Assembly (NCBI GenBank): GCA_030615745.1
Contig: JAUWYR010000003.1
Coordinates: forward strand, 1 to 64,000
Origin: Candidatus Zixiibacteriota bacterium
Lineage (GTDB): Bacteria > Zixibacteria > MSB-5A5 > SM23-73-2
Direction of reading: 5' to 3'
Length of the DNA stretch: 64,000 nucleotides
The position numbers and the translations under genes are program-made. Numbering within the stretch: the stretch's first letter is position 1; each line of letters opens with the position of its first letter. Shown piece after piece: positions 1-64,000 of the stretch. The notes under the pieces were generated by a model. The model did no database searches and was not told where the DNA came from. It saw only the letters and a list, made by a program, of their open reading frames with translations.

Positions 1-1140
1 CCGGATGGCTATATTTTAACCACAACCAGCGTGGCTGGTGGCACAGACATTTTTAAGGTAACTTTAGCTGATGGGAAAAAAGTTAAAGGAAGTCTGGTGG
101 GAACGGATGAGCAATATAATTTAGCAGTTCTGAAAATTAAAAAGATTGGATTGACCCCAGCCAGGATGGGCAACTCTGATGAAGTGAAGGTTGGCTCCTG
201 GGTTACAGTAGTGGGGAACTCCTATGGTGTGCCAAATGCGGTTTCCTTTGGAGTGGTCAACGGTATAAGGGAAGATGGACTGATCCAGATGAGCGCCAAT
301 GTCAGTCCGGGAAACTCGGGAGGTCCAGTTTTGAATACCAAAGGAGAAGTTATAGGAATAGTTTCAGTCAAAGTCTCAGAGCCTTCCTATATTGAGGCAG
401 TTAGAATGGTTCAGGTGCGTATGCATCAAGAGAAGGGTAAAAAGGAGCAAATCTCGATGGTAATACCTCCCCGTCTGATAGAGCTTCCATCAGGAGTGAG
501 TTTAGCTATTCCGATAAATGAGGCAAAAAAGATCGCAGATTTTATAATCGAGCATGGGACTATCCACAGGGGCTATCTGGGAGTTTACCCTTTGGAGATA
601 GACGAGAAGATTAAAAGAGAGTATGGAGTATCTGATGGGGTCTTTATAGAGGAGGTTGTACAGGGAAGTCCAGCAGATGAGGCAGGAATGGAGAATGAGG
701 ATATAGTGTTGGTGTATAATAAGCAGAAGGTTGCAAGTGCGGGTCAGTTTCGTAAACTGATTTTGGATACCAGACCCGGTGAGGAGGTGGAGATCAGAGT
801 ATTCCGAGAGGGTAAAAAGAGAACTTTAATTGTCAAAATCGGCAAAGCAGAACCCCTCTATGGAGTTTATAGCCCCCAATATCGTTTCCAAGTCCCGCCA
901 AGAGAGGTCTTAATACCTGAATTTGAGATTCCGGAAATAAAAGTCTTTACTGAAAAGGCTCAAAGAAAGTCTTTGGAACAAATCTTAGGACAGATGAGAC
1001 AGTTCCAAGAACAGATGCAGGAATTCAGAGAGGAAAAGAGGAGTCTTGAGATCGACAAACAGGAACTGAACATTTTGAAGATGGAGCTTGAAAAGTTAAA
1101 AGAGGAGCTGGAAGAGATCAAAAAAGCCAAAAACTTATAG
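1..1140 (+). CDS. HtrA/DegP-like trypsin-fold protein with PDZ domain and C-terminal coiled coil; 5' end outside window
   Basis: Frame 1 is open from base 1 (PDGYILTTTSVAGG...); GNSGGPV motif, PDZ segment GYLGVYPLEI...GSPADEAGMENEDIVL; coiled-coil tail. Confidence 0.85.
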   Translation, partial: PDGYILTTTSVAGGTDIFKVTLADGKKVKGSLVGTDEQYNLAVLKIKKIGLTPARMGNSDEVKVGSWVTVVGNSYGVPNAVSFGVVNGIREDGLIQMSANVSPGNSGGPVLNTKGEVIGIVSVKVSEPSYIEAVRMVQVRMHQEKGKKEQISMVIPPRLIELPSGVSLAIPINEAKKIADFIIEHGTIHRGYLGVYPLEIDEKIKREYGVSDGVFIEEVVQGSPADEAGMENEDIVLVYNKQKVASAGQFRKLILDTRPGEEVEIRVFREGKKRTLIVKIGKAEPLYGVYSPQYRFQVPPREVLIPEFEIPEIKVFTEKAQRKSLEQILGQMRQFQEQMQEFREEKRSLEIDKQELNILKMELEKLKEELEEIKKAKNL

Positions 1141-1524
1141 GACTTTCAAAAATTAAAGATTCGAATAATAAAATCTCCAATGATTCATCCCAACAAATGG
1201 TTGCATTGATAGTGGATTTACTAAGAGACTGTTCAAGAATTAAAATAATGGCAGTCACCCAGTTTTGTAGGCACAGATTCTATGCGAAGCTCTATGAGTC
1301 CTTCGGACATTCATACGAATCTGTGCTAAAAAGAGCACGAATAAATTCGTGCCTTCAAGCTTTTCTATTAAAAATTATTTCTCGATTTTACTAATCTTTT
1401 GATTAAGATACATTAAGAAAAAAGCTCACTTTACTTTTCTGGTTTAAGATTTCCTGCTAACTTTTTGGCAGTCAAGGAAATATACATTGCAAAATAATTC
1501 GTTCTTCAAGAATTTATTATTATA

Positions 1525-1552
1525 TTGACTTTTAAAAGATTTTTATTAAATT
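1525..1552 (+). promoter_or_regulatory. possible sigma70 promoter upstream of ctpA (TTGACT, TAAATT)
   Basis: TTGACT 1525-1530, N16, TAAATT 1547-1552. Confidence 0.35.
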
Positions 1553-1593
1553 AAAGATAGAAGACGATTTTTTATTTTATTCTGGAGGTCTTT

Positions 1594-3294
1594 ATGAAGG
1601 GTGATAAAAAATATGGTTTATTAGCTTTAGCTTTGGCTTTGGTCTCAGTTTTAATTATCTGGATAGTTGGGTCAGGGGAGGCGCAGGAGAAAGTAGAGGC
1701 TGAGAATGTTGAGAAAAAAGAGACTATATACTCCTATGTTCAGCTGATCAACTCAGTAGCCTGGAACATAGATTCAAAATATGTGGAGGAGGTGGATAGA
1801 AAGGAGTTGATCTATTCTGGAATAAAGGGAATGCTCGATATCTTAGACCCATTTTCCACAATGCAGGATAAGAAAGCTCACAAGCGTCTGATGGAGATAA
1901 CCCAGGGAAAATATGAGGGATTAGGGATGATGATAGCTATAAGGGATGATTGGATCACAGTAATTTCTCCTATTGAGGGAACTCCTGCTTATAGGATGGG
2001 ACTCAGGGCTGGTGACAAAATAATTGAGATCGATGGGAAATCAACTTTAGGGATGACAACAGAGGATGCAGCAAATCTGATGCGCGGACCAGCCGGAACA
2101 AAGGTGGTTTTAAAAGTTAAAAGGGAGGGGTTGGCAGAGCCTTTGGAATATGAGATCGAAAGGGCTGTAATAACACTTAAGAATGTTCCATATTACGGAG
2201 TCATTGAAAATGATATTGGTTATGTGAGGCTTTCGAGGTTTTCAGAGGAGTCAGGAAAGGAGCTCAAAGATGCAATAAAGGAGTTGAAAGAGAAAAAGAT
2301 TAAGGGGCTGATTTTCGATTTAAGGAGAAATGGGGGAGGTCTTTTGTCGCAGGCTGTAGGGACAGCAGACCTTTTTTTGGATAAAGATAAGCTTATTGTA
2401 TACACAAAGGGGAGGGAGGAGGTAAAACTAAGGGAGTTTTTCTCCCACAACAGGGCTTTATTTGAGGATAAGCCTTTAGTTGTTTTGGTGGATGAGGGCA
2501 CAGCCTCAGCCTCAGAGATTGTGGCGGGCGCGGTCCAGGATTGGGATAAAGGGGTAATAATTGGGGACACCACATTTGGTAAGGGATTGGTTCAACAGAT
2601 TTATGAGCTACCAGCTGATGTTTATCTCAAGCTCACCGTGGCAAAATATTATATTCCGAGCGGAAGATGTATCCAGAAGCCTGAAAAAGCAAAAAAACAT
2701 CCGGAAAAAGATATGGCAAAAGATAGCACAGAGAAAGAAGAGGTTTTCTATACCTCTAATGGAAGGAAAGTTTATGGAGGCGGAGGAGTTATTCCTGATG
2801 TGGTGATTGAACCTGAAGAGCTTAAAGCTATAGAGATAAATTTAGAAAGAAAGCAGATGTTTTTCGATTTCGCTGTTGATTATCTTTCCAAAAATAAAGA
2901 TATATCTGAGGATTTCGAGGTAACAGAGGAGATTCTTTCTGAGTTTAAAGATTTCATCCAAAAGAAGAATTTCACCTATAAGACCGTTTTAGAGATGGAG
3001 TTTAATTCCTTAGAGAAAACCATGAAAGCTGGGGGCAAAGAAGAATTTTATTCTGAGGTTTTAAAAGATTTCGAAAAACTTATTGAGAAAGAAAAAGAAC
3101 TCGATTTCGACCGCAGTGTTGAGTATATTAAAAGAAGCATAGAAAGGGATATCTTGCACAATCTTTTTGGTGAGAAGGCTGTTTATGAACAGATAATTTT
3201 GAAGACCGATCCCTGCGTAAAAAAAGCAGTGGAGATATTAACTACAAATAAGAAATACACGGGGATATTAGAGGGGAAAATAGAACTAGATTAA
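1594..3294 (+). CDS. ctpA: S41 family C-terminal processing peptidase with PDZ domain
   Basis: N-terminal TM; PDZ; GTASASEIVAGAVQD and TFGKGLVQ catalytic Ser/Lys motifs. Confidence 0.93.
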   Translation: MKGDKKYGLLALALALVSVLIIWIVGSGEAQEKVEAENVEKKETIYSYVQLINSVAWNIDSKYVEEVDRKELIYSGIKGMLDILDPFSTMQDKKAHKRLMEITQGKYEGLGMMIAIRDDWITVISPIEGTPAYRMGLRAGDKIIEIDGKSTLGMTTEDAANLMRGPAGTKVVLKVKREGLAEPLEYEIERAVITLKNVPYYGVIENDIGYVRLSRFSEESGKELKDAIKELKEKKIKGLIFDLRRNGGGLLSQAVGTADLFLDKDKLIVYTKGREEVKLREFFSHNRALFEDKPLVVLVDEGTASASEIVAGAVQDWDKGVIIGDTTFGKGLVQQIYELPADVYLKLTVAKYYIPSGRCIQKPEKAKKHPEKDMAKDSTEKEEVFYTSNGRKVYGGGGVIPDVVIEPEELKAIEINLERKQMFFDFAVDYLSKNKDISEDFEVTEEILSEFKDFIQKKNFTYKTVLEMEFNSLEKTMKAGGKEEFYSEVLKDFEKLIEKEKELDFDRSVEYIKRSIERDILHNLFGEKAVYEQIILKTDPCVKKAVEILTTNKKYTGILEGKIELD

Positions 3295-3310
3295 AACCAT
3301 CCTGCTCTTA

Positions 3311-3363
3311 GACGGATGTTATCATCCGTCTTCCTATCCTGCTGGATGATAACATCCAGCAGG
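3311..3363. repeat. two adjacent perfect hairpins sharing core GGATGATAACATCC
   Basis: gacggatg-ttat-catccgtc (3311-3330) and cctgctggatg-ataa-catccagcagg (3338-3363). Confidence 0.9.
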
Positions 3364-3812
3364 AGCATAGGTTTTTATAGTTGTTTTTTGAAGGTTAAAG
3401 TCCAAAATCAGGCTTTAGCCTTTTTGTTTTACAAACCATTTATTCGATATTTCGTAGCTTGGGCACCTTTGCCCGATTGCTCCCCTAAAAATTACTTGAC
3501 AAGACTCTATAAATGATTATTATTGGTTATATGAATAAAATGGATTTCCCTATGGAGCGGGATACAGGCAATATTTCCAGAGTTAGTTTGGGCAGCGAGT
3601 AACAATGTGGGTTACTAGAAGTAGATCGAGAAAAGTGTTATGTTTCGATATTATCAATAAGAAGCAATGGTAGAAAAGCTGAATAAAGGTGATATGAATA
3701 AATCATATAATAAATATCTAATCAAACGCAAAGAAAATTTTTTAGGTGATAATTTTGCCAGTAAATTTTGATGGTAAAATATATGTCGAGATCATTAACA
3801 TGAGGATCAAAA

Positions 3813-5735
3813 ATGAAGCTTACTAAAGTCCAAGTCAGACTATTCCGAAATATTTTAGACTCAACAGAAGTATTGATTAACGATCATGTTACCTGTCTCG
3901 TTGGTAAGAACGAGTCAGGTAAGACCGCATTTCTTCATGCCTTGTATAGTTTAAATCCAGCTAGACAGAATGTTTCAATCTCTGTTCCTGGACAATACCC
4001 TGCATGGCGTGAGAAAAAAGATAGGCAAAAAGGTATGGATCTCGACACTATCCGACCCATCCGTGTAGTATTCGAGCTGGATAGTGAAGATTTGAAAGTT
4101 ATAGAAGATAAATTTGGTAAAGGAGTTATTAAATCCGACTCAATAACCATAGAGAGAGAATATAGCGGAAAGGAGTGGTTTACCTTTGATTTCAATGAAG
4201 CTAAAGCCATATCTAATCTTATTAAGAAGCTAGACATTCCTTCAATTAATAAAGACAAGTTCAAAAACCTAGAAACATTCGAGGATCTTATTAAAACAGT
4301 TAAATCTCTAAAGAACTCTGACACCGAAAATGGTGAAGCAGTAAATCTTGTCACAAAGATTGAAAAGGAAGTTTCGAACCTTCTTGGGGGAGATGACATT
4401 AGGCAAGCTTTGCAAAATGAGGTCAGCACCCGTGTTCCCAAATTTTTCTATTACTCAGTATATAGTACATTACCCGCGAGGGTGAAGATAAAACAGTTAT
4501 TAAATACTGATGAATCCAAACTGTCCGACGATGAGCTTACTGCTCTATCTTTACTCAGGCAAGCTGCGACCGATGAAGAATATCTTCTGAATCCTGATTA
4601 TGAGCGTCGAAAGAGAGAACTCGAAAATGTAGCCAATGCAATAACCTTAGATGTACTCAAGTATTGGACACAGAACCCTGAATTACGTGTGCAGATTGAC
4701 ATTAGCCAAGAGAATATTAAAAACGCACAGGGCAAGATAGAATCAGTACTTGATGAATTAAAGATACGAATGTGGGATGAAAGACATTGGCTTTCTTTAC
4801 CTTTTGATGAGCATTCAACTGGATTCCGTTGGTTTTTTTCCTTCTTGGCTGCTTTCTCTCAATATGAATTCGCTGAAACACCTGTGATAATTCTTCTTGA
4901 TGAACCAGCTCTTGGTCTACATGCTCGGGCACAAAAAGACTTTTTAAAATTCATTGATGAACGGCTTGCTCCCAAACATCAAGTAATTCACACTACTCAT
5001 TCTCCATTTATGATACAACCTGATAAACTTGAGCGAGTCCGCTTGGTTGAAGACAAGGGTCGAGATGATGGTGCATCTGTTTCCCAAGAGTTTCTGAGTA
5101 CCGATCCGGATACTTTATTCCCACTCCAAGGTGCCCTGGGCTACGACTTAGCTCAACATCTTTTAATTGCACCTCATAACCTTATCGTAGAAGGAACATC
5201 GGACTTCACTTATCTGTCAGTAATTTCGGACCATTTAAAGTCAATCGATAGAATTTATCTTGATGATCGATGGTCTATTATCCCAGTTGGCGGGGCGGAC
5301 CTAATCCCTACCTTCGTTGCATTATTAGGTATCCATTTAGATGTGACAGTATTGATTGATTCTCGAAAGAGTGGTAATCAACGTTTATTGCAATTAGCTA
5401 AAGAAGGGTCTCTTTCTGGTAAACGTATCATACCTGTAGGGGAAGTAATTGCACGAAAACTTGCAGATATCGAGGATATTTTCACAGTTAGTGATTATCT
5501 TAATCTATATAATCGTGCATTCGGCAGATCAATTTCGTTGGATCAACTTACAGGTACCGATAAGATAATTTCACGAATTTCAAGATATGAAGGCGTTGAG
5601 TCTTTTGATCATGGGCGTCCGGCTGATGAATTACTCAGGCATCGAGACGAGATCCTACCTAATCTCTCTGGTGATACACTCATGCGGTTTGAGAAACTCT
5701 TTGAACGTATAAACATGACTTTACCCATAGATTAG
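3813..5735 (+). CDS. OLD-family AAA ATPase with C-terminal TOPRIM-like domain
   Basis: Walker A GKNESGKT; VIILLDEPALGLH Walker B; HTTHSPFMI; LIVEGTSDFTYL TOPRIM-like start. Confidence 0.85.
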   Translation: MKLTKVQVRLFRNILDSTEVLINDHVTCLVGKNESGKTAFLHALYSLNPARQNVSISVPGQYPAWREKKDRQKGMDLDTIRPIRVVFELDSEDLKVIEDKFGKGVIKSDSITIEREYSGKEWFTFDFNEAKAISNLIKKLDIPSINKDKFKNLETFEDLIKTVKSLKNSDTENGEAVNLVTKIEKEVSNLLGGDDIRQALQNEVSTRVPKFFYYSVYSTLPARVKIKQLLNTDESKLSDDELTALSLLRQAATDEEYLLNPDYERRKRELENVANAITLDVLKYWTQNPELRVQIDISQENIKNAQGKIESVLDELKIRMWDERHWLSLPFDEHSTGFRWFFSFLAAFSQYEFAETPVIILLDEPALGLHARAQKDFLKFIDERLAPKHQVIHTTHSPFMIQPDKLERVRLVEDKGRDDGASVSQEFLSTDPDTLFPLQGALGYDLAQHLLIAPHNLIVEGTSDFTYLSVISDHLKSIDRIYLDDRWSIIPVGGADLIPTFVALLGIHLDVTVLIDSRKSGNQRLLQLAKEGSLSGKRIIPVGEVIARKLADIEDIFTVSDYLNLYNRAFGRSISLDQLTGTDKIISRISRYEGVESFDHGRPADELLRHRDEILPNLSGDTLMRFEKLFERINMTLPID

Positions 5736-5871
5736 AGAACCTTATAATGTTCTGCAAAAGTCTAATAAATGATTTTACCAATGCATCAGGAATTGGAATT
5801 CCTGGAGCCAGTTTTGGTTATCGTTTCATAATGCCGGTGAATCAATAAAAACAAAAACGGCGATGCTATAG

Positions 5872-6345
5872 GTGGATGAAATCAACGACATAAAAGGCAC
5901 TACTTACGGGATTCTTAAGCAGTACGAACTTCTGGTAGGCTTGTATGACAGCGAGATGAGTCGCTTCTGGGTGCGCTTTAATATATTCGTAGGAATGGAG
6001 TTCGCTGGTCTAATAGCCATGGTCGTTAATCCCAAGTTCCTGGTGGCTAATCCCGTTCTTATGCGAGCACTGCTCTTATTTTGCGCTATCTTTTCCCTTC
6101 TTGTCGTACTAATGGTATTGAGGAGTATCTCCAGCTCACGCTTGATACCATCGATACTGAGCCGTATCGAGGCAAAATCTGATAATCTTGCTAATATTAT
6201 TTCCCTAAGTAAGAAGATTGATCCTCTACCTCAGTACATCAACTTTCTAATTGCCCTATGTATCTCGATCATCTTCTCCATACTATGGTGGTTTGGTTTT
6301 ATTGTTTATGGACTTGGAATATACAAAATTGAGGTACCACCATGA
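5872..6345 (+). CDS. small membrane protein, about 3 TM helices, unknown family
   Basis: Hydrophobic segments FNIFVGMEFAGLIAMVV, LLLFCAIFSLLVVLMVL, FLIALCISIIFSILWWFGFIVYGL; GTG start; 4-nt overlap with next gene. Confidence 0.7.
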   Translation: MDEINDIKGTTYGILKQYELLVGLYDSEMSRFWVRFNIFVGMEFAGLIAMVVNPKFLVANPVLMRALLLFCAIFSLLVVLMVLRSISSSRLIPSILSRIEAKSDNLANIISLSKKIDPLPQYINFLIALCISIIFSILWWFGFIVYGLGIYKIEVPP

Positions 6346-6812
6346 TAAACTCTATCCCAAGACCAGCCAGTTTGTTACTTCAATGTTATTTTCCTGAAGT
6401 ACGTTACCTCAAAGCCTTTTCAATGTCAAAAGACATTGGTACGGGCTACTTCAGAGTCTCAGATCCTTTATATTGTCAAATCGAAGGCTTGGAACACCTC
6501 ACGGCTACTGAATTGCAATTGTGCCTTAACCAAATGCTCTACTGTTTCTTCGATGCCAATGGTGCGCTCGCTTCGTTCAATGATTATCGGAGCTATAACA
6601 GCAAACATCTAGCGCAATGGCAAGCTATTAAGACATTCATCATCGAGCAGGACTTTCGTTTCCATCGCAAGATACCAATTACTAAAAGCTTCTCAGCAAG
6701 AATGCAATTGTGTAGATTTCGGAAGAGTGAAAAAATGTGTTTAGCCTTGGTTAAATTTGACTTTGCCGACGGAGCATGTACTGGTAAACTCAAAGTAGCC
6801 TTAGTTAGGTAA
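6342..6812 (+). CDS. FcoT-like (type III acyl-CoA thioesterase) hotdog protein
   Basis: LTATELQLCLNQMLYCFFD, RFHRKIPITKSFSARMQL and DFADGACTGKLKVALV resemble remembered mycobacterial FcoT segments; ATGA overlap with upstream gene. Confidence 0.6.
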   Translation: MINSIPRPASLLLQCYFPEVRYLKAFSMSKDIGTGYFRVSDPLYCQIEGLEHLTATELQLCLNQMLYCFFDANGALASFNDYRSYNSKHLAQWQAIKTFIIEQDFRFHRKIPITKSFSARMQLCRFRKSEKMCLALVKFDFADGACTGKLKVALVR

Positions 6813-6884
6813 AGATAGTTAGCAAGTCGTTCCTGTACTTTATCATTTCCTCATATCTATTTATCAAGATAATCAATATAAAAA

Positions 6885-6989
6885 CGGGGCAGGGTCAAAA
6901 CCCTGCCCCGAGGTAGCTTCGAAGACAGTAGATCAGGAGCCCTGTGCTCCTGGCACTATTCATTTGTCAGGTGCCCAGAGGCACCTGAC
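6885..6989. repeat. cluster of three hairpins between convergent genes
   Basis: cggggcaggg-tcaaaa-ccctgccccg; caggagc-cctgt-gctcctg; gtcaggtgc-ccagag-gcacctgac. Confidence 0.9.
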
Positions 6990-6999
6990 CTACGAAGTT

Positions 7000-9123
7000 C
7001 TATTTCACCAAAACCATTTTCTTGGTCTTAACAGAATCTTTTGTTTTTACCCGGTAAAAATAGATTCCAGATGAGACCTCTTTTCCTTTTTCATCCTTTC
7101 CATCCCAATATATAGCATGTGATCCAACTCCGAACTTTCTGTCAGCAACTACTTTTATCCTCTGACCAAGTAGATTGTAGATCTCAACAGTAACCCAACT
7201 TTGCTCTTTCAGAATGAATTCTATGTTGGTTTTTGGATTGAAGGGATTGGGATAGTTCTGCAATAATATGAACTTATCAGGAACAGTTTCTTTTTCTCCT
7301 GTTTCCTCAACACCGGTAGAGAGAGTGTCGATCTTATATTCGAGGGTATCAAACATAATCCACTTAGCATCCTTTTCGCATTTCAGAGCTTGACCCAGAT
7401 AATACAGTTTCCACTCGATATTCTCAAGCTCTGTTAGGGTTGGATCTGGATACAGGTGAATGGAGTTGACCCCCTCGAAGTAAATATCAGCGGTGTTGAA
7501 AAAGTAGATCACGGTATCGGGAAGGCCGTGGTAAGGCTCGGGCAAGAGTGAATCGAGCTTGAACTCTAACGAGTCAAACATTATCTTCATACCCTCTTTC
7601 TGCCAAATTAGGCCATTATTCATATAATAAAGCTTGGTCTCAATCCTTGCCAGCTCTGTTGTGTCTAAGCTCTGGTGGACAGAATCCACTTTATCGAAAT
7701 ACTCATTAGCCAAAGAGAAGTATTCCTCAACCGGGGGAGGCAGATGACCTGGATAATCCTGGTCTAATAAGATATCCAGTTTTTTCTCCAACTCCTCGAA
7801 CATCCTCCTTTTGGCGTGTTTCTGGTATTTCAAAGCTTGGTTAAGATAATGAAGCTTCAGCTCGACCTTGTCGAATTCGAAAAGTTTGCGTTTCAGCTCC
7901 CTGAACATATACCACTTGGCTTCTTTTTCAAAAATCAAGCCCTGGGCAAGCCACCACAACTTCAACTCAATATCCTCCCAAGGAAAACCGCTTGGATTAG
8001 AATGTATGCTATCGACTAAATCAAAGCAAGAATCAGCCTGGAAAAAATAGGATTCTGCCTCTAGGGGCAAACCCTCGAAAGGACGTCCAGAAAACTCATC
8101 CGCTGCCTGCTCCAGAAAGAAGAACATCAATTCCATTGCATGTTTCTGACATGCCAACCCTTGGCTTAGATAGAATATCTTCCACTCGATTTTGACCTCC
8201 TCAGAGGCCTGCGATGTCGTGTGAATTTCGATCACCTCGTCGAAGGATTGATTGGCACAATAATAAAAACCGTCTACATCAGGGTGTGCCGGTGGTGGAT
8301 CTGGTCGTCCTAAAAGCTCATAAAGTTTCGACTCCAGCTCATAGAACATCGACTCTTTTGCCATCTTCTGCCAGTGTAAAGCCAAAGCCAGATAGTAAAG
8401 CTTCTTTTCGATCCGCCAAGGCGGAAGTGAATCCGGGTCGACAGTAAAGACTGAATCAAAGCAGGAATCAGCAGATTGGAAAAAGGTATCCACATTCCCA
8501 GGCAAACCTTTAAATTCCCGACCCAAAAGTGTATCCAGCTTTGCCTCTAAGTCATAGAAAGACCACCACTTGGCATACTTTTGGCATATTAACCCCCGTG
8601 TTAACGTGTCAATCTTCATTTCAATCTTCATAATTGGATCCCAGGGACCTTCATGAATGATATCAACTTGGCTGAAGAACCAATTAGCTTCCTCAAAGCA
8701 TGTATTTACCGAATCCGGCAATTCTCCTTTCAGGTTATGCACTGTGTCAACCATATCGAAGTTAAGATTGGCTTCTCTGAAAAGAGAGTCGACATCTTCA
8801 GGTAACCCTGGATAGTCTTGATGCAAAAGCAGATCGGCGATCAAACTGTCGATCCATGCAAAGGAACCTTTCTTCGCCTCCTTTTGATTCTTCAATCCTA
8901 AGCCTAAAAAATAAAGCTTCTTTTCGATTTTTTCTATTTCAGAGTTGCCAGGCTCGATAAGAGTCTCATGAATTTCTGCGACCGAGTCGAAATTAGCATT
9001 AGCTTCTCTGAAAAGAGAATCAACATCCGGAGGCAGAGCCTGTGCCTTTGCTCCGAAAAATAGAAAAGAAAGGATAAATAAAAGGAAAAACCCTAATCCA
9101 TTTTTAACTCTTCTTTTATTCAC
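7000..9123 (-). CDS. secreted repeat protein (about 8 degenerate helical repeats) with C-terminal FlgD-like/T9SS type A-like sorting domain
   Basis: Signal peptide; repeats '(D)VDSLFREANxNFDSVxxIH...IExKLYYLxxGLxxQKxAKxxMFxxLExKLDxLL'; C-term YPNPFNPKTNIEF...GIYFYRVKT. Confidence 0.85.
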   Translation of the reverse strand: MNKRRVKNGLGFFLLFILSFLFFGAKAQALPPDVDSLFREANANFDSVAEIHETLIEPGNSEIEKIEKKLYFLGLGLKNQKEAKKGSFAWIDSLIADLLLHQDYPGLPEDVDSLFREANLNFDMVDTVHNLKGELPDSVNTCFEEANWFFSQVDIIHEGPWDPIMKIEMKIDTLTRGLICQKYAKWWSFYDLEAKLDTLLGREFKGLPGNVDTFFQSADSCFDSVFTVDPDSLPPWRIEKKLYYLALALHWQKMAKESMFYELESKLYELLGRPDPPPAHPDVDGFYYCANQSFDEVIEIHTTSQASEEVKIEWKIFYLSQGLACQKHAMELMFFFLEQAADEFSGRPFEGLPLEAESYFFQADSCFDLVDSIHSNPSGFPWEDIELKLWWLAQGLIFEKEAKWYMFRELKRKLFEFDKVELKLHYLNQALKYQKHAKRRMFEELEKKLDILLDQDYPGHLPPPVEEYFSLANEYFDKVDSVHQSLDTTELARIETKLYYMNNGLIWQKEGMKIMFDSLEFKLDSLLPEPYHGLPDTVIYFFNTADIYFEGVNSIHLYPDPTLTELENIEWKLYYLGQALKCEKDAKWIMFDTLEYKIDTLSTGVEETGEKETVPDKFILLQNYPNPFNPKTNIEFILKEQSWVTVEIYNLLGQRIKVVADRKFGVGSHAIYWDGKDEKGKEVSSGIYFYRVKTKDSVKTKKMVLVK

Positions 9124-9494
9124 TTTTTCCCCTCCTCAAGTTATTGGTTAAAAAATTCTTTTTCTTTAAAAATAGTTTAAAAATATCACCTCCTTTTTAT
9201 TTAAACTTTTATTTTTAGAATAATTCGAACATCTGTAACCAAGGCTAAAAACTCTGACTTAAATGAATCAAAATTCTGAAGCAGTGCAAAGATGACACAA
9301 GCTTAACCCAATATATAGGGAGCAAATTTTTTTTGTCAATAAAAATTTAACATTTTTTAAAAAGTAAAAAGGTTTTTCGATTAACTGAGCCCACATTTTT
9401 GCCGATAAAAAATTATGAAAAAATCTTGCTACAAAATAACTTATATTTTATCTTATGTAAGTATACTCGTATGAATGCTTTGCAAAGGAGCCTC

Positions 9495-9944
9495 ATGCCC
9501 AAAAGAAGAATTCTGGTAGTTGATGATGAGCTTTTTGTCAGGGAGCTTCTTTTGGAGTTTTTTTCTAAGGAGGGCTATGAGGTTTGCGCAGTTGAGAGCG
9601 GAGAAAAAGCTGTTGAGAAAATAAAATCTGAAGTTTTCAATGTCGCTCTGATAGATTTAAAAATGCCAGGAATTAATGGAATTGAGACCTTAAAAATGAT
9701 CAAAGCTATATCTCCTTTAACTTTAAACATCATTATGACAGGATATCCCACAATCGAAAGCTGTATCGATGCTTTGAGGTCAGGTGCTTATGATTATGTG
9801 GTCAAGCCATTTAAATTATCAGAGCTAAAATTCTGTGTTGATAAAGCATTAGAGGAACATAATCTTAAAGATGAGATCAACAAACTTCGCCAAAAAATCA
9901 AAAACTTAGAAGATGAACTTAAAAAATACCAAAATCATACCTAA
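9495..9944 (+). CDS. response regulator, receiver domain plus coiled-coil tail
   Basis: ILVVDDE, LIDLKMPG, MTGYP, VKPF; ATG 9495 preceded by AAAGGAG. Confidence 0.88.
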   Translation: MPKRRILVVDDELFVRELLLEFFSKEGYEVCAVESGEKAVEKIKSEVFNVALIDLKMPGINGIETLKMIKAISPLTLNIIMTGYPTIESCIDALRSGAYDYVVKPFKLSELKFCVDKALEEHNLKDEINKLRQKIKNLEDELKKYQNHT

Positions 9945-9954
9945 CTAAAACCTA

Positions 9955-10350
9955 ATGCCAAAGGTCCTTCTTTTAGAATATAAAAAACTTTCAGAAGAGT
10001 ATGATAAAATCTTTGATTTATCCAATCTCTTGATGCATACGCAAAGATTACTTTCTTCGTTAAAAGAAAAATCGAAGATCAAGAGAGATGACAAAAAAAT
10101 CGCTTACCTTCTGGAGGAGAAATCAAAAATCGCTTTTAAAATTAAGCTTTTGTCTGAAAAAATTTCTAATATAAATCCATCTTATAAAGAAAAAAAAGAC
10201 CTTCATCTTTTAAAAAAAGAACTTAAAAGAATAGAGAATAAAACTTACAAACTTTTGGAACTTGAAAAAAAGTCAAACTTTTTATCCAAAGCAAAGCCCA
10301 ATAATTGTGATTTGTTTTTTTATAATTTTATCCCAAAAGAGCACAACTAA
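9955..10350 (+). CDS. hypothetical Lys/Leu-rich coiled-coil protein
   Basis: 131-aa ORF closely following response regulator; no recognised family. Confidence 0.5.
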   Translation: MPKVLLLEYKKLSEEYDKIFDLSNLLMHTQRLLSSLKEKSKIKRDDKKIAYLLEEKSKIAFKIKLLSEKISNINPSYKEKKDLHLLKKELKRIENKTYKLLELEKKSNFLSKAKPNNCDLFFYNFIPKEHN

Positions 10351-10438
10351 AATTCTACAGGATTAAAAGCATTTTTTTGTTTGCGAAAAAAGGTTAAAAG
10401 TTTATATTTAAAAAAGTTCATTTTATGAGGTGAAAAGG

Positions 10439-11698
10439 ATGAAACAAAAAAAATCCTCCAAGACCCCATTAGAAAACCTTTCTGATTTTGCTGACTCCTT
10501 TACCTATTTTAGCAAGATCACTAAAAAACTTCAAGGTGCTTATAAGGAGCTTGAGAAAAAGTTTGAGGATTTAAATCTCAAGTTGGAAAAGACTAACAAT
10601 CAATTAAGACAGAGCCTGGCAGAGAAAGATAGGATTTCAAACTACCTGAATAATATACTTGAGAGCATCAATTCCGGAGTTTTAGCAGTAAACAAAGATG
10701 GAAGGATAACTTTATTCAATCGCTCAGCAGAGGAGATTTTAGGTTACAGGTCTTTTGAGGTTTTGGGTAAGGATTATTTAGAGATTTTGGGTAAGGGTTT
10801 AAAAATCGAGAAAACCCCAATTCACACATTAAAAACCAAGGCTTTGCATCTAAATGAGGAAAAGGAGGTTTCGACAAAGTCAGAAAAGAAAATCCCTTTA
10901 TGTTTTTCCACCTCCCTTTTAACTGATGCAGATGGCAATCTGCTTGGAGCAGTGGAGACTTTTTTTGATCTTTCCCGTATAAAAAGATTGGAGGATGAGA
11001 TCAGTCGGGTTAAGACCTTGGCTGCATTAGGTGAGATGGCTGCAACTGTTGCCCATGAGGTCAGAAATCCCTTAGGAGGAATCTCAGGATTTGCTGCTAT
11101 TCTGGAGAAGGATTTGAAGCCTTTTGACCCTCGCCAAAAATGGGTGAAAAAGATAATCGAGGGGGTGGAGATTTTGAATAGGATTGTTATCGATCTTTTA
11201 AACTATACCAAGGTGGTGAAACTCTCCCCTCATAAAGTTAATTTCATAAAATTTTTGGAGGATACGATAAACTTTTTCCAGATGGATAATTTATCTAAAA
11301 GGGGAGATGTTTTTATTATAAAAAATTTCAAAAAGAAAGTTTTGGAATGCCAGATCGACCCGGAACAGTTTCGTCAGGTTGTTTTAAATCTATTAAGAAA
11401 CTCTGTTCAAGCCCTGCCCGATGGAGGGAAAATAGAGGTAACCGCCCAGAGTTCTTTTTCGAATAAGCCTGAGGGTGAGGTGATACTGAAGATAGCTGAC
11501 TGGGGGGTCGGAATGGATCAGAAGACAATAAAAAATCTTTTCACCCCATTTTTCACCACAAAGGAGGGTGGAACCGGATTAGGTCTTGCAACTGTGAAAA
11601 AGATTGTGGAGGCACATCGTGGAAAAGTCCAGATAAAATCTGAGCTGGGAAAAGGAACAAATGTTAAAATCAGCTTTCCAAAAGCTTTCGTTTTATAA
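10439..11698 (+). CDS. PAS-domain sensor histidine kinase (NtrB/FlgS-like)
   Basis: PAS; AAL..MAATVAHEVRNPLGG H-box; NLLRNSVQA, DWGVGM, GTGLGL; SD before ATG 10439. Confidence 0.9.
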   Translation: MKQKKSSKTPLENLSDFADSFTYFSKITKKLQGAYKELEKKFEDLNLKLEKTNNQLRQSLAEKDRISNYLNNILESINSGVLAVNKDGRITLFNRSAEEILGYRSFEVLGKDYLEILGKGLKIEKTPIHTLKTKALHLNEEKEVSTKSEKKIPLCFSTSLLTDADGNLLGAVETFFDLSRIKRLEDEISRVKTLAALGEMAATVAHEVRNPLGGISGFAAILEKDLKPFDPRQKWVKKIIEGVEILNRIVIDLLNYTKVVKLSPHKVNFIKFLEDTINFFQMDNLSKRGDVFIIKNFKKKVLECQIDPEQFRQVVLNLLRNSVQALPDGGKIEVTAQSSFSNKPEGEVILKIADWGVGMDQKTIKNLFTPFFTTKEGGTGLGLATVKKIVEAHRGKVQIKSELGKGTNVKISFPKAFVL

Positions 11699-11734
11699 CT
11701 AAATCGGAGATCAAGAGAAAGGAGCACTAATTTA

Positions 11735-13093
11735 TTGGAGATCAAGAGACCTAAAGGAAAAATCTTAGTGGTTGATGATGATAATCTGATCAAGGATTTT
11801 TTAAAAGAGTCTTTGTCCCGCTTAAACCATCAGGTAGATTTAGCTTCATCTGGAGATGAGGCTCTGGATAAGATAAAAAGGACCGAATACGATATAATAC
11901 TTTCTGATATAAGGATGCCCAAGATGAGTGGAATGGAACTTCTGAAAGCGACCAGAAAGTTTTCCCCTTATGCAAAGATTATGCTGATGACTGCCTATGG
12001 GACAATAGAGAATGCAGTGGAGGCGATGAAATTAGGAGCGTTCGATTATATTCAAAAGCCTTTTTCAGTAGATGATATCGAGATAAAAATAAGAAAAGCC
12101 TTAGATTATAAAAAGCTCGAATGGGAAAATAGACTTTTAAAATCTGAGATATCAGGCAAATACAAATTTGAAAATATCGTGGGTAAATCTCCCCAGATGA
12201 AAAAGATATTCGAATTGGTCGAGGTTGTTGCCAACAGCCGTTCTTCAGTTTTGCTCACAGGTGAATCAGGCACTGGAAAAGAGCTTATTGCTAAGGCAAT
12301 TCATTATAATAGTCCAAGAAAGGATGGGCCATTTGTCAAGATCAACTGTGCTGCTTTACCAGAGGGATTGATGGAATCAGAGCTTTTCGGGCATGAGAAG
12401 GGCGCTTTCACCGGAGCAATAAGGTTGACCCATGGTAGATTTGAGTTAGCAGATGAAGGAACGCTCCTTTTAGATGAGATCTCAGAGATTCCCCTATCCC
12501 TTCAGGCAAAGCTTTTAAGGGTATTACAGGAAAAAGAGTTCGAAAGGGTGGGCTCAGGTCAACCTATTCAGGTGGATGTTAGAATAATCTCTACAACGAA
12601 TCAAAATCTTAAAGAGCGAATAGAAAAAGGTAAATTCAGAGAAGACCTATTTTACAGACTGAATGTTATTCCTATCCACATTCCTCCCTTAAGGGAGAAA
12701 AAAGAGGATATTATTCCATTAGCCGAACATTTTCTAAGAAAATATAACCTGGAGAACAATCGCTTTATTAAAGGTATCTCAGAGCAGGTTTTTGAGATGT
12801 TTATGGAATATTTTTGGCCAGGAAATATCAGGGAGCTGGAGAACTTTATAGAAAGGGCGGTGGTTACTGCCAAGGGCAAAGTGCTTGTTCCAGATGATTT
12901 TCCTAAGGAGATATTTTTCAAAAAAGAATTAAAGAAATTGGGTGTGGGAAACACTCTGGAGGAAGTTGAGAAATCGTTAATTTTAAAAACCCTGGAAGCT
13001 TGCGCAGGAAACAAAACAAAAGCAGCTGAGATTTTAAGAATATCAACAAGAACCCTGAGAAATAAACTCTCAGAGTATGGGGTTAAAAGGTAG
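11735..13093 (+). CDS. NtrC-family sigma54-dependent response regulator (FlgR/FleR-like)
   Basis: Receiver VDDD..LSDIRMP; GESGTGKE; GAFTGA; C-terminal Fis-type HTH; TTG start. Confidence 0.92.
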   Translation: MEIKRPKGKILVVDDDNLIKDFLKESLSRLNHQVDLASSGDEALDKIKRTEYDIILSDIRMPKMSGMELLKATRKFSPYAKIMLMTAYGTIENAVEAMKLGAFDYIQKPFSVDDIEIKIRKALDYKKLEWENRLLKSEISGKYKFENIVGKSPQMKKIFELVEVVANSRSSVLLTGESGTGKELIAKAIHYNSPRKDGPFVKINCAALPEGLMESELFGHEKGAFTGAIRLTHGRFELADEGTLLLDEISEIPLSLQAKLLRVLQEKEFERVGSGQPIQVDVRIISTTNQNLKERIEKGKFREDLFYRLNVIPIHIPPLREKKEDIIPLAEHFLRKYNLENNRFIKGISEQVFEMFMEYFWPGNIRELENFIERAVVTAKGKVLVPDDFPKEIFFKKELKKLGVGNTLEEVEKSLILKTLEACAGNKTKAAEILRISTRTLRNKLSEYGVKR

Positions 13094-13137
13094 TAGGTGA
13101 TAGGTTATAGGGAATGAGATAAAAATTAGAAAGTAAG

Positions 13138-13347
13138 ATGAGAAGAGATGTTTTAGAAAAGTTGATTCAGACGATTCCGAGAGAGGAGAGAAGAATAGAC
13201 GATTATAAGGAGATTCCCTGCAAGGATTTTGATTATGACTGTTTTGGATTCGATGGAAGAATCCCTTTTGGCAACTATGAAAGATGTTATAACTATGCTC
13301 CGGAAATGGGTAAGTGTATTTTTTGTGAGTGGAATAAAATGAAATGA
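13138..13347 (+). CDS. small Cys-containing hypothetical protein
   Basis: 69 aa ORF with coherent composition; flanked by heptad repeats. Confidence 0.5.
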   Translation: MRRDVLEKLIQTIPREERRIDDYKEIPCKDFDYDCFGFDGRIPFGNYERCYNYAPEMGKCIFCEWNKMK

Positions 13348-13350
13348 GAT

Positions 13351-13735
13351 TTGAGAGTTGAGATGAAGAAAAGAAGTATACAGTAGGCAGTAAACAGTAG
13401 GCAGATTTGTAGCGGCGGGTTTTGTGCCCGCTGATTTTCGTTTATAGACGTAGTGCCGAGTTAAAAACAGATGAAGAAATAAAATGTTGTTGCTGGATTT
13501 GTAATCCAGCAAAGAAAATTCATTTTTTATCCTCGTGGATTATACTCAGGCTGAGAAACATCGCTATGGAAAAAGCAGAGGATGATGACATCCTCTGGGA
13601 GCTAAAGAAGTTCTGTTTTGAGATTTGAGAGTTGAGATAGAGAAAGGAAGTATACAGTAGGCAGTAGACAGTAAACAGTATACAGTAAACAGTAAATAGT
13701 AAACAGTAGGCAGACTTGTAGCGGCGGGATTTAAG
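13351..13735. repeat. two copies of a block of degenerate 7-bp repeats (gagattt/gagagtt; cagtagg/cagtaaa) ending in ttgtagcggcggg
   Basis: Copy 1 about 13351-13425, copy 2 about 13625-13730; period 7 by eye. Confidence 0.85.
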
Positions 13736-13787
13736 CACGTATATTTATTTTATTTAAGATGAAAGTAATTTTTCTAATTCAGGGTAA

Positions 13788-13820
13788 CGCAACCTGCCTG
13801 CCCGGCCAGGGAAGGTTGCG
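13788..13820. repeat. nested palindrome cgcaacct-[gcctgcccggccaggg]-aggttgcg
   Basis: Outer 8-bp arms flank inner palindromic GCCTGCCCGGCCAGGG-like motif. Confidence 0.8.
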
Positions 13821-14236
13821 GGTACCAACTTCAATTGTTTTTCGACGCAGGTTTTAAACCTGCGTTTTTTGCTTTTATAGAATTAAGAATCCTTTTAGCC
13901 TCACTAATTAAAACAGGAAATTTTTTCCTACCGAAGGGAAAAGTTTTCCTATTTTTCGAGCAAAATCAACTCAGCATCTCTTTATCCATTTTAAGCTAAT
14001 CCTTTGTAAATTAAGTAGTTAACCCCTTCCTTTCCGCTCATCAGACCTCAGGGCATACTAATTGCTAAAGAGATAAAGGAAAGTTGCGCTCAGAGGTATG
14101 AAAATAATTTCACACATAAAAAACCTGCATTTCGAAGTTTTCTTCTTCCCAGAGATTTCAAAAAACTCCCCTCTTAAGTTCACCCCTTTAAAAAAAAATC
14201 TTTTGCAGAAACCAAAACTTTTTGGAGGAGAGCCCC

Positions 14237-14995
14237 ATGAGAGTAGTGAAAGATTTGGAGATTTTTAATGAGAAGAGGTCTCCTGAGATAAGGGAGAAGC
14301 TTTTGCTTGAATACCTTCCTTTAGTCAAATCAGTTGCAGGAAGGATGGCTTTAGGATTTCCAAAATCAGTTGAGGTCTCTGATTTGATCTCAACTGGATT
14401 TATAGGATTGAGTGAAGCACTATCTAACTTTGACCCTTCCCGAGGAGTAAAATTCGAGACCTATGCAGTCCCTCGAATAAAAGGAGCTATCTTAGATGAA
14501 CTAAGATCTTTAGACTGGGTTCCTCGCTCAACAAGGGCTAAATCAAGAGGGATAGAGAAAGCCAAGGTGAAGTTAGAGAACAAATTAGGACGCAAACCCA
14601 CTAAGTGGGAATTGGCTAAGGTTCTGAAAGTATCCACTCAGGAACTTTTAGCCACTTTAGATGACCTCTCATCAAGTTCAATGCTTTCCTTAGATGATAT
14701 GATCTATGGAGATGATGATAATCGCCAAATTCCGAGAGTTGAGACTTTAAAATCGACTTGCACACAAAACATCCTTTCTGATTTAGAGAAAAAAGAACTA
14801 AAGGCTTTTATAGTTTCATCAGTGAATAACCTCACTGAACAAGAGAGATTGGTGATCTCTTTATATTATTATGAGGAACTAACATTAAAAGAGATCGGTG
14901 AAGTTATGAACATCTCGGAATCGAGGGTATCTCAGATTCATACCAAGGCTGTGTACAAACTCAGGAATATGATCAAAGAAAAATTTGCTATGTAA
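14237..14995 (+). CDS. fliA: RNA polymerase sigma factor for flagellar operon (FliA/WhiG)
   Basis: Sigma70 regions 2/3/4: LISTGFIGLSEALSNFDPSRGVKFETYAVPRIKGAILDELR...; GGAGG SD before ATG 14237. Confidence 0.93.
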   Translation: MRVVKDLEIFNEKRSPEIREKLLLEYLPLVKSVAGRMALGFPKSVEVSDLISTGFIGLSEALSNFDPSRGVKFETYAVPRIKGAILDELRSLDWVPRSTRAKSRGIEKAKVKLENKLGRKPTKWELAKVLKVSTQELLATLDDLSSSSMLSLDDMIYGDDDNRQIPRVETLKSTCTQNILSDLEKKELKAFIVSSVNNLTEQERLVISLYYYEELTLKEIGEVMNISESRVSQIHTKAVYKLRNMIKEKFAM

Positions 14996-15002
14996 AAATT
15001 CA

Positions 15003-16256
15003 ATGAATAGTTTTTTAGAAAAAAAAGATTTTGGGGAAAAAGAAATCGATCTTTTTGATTCTGTTCTAAAACTTTGTCAAACCTCTGTCCAATGCACAGA
15101 TTGTGCAGTTTTCCTCTTTGAGAAAAAAAAGCAAAGGCTTTCCCCTTTTACCATCTTAAAAGACTCCTCCAAGCTTAAAGAGAAGTTAGATAAAAGTTTA
15201 AATCATGAGGTATTAAAAAAAATATGTCAAAATCGTCAAGATGCTCCGCAAAGTTCAAAAAAGAAGGTATGGGTTGAAAAAGACTTAAATTTCATCCCCC
15301 TTTTTTTTGAAGATGAATTTTTTGGTCTTTTTGTTTGTTTTTTTGAAGATTCAAAAAAGAGGGATGCCAAAAATAAGTCTGATTTAATTTTTCCCTTTGC
15401 TAATATCCTTTTGTCTCTTTTTGAAAACTTTGTCCAGAAAAGGTCACAAGAAAAGCTTAAAATGACAAATCAAAATCTCTTGATGTCTCTTGACCTTCGG
15501 CTTCCGCAGATTTTATTAGACCAATTAAACAAACTGAATAGATTTGAGACCTTTTCAGAATTAGCAGATATAATTGCTCACGATATAAACAATCCTCTTC
15601 AGATAATATTGGGAAAGACCCAGATACTTTTGATGAAAAAGCAAAGAGAAGATGATAAGAAGAATTTATCTCTTGATGCATACGCAGAGGAACTCAGGGT
15701 CATCGAAAAATCCGCAAACCGCATCTCATCTCTTGCAAAAGAACTTTCTCTTTTTGCCAAACAGACTAAAAGTCAAATTGAACCTTCTGAAGGCTACAAA
15801 GTTGTGGATGTAGACATAAGTCAAATTCTTAACCACACTTTTTCATTGTTAAAAAACAGGTTTAAATCAAAAGGGATCGAGTTGGATTTAAAGATTGAAA
15901 AAGGTCTACCAAAAGTTAAAGGAATTCCTCATAAATTGGAAAATATTTTTTTGAGTCTTTTGCTTAGGGCTGAAGATGCTATTTCCCAAAAAGGTAAATT
16001 AAATATATGGGCAAAAAAAAAGGGTAGGTTTATCCAGCTCGATTTCAAAGACACCGCAGAAAAAATTCCTGAAGATATTCTTCCCAAGGTGTTTGATCCT
16101 TTTTTGATCTTACCCCAGCTTAACAGGAGAGTGGGATCGAGCCTTTTTTTCGTCTCTGAGGTGGTCAAAGAGCATCGTGGGACAATTGAAGTAAAAAGTG
16201 GGAAAGATGGAAATACTTTTATAGTTAAACTCCCAATCATCGAAGGGGGGTGCTAA
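15003..16256 (+). CDS. histidine-kinase-like protein with intact H-box but degenerate ATP-binding motifs
   Basis: LADIIAHDINNPLQ H-box; N, G1, G2 boxes not canonical; ATG 15003. Confidence 0.75.
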   Translation: MNSFLEKKDFGEKEIDLFDSVLKLCQTSVQCTDCAVFLFEKKKQRLSPFTILKDSSKLKEKLDKSLNHEVLKKICQNRQDAPQSSKKKVWVEKDLNFIPLFFEDEFFGLFVCFFEDSKKRDAKNKSDLIFPFANILLSLFENFVQKRSQEKLKMTNQNLLMSLDLRLPQILLDQLNKLNRFETFSELADIIAHDINNPLQIILGKTQILLMKKQREDDKKNLSLDAYAEELRVIEKSANRISSLAKELSLFAKQTKSQIEPSEGYKVVDVDISQILNHTFSLLKNRFKSKGIELDLKIEKGLPKVKGIPHKLENIFLSLLLRAEDAISQKGKLNIWAKKKGRFIQLDFKDTAEKIPEDILPKVFDPFLILPQLNRRVGSSLFFVSEVVKEHRGTIEVKSGKDGNTFIVKLPIIEGGC

Positions 16257-17365
16257 AAATTACCGAAGACTCAGAAAATCTTGACCTTTTCAATTATTGG
16301 AGAATTGAGTGCCCGGTGTGTGGCAAAGTTAACAAATTCCAAACTCTTAAGCAAAATGCTTATACCGAAAAAGAAAGAGATACAGACTTTCGTCCCAAAA
16401 AACTTTCTTGGAAAAACCCTGTGTATCAAAATCTTAATCCACTTCTTCATTTCATGGCTTGTTGCGAAAGCTGCTTTTACACTCGGGAGTTCGATAAAAC
16501 TTTTAGAGAATGGAAAAAAGATCAACACTTCCAAGAAAAATTGTTGCCCTCTATAAGGAAAAAACATTTAAAGATTTTAAGAAAAAAGGATAGTTCAATT
16601 AAAAAGATAGGAAAAGCTATTTTACCTGAGCTTTATCCTTTTGAAAGCGCAGTTTTAAAATTCCTTTTAGGGATAATTGATGAGAATCTAAATCCTTTTG
16701 CTCAAAACTTTAATTTAGCAAGATATTATCTCAGGATTGCCTGGCTTTTTAGAGAGAAAAGTGAGAAAGAACTCGACTTTGAGAAAAAAAGCGAGGAGAA
16801 TTTAGATGAGATTTTCAACTCAGTTTTGTTTTCTCAAAAAGAATCTCAGGTAAAAATCAAAAAGCTTCAAACTGAAGTTGAGTTTTTTCTCAAACAAAAA
16901 AAAGATACAGTCAAAACCAGGATTTCAAAGTCTTTTAGTAAAATTGAGAAAAAGCTTAATTCATTAGAGAAGTCTTTGGATTATCTTAAGTCTTTAATCC
17001 AGAAAGAAAACACGCAGATTTTTTTCGAATGCTTATGTTTTGAAGATTTTTTGTTTTATCTGAAGATGTGTTGGGCTGAGGTGCCAATCAATGAAAAAGA
17101 GGCATTGGAGCTTGCTTTCAAATATTATCAAAAAAGTTACAACAAAAACAAAGCATTAAACCAGAAAATTCAAGTGTCCTATCTTTTAGCAGACATTTCA
17201 AATAGGATTGGCGATTTGGAGAGTGCCAAAAGATATTTCGATTTAACAATGAAGCTGGGGCAGGATTTTTTGGAAAGACACAGAGATGACATGATAAAAA
17301 CAGCCTTAGCTCAAAAGGTATTAGAGCTCTCAAAATCACAGTATGAATCACTTAAAACACTTTAA
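16250..17365 (+). CDS. DUF2225-like zinc-binding protein
   Basis: IECPVCGKVNKFQTLK...DTDFRP...NPLLHFMACCESCFYTREF. Confidence 0.7.
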   Translation: MLKITEDSENLDLFNYWRIECPVCGKVNKFQTLKQNAYTEKERDTDFRPKKLSWKNPVYQNLNPLLHFMACCESCFYTREFDKTFREWKKDQHFQEKLLPSIRKKHLKILRKKDSSIKKIGKAILPELYPFESAVLKFLLGIIDENLNPFAQNFNLARYYLRIAWLFREKSEKELDFEKKSEENLDEIFNSVLFSQKESQVKIKKLQTEVEFFLKQKKDTVKTRISKSFSKIEKKLNSLEKSLDYLKSLIQKENTQIFFECLCFEDFLFYLKMCWAEVPINEKEALELAFKYYQKSYNKNKALNQKIQVSYLLADISNRIGDLESAKRYFDLTMKLGQDFLERHRDDMIKTALAQKVLELSKSQYESLKTL

Positions 17366-17483
17366 AAAGGAGCTTTTATGAATAAGACCCAGATAGAATC
17401 AAACAATAAAAAGTCGGTATCGATCAAGAGAAAAGAAAAAAAGGTGGGTCCGCTTCGATTTTTCACCCCTCATTACCTTTAGT

Positions 17484-17864
17484 TTGCTTTTGCCCCAAAA
17501 TCGAAAATCAAATCTCCAAAGGGATTTTATACAAAAGGCTTTTCATCGTGGAGAGATACTCAAACTGGAGGGGAGTGGAGTTTTGCTTACAACCAATCAG
17601 GCTTTGGATGAGGGAAACTTTTTGAGTCTCAATCTACATCTCGAAAATGGGATGGTCTTAGATAGGATTTTGGGAAAGGTAAAAAGAGTGGAGAAGGAAA
17701 AAGAAAACCAGATATTTATGGGAATTGAATTCTGTTCAAAGGATGCACTGCCAAAATCTTTTGGAAAGCTGTCCGAACTAAAAAGTTTCGAGATGAAACT
17801 CAAAGAGGTGATTTTAGATTACATTTTAAGAAAAAAGAAAGCACAGCAAAAGATAAAAGTCTAA
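17484..17864 (+). CDS. PilZ-like protein (start uncertain)
   Basis: GVLLTTNQALDEGNFLSLNLHLENG...LGKVKRVEKEKENQIFMGIEF; no canonical SD/ATG in this frame. Confidence 0.55.
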   Translation: MLLPQNRKSNLQRDFIQKAFHRGEILKLEGSGVLLTTNQALDEGNFLSLNLHLENGMVLDRILGKVKRVEKEKENQIFMGIEFCSKDALPKSFGKLSELKSFEMKLKEVILDYILRKKKAQQKIKV

Positions 17865-19651
17865 TGACAGATAAACTTAAAAATGCCAGCTTTTTAGTTG
17901 AGCCTACTTTCTGTGATTGGGCAACTCTTCTACGAGACATTCCGGTTGGAATTTTTATCACTGACTGGGAAGGAGAGCTCTGTTACAATAATGACTTCCT
18001 GCATCAGGTATTAAAAGACAATTCCCTCAATGGATATCTCAGGACGAATATTTTTGATAATAAAATAATCAAATCTTTAGGTCTGGATTTTGAATTTAAA
18101 AAGATCCTTGAGACAAAAAAAAGGTTTTCAAAAGAAAAGATCTCATACAAAGCTCCAGATGGCTCATCTTTATATCTTTCACTAAAAGCAACTCCCCTGA
18201 AAGATGAGAAGGGAAAAATTGTCGGGATAATCTGTTTTGTCGAGGACCAGACAGAGAAAGTGAATTTGGACCTTCATTTAAAAAGGAAGATAAGCCAACT
18301 CTCAATTATAAATGAGGTGAGCAATGCTTTAGCCACCACTTTAAAAACAGAGAGGATTTTTAAGATAATTCTCACCGGTGTTACCGCAGGAGAAGGGTTG
18401 GGATTCAACAGAGCGTTTTTTTTGTTAAAAGATGAGAATAAAAATGAGCTTTATGGGAAAATGGCTGTTGGACCCTCAAATCCTGAGGAAGCTTCAGAGA
18501 TCTGGAAAAATCTTTCACAAAAAAAACAAAGCTTAAAAGAAATCCTTTCTCTTTACCCAGAAGTTGATGAGAAAAAGGATATAGAGGTCAACAGAGTTGT
18601 AAAAACTCTAAGAGTTCCGTTAAGTGAAAAGGATAATGTATTAGTTGAGGCGATAGATAAAAGAAAATCCTTTAATTTAAGTGAGGAGTCAGAAAAAAAG
18701 TTGAGCTCAAGTTTAGCTAATGCTTTGGGAACAAGAACTTTGGCTATTGTTCCTTTAGTGTGCGAAGACAAGGTTTTTGGAGTGATCTTAGCTGATAATT
18801 TTATCACAGAACAGAAGATAAAAGATGAAGATGTTAAATTTCTTCAAGTTTTGGCAAATCAAGCCTCGAGAGCAATTGAGAATTCAAGGCTTTATGAGAG
18901 AGTGGCTTTACAGGTGAAAAAATTGGAGGAGGCTAATAAAAATCTTGAGGAAAACACTAAAAAGATGCTCAAATTTGAGAAGTTTTCGATAATGGGGCAG
19001 ATAACCTCAAAAGTGGCTCACCAGATCAGAAATCCTCTGACCATAATTGGTGGATTTGCCAAGTCGATTTTAAAAAAAACAGATGAAAAAGACCCTAATT
19101 ACAAATACTTAAAAATCATAAGCGAGGAGACCCAGAGAGTAGAGAAGATGTTGGACCAGATCCTAAATTATTCCCCAAATTTGTTGATTAATCTAAGAAA
19201 ACAGAATTTAAATCGAGTTGTTGAGTCCTCTCTTAAAAAGATTAAAGATCAAATCGATTCCAATATGATAATAGTAGAAAAAGATTTCCAAAAGGATTTA
19301 CCGGAGTTGGAATTAGATTCCGAACAGTTTGAGCATGCGCTTTTAAATATTCTTAGGAATGCTCTTTCCGCCATGCCTGAGGGAGGAAGACTTTGGGTTC
19401 GAACTTTTTCGGAAGATGATTTAGTTAAAATTGAGATAGCGGACAACGGAGTTGGAATTCCTCCAGATGGACTGCCCAATATCTTCGATCCATTTTTTAC
19501 AACTAAGGCTAAAGCCAATGGGTTAGGATTAACAGTAGCTCAAGAGATCATCAAAAGACATAATGGAAGAATAATGGTGAAAAGCCAAAAAGAGAGAGGT
19601 TCAGTTTTTTCTATTCAACTTTCTTTGAGAAGGGAGAGAAAAGATGCCTAA
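17864..19651 (+). CDS. PAS-GAF sensor histidine kinase
   Basis: PAS, GAF, KVAHQIRNPLTIIGG H-box, NILRNALSA, DNGVGIP; ATG overlaps upstream stop. Confidence 0.9.
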   Translation: MTDKLKNASFLVEPTFCDWATLLRDIPVGIFITDWEGELCYNNDFLHQVLKDNSLNGYLRTNIFDNKIIKSLGLDFEFKKILETKKRFSKEKISYKAPDGSSLYLSLKATPLKDEKGKIVGIICFVEDQTEKVNLDLHLKRKISQLSIINEVSNALATTLKTERIFKIILTGVTAGEGLGFNRAFFLLKDENKNELYGKMAVGPSNPEEASEIWKNLSQKKQSLKEILSLYPEVDEKKDIEVNRVVKTLRVPLSEKDNVLVEAIDKRKSFNLSEESEKKLSSSLANALGTRTLAIVPLVCEDKVFGVILADNFITEQKIKDEDVKFLQVLANQASRAIENSRLYERVALQVKKLEEANKNLEENTKKMLKFEKFSIMGQITSKVAHQIRNPLTIIGGFAKSILKKTDEKDPNYKYLKIISEETQRVEKMLDQILNYSPNLLINLRKQNLNRVVESSLKKIKDQIDSNMIIVEKDFQKDLPELELDSEQFEHALLNILRNALSAMPEGGRLWVRTFSEDDLVKIEIADNGVGIPPDGLPNIFDPFFTTKAKANGLGLTVAQEIIKRHNGRIMVKSQKERGSVFSIQLSLRRERKDA

Positions 19652-20015
19652 AATTTTAATAGTTGACGATGAGCCAAATATCCTAAAGCTTTATTCAAAA
19701 GAGTTGGAAGAGGAGGGTTATGAGGTGGAGGCAGTTTCCTGTGCAGAGGAAGCTTTAAAGGTGGCTCAAAAAGAAGAGATTGACCTGGTGATCTTGGATA
19801 TTAAAATGGGTGAAGAAGATGGTCTTATGATTTTATCTGAGCTAAAGCGAATTAAAAAAGGGCTTCCTGTGATTTTAAACTCAGCATATTCTATCTACAA
19901 AAGCAACTTCCAGTCATGGCTGGCAGACTCGTATCTGATTAAATCTTCTAATTTATCTGAACTTAAAAACAAAATTGAGGATCTGATAAAAGTCCGAAGG
20001 ATAAATAGAATATGA
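19644..20015 (+). CDS. CheY-like response regulator
   Basis: ILIVDDEPNILKLY, VILDIKMG, YLIKSS. Confidence 0.88.
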   Translation: MPKILIVDDEPNILKLYSKELEEEGYEVEAVSCAEEALKVAQKEEIDLVILDIKMGEEDGLMILSELKRIKKGLPVILNSAYSIYKSNFQSWLADSYLIKSSNLSELKNKIEDLIKVRRINRI

Positions 20016-20395
20016 AAGATGACAAAAAAATTGAGGATGTAGACGAGCTTTTAAATTCCGTTGAAAACTTTTCTGAACGGGCAAAAAAAATCGCATTCAA
20101 TTTAGCCTCTGCCGCAAGCCGTGCCAGAGATTCACTCCCTTTAAGGATCTCAGATGATATTCTTGATCTTGCAACAGAGACAATTAAAGCTTCGGAGGAG
20201 ATTTCCAAGATGATAAGGATAGTGAGAATGGAGATCGGGGGTCTTTACACTTTTAGTCCATCGGGTGAAATAGAGTTTGAAAAAAATAAAATGATTCAAC
20301 AGAAAATAGAGAACTATTTGCAAAATATCCTTACGGATACCCATAGATTACTTATGATGATGAAGAAATTGAAATCGATTTCAGTAGATAAATGA
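20012..20395 (+). CDS. hypothetical helical protein in flagellar regulatory cluster
   Basis: 127-aa ORF, ATGA overlap with upstream gene. Confidence 0.55.
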   Translation: MKDDKKIEDVDELLNSVENFSERAKKIAFNLASAASRARDSLPLRISDDILDLATETIKASEEISKMIRIVRMEIGGLYTFSPSGEIEFEKNKMIQQKIENYLQNILTDTHRLLMMMKKLKSISVDK

Positions 20396-20416
20396 TGTGA
20401 TGAGTAAAGGAAAATC

Positions 20417-20890
20417 GTGATGATGCCGAAAGGAGTTAAAAAGAAAAGCTTTCTCAAAAAAGAAGCTTTGCTTCTCTTTTGTACAATTAAAAAAGAGATA
20501 AAAGCGTTGGAGAACTTTTTACTTTTTTTGGAGAAGGAAAAAGATATTTTGCTGAAGAAAGATTTTCCCTCTTTTCAAGAGATTGAGAAAGAAAGGTCAA
20601 AAAAGCTTCTTTTAGCAAAAAGATTAGAGAAAAAAAGAAAAAAATTAAGTGTCTCAATTTTACATAAGCTGAAAAATGTCTCAAATGAAAAGGATGAATC
20701 AGGTATCTTTTATCTCCTTTCACATTCGCATGAAATCAATTTATCACAGCTTCAATCTACCCTTTGGGAGCTTTACCAAAAGGTGGATTTACAAAGAAAA
20801 AAGAATAATAATTTGATTAAAAAGTCTTCAGGATATATCGATAATAATATGAAAGAAAAACGACAAACAAATTTGGTGGCTGAGCCTTAA
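20417..20890 (+). CDS. flgN: FlgN-like flagellar chaperone
   Basis: Length, helical pattern and position upstream of csrA/fliW; ALENFLLFLEKEKDILLKKDF. Confidence 0.6.
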   Translation: MMMPKGVKKKSFLKKEALLLFCTIKKEIKALENFLLFLEKEKDILLKKDFPSFQEIEKERSKKLLLAKRLEKKRKKLSVSILHKLKNVSNEKDESGIFYLLSHSHEINLSQLQSTLWELYQKVDLQRKKNNNLIKKSSGYIDNNMKEKRQTNLVAEP

Positions 20891-20945
20891 TAATGAAAAA
20901 ACAAGGTAGCTTTTTCAATTTAAAAAATCTTATCTTGGAGGAAAG

Positions 20946-21188
20946 ATGTTAATTCTTACAAGAAAATTAGGTGAAAGCATTACCATAGGTGATGACATTA
21001 AAATCACCGTTTTAGGGATTCATGGACGGCAGGTGCGGCTGGGAGTTATAGCTCCACCTAAGGTGGTTGTTCATCGGGAGGAGATCTTTAAGAAAATTCA
21101 AGAGGAAAATAAAAAAGCAGCTGAAGCTGAAAGAAAGGATGTAACCCAAATGGCTAAAGAGATTAGCAAAACGAAGAAAAAGAAATAA
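20946..21188 (+). CDS. csrA: carbon storage regulator CsrA
   Basis: [47 protein letters not shown]. Confidence 0.97.
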
Positions 21189-21213
21189 TGGAAAACTTAA
21201 AAAGGGGAAATTT

Positions 21214-21411
21214 ATGCTTTTCAAATCAAAGAATAAAAAATCCTATCCTTTTGGTTTATTCACAACAAAAGGAGGTAGGTTAAGTTCAAAAAGAAAAAAA
21301 ATGTCCGAAGGATTTAAAGAATTTGTCTCGCCTGAGGCAGAGAGTAAATCTAAAAACCAGAGTTTGGAGAAGTTTTTAGACACAAGCTTCGTCTATCATG
21401 ACCAGGATTGA
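21214..21411 (+). CDS. small basic hypothetical protein between csrA and fliW
   Basis: 65-aa ORF preceded by AAAAGGGG; co-directional. Confidence 0.5.
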   Translation: MLFKSKNKKSYPFGLFTTKGGRLSSKRKKMSEGFKEFVSPEAESKSKNQSLEKFLDTSFVYHDQD

Positions 21412-21436
21412 AAAAGTAATAAGTAGGGGGGCTAAA

Positions 21437-21892
21437 ATGGAGATTTTTAAGACATCCCAATTCGGAGAAATAACCTACCAAGAAAAAGATATCATAAAAA
21501 CACCCAAAGGAATTTTTGGATTTGGTGAATACAAAAAATATGTTATTATAAAAAAAGAAGAAGACCTGCCTTTTTTGTGGTTTCAATCAATCGAAAATTC
21601 CAAATTGGCTTTTGTCATAACAGATCCCTTGATTTTTTTTCCTACTTACAAGATTATTCCCGACAAAAGCGACTTAGATGAACTAAAAGTTTCCGACCCA
21701 AAAGAGCTTAAAATCTACGTGATTGTAACTATTCCACCAAAAAGTCCTGATCTTAGCTCTGCAAATTTGATAGCACCACTTGTTATTAATCCAAGGATTA
21801 ATTTAGCTAAACAGTTAGTTTTACCAAGGTCACCTTATACTCTGAAACACTACATTCTGGAGACATTGAAGAAAAAGAAAACTAAGAAATAA
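21437..21892 (+). CDS. fliW: flagellar assembly factor FliW
   Basis: MEIFKTSQFGEITYQEKDIIKTPKGIFGFGEYKKYVII...LPFLWFQSIENSKLAFVITDP. Confidence 0.93.
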   Translation: MEIFKTSQFGEITYQEKDIIKTPKGIFGFGEYKKYVIIKKEEDLPFLWFQSIENSKLAFVITDPLIFFPTYKIIPDKSDLDELKVSDPKELKIYVIVTIPPKSPDLSSANLIAPLVINPRINLAKQLVLPRSPYTLKHYILETLKKKKTKK

Positions 21893-22178
21893 TTAGAAAA
21901 ATCATGGTAGTTAAAAAATATTTAGCAGGACAGAGCCTTTATATAATTTTCAAAAGCTCCTTTTAGATACCCAACCAACTGGCTAACCCTATCTGGAGTT
22001 GAGCTTTTGTCATTTTATATTGGCGGGAATTTATCCCACCAGAAATTTCGGGTTGGAATTTTTGCGAGAAAGTAAAAAAGAATAAGAAAACTTCTTGTAT
22101 TTACCCTGAAGTTAATCTATAAGGATTTTAAAGAATAAAAATCTTTCTACTGCTTATCCAACAAAATAAACTTAATGC

Positions 22179-22269
22179 GTAGGGGAGACCCTTGTGGTCT
22201 CCCACTGGTAGTTGGGAGGGGACCCCGACAAATCGGGATTTCGCCAGGCTCAACAAGCCCCTCCCCTAC
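22179..22269. repeat. nested palindromic repeat (gtagggga...tcccctac enclosing gggagacc/ggtctccc and cccga/tcggg hairpins)
   Basis: Direct reading. Confidence 0.85.
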
Positions 22270-22352
22270 AAAAAAATCCGAAGGATCTTGACGATTTGCA
22301 TTATTTAATTGGAATGGCACTACTACATTGTTTCTTGAATAATGTTACAATA

Positions 22353-22423
22353 TCTGTCATTGCGAGCGATAGCGAAGCAATCCCCATATAGATTGCTTCG
22401 GGGCTACGCCCCTCGCAATGACA
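22353..22423. repeat. nested palindromic repeat CTGTCATTGCGAG...CTCGCAATGACAG
   Basis: 13-bp perfect outer arms; inner gaagcaat/attgcttc stem. Confidence 0.92.
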
Positions 22424-22816
22424 GGCTGAAATATGCGGAAGCATCAAGAGACAATGTTATTTTAGAAACATTCACTATTTAAAAATCCAGAAAAGGTTCT
22501 GCCAGTATTTTAATTTAAGAATTATTTAATTGTTTTGCAAATCAAAGATATTTATTCTTTTCCAAACAATTATGCTTTTCCTACGATAAAAAGATAAATG
22601 TTTTAGCAACGATCTGTTTCTTGTTTAAATATATTAGAAACTGACGATAATAGAAAAAAGAGAAAAACTGGACACAAGTTATAGAGATACTGGAGTGTGC
22701 GAAGCTCGAAGAGTCTTGACGACATCTTGAGGATAAAACTTTAGCTTTACTTTTAAAGGATAAGATAAAACCCTTTTAGCGAGTCTAAAGTTGATACAAA
22801 AGTGAAAAATATTTTC

Positions 22817-22845
22817 TTGACAAAAAAGACAAGGGGGTATATATT
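22817..22845 (+). promoter_or_regulatory. sigma70-type promoter upstream of tRNA-Val
   Basis: TTGACA 22817-22822, N17, TATATT 22840-22845. Confidence 0.6.
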
Positions 22846-22884
22846 TTCAAAAGCCTGAAGATGTTAAAAAAAAATCTAAATTTT

Positions 22885-22958
22885 GGGCGATTAGCTCAGT
22901 TGGTTAGAGTGCTTGCTTGACATGCAAGAGGTCACTGGTTCGATCCCAGTATCGCCCA
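22885..22958 (+). tRNA. tRNA-Val (anticodon GAC)
   Basis: Acceptor GGGCGAT/ATCGCCC; anticodon arm CTTGC-TTGACAT-GCAAG; T-arm CTGGTTCGATCCCAG. Confidence 0.95.
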
Positions 22959-23064
22959 AATAAAAAGTAAGTTTAAGGTTTTTTATAAAATAAAGGATGT
23001 TTTTTTAAAGTGACCTATTTGCACCCCCTTTGGTGGTGTTATTTTTTATAGACTGAGGTGGAAA

Positions 23065-24975
23065 TTGGAAAAGATTAAGGTAAAAATTTTTGATGGCTCT
23101 GAAAAATGGTTTGAAAAAGGGATGGCTATTTTTAAAGTATTGGACAAAAGCTTTCCTGACCTTAAAAATAAAGCTATCGCAGCTAAGGTGAACGGTGAGG
23201 CGGTTAACTTAAATGAGAAACTTCTTAGTGATTGTCAATTGGAGATTTTGACTTTCGACTCACCCCAGGGAAAAAAAATCTTTTGGCACAGTACCTCTCA
23301 TATTATGGCTAGCGCAGTGAGAAAGCTTTTTCCAGGGGTCAAGTTAGGAATAGGTCCTTCTATTGATGAAGGCTTTTATTATGATTTTGATAAGGATACA
23401 CCTTTTACTTTGGAGGATCTGGAAAAAATTGAGAATAAAATGTCTGATATAATAAAAAAAGATTACCCCTTTGAGAAAAGAAAACTTTCTAAATCCGAGG
23501 CTTTAGATTTTTTCAAAAAGGAAAATGAGAGCTATAAAATCGAGCTGTTATCCGAACTCGACGAGGATACTATTACTCTTTATATGCATAATCGATTCTT
23601 AGATTTATGCAAAGGGCCTCATCTTCTCTCAACCGGGAAAGTGAAGTCATTTAAGCTTATTAAGGTAGCTGGAGCTTATTGGAGAGGGTCTGAGAAAAAT
23701 AGGATGCTTCAGAGGATTTATGGTATCTCTTTTCCAAACAAAGAGGAGTTAAGAAAGTATCTTGAAAAGATAGAGAAAGCGAAAGAAAGAGACCACCGGA
23801 AATTAGGCAAGGAATTAGACCTTTATTCAGTCTATGATGAGGCAGGAGCTGGTTTGGTTTTCTGGCATCCAAAAGGCGCTATAATCAGGAGGATAATCGA
23901 GGAGTTCTGGATAAAAGAGCACCAAAAAGCTGGATACGAGATAGTATATACTCCTCACATCGCAAAACTTGACCTGTGGAAAAGGTCAGGGCATACCGAT
24001 TTTTACACTGAGTATATGTATCCGAGTATGAAAGCAGAGGAGGAGGAATACCAGATAAGACCTATGAACTGTCCTTTTCATATGTTGATTTATCAATCGA
24101 AGATAAGAAGCTATAGGGAGCTTCCTTTTAAATTAGCTGAATTAGGCACAGTCTACCGATATGAACGCTCCGGAGTTTTGCATGGCCTTATGAGAGTGAG
24201 AGGTCTAACCCAGGATGATGCTCACATTTTTTGCAGATCAGATCAATTAAAAGAAGAGGTCATAAAGCTTTTAGATTTCACTCTGTATCTTTTGAAGTCC
24301 TTTGGATTTTCCGGGTATGAGATATTTTTAGCTACCAGACCAGAGAAATTTATCGGCCAGAAAAGGGATTGGGAGAAAGCCATCCAATCTTTAAAAAGTG
24401 CTTTAGAAAAGCACAAGCTTTCGTATCAAACCGATGAAGGAGGTGGAGCCTTTTACGGTCCTAAGATAGATTTATGGATAAAGGATTCTTTAGGGAGACC
24501 GTGGCAGTGTACTACTATTCAGTTCGACTTCAATCTGCCGGAGAGATTCGATTTGACCTTTGTTGGTGAAGATGGAAAAGCACACAGGCCGGTGATAATC
24601 CACCGTGCTTTATTAGGCTCTTTAGAGAGGTTTTTTGGGATTTTGATCGAACACTATGCTGGCGCTTTCCCTTTATGGCTTTCTCCTGTGCAGATCGTGG
24701 TTATGCCTGTTACTTCTGAGATAAGAGATTACGCTCAGGATGTGGTGAGACGACTTTTGGAAAAAGATTTCAGAGTAAAATTAGATGACCGGAATGAAAA
24801 GATCAACTATAAGATAAGGGAAGCTGAAACCCAGAAAATCCCTTATATGTTTATAGTAGGGAAAAAAGAAAAAAAGGATAACAAGATCTCGGTTAGAAGA
24901 CACAAGAAAGGAGATATGGGAATTTTTGATTTAGATGATATTATATCCCAAATAGAGGAAGAAATTAAAAAATAG
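23065..24975 (+). CDS. thrS: threonine--tRNA ligase
   Basis: TGS domain, HSTSHIMASAVRKLFP, MNCPFHMLIYQ, anticodon-binding domain; TTG start. Confidence 0.97.
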   Translation: MEKIKVKIFDGSEKWFEKGMAIFKVLDKSFPDLKNKAIAAKVNGEAVNLNEKLLSDCQLEILTFDSPQGKKIFWHSTSHIMASAVRKLFPGVKLGIGPSIDEGFYYDFDKDTPFTLEDLEKIENKMSDIIKKDYPFEKRKLSKSEALDFFKKENESYKIELLSELDEDTITLYMHNRFLDLCKGPHLLSTGKVKSFKLIKVAGAYWRGSEKNRMLQRIYGISFPNKEELRKYLEKIEKAKERDHRKLGKELDLYSVYDEAGAGLVFWHPKGAIIRRIIEEFWIKEHQKAGYEIVYTPHIAKLDLWKRSGHTDFYTEYMYPSMKAEEEEYQIRPMNCPFHMLIYQSKIRSYRELPFKLAELGTVYRYERSGVLHGLMRVRGLTQDDAHIFCRSDQLKEEVIKLLDFTLYLLKSFGFSGYEIFLATRPEKFIGQKRDWEKAIQSLKSALEKHKLSYQTDEGGGAFYGPKIDLWIKDSLGRPWQCTTIQFDFNLPERFDLTFVGEDGKAHRPVIIHRALLGSLERFFGILIEHYAGAFPLWLSPVQIVVMPVTSEIRDYAQDVVRRLLEKDFRVKLDDRNEKINYKIREAETQKIPYMFIVGKKEKKDNKISVRRHKKGDMGIFDLDDIISQIEEEIKK

Positions 24976-25073
24976 ATTAACCGGTTTTTATTGAATAGTT
25001 TCTGAGGTGTGGAGTGGTGACACTATTTACTATAAACTAAAAACTTCAAACTTTATTCGGAGGTGAGAGGAAG

Positions 25074-25610
25074 ATAAAGAGAAAAAAAGAGCCAAGGGCA
25101 AACAACAGAATCCGGGTGCCACAGGTAAGAGTGATAGATTTTGATGGTGGTCAGATCGGGATATTGCCAACCAGAGAGGCTTTAAGATTGGCAAAGGAGA
25201 GGGGATATGATTTAGTGGAGGTTTCACCTAATGCTAGACCTCCTGTGTGCAAAATAATGGATTATGGCAAATACAAATACCAGCTGAGTAAAAAGGAGAG
25301 GGTTTCAAGAAAAAAACAACATACCATCCAACTGAAGGAGATGAGACTTAGACCTAAAATCGAGGAACACGACTATCAGTTCAAAGCAAAACATATCCGC
25401 GAATTTTTAAAAGAGGGTAATAGGGTGAAAATCTTTGTTGTTTTTCGAGGACGTGAGATGGCTCATCGTGAATTTGGTTCAAAGATTTTGGAAAGACTTC
25501 AAAATGATCTTTCAGATGTCGGAGCGGTGCAGCAACCTCCAAAATTGGAGGGTCGCAACCTGACAATGATTTTAATTCCCAATCTCAATAAAGGAGCAAA
25601 AGATGCCTAA
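25074..25610 (+). CDS. infC: translation initiation factor IF-3, proposed AUA start
   Basis: Frame open upstream of GTG 25116: [29 protein letters not shown] at 25059-25066, 7 nt before ATA 25074. Confidence 0.9.
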
Positions 25611-25797
25611 ACACAAAAGCTCCAGATCCGCAGCTAAAAGGTTTAAAAAGACAAAATCGGGCAAGATAAAAAGACGGATGGCGTTCAAAAGCCACCTTTT
25701 GAGCAAAAAGAGCACTAAAAGAAAAAGAAGATTAAGGAAATGCACATTAGTTGAAAAAGCTGATCAGAAGAAAATAAAAAGGCTACTTTCAAAATAA
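25603..25797 (+). CDS. rpmI: 50S ribosomal protein L35
   Basis: [25 protein letters not shown]. Confidence 0.96.
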
Positions 25798-25814
25798 CTA
25801 AAGGAGGTTAAAAA

Positions 25815-26180
25815 TTGCCCCGCGTAAAGAACAAAGTCGCATCGAGAAAAAGAAGAAAAAAGATTTTAAAGAGCGCAAAAGGATATTATGGAGCAAGGAG
25901 CAGATTATATCGAACTGCGAAGGAGGCGATCAATCGGGGGTTAGCATATGCCTACAGGGATAGAAGGCAGAGAAAAAGGAATTTCAGAAGGCTCTGGATC
26001 GCAAGAATAGGAGCTTGCGCAAGGCTTTTCGGTCTTTCATATAACGTGTTTATCAATGGTTTGAAAAAAAGTGGGATTTCACTTGATCGAAAATCCTTAG
26101 CCCAAATAGCAGTAAAAGATCGAAAGACATTTGCAAGACTGGTTGAAATGGCTAAAGAAGGAAAAGCGAATAATGGATGA
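25815..26180 (+). CDS. rplT: 50S ribosomal protein L20
   Basis: [35 protein letters not shown]. Confidence 0.97.
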
Positions 26181-27195
26181 TTTCCTGAAAGATTTAAAAA
26201 ATTTAAGAAAAAAAGCAGAAGATGAGATAAGTAGAGCTACCACTTTTTCTGAATTGGAAAGGATAAAAACAGCTTATCTCGGAAGAAAAGGAATTTTGAC
26301 CTCTAAGTTTAAGGATTTGGTGAGTCTTCCTGAAAATAAAAGACCGGAAGCTGGAGAAATAGCTAATGAGATTAAGTTAGAACTCCAGAAAATCGTAAGC
26401 CAAAAAATAGAAAAGTTAAAAATTAAGGGTAAAAAAGAGAAAGAGGAAACTTTCGATTACACTTTACCAGGCATAAAAATCGCGACTGGAAAACTTCATC
26501 CTTTGACCCAAATATCTTCTCAGATAGTGGAGATATTTTATGGAATGGGATTTGAGGTGGTCTATGGTCCTTTTGTTGAGACCAACTATTATAATTTCGA
26601 TGCTTTGAATTTTCCTTTGGATCATCCTGCTCGCGATATGATGGATACTTTCTATATTGATGAGAAAAGATTGTTAAGAACTCACACCTCTCCAGTTCAA
26701 ATACGAGTATTTGAGAGAAGGAAGCCTCCTGTTCGAATTTTAGCTCCAGGAAGGGTATACAGGAATGAAGCGATAAATGCTCGTTCATATTGTGTATTCT
26801 ATCAGGTAGAGGGTTTTTATGTTGATTACAATGTCACTATGGCTGATCTAAAAGGGGTGCTTTTAGCCTTTGTTCAGGAGCTTTTCGGAAAAGATGTGAG
26901 CTTGAGATTCAGAGCGAGTTTTTTCCCCTTTACCGAGCCTTCAGCTGAAGTTGACATCTCCTGTGTTATATGTGGTGGAAAAGGCTGTAGCGTTTGTAAA
27001 CATAGAGGATGGCTCGAGATTGGCGGAGCTGGAATGATCGATCCCGAGGTTTTCAAAGCGGTTGGGTACGATCCCGAGACCTACTCTGGTTATGCTTTTG
27101 GAATGGGAATAGACCGGATGGCAATGCTCAAATACAGAATCGATGATATAAGGCTTTTCTATGAGAACGATTTAAGATTCTTACGTCAGTTCTAA
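26173..27195 (+). CDS. pheS: phenylalanine--tRNA ligase alpha subunit
   Basis: [29 protein letters not shown]-like end; ATG overlaps rplT end. Confidence 0.97.
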
Positions 27196-27196
27196 A

Positions 27197-29575
27197 ATGA
27201 AAGTAAGTTACAGTTGGCTTAAAGATTTTGTTGATATAGATTACCCACCTGAGGAGATTGCCTCTAAACTCACCCTTTCCGGGAGTGAGGTGGAGACTAT
27301 TGATGTTATGGGATCGGATTTGAAAAATGTGGTTGTCGGGCAGGTCAAAAAAATAGATTCTCACCCTGAAGCTGAGAAATTGAAAATCTGCAAAGTTGAT
27401 GTGGAAAAAGAGGTTCTTCAAATAGTCTGTGGAGCTTCTAATGTAAAAGTAAAAGCTAAAGTTCCGGTTGCCTTAATTGGTGCTAAGCTTTCAGATGGTA
27501 AAGAGATCGAAAAAACTAACCTGAAAGGGATTGACTCATCTGGAATGATATGTTCGGAGGCTGAGCTCGGTTTAGGTGAGGATTCGCAAGGGATTATGAT
27601 TTTGGATGACGAGCTTAGAGTTGGTGAAAATCTTAGCTCCGCTTTGGATTTAGAGGATTTTATCTTCAATTTAGATCTTACACCAAACAGGCCAGATTGC
27701 CTTTCTATCTTGGGCGTTGCCAGAGAAATATCTGCTCTTTTTGGTTTACCATTAAAAAAACCTACTCCAGTAGTTGAAGAAGCAGAAATATTGGCTTCTT
27801 CTCAAATTAAAGTAAAAATAGATGAAGTTTCTTTTTGCCCTCGTTATACCTGTAGAATAATAAGGGATGTAAAAGTCAGACCCTCTCCTTTCTGGATTAG
27901 AAGAAGACTCCAGTCATGTGGTATTCGATCTATCAATAATGTTGTTGATGCGACCAATTACGTGATGTTGGAGTTAGGGCATCCACTACATGCCTTTGAT
28001 TATGACCTTTTCTCTCAAGGTGAGGTTGTGGTTCGAAAAGCATATCAAAAAGAAAAGTTTGTAACCTTAGATGGAACCGAAAGAGAACTTGACCCTGAGA
28101 TTTTGTTGATCACCGATGGTCAGAGGCCGGTTGCAGTTGCAGGAATTATGGGAGGGTTTGAATCTGAGGTGAAAGAAAAGACTAAAAACATCCTGCTCGA
28201 AAGCGCCTATTTTGACCCGGGTATAATCAGAAGGGGAAGAATCAAACTCGGAATCACCTCTGAGTCCTCTCACCGATTTGAACGAGGAGCAGACCCTAAT
28301 AACGTCGATTTCGCCTGTAATAGGGCAATGGAGCTTATTCATAAAATAGCTGGAGGTGAGGTCTTAAAAGGTTTAGTTGATAATTACCCTAAAAAAATAC
28401 AAGTTAAAAAAATCGATTTAAGACCGAAAAGGGTAAATCAGATTTTGGGAACAGAATTTTCATCATCTGAGATTTCACAAATCCTCAAAAGCTTGGAATT
28501 CAAGTTAGAGGGAGATAAAGATCTTAAAGTTGAGGTTCCGACATTCAGACCGGATGTGACCCGTGAGATCGACCTTATTGAGGAAGTTGCTCGAATATAT
28601 GGGTATGACCGTATCGAAACGCGAATGTGTGCTTCTGGAAATTTGGTTACCACTCTACCTCGAGAGGAAAAATTTTTAATAAGAGTAAAAGAGATTTTAA
28701 AAGGATTGGGTCTTTATGAGGTAGTAACTAACGATTTGGTCGATCCTGAGATGATGCAAAAAATCTTTCCTGAAAAAAAATCAGTCAAAATTCAAAATCC
28801 TTTAAGCCCAGACCTTTCAGTTTTGCGCACCTCTCTTTTTTTCGATCTCCTTTTAGTTGTGAGTCATAACAAGAAAAGAAAAGAAGACCAGGTGAAGATT
28901 TTTGAGATTGGGAAGGTGTTTAAAGACAGAGATGAAGGACTTCCAGAGGAGAAATACAAAATAGGAGTTGCTTTATCCGGAGCCCAAGAAGTTTTTTTCC
29001 GGAACAAAAAAATGGATTTAGAATTTTTCTACATAAAAGGGATTTTAGAGTCATTTTTTGAGAGCTTATCCATAGATTCCTTTATTCTAATACCTAATAC
29101 ATATCCATCTTTTTCAAAAGGTAGAAGTTTCGATATCAAAATCAAAAAGCAAAAAATAGGGTTTTTGGGTGAAGTTAATGAGAACATTTTAGGGGATTTT
29201 GATATTAAGGATAAAGTTTTTCTATGTGAAATAGATTTCGATTCACTTTTAAGCCGCCTTCCAGATAAGAGGTCATATCAGGCTTTGCCAAAGTTTCCTC
29301 CAGTGGATCGGGATATAGCCATTGTTGTGAATGATAACATCTTAGCTTTTGATGTTGAAAAATTGATCAAGAAAACTGGAGGAGAGATTTTGGAAAAAGT
29401 AACCCTTTTCGACCTTTACAGAGGAGCTCAAATCCCCTTGGGGAAAAAAAGCTTGGCATATTCTTTAAGATATAGGTCAAAAGAAAAGACCTTAACAGAT
29501 GAGGATGTGAATAAAATTCATTCTGAGATAATAAAGATTTTGAAAAAAGAATTTGGAGCAAATTTGAGGAGTTAA
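27197..29575 (+). CDS. pheT: phenylalanine--tRNA ligase beta subunit
   Basis: MKVSYSWLKDFVDI, EMAP domain, B3/B4 and B5 domains, FDX-ACB C-terminus. Confidence 0.97.
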   Translation: MKVSYSWLKDFVDIDYPPEEIASKLTLSGSEVETIDVMGSDLKNVVVGQVKKIDSHPEAEKLKICKVDVEKEVLQIVCGASNVKVKAKVPVALIGAKLSDGKEIEKTNLKGIDSSGMICSEAELGLGEDSQGIMILDDELRVGENLSSALDLEDFIFNLDLTPNRPDCLSILGVAREISALFGLPLKKPTPVVEEAEILASSQIKVKIDEVSFCPRYTCRIIRDVKVRPSPFWIRRRLQSCGIRSINNVVDATNYVMLELGHPLHAFDYDLFSQGEVVVRKAYQKEKFVTLDGTERELDPEILLITDGQRPVAVAGIMGGFESEVKEKTKNILLESAYFDPGIIRRGRIKLGITSESSHRFERGADPNNVDFACNRAMELIHKIAGGEVLKGLVDNYPKKIQVKKIDLRPKRVNQILGTEFSSSEISQILKSLEFKLEGDKDLKVEVPTFRPDVTREIDLIEEVARIYGYDRIETRMCASGNLVTTLPREEKFLIRVKEILKGLGLYEVVTNDLVDPEMMQKIFPEKKSVKIQNPLSPDLSVLRTSLFFDLLLVVSHNKKRKEDQVKIFEIGKVFKDRDEGLPEEKYKIGVALSGAQEVFFRNKKMDLEFFYIKGILESFFESLSIDSFILIPNTYPSFSKGRSFDIKIKKQKIGFLGEVNENILGDFDIKDKVFLCEIDFDSLLSRLPDKRSYQALPKFPPVDRDIAIVVNDNILAFDVEKLIKKTGGEILEKVTLFDLYRGAQIPLGKKSLAYSLRYRSKEKTLTDEDVNKIHSEIIKILKKEFGANLRS

Positions 29576-29596
29576 ACCCTAAAAAGAGGGGTTTTT

Positions 29597-29881
29597 ATGC
29601 AGATGGAAAATTTCAACCAGTTGGAACAGAGAATAATAAAAATAATTGCTCTAATAGACAAACTTAAGCAGGAAAACGAGCAGGTCACTAACTCCTATAA
29701 TGGACTTGCATCCAAGATTTTCGAATTTGAGAAAAAAAATAAAAGTTTATTGGAGGAAAACGAACAGCTAAAAAAAGCCTTAAAGGATGTCGAAAATAAA
29801 TTTAAAGAAAAAGAGAAAAAGATTAAAGAAAGGATGGATAGTCTTTTGAGCCGATTAAAAATGGTGGAGGAAATTGGGTAA
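29597..29881 (+). CDS. coiled-coil protein (ZapB-like position and composition)
   Basis: Heptad-like coiled coil; just upstream of zapA. Confidence 0.55.
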   Translation: MQMENFNQLEQRIIKIIALIDKLKQENEQVTNSYNGLASKIFEFEKKNKSLLEENEQLKKALKDVENKFKEKEKKIKERMDSLLSRLKMVEEIG

Positions 29882-29889
29882 ATTAGGAC

Positions 29890-29919
29890 TTGACAAAGCA
29901 AATAATAATTTTTTATTAA
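29890..29919 (+). promoter_or_regulatory. possible promoter upstream of zapA
   Basis: TTGACA 29890-29895, N18, TATTAA 29914-29919. Confidence 0.35.
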
Positions 29920-29960
29920 TAGTATAAACTATATAGTGGGGTTAGAGCAAAACTTTATTT

Positions 29961-30266
29961 ATGGAAGATAAAAAACAGATAGTAAGAGTGAACATTATGG
30001 GAGAGGATTATCCTATAAAAGCTGATGCTGATAGAAGCTATATTTTGCAGGTTGCAAAATATGTAGATTCGAAGATGCAAGAGGTTGCAAATAGAATCTC
30101 AGTTCACTCTCCTGTCAAAGTGGCAGTTTTGGCAGCAATGAATATTGCAGGTGAGCTTTTTAAAGAAAGATTAGATAAAGACAAAAGATTATCAGATATA
30201 GAGGAAAGAGCACAATCACTTTTACAATGGCTCGATAGTAAGATAATAGAAGAAGATTTGCAATAG
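29961..30266 (+). CDS. zapA: cell division protein ZapA
   Basis: VRVNIMGEDYPIKADADRSYILQVAKYVDSKMQE...AVLAAMNIAGELF. Confidence 0.85.
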   Translation: MEDKKQIVRVNIMGEDYPIKADADRSYILQVAKYVDSKMQEVANRISVHSPVKVAVLAAMNIAGELFKERLDKDKRLSDIEERAQSLLQWLDSKIIEEDLQ

Positions 30267-30290
30267 TTGTAAAAGGGATTTTTTGCTTTT

Positions 30291-30350
30291 AACCCCATTT
30301 TAGCTTTTTGAGACTTATGTCTCAAAAAAGTTCGAAGTGGGGTTTTTGTT
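30291..30350 (+). terminator. two-level hairpin followed by T-run between zapA and rny
   Basis: Inner ctttttgagac-ttat-gtctcaaaaaag; outer aacccca/tggggtt; then TTTGTTTT. Confidence 0.65.
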
Positions 30351-30364
30351 TTGGAGGTGGAAAG

Positions 30365-31927
30365 ATGAATAGTATTATGTTAATCGGGATAATTGGGGTG
30401 GTAGCTTTTATAGCTTTTTTTGTGGGATGGTTTATTAGCAGGAGAATAGGGGAGTCAAGATTAGCAAGGGCTGAGGAGCTGGCTAAAAAAATCATAGAGG
30501 AGGCAGAAAAAGAGGCGGAGATCAAGAAAAAAGAAGCAACTCTTGAGGCAAGGGATGAATGGTTTAAAGCCAAATCAAATTTCGAGAAAGAACTTCACTT
30601 TAAAAAAGCTGAGTTTTCCCGACGTGAAAAAAAGCTTTATGAAAGGGAATCCTATCTGGACAGAAAAGTTGATATTCTGAATAAAAAAGAAAGGGATGTC
30701 CAGAACAAGGAGAGGATATTATATGCCAGGGATAAAGCGATCAACTTTCAGGAAAAAGAGCTCCAAAGATTGATAGCTGCTCAGAACAAGCAGCTCGAAA
30801 GAATAGCTCAGATGAGTCAGGAGGAGGCGAAAAAACTATTGATGCAGAATTTGGAAGCTCAAGCCAGGCAGGATGCTACCCAAATGATTAAGGAGATAAA
30901 AGATAAGGCAGAGCAGACCGCGGAAAAGGAAGCCAAAAATATAATTATCTCAGCAATACAGAGGTGCGCAGCTGATTATACAGTTGAATCCACTGTCTCG
31001 GTAGTGAATCTTCCAAACGAGGAAATGAAAGGGAGAATAATAGGAAGGGAGGGGAGAAATATAAGGTCTTTAGAGACTGAGACCGGAATAGATGTTATCG
31101 TGGATGATACTCCGGAGGCGGTCATTCTTTCTGGATATGATCCTATCAGAAGGGAGATTGCTAAAATGGCTCTCGAAAGGTTAGTTATGGATGGACGTAT
31201 TCATCCCGCACGTATCGAGGAGGTAGTTGCAAAAGCTAAAAAGGAGATGGAGATTTTAATAAGGGAGATCGGTGAACAGGCTTGCTTTGATGTTGGAATT
31301 CACGGTCTTCATCCTGAGTTGATCAAACTTTTAGGGAAACTACACTTCCGCACAAGTTATGGTCAGAATGTCCTGCAACATTCCAAGGAAGTGGCTTTTT
31401 TGGCTGGACTGATGGCAGCTGAGCTGAGCTTAGATGCAAACTTAGCAAAAAGGGCTGGGCTTTTACACGACATAGGAAAAACAGTGGATAAGGAGACCGA
31501 GGGAACCCATTCCCAGATCGGGTATAATTTAACTTTGAAATATGGGGAGCATCCTTTAGTTTTAAATGCCATTGCTGCCCATCATGAGGATGTGCCCCAT
31601 GAATCTCCCTATTCGGTATTAGTTCAGGCAGCTGATGCCATATCCGGAGCCAGACCAGGTGCTCGCAGGGAGACTTTAGAGGGGTATATCAAAAGACTGC
31701 AGAAATTGGAGGAGCTGGCTGACTCCTTTAAAGGAGTAGCTAAAGCCTATGCCATTCAGGCTGGAAGGGAGGTAAGGATAATAGTAGAACATAACTTAGT
31801 AGATGATACAAAAGCATCTGAACTCGCCTCTGAAATTTCCAAGAAGATCGAGGCTGAGCTCGAATACCCTGGTCAGATTAAGGTAACGGTGATTCGGGAG
31901 ATCCGAGCAGTTGAGTATGCTAAATAG
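30365..31927 (+). CDS. rny: ribonuclease Y
   Basis: N-terminal TM, coiled coil, KH ([15 protein letters not shown]), HD ([16 protein letters not shown]...HDIGK). Confidence 0.97.
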
Positions 31928-31947
31928 TTTGAGACCAAGGAGAGATT

Positions 31948-32742
31948 TTGAAGATACTTTTCATAGCTGATATTGTGGGAAGACCTGGAAGATGGGCTTG
32001 CTCCCAGCTCCTTCCTGATCTTAAAAGAAGTTTAGATATTGACTTTGTTATCGCCAATGTGGAAAATGCAGCAGGTGGATTCGGGCTGACCAAAGAGATC
32101 ACCCAAAAGATATTTACTTATGGAGTTGATTGTCAGACCTCTGGAAACCACATCTGGGATAGAAAAGAGATTTTCCCATATCTGGATTGTGAATCACATC
32201 TTTTAAGACCTGCTAACTATCCTGAAGGGGCTCCGGGCAGAGGTTGGGGAATTTATCAGACGAAAAAAATGGATAAAGTAGGGGTGTTGAATATTCAGGG
32301 AAGGACTTTTATGTGGGAAATAGACTGTCCTTTTAGAACCTCAAAGAAGCTGATCCAGAGCCTAAAGACCGATACAAAAGTGATAATTGTTGATCTCCAT
32401 GCTGAGGCAACTTCCGAGAAAATGGCTTTGGGATGGTATCTGGATGGAGAGGTCTCTGCTGTTGTTGGTTCTCATACCCATATTCAAACAGCAGATGAGG
32501 TGATTTTGCCAAATGGAACAGCCTATATAACTGATGCTGGGATGACCGGTTCTCACGATTCGGTTATAGGAATAAGAAAGGAAGATGCAATCAAAAGATT
32601 TTTAACCCAGATCCCTCACAGGTTTAGACTGGGTCTATCGGATATAAAATTTTGTGGTGTTTTAATCGAACTTGATACTCAATCAGGAAAAGCAAAAAAA
32701 ATTGAAAGATTAAAAATAGATGTGCCACAAGAGGAAACTTGA
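31948..32742 (+). CDS. ymdB: YmdB-family metallophosphoesterase
   Basis: MKILFIADIVGRPGR...ANVENAAGGFGLT...SGNHIWD...GSHTHIQTADE. Confidence 0.93.
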   Translation: MKILFIADIVGRPGRWACSQLLPDLKRSLDIDFVIANVENAAGGFGLTKEITQKIFTYGVDCQTSGNHIWDRKEIFPYLDCESHLLRPANYPEGAPGRGWGIYQTKKMDKVGVLNIQGRTFMWEIDCPFRTSKKLIQSLKTDTKVIIVDLHAEATSEKMALGWYLDGEVSAVVGSHTHIQTADEVILPNGTAYITDAGMTGSHDSVIGIRKEDAIKRFLTQIPHRFRLGLSDIKFCGVLIELDTQSGKAKKIERLKIDVPQEET

Positions 32743-32822
32743 GGTTAAAAAATAGAAAATGGTAAACAAAAAACGGAAAACAGTAAACAATTTTGAATTT
32801 TTCATTTTAAATTTTGAATTAA

Positions 32823-33713
32823 ATGGCTGAGATAATAGACGGAAAAAAAATAGCTTCGGAGATAAAAGAAGAGGTCAAATCTGAGATTGAAAAGCTAAAA
32901 TCTAAGGGCATAACTGTTGGTTTAGCAGCGGTTTTGGTGGGAGAAGATCCACCATCCCAGGTATATATTGGGATGAAATCGAAAGCATGCCAAAAGGTAG
33001 AAATATACTCTGAGGTTTTAAAATTCCCGCAACAGACACCCGAGTCAGAGCTTTTATCTCAAATAGATGTGTTGAATAAAAGACCTGATATTCACGGGAT
33101 ATTAGTTCAGCTACCTTTGCCTTTTCATATAAAAGAGGATAAGATGATACAAAGAATAGACCCTAAAAAGGACGTGGATGGATTTCATCCTTTTAATGTG
33201 GGGATGATGGTGGTGGGAAAACCGATTTTTTTACCCTGCACACCTTTTGGTATTCAACAGCTTTTGACAAGAAGTGGTAACGACCCTTCTGGAAAACATG
33301 TGGTAATTTTAGGTCGCGGTAACATAGTTGGAAGACCTCTCTCGATTCTCCTTTCACAAAAAGCCCCTGGAGCTAATGCCACTGTTACTCTTTGCCATAC
33401 CAAAACTGACAATATGAGTGAGTTGACAAAAAAGGCAGATATTTTAGTTGCTGCGATGGGAAAACCAAAATTCGTCACTAAGGATATGGTTAAAAAAGAT
33501 GCAGTGGTGATCGATGTGGGAGTAAATAGAATAGAGGATCCTCAGTCAAAAAAAGGGTACAGATTGGTAGGAGATGTAGATTTTGAATCGGTCAAAGAGA
33601 TTGCCAAATCGATCACTCCTGTTCCAGGAGGAGTTGGTCCTATGACAGTGGCAATGCTTCTTTGTAATACTCTAAAAGCGGCTAAGCTTCAGACAAAAAT
33701 TTCTGTCCTATAA
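32823..33713 (+). CDS. folD: methylenetetrahydrofolate dehydrogenase/cyclohydrolase
   Basis: GEDPPSQVYIGMKSKAC, GILVQLPLP, KDVDGFHP, VPGGVGPMTVAML. Confidence 0.97.
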   Translation: MAEIIDGKKIASEIKEEVKSEIEKLKSKGITVGLAAVLVGEDPPSQVYIGMKSKACQKVEIYSEVLKFPQQTPESELLSQIDVLNKRPDIHGILVQLPLPFHIKEDKMIQRIDPKKDVDGFHPFNVGMMVVGKPIFLPCTPFGIQQLLTRSGNDPSGKHVVILGRGNIVGRPLSILLSQKAPGANATVTLCHTKTDNMSELTKKADILVAAMGKPKFVTKDMVKKDAVVIDVGVNRIEDPQSKKGYRLVGDVDFESVKEIAKSITPVPGGVGPMTVAMLLCNTLKAAKLQTKISVL

Positions 33714-33730
33714 AATAAATCAGAAATAAC

Positions 33731-33759
33731 TTGACTTTTTAAAGGCGGGTCAATATACT
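33731..33759 (+). promoter_or_regulatory. strong sigma70-like promoter upstream of RRM gene
   Basis: TTGACT 33731-33736, N17, TATACT 33754-33759. Confidence 0.6.
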
Positions 33760-33933
33760 GATAATAGATTTTATCAATCTCAGGTCTAAACGATACTGAG
33801 AGAATAATAGACTAAAAACCCGAGGCTATATAGACTTCTTCAAAAAAATAAAATTCTAAAAAAGAAAAACTTTAAGTAAGGCTTAAGATTCCATTTCTAC
33901 CCAGAGCTTTACTTTATCAGAAAAGGAGAGAAG

Positions 33934-34245
33934 ATGAAAGGTAGTAAATTGTATGTTGGAAATTTAAGTTACTCCATTGGAGAAAATGACTTAAGGGATG
34001 CATTTTCCGAGTTTGGAAATGTAACCTCTGTTAATATTCTCACTGGGAGAGGATTCGCCTTTGTTGAGATGGAGACTCCAGAAGCAGCCCAAAATGCAAT
34101 GGAGGCTTTGGATGGGAAGGAGTTAGATGGTCGTAAACTAAGGGTGGATGAGGCAAAACCGCAACAAAAGCAGAAAAGAGGAGGCTTTAGTAAAGGCGGA
34201 GATAGAAAGGATTTTGGAAAAGGAAAAAGACGACCCAGGTGGTAA
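33934..34245 (+). CDS. RRM-domain RNA-binding protein
   Basis: KLYVGNLSYSIGENDLRDAFSEFG...GRGFAFVEM; basic Gly-rich tail. Confidence 0.95.
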   Translation: MKGSKLYVGNLSYSIGENDLRDAFSEFGNVTSVNILTGRGFAFVEMETPEAAQNAMEALDGKELDGRKLRVDEAKPQQKQKRGGFSKGGDRKDFGKGKRRPRW

Positions 34246-34336
34246 AGATTCTATAAATTTCCAACATTAGCTAAAAGCTTCAAAAGATCTGTTTGATCTT
34301 ATTGTAACGAAATTAAAGAAAGGAATTTCTGAGAGA

Positions 34337-34360
34337 GCAGGGCAGGTTGCCCTGCTTTTC
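34337..34360 (+). terminator. possible Rho-independent terminator after RRM gene
   Basis: gcagggca-ggt-tgccctgc followed by TTTTC. Confidence 0.6.
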
Positions 34361-34400
34361 TGTTTATCAGGAACCGAAAATAGGTCTCTAATTTTTTGTT

Positions 34401-35051
34401 CTGTCAGGAGCTACTCCTGACAGGGGGTGTCAGGTCTGAGGACCTGACACAACATAAAGGGAGGGGATAAACCCCTCCCCTACGGGTGGTCAGTGAAAAG
34501 AGGCTGGAGATTTGAGAAAGAGAAAAAAGTTCAGTAGACAGTAGTCAGTATACAGTGAACAGTAGACAGAAAACGGGAAACAGAAAAAAAAACCTTAATA
34601 TAGTGGCGTCAGGAGTTTCCTCCTGATGCTTTTTCTGTCGGGAGGTAACTTTTGACAGCACTTTGTAAGGAGTGCGATCCCGCCTTTGGCGGGACGCATG
34701 CAATCCATATGGATTGCACTCCATAAAAGGTCAAGGGTGCCCTCACCCTTGACTAACGAGTGTAGCGTCTATGTTAGTGCGGGAATTGGATTTCCCGCAC
34801 GGGGGTAAGGTTGGGGAATTCCAATTCCCCAACCAACAAAAAACGTCTGGGATAAACCCAGACGCTACGACTGATCTGGTGGCACAGAATCCTGACGGGT
34901 CAGCCTGCCCGGCCAGGGGGGACCCGGCAGGCACGTAATTTGTCAAGTTGCATCGGGGTACCTTACCCCGATGCAAAAGAATAGGAACAGGTTTTCAAAC
35001 CTGTCCTGGACCCTTAATTTGAGGATTTTGAAAGTAAAGCTGAAGCTTTAC
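34401..35051. repeat. array of at least 12 distinct hairpins, several nested
   Basis: e.g. ctgtcaggag-cta-ctcctgacag; gtgtcaggtc-tgag-gacctgacac; gcaatccatatggattgc; ggttggggaatt-cc-aattccccaacc; gcatcggggta-cct-taccccgatgc. Confidence 0.92.
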
Positions 35052-35139
35052 ACTCCAGAAGAAAATTACATCAAATTTTTTTTGGAGGTTAGATCAATAA
35101 TACTTCCCGGTATTATTTTGAAAAATCTGCAAAAATCAA

Positions 35140-35167
35140 TTGACAGAAAAGGATTTTTTTGTAAATT
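35140..35167 (+). promoter_or_regulatory. possible promoter upstream of HNH gene
   Basis: TTGACA 35140-35145, N16, TAAATT 35162-35167. Confidence 0.4.
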
Positions 35168-35193
35168 AGATAAAAAGTTACTTTTAAAACGTT

Positions 35194-35700
35194 ATGCTTA
35201 GCAGAGCTGTCTTGGTTTTGAATCAAAATTATGAGCCCTTATCTGTATGTACAGTTAAAAGGGCTGTGGTTATGCTTTTTTTGGGCAAGGTGGAGCTGGT
35301 GGAAAAATACGATGGTTATAGGCTTCATTCGGTCACTTTGGTTGTGCCAGTTCCGAGCGTGGTGAGATTGGGATTTTATGTAAAGTTTCCTCAAAAAAAG
35401 ATACTTTTAACAAGGAAAAATATTGTCAAACGGGATAGACATACCTGCCAGTATTGCGGAGAAAGCCATACCCAGATGACGGTTGACCATGTTATTCCCA
35501 AAATCTATGGAGGAACAGATTCCTGGGAGAATTTAGTCTGCGCCTGCATTGAATGTAATAACATCAAGGGAAATCGAACCCCGGAGCAAGCTGGATTGAA
35601 ACTATTGAGAAAACCTAAAAAACCCAATCATATCACCTTCATCCGTCAGTTCGTTGGAATAGTGGATGATAAATGGAGGCGGTATCTATTTTTAGATTAA
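35194..35700 (+). CDS. HNH endonuclease family protein
   Basis: CQYCGESHTQMTVDHVIPKIYGGTDSWENLVCACIECNNIKGNRTP. Confidence 0.93.
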   Translation: MLSRAVLVLNQNYEPLSVCTVKRAVVMLFLGKVELVEKYDGYRLHSVTLVVPVPSVVRLGFYVKFPQKKILLTRKNIVKRDRHTCQYCGESHTQMTVDHVIPKIYGGTDSWENLVCACIECNNIKGNRTPEQAGLKLLRKPKKPNHITFIRQFVGIVDDKWRRYLFLD

Positions 35701-35752
35701 AAAATCTTTGCGGATGCATCTTGAGATTTTACAAAAATTCTAAATTAAAAAC

Positions 35753-35775
35753 AAAGCGAGGTTTTTCCTCGCTTT
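35753..35775 (+). terminator. hairpin after HNH gene
   Basis: aaagcgagg-ttttt-cctcgcttt. Confidence 0.55.
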
Positions 35776-35799
35776 AATAATAAAAAGTAAAGGAAAAAA

Positions 35800-36780
35800 A
35801 TGGCAAAAGATGTTATCCTTTCTGGAATGCAACCCACTGGAAAATTGCATTTAGGGAATTTAGAAGGAGCTTTAAAAAATTGGGTAAGTTTGCAGAACGA
35901 TTATCAGATGTATTGCTGTATTGTGGACTGGCATTCTTTAACCTCTGATTATGCTCATACAGGTGATTTAAAGGAAAGGATTTTCGAGATGGCTATGGAT
36001 TATTTAGCTTCAGGCTTGAACCCAGAAAAATGCGCTATTTTTGTTCAATCTCAGATCAAAGAGCATGCTGAATTGCATCTACTTTTTTCAATGCTTGTTC
36101 CTGTTCCAAGGTTGGCTCGTGTGCCCTCTTTCAAAGAAAAGAGAAAGGAGCTGGGGCTTGATAGTTATGGTTTTTTAGGCTATCCCGTGCTTCAGGCTGC
36201 AGATATATTGATTTACAAAGCTAAATATGTTCCAGTGGGGCAGGACCAACTACCTCATATAGAGCTAACCAGGGAGATTGCAAGGAAATTTAATAGCTTT
36301 TATGGAGATGTTTTCCCTGAGCCTGAGGCAAAGCTAACTAAGTTTCCAGTAATTCCAGGAATTGATGGCAGGAAAATGAGCAAGTCCTACAATAACGATA
36401 TAACCATAGCGGAGTCCCCGGAGGAGACCACCGTAAAGATTATGAAGATGTATACTGACCCCAAAAAGATATATAAGGGCGATCCTGGTCATCCAGAGGA
36501 ATGCCCGGTCTATCTTTTACACCAGATCTATACTCTCGATTATGAAAAGATTTATCCTGTCTGTCATTCAGGTGAATTAGGATGTGTGGAGTGCAAGAAG
36601 ATTTTAGCCAAGAATTTGAACAAAGCTTTAGAACTAATAAGGGCTAAAAGAAAAGAGCTGGAGGAGAATCCAGAAATCGTAAAGTCTGCCTTAGAATCTG
36701 GAGCAAAAAAGGCTCAGAAGAAAGCCAAAGAGACAATGAAAGATGTTAGAAAAGCTATAGGGCTTTGCGGAGCATCTTGA
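35800..36780 (+). CDS. trpS: tryptophan--tRNA ligase
   Basis: SGMQPTGKLHLGNLEGALKNW; GRKMSKSYNN. Confidence 0.97.
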   Translation: MAKDVILSGMQPTGKLHLGNLEGALKNWVSLQNDYQMYCCIVDWHSLTSDYAHTGDLKERIFEMAMDYLASGLNPEKCAIFVQSQIKEHAELHLLFSMLVPVPRLARVPSFKEKRKELGLDSYGFLGYPVLQAADILIYKAKYVPVGQDQLPHIELTREIARKFNSFYGDVFPEPEAKLTKFPVIPGIDGRKMSKSYNNDITIAESPEETTVKIMKMYTDPKKIYKGDPGHPEECPVYLLHQIYTLDYEKIYPVCHSGELGCVECKKILAKNLNKALELIRAKRKELEENPEIVKSALESGAKKAQKKAKETMKDVRKAIGLCGAS

Positions 36781-36790
36781 CGATTTTAAG

Positions 36791-37564
36791 ATGGAGAAAG
36801 AATACGATTTTAAAACAAACGAAAAGCTTAAAGAATATCCGGTAAGACTTCCCTGTTTTGAAGGTCCTTTGGACCTTTTATTCTATCTTATCAAGAAAAA
36901 CCAGATCGAGATTTACGATATTCCGATCTCTTTGGTTGCCCAGCAATATTTAGAATATCTTGAATTGATGAGGGTTTTGGACCTGGAGATAGCTGGTGAG
37001 TTTTTGGTCTTGGCTGCAACACTTTTAAGGATAAAGGCTAAAATGCTTTTGCCTCCCACAGAAGATGAAGAAGAGACAGAGGAAGACCCTTGTGCGGAAT
37101 TGGTTGAGGCTTTGTTCGATTATCAAAAATACAAAAAGACAGCAGATTTTCTCAGAGAAAAAGAAACTGAGGAGTTTTCGTTTTACCCTCGCTCTTTTCC
37201 CCCCTATCTCGAGGGTTCAGAAGAGATGGAGGACAAATCCAAAAAGGTAAGTTTATATGATCTTTTGGAGGCATTCAAAAAAGTTTTAGCCAAAGCCACA
37301 GAAGAGCCAACACATATTATTACAGTGCTTAAGATAACAATAGAACAAAGGATTAACTATATTTTATCCTTTTTGGATAATAAAAAAAAGGTAAGTTTTA
37401 CAGATCTTTTTATGGACAATCCAAAAAGATTGGTTATGATCGTTACCTTCATAGCTATTTTGGAATTGATAAGGTTAAATAAGATAAAAGTTCTTCAGAG
37501 AAAAAAATTCTCTGAGATATGGGTTTATGCGAAGCATTCTTCGAATAAGAAAGATAAGCCTTAA
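36791..37564 (+). CDS. scpA: segregation and condensation protein A
   Basis: FEGPLDLLFYLIKKNQIEIYDIPI...EFLVLAATLLRIKAKMLLP. Confidence 0.95.
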   Translation: MEKEYDFKTNEKLKEYPVRLPCFEGPLDLLFYLIKKNQIEIYDIPISLVAQQYLEYLELMRVLDLEIAGEFLVLAATLLRIKAKMLLPPTEDEEETEEDPCAELVEALFDYQKYKKTADFLREKETEEFSFYPRSFPPYLEGSEEMEDKSKKVSLYDLLEAFKKVLAKATEEPTHIITVLKITIEQRINYILSFLDNKKKVSFTDLFMDNPKRLVMIVTFIAILELIRLNKIKVLQRKKFSEIWVYAKHSSNKKDKP

Positions 37565-37579
37565 AATTGGAGGGGAAGA

Positions 37580-38185
37580 TTGAATAATTATCATGGTATG
37601 GTTGAAGCGGTCCTTTTTGCTTCGGGTTCACCTTTGAGTTTGGGGAAAATAAGTTCGGTTTTAAAAGAGCTAAATCCTTCTCAGATAAAAAATATAATCG
37701 AGGATTTGAATCAAAAATACAGAAGGGAAAATCACAGCTTTACAATAAGAAAGATAGCCTCAGGTTATCAGATGTTCACGTTGCCAGAGTATGCTGAATT
37801 GATCAGCAAAATCCTTGTAGATCGAGGATTTTATCGTCTTTCAGTTCAAGCCTTGGAGACCTCAGCCATAATCGCTTACCATCAGCCGGTAACCAAAGCT
37901 AAAATCGAAAAAATAAGGGGAGTGAACTCAGAGGGCGTTTTGACTACCCTTTTAGAAAGGGATTTGATCTGCGTGGAGGGAAGAGGGGAGTCAGTTGGAA
38001 GACCCTTTCTTTACGGAACCACAAAGAAATTCTTGAGCTATTTTGGTCTTTCCTCTCTGGAACAACTGCCCAAAATCGAAGAGCTCGAAGCTTTCTTAAA
38101 AGGAAAAGAAGATTTAAAATCTCCAAAAGAGGAAATTCCTGTTGTGGAAAAAAAGATTTCTGAAATAGGTGATAGTGTAGGATAG
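37580..38185 (+). CDS. scpB: segregation and condensation protein B
   Basis: VEAVLFASGSPLSL...LSVQALETSAIIAYHQPVTKAKIEKIRGVNS. Confidence 0.95.
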   Translation: MNNYHGMVEAVLFASGSPLSLGKISSVLKELNPSQIKNIIEDLNQKYRRENHSFTIRKIASGYQMFTLPEYAELISKILVDRGFYRLSVQALETSAIIAYHQPVTKAKIEKIRGVNSEGVLTTLLERDLICVEGRGESVGRPFLYGTTKKFLSYFGLSSLEQLPKIEELEAFLKGKEDLKSPKEEIPVVEKKISEIGDSVG

Positions 38186-38398
38186 CAAGTATTTTTTAAC
38201 TTCACCTAATTTTGCCAAAAAGAATAAAAGAGAAATCAAACTTAGTTAAAAAAGCAGAAATAAATCCAAAATATAGGCTCAATAAAATTTAGGTCGAAAA
38301 AGAACAGGAATTAAAAATTGATTGCGAAAATAAGGATTTCAAGAAAAATTTCGTAAAAAAAGTTATTTTAAAAAAAACTTCAAGTCAATTCTGATAGA

Positions 38399-39085
38399 AT
38401 GAGAAGGATTATAGCCATAGATGGTCCAGCAGGTTCAGGCAAGAGCACCACAGCTAAATTAGTTGCCGAAAAATTGAAATTTCTATATCTTGATACCGGA
38501 GCTATGTATCGAGCTATCACATTGAGGGCTTTAGAAAAGGGGATTGATGTAAGAAGCGAACAGAGGCTAAAAAGATTAGCCCAGGATTCCAAAATTGAGT
38601 TCAAGCACGAAAACTCACAAACTAAAATCCTACTCGATGGAGAAGATGTGACCTTAAAAATAAGGGGCCCAGAAATAGACAGAAAAGTATCTTTTGTGTC
38701 AAAACACAAAAAATTAAGAGAGGCTTTAGTTGAATTACAAAAAGAGATCGGAAAGGAGAATAATTTAGTAGCTGAGGGAAGGGATACCACAACAGTTGTT
38801 TTTCCTCAGGCACTTGTTAAAATCTATATGGATTGTGACCTCAAAAAGAGGGCTAAACGTAGACTTATGGAATTCAAACAAAGGGGTATTTGTTCCACTT
38901 CAGAAGAGCAGGTAAAGGAGTTAGAAAGAAGAGATAAAATCGATTCTAAAAGAAAGACAAGTCCCCTTTTAAAAGATAAAGATGCTTTCCTTATCGATAC
39001 AACTAATTTGACCATCGACCAGCAAGTTCAAAAAGTGCTTGAAATTTATAAAAAAAGATTAAAGAACTATGAAACCTCATTATAG
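38399..39085 (+). CDS. cmk: cytidylate kinase
   Basis: IAIDGPAGSGKSTTAKLVAEKLKFLYLDTGAMYRA...EGRDTTTVVFPQA. Confidence 0.97.
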   Translation: MRRIIAIDGPAGSGKSTTAKLVAEKLKFLYLDTGAMYRAITLRALEKGIDVRSEQRLKRLAQDSKIEFKHENSQTKILLDGEDVTLKIRGPEIDRKVSFVSKHKKLREALVELQKEIGKENNLVAEGRDTTTVVFPQALVKIYMDCDLKKRAKRRLMEFKQRGICSTSEEQVKELERRDKIDSKRKTSPLLKDKDAFLIDTTNLTIDQQVQKVLEIYKKRLKNYETSL

Positions 39086-39686
39086 GATAGTCCGGCTTTT
39101 GAGTAATTTCCTGTTCCATTCAATCTGGAGAGTTAGAAGAGCGGGCGAGCATAATATTCCTGACTCGGGTGGAGTTATAATCGCCTCCAACCATAAAGCC
39201 TTTTTTGACCCACCCCTTCTAAGCGTAGCTTCTAAGAGGGAGCTTTATTTTTTAGCAAAAAAAGAGCTTTTCAAAATTAAAGTTTTGGGATGGCTCATTA
39301 AGAGGTTAAATGCAATACCTATCTCACGTGGAACCTTTGATCGGGAAGGGATTAAAAGGGCAGTGGATATTTTAAAAAAGGGTAAGGCTTTAGTTTTGTT
39401 TCCAGAGGGAAAAAGGATAAGAAATGGAACTTTTGGTGAGCCTAAATTGGGTGTGGGAAAGATTGCGCTCGAGGCAAAAGTCCCCATTGTCCCTGCATAT
39501 ATCTTCGGTTCTAATTTTTTTTTCAGATCAATTTTAAAGAATGAAAGGGTCTGTGTGAGCTTTGGTCCTCCAATACACCCGGAATGGCTCAAAAAGATAC
39601 CCAAGGACAAAAATGGTTATAAAATGGTGGTGCAGGAGATAATGGAAAGAATAAAGAGTTTAGCTTTTAAGACAAAACTCAACTAA
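39069..39686 (+). CDS. plsC: 1-acyl-sn-glycerol-3-phosphate acyltransferase
   Basis: ASNHKAFFDPPLL (HX4D), FPEGKRI. Confidence 0.92.
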   Translation: MKPHYRIVRLLSNFLFHSIWRVRRAGEHNIPDSGGVIIASNHKAFFDPPLLSVASKRELYFLAKKELFKIKVLGWLIKRLNAIPISRGTFDREGIKRAVDILKKGKALVLFPEGKRIRNGTFGEPKLGVGKIALEAKVPIVPAYIFGSNFFFRSILKNERVCVSFGPPIHPEWLKKIPKDKNGYKMVVQEIMERIKSLAFKTKLN

Positions 39687-39706
39687 TTTTTTCGTATAAC
39701 TTTTTA

Positions 39707-40546
39707 ATGGTAAGAATTTCTGTTGTAAAAAATGCTGGCTTTTGTTTTGGTGTTAGAAGGGCTATAAGACTCGCTTTTTTTGCAGTCAAAAAGAACAGAA
39801 AAAAAGTTTTCACTTTAGGACCTTTGATCCATAATCCACAGATGGTGGATGATCTTAAAAAAAAGGGTGTGTATGTTGTGGATGATTTATCTGAAATTGA
39901 TCAAGGTTGTCTTATTATTCGTTCCCACGGAGTTCATCCAAAAATATTGAAAGCTGCGAAGAAAAAGAAGTTGAAGATTATCGATGCCACCTGTCCCTTT
40001 GTAAAAAAAGCCCAAAACAACGCAAAGCTTTTGTGTGACCAGGGCTATCAGGTGGTTGTGGTGGGTGAGGCGGATCATCCAGAGGTTAAAAGCATAGTTG
40101 GATACACAAAAGATAAAGCTTTAGTAATCAACCATACAAAAAATGGTCTGAATTTAAACAAATTTAAAAAAATAGGTGTGGTTGCACAAACTACTTTAAA
40201 CATTGATTTGTTTAAACAGGTGATTGATAAGCTAATCGAGAGCGCTAAGGAGATAAAAATCTACAATACGATATGTAATGCCACCAGCTTGATGCAGGGA
40301 AAAACTTCAAAAATGGCTCAAAGAGTTGACTTGATGATTGTCGTGGGAGGTTATAACTCAGCCAATACTAACAGGCTAGCAAAGCTTTGCAAAAGAATCG
40401 GAACTAAAACTTACCATGTGGAGACTTCAAAAAAGCTTGAAAAAAGTTGGTTTAAAAACGTTAAAAATGTTGGAGTAACCGCAGGGACATCCACCCCTCC
40501 TTGGATTATTCAGGATGTGGTGAAAAAGATTAAAACCTTTGTTTAG
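39707..40546 (+). CDS. ispH: 4-hydroxy-3-methylbut-2-enyl diphosphate reductase
   Basis: NAGFCFGVRRAIRLA, IRSHGVHP, DATCPFVKKAQ, GVTAGTSTPPWI. Confidence 0.96.
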   Translation: MVRISVVKNAGFCFGVRRAIRLAFFAVKKNRKKVFTLGPLIHNPQMVDDLKKKGVYVVDDLSEIDQGCLIIRSHGVHPKILKAAKKKKLKIIDATCPFVKKAQNNAKLLCDQGYQVVVVGEADHPEVKSIVGYTKDKALVINHTKNGLNLNKFKKIGVVAQTTLNIDLFKQVIDKLIESAKEIKIYNTICNATSLMQGKTSKMAQRVDLMIVVGGYNSANTNRLAKLCKRIGTKTYHVETSKKLEKSWFKNVKNVGVTAGTSTPPWIIQDVVKKIKTFV

Positions 40547-40594
40547 CAAATATGTCCAATTAGGGCAAATTCGATATAAAGGAGGAATGGTTTA

Positions 40595-42625
40595 ATGCCA
40601 GAGAAGAAAAAAGAAAAAAAAGTAAGAACAGAAGGAGGTGAGAAGAAAAGAAGGGCTTCTGGTAGCTCCCGAGTTAAAAGAAAAGAACAGACCCCAAAAA
40701 AAGTAGCTTCACCAAAGAAGAAAACAGAAAAACCCACAGAAACAAGAAAGGCTGAACCAAAAAAAGAGCCTAAAAAGACTTTTGTGCCTGTTCCTAAGAT
40801 GAGTTTAGCTGAACTCGAACAGAAAGAATATACCCAAGAGGAGTATCAACAACTTCTCCAGATGTATGAGAAGACCATGCCTAAGATGAAGGAAGGAGAG
40901 CTGGTTAAAGGGAAGGTGATGGGGATAACCAAAGAAGATGTGGTTATTGATGTTGGCTTCAAATCAGAGGGAATAATACCGATCTATCAGTTTCCAGAAC
41001 CTCTCAACATCAAAGTAGGTGATGAGATCGATGTTTATCTTGAGGCGATCGAGGATCAGAATGGTCAATTGGTTTTGTCCAAACAGAAGGCAGATTTTAT
41101 GATGGTCTGGGATAAGATCAAGGATGCTTATGGGAAGGAAGCTTTAGTGGAGGGGCTTTTGGAGAAAAGGATTAAAGGAGGGATGGTGGTTAATTTGATG
41201 GGCGTGGATGCTTTTCTACCCGGTTCGCAGATCGCTTTGCGCCAGGTTCCTGATTTTAATGCTTTAGTTGGGAAGAAGATGATGCTGAAGATAATCAAGC
41301 TGAACAAACCCAGAAGAAATATCGTTGTCTCAAGAAGGGTTGTTTTGGAGGAGGAAAGGGAAGCTCAAAGAGCTAAACTTTTAACTGAGATAAAGCCTGG
41401 TCAAGTAAAAGAGGGAATTGTGAAAAACATTACTGATTTTGGAGTGTTCATTGATTTGGGTGGTGTGGATGGTCTTTTGCATATCACCGATATGTCTTGG
41501 GGAAGGATCTCCCATCCCTCGGAGATGGTTGCGCTCGGCGATGAGATAAAGGTGAAGATTCTGGATTTCGACAAAAATGTTGGCAGAGTCTCCTTAGGAC
41601 TAAAACAACTGACCCCTTATCCTTGGGAGAACGTTGAACTGAGATATCCGATTGGTAAGAAGGTCAGGGGAAAAGTTGTTTCCATAACTGATTACGGTGC
41701 TTTTGTGGAGCTGGAAAAAGGGATTGAGGGTTTGATCCATATATCTGAGATGTCCTGGACAAAACATATCAGACATCCATCTAAGGTGGTCGCTATCGGG
41801 GATATGGTGGATGCAGTCGTTTTATCGGTGGACAAACAGAACGAGAAGATATCTTTGGGTTTAAAGCAGATCGAGCCTGACCCCTGGGAGAACATCGAGA
41901 AAAAATATCCTTTGGGCTCAAAAATTATTGGAAAGGTGAGGAACATCACCGCCTTCGGGGTCTTTGTCGAATTAGAGGAAGGAATAGATGGATTGATTCA
42001 TATCTCAGATCTTTCTTGGACCAAAAGGATTCAGCACCCGGCGGAGGTGGTTAGAAGGGGAGATAAAATTGAGGCAGCTGTTCTTAATATCGATAAGGAG
42101 AATCGTAGAATATCTTTAGGTCATAAACAGGTTAAATCGGATCCCTGGCCCTATTATTCTAAAAAATATGCTGAAAGTCGCGAGGTTACTGGACAGATCA
42201 CAAAGCTTTCAGATAGGGGTGTGGTAGTTAAATTGGAGGATGATCTGGAGGGATTTGTCCTGACTAACCAGTTGGGCAAAGAGGATATAACCAAACCAAT
42301 TGAAGCTTTCTCAGAAGGAGATGTGCTTCCTATGAGGGTTATAGATTTTGACCGAATAGGAAAAAGGATTGTCCTCTCTGTTACTGAGTATTATAAGGGG
42401 AGGGAAAAGGCTGAGCTGGAGGCGTTCTTAGCTAAACATCCGACCAGAACTCTGAAAGTGGAGGAGGTGGTGGAGGAAGTTCCTAAAATAGATTTCGAGA
42501 AAAAAGAAAAAGAGACTCAACCTGAAACAAAGCCGGAAAAAGAAGAGAAAACAAAACCACCTACAGCTGAAGGGAAAAAACCCGAAGCTAAACCACCTGA
42601 AGAACCTGATAAGAAAGCTGAGTAA
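40595..42625 (+). CDS. rpsA: 30S ribosomal protein S1 with charged N- and C-terminal extensions
   Basis: Multiple S1 repeats (GVFIDLGGVDGLLHITDMSW, GAFVELEKGIEGLIHISEMSW, GVFVELEEGIDGLIHISDLSW). Confidence 0.95.
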   Translation: MPEKKKEKKVRTEGGEKKRRASGSSRVKRKEQTPKKVASPKKKTEKPTETRKAEPKKEPKKTFVPVPKMSLAELEQKEYTQEEYQQLLQMYEKTMPKMKEGELVKGKVMGITKEDVVIDVGFKSEGIIPIYQFPEPLNIKVGDEIDVYLEAIEDQNGQLVLSKQKADFMMVWDKIKDAYGKEALVEGLLEKRIKGGMVVNLMGVDAFLPGSQIALRQVPDFNALVGKKMMLKIIKLNKPRRNIVVSRRVVLEEEREAQRAKLLTEIKPGQVKEGIVKNITDFGVFIDLGGVDGLLHITDMSWGRISHPSEMVALGDEIKVKILDFDKNVGRVSLGLKQLTPYPWENVELRYPIGKKVRGKVVSITDYGAFVELEKGIEGLIHISEMSWTKHIRHPSKVVAIGDMVDAVVLSVDKQNEKISLGLKQIEPDPWENIEKKYPLGSKIIGKVRNITAFGVFVELEEGIDGLIHISDLSWTKRIQHPAEVVRRGDKIEAAVLNIDKENRRISLGHKQVKSDPWPYYSKKYAESREVTGQITKLSDRGVVVKLEDDLEGFVLTNQLGKEDITKPIEAFSEGDVLPMRVIDFDRIGKRIVLSVTEYYKGREKAELEAFLAKHPTRTLKVEEVVEEVPKIDFEKKEKETQPETKPEKEEKTKPPTAEGKKPEAKPPEEPDKKAE

Positions 42626-42648
42626 AAGTAAAAAAGATATACCTTTTT

Positions 42649-42684
42649 AAAGCGATAATCCTTTGAGATTATCGCTTTTTTTGT
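42649..42684 (+). terminator. Rho-independent terminator after rpsA
   Basis: aaagcgataatc-ctttga-gattatcgcttt followed by T-run. Confidence 0.9.
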
Positions 42685-42734
42685 TTACAAATTTTAGCCT
42701 GTGGTTTATATTAAAACTTAAGAAGAATTTTATG

Positions 42735-42808
42735 TGCTGTCGGGAGTTTCCTGGGGACAGCTATCCGAAGGATTCATAGAATAGGTGTCAGGAGGTAACT
42801 CCTGACAC
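42735..42808. repeat. palindromic repeat region incl. TATCCGAAGGATTCATAGAA and ggtgtcaggag-gtaa-ctcctgacacc
   Basis: Direct reading. Confidence 0.8.
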
Positions 42809-42894
42809 CACCTGTTGAAGGGTTATCGCTTTTCTATTTACAAATTTTTTAAACGGCTTTATATTAATTCTAAAGAAAGAATTTTGCCTTTAAA

Positions 42895-44190
42895 ATGAAA
42901 GCAAAGGCTAAAAAGAAGGTTGCTCTTTTCACAGTTGGTTGTAAGCTCAATCAGTATGAGACCCAGGCTATGGGTGAACTTCTGGAGAGAGATGGATTTG
43001 AAAGGGTGGATTTTAAAAAACCCGCGGATTTATACATTATAAACACCTGCACTGTTACTGGGCAAAGCGATTATAGCTCAAGGCAGGCGATCTATCGAGC
43101 AAAAAGATGGTCCCCTTTTGCGAAAATAATAGTCACAGGGTGTTATGCTGAGCTGAAATTAGATTTCTTAAAAAATCTGCCCGGGGTGAGTAAAGTTTTT
43201 GGAAATGAGGGAAAAAAGAAAATCTCCCAAATTGCTTTAAGCCTTTTTGATTCTAAAAGATTGGATTTTGAAGAGGTTAAGGAGGAGTTGAAAGTTAAAG
43301 GTCATTTTAATCATACAAGAGCTCTGGTAAAGATTCAGGATGGATGCAACCAGAGTTGCTCTTATTGCGTTGTTCCTTTGGTTAGAGGAAAGGAAAGATC
43401 AAGGAATTCTAAACAGATTATAGAGGAGATAGAAAATCTGGTTTCAAATGGATTTAAAGAGGTGGTCTTAACAGGTGTGCATGTTGGAAGATATGATTTC
43501 TGTGGAGAAGATATAGTAACTTTAACTAAAAAGATTTTAAATTACACCTCTATCGAAAGAATAAGATATAGTTCTATCGAGCCTGATGAGTTTCCTTTTT
43601 ATTTAATTGACCTTATCGCAAAAGAAAAAAGAATCTGCAAGCATCTTCACGTTCCTTTACAATCTGGAGATGATGAAATTTTGAAGTTGATGAACAGGTC
43701 TTACAACACAGAATATTATAAAGGTCTTTTATCGAAAATAGTTGAAGCTTTTCCTTTTGTCACAATTGGTGCTGATGTGATAGTTGGTTTTCCGGGTGAA
43801 ACTGAAAGGCATTTTGAAAACACCTACAAGTTTATACAGTCTCTTCCTCTGCCATATCTACATGTTTTCAGCTATTCTGATAGGGAGGGGACCAAAGCAT
43901 CTTTTTTAAAAGATAAAGTTGATCCAAAGACTATCAAGAAAAGAAGCGAGATTTTGCACGAGCTTGCAAGAGAAAAATGGGAGAAATTCTTAGACTCTTT
44001 TATCGGAAAAAAATTAGAGGTTTTGATTGAGAAAAGAAGAGACAGGAAGACTAAAAAATTAATCGGTCTTTCTGATAATTATATCAGGATTTTGGTGCAG
44101 GGTGAGGATGAGTTGTTCAATCAGATTGTTGAAGTTTTTGTTAAAAAGAGGGAGTGGAGATTTTTGATTGGAGAGGTCAAAGAACAGTGA
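42895..44190 (+). CDS. mtaB: MtaB-family tRNA methylthiotransferase (radical SAM)
   Basis: TVGCKLNQYETQAMGE; CNQSCSYCVVPLVRGKERSR; VIVGFPGET. Confidence 0.94.
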   Translation: MKAKAKKKVALFTVGCKLNQYETQAMGELLERDGFERVDFKKPADLYIINTCTVTGQSDYSSRQAIYRAKRWSPFAKIIVTGCYAELKLDFLKNLPGVSKVFGNEGKKKISQIALSLFDSKRLDFEEVKEELKVKGHFNHTRALVKIQDGCNQSCSYCVVPLVRGKERSRNSKQIIEEIENLVSNGFKEVVLTGVHVGRYDFCGEDIVTLTKKILNYTSIERIRYSSIEPDEFPFYLIDLIAKEKRICKHLHVPLQSGDDEILKLMNRSYNTEYYKGLLSKIVEAFPFVTIGADVIVGFPGETERHFENTYKFIQSLPLPYLHVFSYSDREGTKASFLKDKVDPKTIKKRSEILHELAREKWEKFLDSFIGKKLEVLIEKRRDRKTKKLIGLSDNYIRILVQGEDELFNQIVEVFVKKREWRFLIGEVKEQ

Positions 44191-44204
44191 ACAGTAAACG
44201 GAAT

Positions 44205-44350
44205 TGAGATAGAGATTTGAGAGTTGAGAAAGAGAAAAAAAGCTGTAGGCAGAAAATGGATGACGGATGACGAATAACGGATGACGAATGACGGATGACG
44301 GATGACGGATGACGAGACACGGGTAACGAGGAACGAGAAACGAGTAACGG
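44205..44350. repeat. degenerate heptad tandem repeat (gatgacg/aataacg/ggtaacg)
   Basis: ...gatgacg gatgacg aataacg gatgacg aatgacg gatgacg gatgacg gatgacg agacacg ggtaacg aggaacg agaaacg agtaacg. Confidence 0.92.
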
Positions 44351-44357
44351 AGAGAAA

Positions 44358-45113
44358 ATGATTACTTATTTTTACGTCAAACCAGAAAATGTAGGAAAAG
44401 ATGGTTTGAAAATCTCTGGGAATGAGGCGAAGCATATTATATCTGTTTGTAGATATAGGGAGGGTGATGAAATTTTTGTTGTGGATGGAGAGGGTAAAAA
44501 GTATAAGGTTAAGATTAGCTCTATTGGTAAAAATAAAGTTGAGGCTAAAATTCTATCGAGGACAAAAGATGAAAATGAGCCGGATTTATTTTTGACCTTG
44601 GCTCAATCGATTGGAAAGGGTCTTAAGATGGACTGGGTGGTGGAGAAGGGGACTGAGATCGGGGTTAGCTCTTTTATTCCTCTTTTAACCCAAAGAACTG
44701 CGGTTAAAATTGAAACCGAGAAAAAAGAGAGGATAAAAATAGATAGGTGGAGAAGGAAAGCCTTATCTTCTATGAAGCAGTCTCTTAGATGCAGGCTGCC
44801 TGTTGTTAATAAGATAATTACTTTAGATGAGCTTCTTTCATGTATAAAAGAGTTCGATTTGTCTTTGTTCGGGAGTCTGGAAAAGGCCTGCCCGTCCGGG
44901 GGGCCAAAAAAGCTAAAAAGTTTGGCTGAGCTTAAAAAACCGAATAAAAAAATTCTTTTAATTGTTGGACCTGAGGCTGGGCTTACTGATGGTGAATTGA
45001 AAAAGCTTTCAGATGCCGGGGCTATTCCTGTTGATTTAGGCAAAAGAAGGCTCAGGACCGAGACAGCGGGGATTGTTTTTTGTGCGCTGGTTTTGGGGGA
45101 GGTGGAGGGGTAG
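44358..45113 (+). CDS. rsmE: 16S rRNA (uracil1498-N3)-methyltransferase
   Basis: NEAKHIISVCRYREGDEIFVVDG; LIVGPEAGLTDGE; LGKRRLRTETAGIVFCALV. Confidence 0.94.
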   Translation: MITYFYVKPENVGKDGLKISGNEAKHIISVCRYREGDEIFVVDGEGKKYKVKISSIGKNKVEAKILSRTKDENEPDLFLTLAQSIGKGLKMDWVVEKGTEIGVSSFIPLLTQRTAVKIETEKKERIKIDRWRRKALSSMKQSLRCRLPVVNKIITLDELLSCIKEFDLSLFGSLEKACPSGGPKKLKSLAELKKPNKKILLIVGPEAGLTDGELKKLSDAGAIPVDLGKRRLRTETAGIVFCALVLGEVEG

Positions 45114-45186
45114 ATATTCGTTATTGGAGAAACATAAAGACAATCTGGTTTTGGAATTGATGTTTTCCAAGCATTAAGAAAAATCT

Positions 45187-46020
45187 CTAATAATTAAGGA
45201 TTAATATCTCTCTTGCTTTATACCGCTTTCCGTCGGATCGTATCCAACGCGTAACCTTTCGCTGTACGACTCGAAAGCTATTATAAAGTGAACGAATGAA
45301 TTTTGTATCAGCATTTGATACAAGCACCCTGCAGCCTTTTTTGCTTAAACGAATTGCCATTTCTGCTAAAGCCTCATGATCGGATATACCAAAGCGTTCC
45401 TGCGTATAGTGGGTAAAGTATGCTGTTTGGTTCAGAGGGGGATACGGCGGATCCAGATAAACGAAATCGTTTGTCCCTACCTCTTCTAATATTTGTCGAA
45501 AGTCGCCAACTTTAAGGTCGGCGCACTTTAATGCGACAGATGCAGCTTTCAAGTCTTTACTTGATGGTAAGGTCGGTGGTTCTTTGTAACCGTAAGGTAC
45601 GTTGAATTCTCCTTTTTCATTTACGCGCCATATGCCGTTGAAGCAGGTCTTGTTTAAATAGATGAACATAACCGACTTCGCAATCGAATCATTGGCTCTG
45701 TTGTACTTAGTCCTAATTTCATAATAGTAATCCTTTGAAGTAAGTCTAGCGTGTCTACGCAGGTAATTAGCGATTAGATCTGGGTGTTCGCGCACGGCCT
45801 TGAAACATGCTATTAGATCGTGGTTGAGATCTGCAAGAACAGCTCGATACGGTTGTAAAGCAAAGAATAGACTTCCTGCTCCCAAGAACGGCTCCCAATA
45901 AGTAACCTTTTCCAAATCTTGTGGAACTACGCCAAGTATAAAGTCTACTAACCGAGTCTTCCCGCCAGCCCAGCGAAGGAAAGGTTTTAGAACAGACTTA
46001 TTTTTATTTTCAATTACCAT
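45187..46020 (-). CDS. dam: Dam-like (D12 class) DNA N6-adenine methyltransferase
   Basis: FLRWAGGKTRLVDFI; YWEPFLGAGSLFFAL; FVYLDPPYPPLN. Confidence 0.93.
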   Translation of the reverse strand: MVIENKNKSVLKPFLRWAGGKTRLVDFILGVVPQDLEKVTYWEPFLGAGSLFFALQPYRAVLADLNHDLIACFKAVREHPDLIANYLRRHARLTSKDYYYEIRTKYNRANDSIAKSVMFIYLNKTCFNGIWRVNEKGEFNVPYGYKEPPTLPSSKDLKAASVALKCADLKVGDFRQILEEVGTNDFVYLDPPYPPLNQTAYFTHYTQERFGISDHEALAEMAIRLSKKGCRVLVSNADTKFIRSLYNSFRVVQRKVTRWIRSDGKRYKAREILILNY

Positions 46021-46030
46021 GAACGTAACA

Positions 46031-46975
46031 TTAATTAAGTTTCATTCGGCCTCGCGTAAAGCAAAGTAAGCACTTGCCCACCGCACAATTGATACCAGAT
46101 AAGTTGTTAATGAGCTGTACTCTATCCTGTAAAAATCGATCAAATACTTGCCTAAGGATGTTACAATGTTTCGCAATATGCCAGCTTGTAGCTGCAAGAA
46201 GAATTATGCGGCTGCAAGCTCTTGCCATATATGCTAAATCTGGATCATCGCCGGTGACCAAGCTAGGGAGAGATCGCACCTTATTTACACCTATTCGTGC
46301 TAGATCAGGACGGGAATGATCAGCTGATGCTATCTCCCTGAATCCAGTCTCCAGAATGTAATTGTATGCATTCCTTCTTCTGACTTCCTCAATTAGCTCG
46401 TCATTTCTCAAGCTGAGTAGGTCTTGAAAACTGTAGCGGAATAGATCGAAATTCCGATAAGCTAAACCGAAATCTAAGCAAGTCTGTTTGTGATAATTTC
46501 TCCAATGATTGAAAAGAATGCAGCGAGGCTGGGTAGTACTCGACATACAGAGAAAGAAACCACGAGGTAATTTATTTAAATCATGTGTTGAGATTCTAGC
46601 CTTTCCCTGAAGACGGATTAAACCAGACATGGCAAAAAAGCTACTATAGTATGTTGTGATGGTAGCCCAAGAAGAGAATCCTGAACGATGTAAGGTGAGT
46701 TGAGCACAGAAATTGCTTAGCGCACGGTTAAGAAAAGCTTGGGATTCAAGAAATAGAAGATATGGTATTTCGACAGAATTTAGTTCTATATGGAAATTGT
46801 CATCGCTATCTATCGGCATCGCCTTCTTTAAACCTGTACAATTTATAACATATTCTCGAATAGAGGTAAACTGAGAAAGTTGTGCATTTCTGAACCATTC
46901 AGATATTATAGTGAATGGCTCAGATCTATGAAGATATCGATTGCGATCAAAAATGTGTTTTATTTTTGTGGGCAT
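46031..46975 (-). CDS. unknown protein in DGQHR/Dam cassette; possible HEPN-like helical region
   Basis: SWATITTYYSSFFAMSGLIRLQGK resembles HEPN-type helices; 10-11 nt spacing to both neighbours. Confidence 0.7.
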   Translation of the reverse strand: MPTKIKHIFDRNRYLHRSEPFTIISEWFRNAQLSQFTSIREYVINCTGLKKAMPIDSDDNFHIELNSVEIPYLLFLESQAFLNRALSNFCAQLTLHRSGFSSWATITTYYSSFFAMSGLIRLQGKARISTHDLNKLPRGFFLCMSSTTQPRCILFNHWRNYHKQTCLDFGLAYRNFDLFRYSFQDLLSLRNDELIEEVRRRNAYNYILETGFREIASADHSRPDLARIGVNKVRSLPSLVTGDDPDLAYMARACSRIILLAATSWHIAKHCNILRQVFDRFLQDRVQLINNLSGINCAVGKCLLCFTRGRMKLN

Positions 46976-46986
46976 TCCAAAAGTGC

Positions 46987-48012
46987 TTAGTTTTGTTTTT
47001 CTAACCCTAAACTTTCTTTTAGGAGTTCGTAGAATGCGATGGCACCACCGATACCGTAAAGTCTGTAGGTTTCCACATCCATTGGGAGATCACTGATGGG
47101 CTCAATTCTCATTCGAAACTCTTTATATGTTGGCTTTTTTCTATCATCCTCGATCAATGTAACCAAATCTGGTAGCAACCTAAAGAATGCGTCGATACCT
47201 ACAGTTTTGCTTACAATAGATTCAGGTTTTCCCCAGTGAGATAAAAAGGTATCACGCACAGCTTTAAAATAGTCGCACAAAAGCGCTAATTGACGATTGA
47301 AAGACGAATATTCTTCTCTTTTAAAAAAACCACCCCTCTTTAAATGGCGTTTTAGGTAAGTGATCAGTGAGGCTTGAGAAATAAAACCCTCGCGCTGTTT
47401 GCCAGTCATTTGAATATTTTGGTAGAACGGTGATTCTTCTTCTCGATCCAAGCTTTTTACCAGTGCATGCGCACGTTCTTCCTCATATTCAGCTGTCGAT
47501 GTGTCGAGATCCAACAGATCGTAAACTAAAGAACGATTAACCGGCTTCTGCTTTCCATTTATCGTTCTAAATATATGAGCTTTCAAACTAATCGGCACAT
47601 TGATAAAGGCAACAATTAGCAATTCTATATCTTTGCCCTTTGCGTGGTCAAAACCGTATAACCTGTGTTGACCGTCCAGGATAAGAGCTTGGCTTGGTTT
47701 TCGAGGTATATGAATAGTGCCTATTCCCGTACCATTTGCAGATTTGAATTTCGCTGTCTTTTCCAAGGCAATAATAATGCTGTTAGGGAACACCGCGATT
47801 TTTCTTTGAATATATCTACCAATCGTTCTGCATCTTGCGTTGCTCAGGTTACGTTCAATACCTTCCTGCGGATTGTCCTTTGTGCGCTCAGACACATAAG
47901 CAATCTCTCGCAGTTCTGAGGCAGATAGGGAGAACGCGTAGAAAGGCTCAGGCACATTTTGTGTGATTGCTATTGCGGGTCGAACGATCCAATTTTTGTC
48001 TTTGCTTTTCAT
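46987..48012 (-). CDS. DGQHR-domain protein (DndB-like superfamily)
   Basis: LILDGQHRLYGFDHAKGKDIELLIVAFINVP...FRTINGKQKPVNRSLVYDL. Confidence 0.88.
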   Translation of the reverse strand: MKSKDKNWIVRPAIAITQNVPEPFYAFSLSASELREIAYVSERTKDNPQEGIERNLSNARCRTIGRYIQRKIAVFPNSIIIALEKTAKFKSANGTGIGTIHIPRKPSQALILDGQHRLYGFDHAKGKDIELLIVAFINVPISLKAHIFRTINGKQKPVNRSLVYDLLDLDTSTAEYEEERAHALVKSLDREEESPFYQNIQMTGKQREGFISQASLITYLKRHLKRGGFFKREEYSSFNRQLALLCDYFKAVRDTFLSHWGKPESIVSKTVGIDAFFRLLPDLVTLIEDDRKKPTYKEFRMRIEPISDLPMDVETYRLYGIGGAIAFYELLKESLGLEKQN

Positions 48013-48281
48013 ATCACTTCCTTTCCTATTCTTGCTTTCTATATAAAAATGCGTGTGCTCTGCTTCATTCCGCCCGGTTAGTAATTAGGCATTAAGGCTA
48101 AAAACTCTGGTGCAACTGGCAACCTGATTTCACCTATAGCTCCTCTTCGCCACATATTCGAGCAGGCCACATGCGGTCTCCTTGGCATCGATTCAGATTA
48201 AGTTATTTTATGTCATTTCCAAGAAAAGTCAAGCCCTTTTTACCCTTAAGCAAAAATTTCTTCAATAAATCGACACTTGAA

Positions 48282-48343
48282 AAATGCCAACTCTATTTGG
48301 CTAAAGGGAATTCTCCCGCCTGTGGCGGGATCTTGAGACTATT
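48282..48343. repeat. 62-bp direct repeat, copy A
   Basis: aaatgccaactctatttggctaaagggaattctcccgcctgtggcgggatcttgagactatt. Confidence 0.97.
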
Positions 48344-48428
48344 ACCGAAGCACCATAAGGCGGATATGCCGTAGACGGCAACACGTTATTGGCCAAAGAA
48401 ATCGAGTGAACATCTTCAACGCTTTCTC

Positions 48429-49022
48429 TTATTGATCTCCTACAAAGTATCTCATGATTGGTCGAGTCTCTGACCTCCGGAGCACTTCCACAAATCCCGC
48501 CTTGCGGAATGCGGACGCCACACCAGTCCAGACAAAGGCAGCAGGCATGCTGGTTTTCTTAGGTTCAACAGGATATCCTTCAATAATCCTTGCGCCATGC
48601 TCTTTGGCGTATTCTGCGGCGGCTTTTAGCAACTTCACCGTGACCCCCTTGCGTCTGAACGATTTTGCAACAAAAAAACAAACCACAGACCAAACTGGTT
48701 CATCGTCGATTCTTTTCAGTGTCCGAGATCGTTCCAAAACCGGATACGTTTCTCTCGGAGCTACCGAACACCAAGCGATGGGCTGACCATTAACATAGGC
48801 TAAAATACCCGGAATTTCACCTGAATCAACTATTTTCTTCAAGGCCTTCTTGTTCTTTTGACCTTTTTGTTTCTCGAATTGGGATCGCTTCAATCTCCAC
48901 CACATGCACCAGCAGCCGCCACAAGCCCCGCGTTCCCCAAACAACTTTTCGAGATCGCACCACCGTTCAGCAGTTAGTGGATGAAATTCAAAATCTGGTA
49001 GCGTTTTTGTTTTAGGAGGCAT
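48429..49022 (-). CDS. GNAT family N-acetyltransferase
   Basis: PIAWCSVAPRETYPVLERS; VVCFFVAKSFRRKGVTVKLLKAAAEYAKEHGARIIEGYPVEP. Confidence 0.88.
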   Translation of the reverse strand: MPPKTKTLPDFEFHPLTAERWCDLEKLFGERGACGGCWCMWWRLKRSQFEKQKGQKNKKALKKIVDSGEIPGILAYVNGQPIAWCSVAPRETYPVLERSRTLKRIDDEPVWSVVCFFVAKSFRRKGVTVKLLKAAAEYAKEHGARIIEGYPVEPKKTSMPAAFVWTGVASAFRKAGFVEVLRRSETRPIMRYFVGDQ

Positions 49023-49093
49023 CTCTTTTCTCCTTCCGATTTCACATAACTTTTGTGTGTTTGCGAAGAGTCTTTCGATGCATCGGGATTAGG

Positions 49094-49155
49094 AAATGCC
49101 GACTCCATTTGGCTAAAGGGAATTCTCCCGCCTGTGGCGGGATCTTGAGACTATT
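49094..49155. repeat. 62-bp direct repeat, copy B
   Basis: aaatgccgactccatttggctaaagggaattctcccgcctgtggcgggatcttgagactatt; 2 mismatches to copy A. Confidence 0.97.
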
Positions 49156-49198
49156 CGCGAAACATCAAAAAAAAGCTTCTCCTTTGATTTTCTTTTAA

Positions 49199-49639
49199 TC
49201 ACCCCAAAACAAATAAACCTTTCAATTTTTTCCTGAAAAAGATAAGCCATAAAAAGAAGGGTAAGGAAATGCTGAAAAGATAAAAGATGGGGACTAAGGT
49301 GTGATTAAGTTGTGGTTTAAACCTGATTGAATAGAATATCTCAGTGGACATGACATGCCAGATAAATAGTATCAAAACCCCCCAGCCAAGCTTTTTTAGC
49401 CTCTCTTCTAAATTTAGCCCCCTGGTTATAATCATAAGAGAGGCAAAAGGTATGAAATTACTGAAGAGCAGAATTGATAACTCTGGTATTTTGAAATCCA
49501 TCCCTAAAAATTCGACAAAATTTTTGAAAACCAGAAGGTAAAAACTCTGGATTTTCCAGAACCAGAATATAAATAGAACTAAGGAGGCTCCTACAAATTT
49601 AAGTATAAACAGGAGAAGTTTTTCTCTCATATTTAACAA
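49199..49639 (-). CDS. membrane protein, probable exosortase-H-associated
   Basis: About 4 TM segments; overlaps the exosortase gene on the same strand. Confidence 0.65.
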   Translation of the reverse strand: MLNMREKLLLFILKFVGASLVLFIFWFWKIQSFYLLVFKNFVEFLGMDFKIPELSILLFSNFIPFASLMIITRGLNLEERLKKLGWGVLILFIWHVMSTEIFYSIRFKPQLNHTLVPIFYLFSISLPFFLWLIFFRKKLKGLFVLG

Positions 49640-50159
49640 TTTTCTGGATCCACCAGACCCAGACAGATAAAATAATTAAAATCATGGTTATCTGCCAGAA
49701 GTAAAGATGCAAAAATTCAAAGCTTTTTGGATAATAGTTAGCAATTGCAGAGATAAAGACCATTCTTACAATATTTATTCCGTAAAGCAGGGGAAATCCA
49801 TATAAAGCGCCTAAAAGTTTCTTTTTATAATTTGCTGGATAAGCAATCATCGCAGCTAAAAATATCAAAATTTCGAAAAGCCCGGTGCATTCAGCAATGA
49901 CCTCAATGGAGAGGTTGTCCATACTTATAACTCTTGAGCTTAAATGAGCACCTATCCCTAAAAGATTTAAAATGGAAGCTGTTAAAAAAGCAGTCCACTC
50001 TTCAAGTTTGGTCAAAGGTTTATCGAGATATCTGTCCAATGAAAAATAGATAAAGGTGATAGCTATTAGAAGGATAAAAAATAAAAGGCAGAATTTTATT
50101 ATCGGATTTAGACCCTCTGCTTTTTTTTTATCCTTCTTAGTCTTTCTTTTTTTCTTCAT
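49599..50159 (-). CDS. xrtH: exosortase/archaeosortase family protein (exosortase H-like)
   Basis: Multi-TM; conserved Cys (AECTGLFE), Arg (INIVRMVFI), His (LHLYFWQ); IPTL-type substrate adjacent. Confidence 0.82.
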   Translation of the reverse strand: MKKKRKTKKDKKKAEGLNPIIKFCLLFFILLIAITFIYFSLDRYLDKPLTKLEEWTAFLTASILNLLGIGAHLSSRVISMDNLSIEVIAECTGLFEILIFLAAMIAYPANYKKKLLGALYGFPLLYGINIVRMVFISAIANYYPKSFEFLHLYFWQITMILIILSVWVWWIQKIVKYERKTSPVYT

Positions 50160-50345
50160 TAAGTTCGAAGTTTTTCTGTTAGGTCAAAGTCCCCTTACTC
50201 TGACCTTCCTTTTGACTTTCGGGGTAGGGTACCCCGAAAGAACAGGATTTTTTCTTCCTTTATTTATAATAAAAAATCTGGGTTTAAAGTCAAGTATTAT
50301 TTAGTTTCTAAAGAAAACAAAATAGATTTTTTCCTACAGCACTAT

Positions 50346-50381
50346 AAAGCCCCCTTTGGATTTTATTCCAAAGGGGGCTTT
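50346..50381 (-). terminator. strong hairpin downstream of IPTL-CTERM gene
   Basis: aaagccccctttgga-ttttat-tccaaagggggcttt. Confidence 0.75.
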
Positions 50382-50421
50382 TCAGTATCCAGTCGTTTAT
50401 CTATCTAAGCTCAACTTACAG

Positions 50422-53226
50422 TTACTTTCTCACAGCTACCTTCTTCCTTTTCATCATTATCAGAATTCCAGCTCCGACTATCAGAAGGATAAGGATCAAA
50501 AGACCCCATTGTGAAAGAATGGGGATAGGTCTCGCTTCGACCGTTATCTGGACGTCGCAAAGGGCTTCGAAGCCGTGGTTGTCGGATATGGTAAAGTTCA
50601 CAGTATGGACCCCAACTTGAGCAGAGCTCGGAGTCCAGTCGAAGGAGGAGGACTGCGGTGAAGGTCCAGTGAGGGGTAAGTCTGGAGTCATCGTTGCGCC
50701 TGAAGGTATACCACTTCCGGTAATTGTCACGGGATCTCCATCTGGATCAGAGCCGGTGACTACAAAGGTGACATTATCGCCATCGTAGATGGTGAAAGGT
50801 CCAGGAGGATTGATATCGCACAAAGGAGGATCGTTCGGGTAAACAGTTATCTGGGCGGTACAGGTGTCTGTCAACTGCCCGGCGTCTGTCACTGTAAACG
50901 TTACGGTGTATATGCCTGCATCACCTGGTCCGGTAGCCCAGTTGAAGGTCGATGCCAGTGGTGAAGGACCGGACACGGGCAATGGCGGGGCCATCACAGC
51001 ACCCGGAGGTATACCAGTTCCGGTGATGGTCACTATATCCCCAGCATCAGGATCAGTGACAGTGATGGTAAAGGAGAGAACATCACCTTCGGAGATGTTG
51101 AAAGGTCCTGGAGGAGCGATGTTGCAGAAAGGAGGGTCGTTCGGGAATAAGACATTGATGGTGTAGTCCTCAACCTCACCCCAGGATGTAGCACCGCATG
51201 GGTCAGGAGTGCCACCATACTGAACACGAACTCTCATCCGGGTATTGCCTAAGACAGCTCCTGTCGGAGGAGTAATAGTTCCTAGATAAGGACCGTACCC
51301 ACTACCAGGACTCAGGGTGATTTGTTCACCTGCATCATAGAAATCCAAGTCCTGATTCCAGTCAACCCATAGACCGCCTACATCAGAAGAGTAGGAATTA
51401 CCGATGGTTATGGTTATTGGATATCCGGTGCCTATGACCATATCGGTGGATATGCCGGTATAGTCCGCATAATTATCGCAACCAGAGCTGTTGTCGATGG
51501 TTCCGACTTGCACTCTCTCGATGTATTCATCGCAGCCACCGCTTGCGTCGCAATAATGAGGCACCCACTCGGTCACCGAGACTTCAAATCCGAAGTTCAT
51601 CGGGTTACCGCTTACGTCCTCCACGTAAACCGGGAACCAGTACTCATTTCCTTTGCCACCTGGGAGGTTCTCCCACCATATCTGCGGGTTGTCGTCCCCA
51701 CTGGTGCAAGTTATCCACTCATAACCTGTGCGAAGAATATAGTTGGGACAATCTGGCGGACACTCGTCATACAGGACCACGCCAACCAACCATATCTCGC
51801 CGTCGGTAGGACAGAAGTCGATGTGCACGTCGTTGTTGGCGTAAGGTAGTTCAAACTTGTACCAGACCGCGTTCCAGTCCAATAGGCCCGGGCAATCGAT
51901 TGTCGCTGCAATGTTCGTTCCATATACAGTTGTCGGGAAGGTGCTGATCACTGGGGCATCCTCGCACTCGTCGTTGTCCGGTGCAGCGGGAGACTCAACA
52001 ATTATCAGGTCGAAACTGGTTATACAATCCGGGCTGGGCCAGCTATCGATCATAATGTAGTAGGTGCCAGGTGCTAAGGCAACGCTGGTCATTCCATGAG
52101 GCGAAGCGCCAGAATTAGTGGAAAATGCCATACAGGGGTCATCTGGGGGGCATGCGTCGTCTATAGCGATTCCGGTCCAGGCGTCACTTCCCGGGTCCAG
52201 GGTGATGTCCACAACGACAGCGGAGGTAACGGTCAACTCGTAGATGATATCCTCACCGCCATCATAGAAGCCAAGGCAAGTTTCTTCGTAATCATCAACC
52301 CTGCCGCAGGTGGTCTGGCTCAAATCCTTGTAAAGTGTGTCTCCCGGTCCCTTATTCAGGGTGACCGGTATGGGGTTAGTACAATCATCGCCTACACCAA
52401 CTATGGGGCAGGGGGTAGTGCAGTCGAGACCGTAAGTCCAGGTGCCGGCGAGTCCGGTGCATTCCTCCTCGGTGACGTCAGCACAGGTGGGGGACATAGG
52501 GTCACCATAACAACAGCGACCTACTGGAGGTGTGTCAACCGAAATAGCATCGAGGCTGGCCTGAGCTCCGTCATACCCATAGTATCTCCATGCCAGCTTA
52601 ACATCGGTCTCGGTGAGGTAGGCGGCAAGGTCGACATCGACTCTATACCATGTCCAATCGGTAAAGACTCCTACATCATCTTCGCACCATAGCTTGGTGT
52701 TGAAGTTAGCACCTCCATCAGTGGATATCCAGAGCTCCAGCTCGTAGTTGTCCATGGTCACAGCCCAGTAATAGCTCCCCATCCAGTAGAAATAGACGTA
52801 CCAGCTCGAACCCTTGGTGCTGAGGTCCATGGATGGACTGATCAACCATTCGTCTTGTGTGCCGGTGTAGTCTTCGTCATAGAAGCACGAGGCATTGTAA
52901 GAGCCCTCGTAGGGGCTGTAGCTGTCAATTTCCCAGGTATACGGGTTGTTTACAACCACACTCCATCCTGTGGGAGGAACAGCACCTCCTTCGAAACCTT
53001 CAGTTAACAGCGGGCTGGCACTTGTGATGAGCGTGTAGCCCTGTGGGCCACGTTGTGGAGCCACTTTTGACACCTCCCAGTCGGTAGTAGTTAACCTGAC
53101 AGATGTCCCCAAATCTTCGTATTTAGATGGTGGCTTGGTGCGGTCTTGACCTATAAGTAGAGCGCTAAGAGCGAAAACGAAAATAAGTACTAATAAAACT
53201 GCTAAATTTGTTCTAATTTTTTTCAC
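50422..53226 (-). CDS. large secreted protein with choice-of-anchor-J-like, GEVED-like and Ig-like domains and IPTL-CTERM-type sorting signal
   Basis: Signal peptide; LLTEGFEGGAVPPTGWSV; GEVEDYTINV; C-term IPILSQWGLLILILLIVGAGILIMMKRKK. Confidence 0.88.
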   Translation of the reverse strand: MKKIRTNLAVLLVLIFVFALSALLIGQDRTKPPSKYEDLGTSVRLTTTDWEVSKVAPQRGPQGYTLITSASPLLTEGFEGGAVPPTGWSVVVNNPYTWEIDSYSPYEGSYNASCFYDEDYTGTQDEWLISPSMDLSTKGSSWYVYFYWMGSYYWAVTMDNYELELWISTDGGANFNTKLWCEDDVGVFTDWTWYRVDVDLAAYLTETDVKLAWRYYGYDGAQASLDAISVDTPPVGRCCYGDPMSPTCADVTEEECTGLAGTWTYGLDCTTPCPIVGVGDDCTNPIPVTLNKGPGDTLYKDLSQTTCGRVDDYEETCLGFYDGGEDIIYELTVTSAVVVDITLDPGSDAWTGIAIDDACPPDDPCMAFSTNSGASPHGMTSVALAPGTYYIMIDSWPSPDCITSFDLIIVESPAAPDNDECEDAPVISTFPTTVYGTNIAATIDCPGLLDWNAVWYKFELPYANNDVHIDFCPTDGEIWLVGVVLYDECPPDCPNYILRTGYEWITCTSGDDNPQIWWENLPGGKGNEYWFPVYVEDVSGNPMNFGFEVSVTEWVPHYCDASGGCDEYIERVQVGTIDNSSGCDNYADYTGISTDMVIGTGYPITITIGNSYSSDVGGLWVDWNQDLDFYDAGEQITLSPGSGYGPYLGTITPPTGAVLGNTRMRVRVQYGGTPDPCGATSWGEVEDYTINVLFPNDPPFCNIAPPGPFNISEGDVLSFTITVTDPDAGDIVTITGTGIPPGAVMAPPLPVSGPSPLASTFNWATGPGDAGIYTVTFTVTDAGQLTDTCTAQITVYPNDPPLCDINPPGPFTIYDGDNVTFVVTGSDPDGDPVTITGSGIPSGATMTPDLPLTGPSPQSSSFDWTPSSAQVGVHTVNFTISDNHGFEALCDVQITVEARPIPILSQWGLLILILLIVGAGILIMMKRKKVAVRK

Positions 53227-53784
53227 ATTTACTCTCCTGCATCTTTAGAAGGTTAACGATAAATACTTTAATAGGGATTAAAGTATAACCTTTCGAAAAA
53301 TGATATTATTTTTCTACTGATTAGTGTAGTTGTTCGGAGCTACTTAACTTTGTGCCAATAAAATTATAATATAAAAACGTTTTTTTGTCAAGTCTTTTTT
53401 TCAAAAAATTATATATTTTTTGAAGGTTTTTAGAGATTTCTCGGATATAACTCACGGGACTTAACCCATAATATGTTATAAGTAAACAAGTTACGAAGAA
53501 AAAATACCAAAATTTTGCTATAAGATACAAAGCGTCTTTCTGCTTCGGATTTTTTTTAATTTTTCTTTTTTCTTTTAATTTTTGATGAAAATAATGGTTC
53601 AAAGCCAAATATTATTAAATTTCTCAAATAGTGAATTGTGGCGAATTTCCCTGGAGTATAAAGCTTTAGCTTTATAATAATCCAAGCAAATTAAGAAATT
53701 TTATCTTGAGTAAACATAAATGTTTAAACTCCATTCTTGCTTCTCAACAGACTTTCTCGAAACCATTTTAAAACCCCCCTCTGG

Positions 53785-53827
53785 AAATACTAACTCTATT
53801 TGCTTCGGGAATTCCTATTCCCGAAGC
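53785..53827. repeat. left-end motif of the 62-bp repeat followed by a different hairpin
   Basis: aaatactaactctatttg + gcttcgggaat-tcct-attcccgaagc. Confidence 0.75.
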
Positions 53828-53930
53828 GTTATTAAAGATTTTTTTACTTAAACTTTTTAACTCTATGATTCGTATTAATTTAAATAAATATGATAAAATT
53901 CATAAATATTTAACTTTTTTAAATCTTTAC

Positions 53931-53958
53931 TTGACATAAGAAAATAATGAATTATTAT
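53931..53958 (+). promoter_or_regulatory. possible promoter upstream of rpsU
   Basis: TTGACA 53931-53936, N16, TATTAT 53953-53958. Confidence 0.45.
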
Positions 53959-54007
53959 ATTTATGATTTAAAGATGAAAAGAAAGGAGGGAAAAGCTAAA
54001 GTAGAAT

Positions 54008-54193
54008 ATGACAGGAGTTGTGATAAGAGAAAACGAGCCATTTGAGAGAGCCCTACGGAGGTTCAACAAATCATGTGAAAGGTCCGGCCTTATGGCTGAT
54101 ATAAGAAAACATCAGCATTTTGAGAAGCCCTCGGAGCGAAAGAAAAGAAAAGCAGCAGCTGCCAGAAGAAAAAACCGCAGAAGATATTATTGA
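54008..54193 (+). CDS. rpsU: 30S ribosomal protein S21
   Basis: VIRENEPFERALRRFNKSCERSGLMADIRKHQHFEKPSERKKRK. Confidence 0.95.
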   Translation: MTGVVIRENEPFERALRRFNKSCERSGLMADIRKHQHFEKPSERKKRKAAAARRKNRRRYY

Positions 54194-54648
54194 TGACTCT
54201 TAAAGACAAGATTATTAGGGATATGAAGGCAGCACAAAAAGGGGGAGATAAACTCAAGCTTAATGTTACCAGGCTCCCTTTATCGGAGATCAAATATAAA
54301 GAGAAAGAATTAGGAAAGGAAGCTGAAGACCAGGAAATAACAGAGGTCTTATCCTCTGCTGTTAGGAGAAGAAAAGAAGCAATAGAGAAATTCCAAATGG
54401 ATGCAAGGGATGATCTGGTAGAGAAGGAAAAAGCTGAGCTTGAGCTCATCAAAAACTATCTTCCACCAAAGCTCTCAGAACAGGAACTTATTTTGTTAAT
54501 TGATAAAACAATTAATGAAGTAAAAGCTGAGGGATCAAAAGATTTGGGTAAAGTGATGAAAGTGTTAATGTCTAAAGTGAAGGGAAGAGCTGATGGGAAA
54601 GAGGTGAATATTTTGGTCTGCTCAAGACTTGAATCGACTTCATTCTAA
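54193..54648 (+). CDS. yqeY: GatB/YqeY domain protein
   Basis: LKDKIIRDMKAAQKGGDKLKLNVTRLPLSEIKYKE...YLPPKLSEQEL. Confidence 0.93.
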   Translation: MTLKDKIIRDMKAAQKGGDKLKLNVTRLPLSEIKYKEKELGKEAEDQEITEVLSSAVRRRKEAIEKFQMDARDDLVEKEKAELELIKNYLPPKLSEQELILLIDKTINEVKAEGSKDLGKVMKVLMSKVKGRADGKEVNILVCSRLESTSF

Positions 54649-54675
54649 GGTGAAAAATGAGGATAAAATTAAAGA

Positions 54676-54708
54676 ACACGTTGCCTTTTTGGTAACGTGT
54701 CTTTTTTT
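54676..54708 (+). terminator. Rho-independent terminator
   Basis: acacgttgcc-ttttt-ggtaacgtgt followed by CTTTTTTT. Confidence 0.88.
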
Positions 54709-54737
54709 AAGTGAAACTTTTAGATGGGGGTAAAAAG

Positions 54738-55364
54738 ATGAATTGGGTCGACTACATTATATTAGGATTACTTTTAGTTGCTTTAATAATTGGCGTGAGG
54801 AGAGGTCTTTTCCACGGGATCAACGGCCTTTTAGGTTTAGCTTTCGGGATAATTATTTCGGTAACTTATGTTGAGCCTGTTACCCAAAGGGTCCTATCAC
54901 ATATGCGTATTTCTCCAGTAATGGTAACTTTTGGAAGCCTGGTTATCCTTTTTGTTTTAACCTATCTGGTGTTTAAAATCTTAGGTTATCTTTTCTATAA
55001 GTTTGCAGAGCTGAAACCTCTCGGAAGGATTGGAAGGATTAGCGGGGCTGTTTTTGGAGTCTTTGAAGGAGGGATAGTTATAGGATTTATTTTAATCCTT
55101 TTTATGTTTGTCCCACTTCCTGGAAAAGTAGTTTCAGATCTGGATAGCTCCTTTTTTGCACCCGGGCTAAGAGGGGCAATCCCTTTTATCTATCAGGAAT
55201 CTAAATTCATTCACCCTAAAAGCCCAAGCTTTGTCGGGAAGATGAAAAAAGCTTTATTGGCTGATCCAAACCTAACCCAAAATCAAAAAAATCTAAGATT
55301 TTTTCCAGAAGGGAGGATTGAAAAAATCGTAGAAAAAATGGAGTATTATTTCCCCTCGAGTTAA
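54738..55364 (+). CDS. cvpA: CvpA family membrane protein
   Basis: MNWVDYIILGLLLVALIIGVRRGLFHGINGLLGLAFGIII. Confidence 0.85.
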   Translation: MNWVDYIILGLLLVALIIGVRRGLFHGINGLLGLAFGIIISVTYVEPVTQRVLSHMRISPVMVTFGSLVILFVLTYLVFKILGYLFYKFAELKPLGRIGRISGAVFGVFEGGIVIGFILILFMFVPLPGKVVSDLDSSFFAPGLRGAIPFIYQESKFIHPKSPSFVGKMKKALLADPNLTQNQKNLRFFPEGRIEKIVEKMEYYFPSS

Positions 55365-55398
55365 ACATTTCGAGCATCACTGAGATTTTTTTTCATAG

Positions 55399-57765
55399 AT
55401 GGATGAGCATACCTTAAAGGTCTTAGAATTTGACAAGATAAAAAGAATGCTTGAGGAGGGCTGTGTTTCTGAATTGGGAAAAGAACTTGCTTTTTCTTGC
55501 TCACCACTTTTTGATCTTAAAAAGATAACAAATACTCAGAAAGAGACTACTGAGCTTAAAAATATTTTATCCGCCGAAAAGAAATTTCCACTTTGCTTTT
55601 TTGCGGATATTAGAAAATCTTTGAAAAAAGCCAAATTAGAGGGAACTTTTTTAGAGCCAAAAGAATTAATAAGCATAGAAAAGGTAACATCTCTTTCTAG
55701 TTCCCTTTTGAAGTTCATCAAAGATAAAAATGCGAATGCATCAAGAGAAAAGAAATATCCAAAAATCACTGAACTTATCTCGCAATTGAAATCTTTTGAC
55801 AAACTTTCAAAAAAAATAAATCAAACAATAGACCGCAAGGGGGAAATAAAAGATAATGCGAGCTCAGAGCTTGTGTCCATAAGGCTGAAGAAAAAGACCC
55901 AGAGAAACCGACTTCTGGATAGGCTCCACTCTATTTCGGGCTCAAGAAAACCAAAGCAAAGAAGAAGAGATGATCTTATCACAATCAGGAATGGAAGATA
56001 TGTTATCCCTTTAAGTGAACCAGAGTATAGAACCCTGAAAGGAATAGTGCACGACAGGTCTGCATCAGGTGTCACCCTTTTTGTCGAACCATTGGTTACG
56101 GTGGAGTTAAATAACAGATTAAAAGAGCTTGACCTTTCTGAGAAAAATGAGATTGAAAGAATTTTAAAAGAGTTAACATCTTTTGTTAGATCAGAGCTTA
56201 AAGATATAGAGAAATCGCTTGATGTGCTAAAGACCATAGATTTCATCCATTCCAAAGCTCTCCTGTCTTTGAATCTGAAATGTTCTGAGCCAATTTTTAA
56301 TCAAAATGGTTATATTAAACTTAAAAATGCTTACCATCCTCTTTTAGCCACTCAAGAAAAAGTTGTTCCACTTTCCTTAGAGCTGGGAAAAGACTTTTAT
56401 ACCCTTGTTATCACCGGACCTAATACCGGGGGGAAAACAGTTGCCCTGAAAACTGTAGGTCTTTTGGTCCTTATGGCAATGTCTGGTCTGCATATTCCTG
56501 CTGATTTTGGAACAGAGATAGGGATTTTTCCGAAACTCTATGCAGATATAGGGGATGAGCAGTCGATCGAAGCATCTTTATCTACTTTTTCCTCTCATGT
56601 TTTGCAGATCATCAAGGCATTAAAGAATGCAGATGAGAAAAGCTTAATTCTTTTGGATGAGCTTGGAGCTGGAACTGATCCCAAAGAGGGTGCTGCTTTG
56701 GGGGAGGTAATTATTTCCTTTCTTACCCAGAGGAAAGCAAAATCTGTTATCACCACTCACCAGGGAGCATTGAAAGTTTTAGCTGAGATTTATCCTGATG
56801 TGGAAAATGCATCCTTTGAATTTGACAAAAAAACTTTAAAGCCCACTTACAGATTTCACCTCGGATTTCCTGGAGCAAGCTATGGCGTTGAAATTGCAAG
56901 TAGGCTGGGAATGCCTGAGAATATAGTAAAAAAAGCATCTGAGTTAGTTGGGAGCAAAGAGAGAGATTTAGGTGTTTTAATTGAAAAGGTTCAGAAAAAC
57001 TTAAAGATTGTAAAGGAGAATAGAGCTAAACTCGACGTAGAGAGAAAAACATCTGAACAGCTTTTAAACCTTTATCGCGACAGGTTGAAAAAGTTTGACC
57101 AGAAAAGAAAAGAGGAGGAGAAAAAGACTTTTAGAAAATTACAGAAAATGGTAGAGGATGCAAGAAAGAAGATAGAGGGTCTTGTCTTTCAGATCAGAAA
57201 AACTCAGGCGGAGAAACAAGCGATCAAGGATGCTCAGAGATTTCTGGAAAAGAAAAAAGAAGATATAGAAAAAGAGATAAAAAAAGAGAGAAAAGGGGAA
57301 AGGATAAAAAAGAAAGTGAAGATAAAAGTTGGGGATTTTGTATGGGTCGACTCTCTTTCGATTGAGGGAGAGGTTTTGTCAAAACATGATAAGTCTGGAA
57401 ATGTTAAAGTAAGAATCGGTAATATAACTTCTATTGTGCAAGAAGAAGAGTTGTCAAAAATTGATGGGGGGAAAAAGATAGTCTCCACAATAAAATATGA
57501 TCTCCCTTCTGTAGAGGAGATAAAGCCAGAGATAGATTTAAGGGGTCTTGCCTCTGATGAAGCCATAGAGAGAGTTGACAAATATCTTTACGATTCCTAT
57601 TTAGCAGGTCTTTTCACCGTTAATATCATTCACGGAAAAGGTACGGGAGTCTTAAGGAAAAAAATTTTGGAATTTTTGAAAAATCATCCGAAGATCGAAT
57701 CTTACAGACTGGGGGAGTGGGATGAAGGTGGCTCAGGTGTGACGGTGGTTAAGTTGAAGGAGTAA
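55399..57765 (+). CDS. mutS2: MutS2 endonuclease
   Basis: VITGPNTGGKTVALKTVGLL; LILLDELGAGTDPKEGAALGE; C-terminal Smr domain (IHGKGTGVLR). Confidence 0.96.
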   Translation: MDEHTLKVLEFDKIKRMLEEGCVSELGKELAFSCSPLFDLKKITNTQKETTELKNILSAEKKFPLCFFADIRKSLKKAKLEGTFLEPKELISIEKVTSLSSSLLKFIKDKNANASREKKYPKITELISQLKSFDKLSKKINQTIDRKGEIKDNASSELVSIRLKKKTQRNRLLDRLHSISGSRKPKQRRRDDLITIRNGRYVIPLSEPEYRTLKGIVHDRSASGVTLFVEPLVTVELNNRLKELDLSEKNEIERILKELTSFVRSELKDIEKSLDVLKTIDFIHSKALLSLNLKCSEPIFNQNGYIKLKNAYHPLLATQEKVVPLSLELGKDFYTLVITGPNTGGKTVALKTVGLLVLMAMSGLHIPADFGTEIGIFPKLYADIGDEQSIEASLSTFSSHVLQIIKALKNADEKSLILLDELGAGTDPKEGAALGEVIISFLTQRKAKSVITTHQGALKVLAEIYPDVENASFEFDKKTLKPTYRFHLGFPGASYGVEIASRLGMPENIVKKASELVGSKERDLGVLIEKVQKNLKIVKENRAKLDVERKTSEQLLNLYRDRLKKFDQKRKEEEKKTFRKLQKMVEDARKKIEGLVFQIRKTQAEKQAIKDAQRFLEKKKEDIEKEIKKERKGERIKKKVKIKVGDFVWVDSLSIEGEVLSKHDKSGNVKVRIGNITSIVQEEELSKIDGGKKIVSTIKYDLPSVEEIKPEIDLRGLASDEAIERVDKYLYDSYLAGLFTVNIIHGKGTGVLRKKILEFLKNHPKIESYRLGEWDEGGSGVTVVKLKE

Positions 57766-57821
57766 GATAAGTTGTTGGTAACGGGCACTTTGTCCATTTA
57801 AGATCGATTTTGTCACGGACA

Positions 57822-58023
57822 AGGGTGTCCGTGACGAACAGTGTATGATGGTTGTGAAACTGAGGGTTCGTCCTCAGTATGCAGAACCGTAAAGGTTCTG
57901 CTACGCGGATCAAAATATTCTTGTTGGTAACGGACACCACCTTCGTTACCAAGTGATTTTTGTCACGGACAAGGGTGTTTTTAACTATCAAAGGGAAATC
58001 AGAGCCATAAAGGCTCTGCTACG
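57822..58023. repeat. hairpin cluster upstream of dnaG
   Basis: gtcacggac-aagggt-gtccgtgac; ctgagg/cctcag; cagaacc-gtaaa-ggttctg; cagagcc-ataaa-ggctctg. Confidence 0.9.
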
Positions 58024-58061
58024 TTTTGAAATTTGAAATGTTTAGTAACTAAATAAAGAAG

Positions 58062-59807
58062 ATGGCTAACTTTATTCCACAGGAGTTGATTGATCGAATA
58101 AGGGATGCTAATGATGTTGTTGATGTTATCTCAGAATATCTTCCCTTGAAAAAGAGGGGTAAAAACTGGGTGGGTTTGTGTCCCTTTCATCCTGAAAAAA
58201 AACCATCCTTTTCGGTTAGTCAGGATAAACAGCTTTTTTATTGCTTTGGATGCGGACAAGGAGGCAACGTTGTTACTTTCCTTATGTTGCATGAGAAGGT
58301 CGGCTTTTTTGAGGCTATAACTATTTTAGCAAAAAGAGCAGGGATAAGTTTACCGAAAAAAAGTATTGAGAAAGGTAGATTGGAGGAAGTAGACAAGATT
58401 CATTATGCGAACAAGCTCGCAAACCAGTATTTTGTTTCATCTTTAAAAGAGAAAAATTTGGGAAAGAAAACAAGGGAGTATTTGGAAAAAAGAAAAGTCC
58501 TTCCTGAAAGCATAAAGCTTTTTTCAATCGGTTATGCTCCAAAGTCTTGGGAGGGGCTTTTGAATTATGCTAAAAGGAAAGGTTTGGACTTAAAAACTCT
58601 CGAAAAAGCAGGTCTTGTGGTCAAAAAGGAAAAAAAAGAGGGATACTATGATAGATTCAGGGATAGATTGACCTTTCCAATTTTTAACCTATCAGGGAAA
58701 ATAATTGGATTTGGTGGAAGGGACCTCTCAGGAAAAGATGAGCCAAAATATCTGAACTCTCCAGAGACTTTAATTTATCAGAAGGGTAAAATCCTTTACG
58801 GTTTGAACTTCTCCAAGGAGATAATAAGGGGTCAAAAAAAAGCAGTGGTTGTTGAGGGCTATATGGATCTTATATCGCTTTATCAGGCTGGATTAAAAAA
58901 CGTTGTTGCATCCTCTGGCACCTCTTTCACCTCACATCAGGCAAGGCTTTTGTCACGCTATAGTGATGAGACCTATCTTTTTTTCGATTCCGATTCAGCT
59001 GGTATGTCTGCGGCTCTGCGTAGTGTCGATTATCTTTTTGACGCTGGTCTGGAGGTTTGGATAGTTACTTTGCCACAAGAGGAAGACCCGGATTCCTATG
59101 TAAAAAAATTCGGGGTGAAAAAGGTCTTGGAAAAATTAAAAGAGGCAAAATCATTCATAGATTTCAAAAAAGATTTTTTGAATAAAGATTTTTCTCAGCT
59201 ATCCATAAAGGAGCAAGAGAAGATAATCTTTGAGTTTGTCGAGACAGCAAAAAATATAAAAGATGAAATAAGACAGGCGCTTTTTATCAAAAAGGTTGCA
59301 GAAGCTTTTAAAATAAAAGAGGAGTTGCTTTTGGGGAGAGCTAAAAGAACAAGAAAAGAAAAAGAGACCGAAGAAAAAGTGCCTCATCTTAAAGGTAAGG
59401 AGCTTTTGGAGCAAAAACTTTTGAAGATATTTTTAGAGAGAGAAGACCTTTTAGGATTGGCATATGAAAAAATCAACCCTTTTTGTTTCGATAATCCGAA
59501 TCATAAAAAGCTTTTTGAGATTATAGTAGAGTTATGGGAGAAGAAAAAATCTTTTTCACCAAAAGTTTTGGTCGATTTTACAGATGATTTTGAACTGAAA
59601 AGGCTGATCTCAAAGATTGTTACCATAGATTTAGGTCCAGCAAATTTAGAGGTTCTTTTAGAGGATTATTTAAAAAGACTTTTTTTTATTCAAAAGGAGA
59701 AAGAAATTTTCAGGCTAAAAGAAGAGATAAAAAATGCTTTGGACGGAAATGATTTTGAAAGTGCAAAAAGATTGACTTTTAAATTGCAGGAGTTGATTAA
59801 AAGTTAG
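58062..59807 (+). CDS. dnaG: DNA primase
   Basis: CHC2 zinc finger WVGLCPFHPEKKPSFSV..FYCFGCGQGG; VVEGYMDLISL TOPRIM; FDSDSAG. Confidence 0.97.
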   Translation: MANFIPQELIDRIRDANDVVDVISEYLPLKKRGKNWVGLCPFHPEKKPSFSVSQDKQLFYCFGCGQGGNVVTFLMLHEKVGFFEAITILAKRAGISLPKKSIEKGRLEEVDKIHYANKLANQYFVSSLKEKNLGKKTREYLEKRKVLPESIKLFSIGYAPKSWEGLLNYAKRKGLDLKTLEKAGLVVKKEKKEGYYDRFRDRLTFPIFNLSGKIIGFGGRDLSGKDEPKYLNSPETLIYQKGKILYGLNFSKEIIRGQKKAVVVEGYMDLISLYQAGLKNVVASSGTSFTSHQARLLSRYSDETYLFFDSDSAGMSAALRSVDYLFDAGLEVWIVTLPQEEDPDSYVKKFGVKKVLEKLKEAKSFIDFKKDFLNKDFSQLSIKEQEKIIFEFVETAKNIKDEIRQALFIKKVAEAFKIKEELLLGRAKRTRKEKETEEKVPHLKGKELLEQKLLKIFLEREDLLGLAYEKINPFCFDNPNHKKLFEIIVELWEKKKSFSPKVLVDFTDDFELKRLISKIVTIDLGPANLEVLLEDYLKRLFFIQKEKEIFRLKEEIKNALDGNDFESAKRLTFKLQELIKS

Positions 59808-59892
59808 AGGGGTCAGGGGGCAAGATTCAAGATGCAAGAGGCAAGATGCAAGGGGCAAGTAGCAAGGGGCAAGGGTCAAGGGTCAAGGGTAG
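59808..59892. repeat. degenerate heptad tandem repeat (caagatg/caagggg/caagggt)
   Basis: caagatt caagatg caagagg caagatg caagggg caagtag caagggg caagggt caagggt caagggt. Confidence 0.93.
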
Positions 59893-60204
59893 GTTTTATT
59901 TTTTTTAAATCATTACAGGTTAGCTTCAAAATACCGATATAAGTATTTAATCGGGGTTTTTTTCAGCGATATTCAGTGTTCTAAGTGTTGCAATTTGCAA
60001 AAATAAAGGCGATATGCCTTAAGCTCAGGTTAATTTCTGAGTGTGAAAAATAATGCATAAAAGCTCTATTCCTTTGGGAAATAAAGGAATAGAGTATACA
60101 GAGAAGTTCGAAAAAAAAGGGCACAGCTTTTGCTTAAAATTCTCTGGTATTTTTAGAGGGTAAAAGAACTAAAACCTTAAATCCCGATGGAAGGGGGTGA
60201 AAAA

Positions 60205-60624
60205 ATGTTCAGCAGATTCCACAGAAAAAGCAAAGGTTTCACCTTGATTGAGCTGATGATTGTGGTGGTTATCATCGGAATCTTGGCAGCATTAGCTATC
60301 CCGAGATTCATGAAGGCAACAACCAAATCAAAGCAATCAGAGGCGAAACAGATTCTGAAGCAGATCTATGTGATGGAGAGAGCCTATCGTCAGGAGAAGG
60401 ATGTCTATGCAGAAAATGGTGCCTCCGCTTCTGCTGGTGGACAATTTACCACTATTGGTGTAGAGATTATGACCAACGCGAGATACACCTATTCCATAGT
60501 CGCCGACTCCAACACCTTCACAGCTACTGCCACTGGAAACTTAGACGATGATGCTACCGACGATGTCTGGACAATTGATGAGGATGGCGATCTCCAGTGT
60601 ACATCCAATGACGCATCCAGTTAA
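60205..60624 (+). CDS. type IV pilin-like protein
   Basis: GFTLIELMIVVVIIGILAALAIPRFM prepilin motif; SD GGGGGTGA before ATG 60205. Confidence 0.93.
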   Translation: MFSRFHRKSKGFTLIELMIVVVIIGILAALAIPRFMKATTKSKQSEAKQILKQIYVMERAYRQEKDVYAENGASASAGGQFTTIGVEIMTNARYTYSIVADSNTFTATATGNLDDDATDDVWTIDEDGDLQCTSNDASS

Positions 60625-60716
60625 TGAGGTGGAAAAATTGGTTGGGATGGGGACCAGGGAAGTCCCCATTTTCATCTGAAAAGAAATTTTTTCTTGGGTA
60701 AAGCTTGCAGGCATCC

Positions 60717-60774
60717 GTTGGGGTAGGGGTTGAACCCCTACCCCAACAAACAGAGAGAATCTGTGCTTACAAAA
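60717..60774. repeat. hairpin gttggggtaggggtt/aacccctaccccaac plus right flank GAATCTGTGCTTACAAAA
   Basis: 15-bp arms with 1-nt centre as written. Confidence 0.92.
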
Positions 60775-60785
60775 TTTGCCTTATA

Positions 60786-61223
60786 ATGAAAAGGTTAAGA
60801 CTAATGTTAGATAAGACTCTTAATAGCAAAAAAGGTTTCACTTTAATAGAATTGATGATAGTTGTGGTGATAATCGGTATTTTAGCTGCTATGGCTATTC
60901 CCAGGTTTATGAGGACCTCAACTAAAGCCAAACAGTCCGAAGCAAAGAAAATATTAAAACAGATATATGTGTGCGAGAGAACCTATCGTCAGGAGAATGA
61001 TGCCTATGCATGCAACGGTCAAACTGCATCCGCAGGAGGAGGCTTTCCTGAGATCTGGATCGAGATTATGCAAAATGCCAGGTATACCTATTCCATAACC
61101 GCTGACTCTAACTCGTTTACAGCTACTGCTTCCGGCAATATAGATGATGACCCAACTCTGGATACCTGGGAGATAGATGAGACCGGAAATTTAGTTTGCA
61201 ATAGTGACGATACCTCAAGTTAA
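60786..61223 (+). CDS. second type IV pilin-like protein (tandem paralogue)
   Basis: KKGFTLIELMIVVVIIGILAAMAIPRFM; similar body to upstream pilin. Confidence 0.92.
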   Translation: MKRLRLMLDKTLNSKKGFTLIELMIVVVIIGILAAMAIPRFMRTSTKAKQSEAKKILKQIYVCERTYRQENDAYACNGQTASAGGGFPEIWIEIMQNARYTYSITADSNSFTATASGNIDDDPTLDTWEIDETGNLVCNSDDTSS

Positions 61224-61234
61224 AAAGCTTTAAA

Positions 61235-61283
61235 TTTTGTAGGCACAGATTCCCGTTGGGGCAGGGGTTAACCCTGCCCCAAC
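61235..61283. repeat. left flank TTTTGTAGGCACAGATTC plus hairpin gttggggcaggg-gttaa-ccctgccccaac
   Basis: Direct reading. Confidence 0.92.
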
Positions 61284-61396
61284 AGAGAATAAATTCATAC
61301 CTCAACTAAAAATACTGCAAGAGTAAATCCATCAATTATATCTCTTGTATTTTTTTTTCTATTATTTATATTTAAGAAAAAGTTTGGGAGTTTTAC

Positions 61397-62386
61397 TTGA
61401 AACTTCAAGGGAAAAAAGTTTTAGTTACTGGTGCTGGAGGATTTGTGGGAAGCCATCTGGTCGAGGCTTTGGTTAAATATGGCTCTTTTGTTAAAGCCTT
61501 TGTCCACTATAACTCTCGCAACGATTGGGGCTTTTTAGAGGATTTGAAAAAAGATATTTTAAATGAACTTGAGATTTTCTCAGGGGATCTAAGAGATTCA
61601 GATTGTGTTAGAAAAGTGGTCAAGGGTCAACAGGTAATTTTCCATTTAGGAGCATTGATTGGCATTCCATACTCCTATATAAACCCATCTGATGTGGTTG
61701 AGACTAATGTGAAGGGGACATTGAATCTTCTTTTAGCTTCTCTGGATTATAATATTGAGAGATTCGTTCACACCTCCACATCAGAGGTTTACGGAACTGC
61801 GCAATACACTCCAATAGATGAAAATCACCCTCTGAATCCTCAGTCACCTTATGCTGTAAGCAAAGCCTCGGCTGATTTTTTAGCAAAAAGCTTTTTTCTC
61901 ACCTACAGCCTACCTGTGGCGATTATAAGACCTTTTAATCTCTATGGGCCAAGGCAATCAGCTCGCTCTGTTATTCCTAACATCGTTGCTCAAGGTTTAA
62001 TAAAAGACCAGATTAAAATAGGTTCTCTTTCTCCTACCCGTGATTTTACTTATATCGAAGACGCAATCAAAGGATTTATCGATTTTGCTGAATGCGAAAA
62101 GACTTTAGGAGAGGTGGTTAATCTTGGCTCAGGGAATGAGACCTCAATTGAGAAGTTAATCAAAATAATTGGTGAATTACTTGATAAAAAATTAAAGATT
62201 TTCGAAGAGAAAGAAAGGAAAAGACCCCAAAAAAGTGAAGTTCAAAGATTGGTGTCTAACTCAGAGAAAGCAAAAAAGCTTTTTGGTTGGAGCCCTGAGA
62301 TTAGATTTAATGAAGGACTTACCTTAACAATTAATTGGATTAAAAAGAATTTGAACAGATATAAAACTGAAATTTACAACGTCTAA
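61397..62386 (+). CDS. NAD-dependent epimerase/dehydratase (extended SDR; LegB-like nucleotide-sugar 4,6-dehydratase)
   Basis: VTGAGGFVGSHLVEAL; TSTSEVYGTAQYTPIDENHPLNPQSPYAVSKASAD. Confidence 0.88.
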   Translation: MKLQGKKVLVTGAGGFVGSHLVEALVKYGSFVKAFVHYNSRNDWGFLEDLKKDILNELEIFSGDLRDSDCVRKVVKGQQVIFHLGALIGIPYSYINPSDVVETNVKGTLNLLLASLDYNIERFVHTSTSEVYGTAQYTPIDENHPLNPQSPYAVSKASADFLAKSFFLTYSLPVAIIRPFNLYGPRQSARSVIPNIVAQGLIKDQIKIGSLSPTRDFTYIEDAIKGFIDFAECEKTLGEVVNLGSGNETSIEKLIKIIGELLDKKLKIFEEKERKRPQKSEVQRLVSNSEKAKKLFGWSPEIRFNEGLTLTINWIKKNLNRYKTEIYNV

Positions 62387-62505
62387 TTTTTGTCTGAAAA
62401 ATTGTTTTGTAGCAATGTTATTTCATTTGGATGTCAGAGAATATCTCGTAGGGGAGGGGCTTGTCCCCTCCCTTTACGTTTTAGTTTAATCAATTTGATC
62501 TTAAA

Positions 62506-63219
62506 ATGAGAGTGATAATCTTAGCAGGAGGAAAAGGGGAAAGGCTTGAGCCTTATACCACAGTTTTGCCTAAACCCCTTTTACCTATTGGTGATTTTCC
62601 CATTCTCGAAGTGGTGATAAAGCAACTTAAAAGCTATGGATTTTTGGACATAACCTTAGCAGTGGGTCATTTAGGAAATTTGATCCAAAGCTATTTTGGA
62701 AACGGAGAAAAACTCGGGGTGAAGATAAAATATAACTTCGAACAAAAACCTTTAGGAACAGTTGGAGCTTTAGCATCGATAAAAAATTTGAATAAGACTT
62801 TTCTTGTATTAAATGGGGACATTTTAACAACCCTTAATTTCTCTAAATTCTTAGCCTATCATAAAAAAAATAAAACTATTGCCACTATTGCTGTAACAAA
62901 GAGGAAAATGAAAGTTGATTTTGGAGTTGCTGAGTGTGATAAGAAAGAAATTTTAGTTAAATACACTGAAAAACCCACTTTGAAATATCTTGTTAGCATG
63001 GGGATTTATTTGTTCGAACCTGAGATCTTGAAATATATATCAAAAGGAAAAAAATTGGATTTCCCTGAGCTTATGAATATCCTTCTGAAAAAAGGTGAAA
63101 AAATCTCCGTTTATCATTCTTTCGATTTCTGGCTCGATCTTGGAAGACCAGAGGATTATAAAAAAGGAATCGAGGAGTTCGAGAGGATTAAAAATAAACT
63201 TTTTAAGCTAAAAAAATAA
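62506..63219 (+). CDS. sugar nucleotidyltransferase
   Basis: MRVIILAGGKGERLEPYTTVLPKPLLPIGDFPILEVVI. Confidence 0.92.
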   Translation: MRVIILAGGKGERLEPYTTVLPKPLLPIGDFPILEVVIKQLKSYGFLDITLAVGHLGNLIQSYFGNGEKLGVKIKYNFEQKPLGTVGALASIKNLNKTFLVLNGDILTTLNFSKFLAYHKKNKTIATIAVTKRKMKVDFGVAECDKKEILVKYTEKPTLKYLVSMGIYLFEPEILKYISKGKKLDFPELMNILLKKGEKISVYHSFDFWLDLGRPEDYKKGIEEFERIKNKLFKLKK

Positions 63220-63228
63220 ATTTCTTTT

Positions 63229-64000
63229 ATGAAGTGGAAAGTAACATTATCTGACTTAGATTTTGATTGGAAGGAACAAGAAAAAGTCCTTTCTGTGATC
63301 AGAAGAAAATGGCTCACGATGGGGGATTTAGTTTTGAAATTTGAAAAGATGTTTGCACGGTTTTTAGGTGTTAGAAATGCGATAGCAACTTCATCCGGCA
63401 CAACAGCCTTGCATCTGGCAATGAGAGCCTTGGATATAGGAAAAGGAGATGCAGTATTGGTCCCAGCTATAAGCTTTGTCGCATCCGCTAATGTGGTTTT
63501 ATATGTTGGGGGGACCCCTGTTTTTGTTGATTCCACCTCCCCATCCGATTTCAATCTCTCTATAGAGGATTTAGAGAAAAAGATAACTTCAAAGTCTAAG
63601 GCAATTATCTTGGTTCACTATGGTGGTTATTTGGCAGATTTTGATAGGATAAAAATTTTAGCGAAAAAATATAATCTTAAAATTGTTGAAGATTCAGCTC
63701 ATTCTATTGGCGTGAAGTTATCCGAAGGATTCATAGAAAAGGAGGTGATGGCAGGAACGCTTGGAGATATAGGATGTTTCAGCTTTTATTCTAATAAAAA
63801 CTTAGCCTGCGGAGAAGGTGGGATGGTTGTCACAAATGATGATAATTTAGCAGAGAAGATCAGGCTTCTTCGTTCCCATGGGATGACCTCCTCAACTTTG
63901 CAAAGACATAAAGCAAAAAAGTACACCTATGATGTGGTGGAATTAGGATATAATTATAAGATGACAGAGATGGCAGGCGCTTTAGGAATAGAGCAACTTA
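63229..64000 (+). CDS. DegT/DnrJ/EryC1 (LegC-like) PLP aminotransferase, 3' truncated by window end
   Basis: Open frame from ATG 63229 to window end, not in ORF track: RNAIATSSGTTALHLAMRAL; EDSAHSIG; GDIGCFSFYSNKNLACGEGGMV. Confidence 0.92.
   Translation, partial: MKWKVTLSDLDFDWKEQEKVLSVIRRKWLTMGDLVLKFEKMFARFLGVRNAIATSSGTTALHLAMRALDIGKGDAVLVPAISFVASANVVLYVGGTPVFVDSTSPSDFNLSIEDLEKKITSKSKAIILVHYGGYLADFDRIKILAKKYNLKIVEDSAHSIGVKLSEGFIEKEVMAGTLGDIGCFSFYSNKNLACGEGGMVVTNDDNLAEKIRLLRSHGMTSSTLQRHKAKKYTYDVVELGYNYKMTEMAGALGIEQL

Follow-up and report, generated by a model that had tools for sequence, protein, structure and literature searches.

Between two genes of a Zixibacteria genome lies a run of perfect hairpins, some of them apparently nested in others. 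What are these hairpins, and how did they come to lie inside one another? The sequence belongs to a Zixibacteria MAG of 74 contigs, each species being represented by one assembly, and we refer to the whole stretch of 64,000 nucleotides that was analysed as the window. At 34336-35051 we counted 12 perfect Watson-Crick stems that do not overlap, each 8 bp or longer and with a loop of length 2-6, whereas 300 dinucleotide-preserving shuffles contained 0.12 stems on average (sd 0.36). The dense run of perfect hairpins that the first-pass annotation had reported for 34337-35051 is thus borne out, and the shuffle control that it had proposed came nowhere near this density (maximum 3 stems). Imperfect stems are present as well (34606-34629, 34635-34658, 34669-34698 and 34891-34931). 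The rest of the genome was sampled in stretches summing to 935 kb (41%). Within a 684-kb sample, the array has the highest hairpin density per 715 bp, and two further 715-bp stretches (L159 and L155) hold 9 hairpins each; as the sampled stretches were partly picked around hits, such densities are not unbiased genome averages.

The array is very probably a REP/BIME cluster with members of at least seven families, most of them RAYT-linked, and one hairpin carries a repeatedly inserted 15-bp unit, here called X, in its loop. The 0.8-kb stretch runs from the terminator of an RRM gene to the conserved HNH-gene promoter. Its features, named according to this reading, are:

33934..34245, + strand: gene of an RRM-domain RNA-binding protein, the upstream neighbour (PF00076, E 1e-21)
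34333..34364, + strand: intrinsic terminator of the RRM gene, 9-bp GC-rich stem and TTTTCTGTTT
34398..34453, unstranded: REP dimer with a GTT tag at both outer ends, CTGTCAGGAGCTACTCCTGACAG + GTGTCAGGTCTGAGGACCTGACAC
34459..34483, - strand: GTAG-tagged REP, loop TTTAT, GGGAGGGGATAAACCCCTCCC+CTAC, with dispersed copies
34532..34583, + strand: tandem repeat inside the array, heptamer CAGTAGA, about 5 units
34603..34661, unstranded: degenerate REP dimer with outer GTG tags, GCGTCAGGAGTTTCCTCCTGATGC; CTGTCGGGAGGTAACTTTTGACAG (family F)
34669..34722, unstranded: GGAG-tagged head-to-head REP dimer, with a 95%-identical copy elsewhere in the genome
34730..34757, - strand: REP with core GGGTGCCCTCACCC and tag GTTA (family E)
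34762..34770, + strand: left-partner remnant GTAGCGTCT of a GTAG dimer, intact dimer at L151:10802
34773..34837, unstranded: REP dimer with core GGGAATTSSAATTCCC and outer tag GTT(A/G), inside the GTAG dimer
34844..34868, - strand: GTAG-tagged REP, CGTCTGGGATAAACCCAGACG+CTAC, core in 4 other dispersed sample copies
34891..34934, - strand: GTG-tagged REP, GTG-CCTGCCG-GGTCC..GACC-CGTCAGG, loop interrupted by X
34904..34918, + strand: mobile unit X, 15 bp (CCTGCCCGGCCAGGG), within the loop of the preceding REP
34947..34976, + strand: REP with core GGGTACCTTACCC and tag GTT (family D), related core beside RAYT L054
34985..35006, unstranded: REP-like hairpin ACAGGTTTTCAAACCTGT, related GTAG-tagged copies at L166:846
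35034..35056, - strand: GGAG-tagged REP, GTAAAGCTGAAGCTTTAC-A-CTCC, related GGAG REPs flank RAYT L241
35140..35167, + strand: HNH-gene promoter, right limit of the array and conserved in the sister species
35194..35700, + strand: HNH endonuclease gene (PF01844/PF14279)

The first hairpin (34336-34356) had been taken as a member of the array; it belongs instead to the upstream RRM gene, as its intrinsic terminator. The statement that the array is not a tandem repeat holds for the array overall and fails for 34532-34583, where a 7-bp unit is repeated in tandem. It is also correct that this is no CRISPR array, as identical direct repeats with regular spacers are not found. An Rfam search of the 64-kb window matched only a tRNA. 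In the sister species (MAG SM23_73_2), the orthologous gene encodes an HNH protein with 86% identity and has no array upstream; the array is thus lineage-specific. Insertions in the gap between a terminator and a promoter probably cost little.

When comparing the array to its own genome with BLASTN, we obtained 70 matches, each spanning one to three hairpins. The 684-kb sample holds 355 stems of at least 8 bp, and 267 of these are intergenic, though 85% of the sequence is coding. As in REP/BIMEs, the copies are dispersed and mostly intergenic, and they form inverted pairs and clusters. The idea that the locus is a nursery of hairpins was not upheld: the array consists of copies of families that are dispersed across the genome and the order. 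Other dispersed REP-type hairpins, single or paired, lie in the window at 3310-3364, 50216-50240, 53802-53827, 60717-60747 and 61255-61283.

The array contains REPs of at least seven families in both orientations. We sorted the stems of the 684-kb sample into families by their tips. The loop and the 4-5 loop-proximal pairs are fixed in each family; the basal arms vary yet pair. The recurrent loops 'ataaa' and 'cttgt' of the first-pass annotation correspond to the invariant tips of REPs of the GTAG type. An unpaired tag (GTAG, GGAG, GTG or GTT) marks each family. A palindrome of 20-40 bp that ends on one side in a conserved unpaired tetranucleotide, GTAG or similar, is what characterizes REP/BIMEs, and the GTAG members agree exactly, whereas GGAG, GTG and GTT tags at a fixed position depart from the GTAG/GTGG definition of REPs. 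In the best-measured family (GTG - 7 bp - GGTC CCCT GACC), the 20 own copies differ so much that 17 distinct 5' arms occur. The arms are 88% paired compared to 49% (maximum 63%) after re-dealing the right arms, and the GTG tag is found at a fixed distance in 85% of the copies. Arm intermediates with one or two mismatches exist, thus drift with compensation suffices to explain the variety of arms; self-correction of the hairpins may help to keep the arms paired. The core of this family has a patchy distribution among genomes, with 32 copies in its own genome, a single one in the sister species and 14 to 75 in relatives from family f2 of the order.

A search for RAYTs, as had been suggested, found three in the genome (L050, L058 and L066), all flanked by hairpins. 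Their scores for NF047646 (REP_Tyr_transpos) are 145, 103 and 129 bits, above the curated cut-off of 80 bits, and PF01797 (Y1_Tnp) also matches them; a scan with PF01797 detected no other Y1 HUH enzymes. By hairpin scan, L050 sits between GTAG-GTCAGGAGC..GCTCCTGAC and its inverse copy, and L058 between dimers of GTTG-GTGCTGGATT..AATCCAGCAC. The CTAC-ending (GTAG-type) hairpins that flank L066 were spotted by eye in the sequence. Since only three RAYTs were found in the host, most families of the array have no cognate RAYT there. Relatives within the order have up to ten RAYTs each, nearly all with matching flanking REP pairs, and it is mostly in these related genomes that the palindromes of the array flank a RAYT. 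The CTGTCAGGAGC/GTGTCAGG family is paired with RAYT L064, GGGAGGGG-CTAC with L252, the GTG-GTCAGGAG family with L065, L239 and L243, the GGGTACC/GGGTGCC cores with L054, the GGGAATT core with L251 and L253, the GTG-GGTCC family with L067 and the GGAG-GTAAAGC type with L241.

These pairings can be followed along the array. The GTT dimer at 34398-34453 recurs at C1:18798 and C1:19763, and the tip of its first hairpin has one mismatch to the REP adjoining L064 in the sister genome G001. A REP near-identical to 34459-34483 flanks L252 of G004. The tips of the 34603-34661 dimer are found beside L065, L239, L243 and L400, and the GGAG dimer at 34669-34722 has the same architecture as dimers beside L059, L068 and L248. 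The core of 34730-34757 recurs beside L054 of G007; for this member (GGGTGCCC) and for GTAG-CGTCTGGG at 34844-34868, the RAYT match is at the level of type and not of the exact tip. The 34773-34837 dimer has a 90% copy at C52:967-1044, and REPs of its kind adjoin L251 (G005) and L253 (G004). The REP at 34891-34934, whose core is the one with 32 own copies, is also present beside L067. For the hairpin at 34985-35006, a RAYT-flanking counterpart was not found among the RAYT loci compared.

To relate tags to RAYTs, we built a RAYT tree (37 rows); the tag of each RAYT had been read by eye from its flanking hairpins beforehand. The tags GTAG, GGAG, GTG and GTT change 5 times on this tree compared to 16.5 times when shuffled, and 0 of 200 shuffles were as low. 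Furthermore, the RAYTs with a GGAG tag form one clade (support 100/100). The tag tracks the RAYT clade. RAYTs are Y1 HUH nucleases that would mobilise REPs as folded single strands, recognised by tag and tip. If tag and tip are what RAYTs read, the arms would be free to drift as long as they pair.

Three nested structures had been interpreted as hairpins inserted into hairpins. The first (ggag[..][..]ctcc, 34669-34722) has a simpler explanation, as it is a GGAG head-to-head REP dimer like the one beside L059. The second is plausible: on the minus strand of the window, the right partner of a GTAG dimer is shortened to GACGCTAC and a complete GGGAATT-type dimer stands in its place. The intact GTAG dimer at L151:10802 reads GTAGCGTCTGGGTTTATCCCAGACG-9 nt-GTCGGGCATAAAGCCCGACGCTAC. 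At L158:2049, a GGAG dimer lies between both partners of a GTAG dimer, which together with the window case suggests that dimers land in dimers. The third structure (cgggtc[..]gacccg) was interpreted correctly, being a GTG-type REP with X in its loop, and X does so genome-wide. Thus, two of the nested cases are genuine hairpin-in-hairpin events, with the second graded as plausible.

The exact 15-mer X has 84 copies genome-wide compared to 0 for the backward control, and its 14-mer core, allowing up to 2 mismatches, has 258 near-copies compared to 2 for the reversed control. We excised X from 99 distinct sampled copies. In 38% of the copies, an exact 15-nt deletion restored a perfect hairpin across the junction with a stem of 8 bp or more, whereas swapped flanks gave 3.2% and random intergenic deletions 1.3%; among deletions of 11-19 nt, the best length was 15. 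The base at position -1 is G in 92 of the 99 copies. As X ends in G and follows G, a unit of 15 bp and a unit of 14 bp with a duplicated G yield the same sequence. X is not itself a REP: it is a 14-15-mer with a 4-bp stem, and only the G is constant on its 5' side. We also considered X as a MITE and rejected this, as there is no duplication beyond the ambiguous single G and the 935 kb contain no IS whose ends resemble X.

The hosts of X are recognisable for 64 of the 99 copies and fall into ten classes, X itself being one of them. The others are (^ marks the position of X):

Host loops: GA (CTG^AAG); CTTG^T; GATG^ATAACATC; TCAG^GGGAC; GTTG^AGGGCAAC; GGTTG^GGATAACC; GGAATTGG^AATT
Host arms: GCGTCAG^GAG; G^AGNN..TTTAT

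All eight GTG REP loops with an insert in the own genome hold X, at the identical position (8/8), and the sister species has an X variant in the same GTG REP loop at 1 locus. The tip type of the GGAG REP at 35034-35056 is a target of X elsewhere. Within one host family, some copies may have been inherited with an X-bearing REP and not newly inserted, so that independent insertions would be fewer than copies; judging by the different host types and the sites in genes, there were probably at least about a dozen. A second copy in the window (13797-13811) lies inside the hairpin CGCAACCTG-X-AAGGTTGCG. Triple nesting, with X in X in a REP hairpin, is seen at L156:4583-4607, L162:9603 and L170:10946. 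A different insert, Y (TTGAGCCTGGCGAAATCCC + hairpin), occupies the CTTG^T loop position in REPs of the GTAG type (L160:2895, L155:7904 and window 41740-41784); Y could be a long-tip REP subfamily and not a second insert type.

X also occurs in genes, where it adds 5 residues and contains no stop in any frame. A Mutator-type transposase contains X twice, in frame, and a 70%-identical homologue from G006 is without exactly five residues in both places. Similarly, a metallophosphoesterase contains X in frame, and its orthologues in four relatives are without the five residues; compared to the sister species, this site is an exact 15-nt gap, that is, an orthologous empty site. Three X in tandem lie in an N-terminal coding extension at L325:7084-7128, and two in a row are found in G021 (L415, L416). 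In G033, which belongs to another family of the class, X likewise splits hairpins (GTAGGGGTTTG-X-ATTAATCAAACCCCTAC). About 120 other genomes of the phylum have few copies of X or none, and among 50 genomes of other phyla and deep relatives it is absent from 49, the remaining genome having 2 copies. A search of IMG/VR for viral carriage of X gave no exact match to TTG+X. Judged from these genome sequences, X has evidently been inserted many times, precisely 3' of a G, mostly into loops and arms of REPs and also into X itself and genes; sites that become unpaired on folding of a REP are preferred.

How might X be placed? IS200/IS605 elements insert on the 3' side of a short guide and leave no duplication. 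The guide logic of such insertion has been described (PMC6006769, PMC8266576). X would likewise be inserted 3' of a short guide and without target duplication, as in HUH transfer. Because of this similarity, and because the RAYTs are the sole Y1 HUH enzymes detected, we infer, with less certainty than for the REPs, that an HUH-type strand transfer may place X into REP loops that are single-stranded once the hairpins are extruded. The link of X to RAYTs is weak, as X has no clear tag, has a stem of 4 bp and is absent beside RAYTs: no copy within 2 mismatches was found at 63 RAYT loci, including those of the X-bearing G033, G018, G012 and G021. We thus only tentatively favour a reading in which an enzyme carries the 15-bp unit X, in single-stranded form, into exposed REP loops and occasionally into genes.

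The main rival is that X and the nested hairpins arise by template switching during replication or by recombination between hairpins, with no transposase involved; a stalled polymerase would copy a loop segment from another hairpin. Several X copies indeed join halves of two host families (GCAACCTG-X-ATAACATC, GGGAATTGG-X-ATAACATCC and CACAGGTTG-X-ATTTCCCGC), which is what recombination within X would yield. Chimeric hairpins, in which left and right arms of different REP families are joined at X, are found at L158:16008, L276 and L268, and such chimeric hosts demonstrate that X is also a site of recombination or template switching. Quasi-palindrome correction yields near-perfect arms, and the arms here are near-perfect though variable. 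However, template switching should vary lengths and endpoints; the constant length of X and the G at -1, across at least nine unrelated host types and genes without strong hairpins, count against it, and we regard this origin as rather unlikely. It is less probable still that X is the footprint of an excised IS that targets REP loops, with the ends CCTGCCC and GGCCAGGG fused. Although X is nearly two inverted 7-mers and IS elements inserting into REPs are known (PMC1525189), no X halves separated by an IS were found in 935 kb. In REP hosts, halves that are separated have another X between them, other matches of the footprint search appear to be due to chance, and where X occurs in IS genes, it is internal to the coding sequence and not terminal.

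The remaining rivals concern the array as a whole. The many stems, and 10 terminator-like sites compared to 1.3 in shuffles, would suit a functional RNA or a termination or attenuation region selected between the RRM and HNH genes. Yet the array is missing upstream of the HNH orthologue of the sister species, its elements belong to dispersed families in both orientations, and it begins past the RRM terminator and stops ahead of the conserved promoter; this makes such a function very improbable. An artefact of assembly or library might be suspected in a MAG of 74 contigs, but the array is internal to a 90-kb contig, independently assembled genomes contain the same families and X, and the X copies are mutated and keep reading frames, so that we give this explanation hardly any credence.

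The movement of REPs is still poorly understood. A tag code, together with arms that are free to change but not to unpair, suggests what RAYT enzymes read. With X, occupied and empty sites can be cleanly told apart in hairpin loops, within X and in genes; if it moves enzymatically as proposed, it would be one of the smallest known transposable units, with REP hairpins as its genome-wide landing pads. Furthermore, hairpin-into-hairpin insertion, so far known mainly from organelle DNA, becomes testable in this order of uncultured bacteria.

Among known systems, the array compares best to REP/BIMEs with their RAYTs (TnpA-REP) and to REPtrons (PMC2817692, PMC3733652, PMC6006769, PMC8266576), with which it shares short dispersed intergenic palindromes, an unpaired 5' tag, head-to-head dimers, clusters and flanking HUH Y1 genes. 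Group 3 RAYTs work on perfect palindromes, require the stem to be paired and recognise the loop (PMC8266576), in agreement with the fixed tips and variable arms of the array. In contrast to known REPs, the array has the tags GGAG, GTG and GTT beyond GTAG/GTGG, largely tracking RAYT clades, and many families with wide arm variety coexist with only three RAYTs in one genome. We found no report of REPs or RAYTs in Zixibacteria, nor of a 15-bp unit of the kind of X, in the open-access papers searched. Palindromes nested in palindromes are known from Volvox organelle DNA (PMC2670323), some REP dimers lie inside palindromes (PMC3733652), and mitochondria contain double-hairpin elements and GC clusters (PMC2800124, PMC4478555). 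As in these organelles, small hairpins here lie inside one another and some in genes, and the double-hairpin elements, like X, show no target duplication; the organelle elements measure about 30-80 bp, whereas X has 15 bp, resides on a bacterial chromosome and has exact empty sites and a candidate HUH machinery. Among IS elements, IS1397, IS621 and ISPpu9 target REPs (PMC1525189). They resemble X in their fixed insertion point in a REP hairpin and in the restoration of the host when the insert is removed; unlike them, X is geneless and 15 bp long, and its hosts are of at least nine different types. Rickettsia palindromic elements (RPE) are palindromic mobile DNA of about 100-150 bp that lies in frame in protein genes. 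X shares with RPE the in-frame presence in genes, but does so with a length of only 15 bp.
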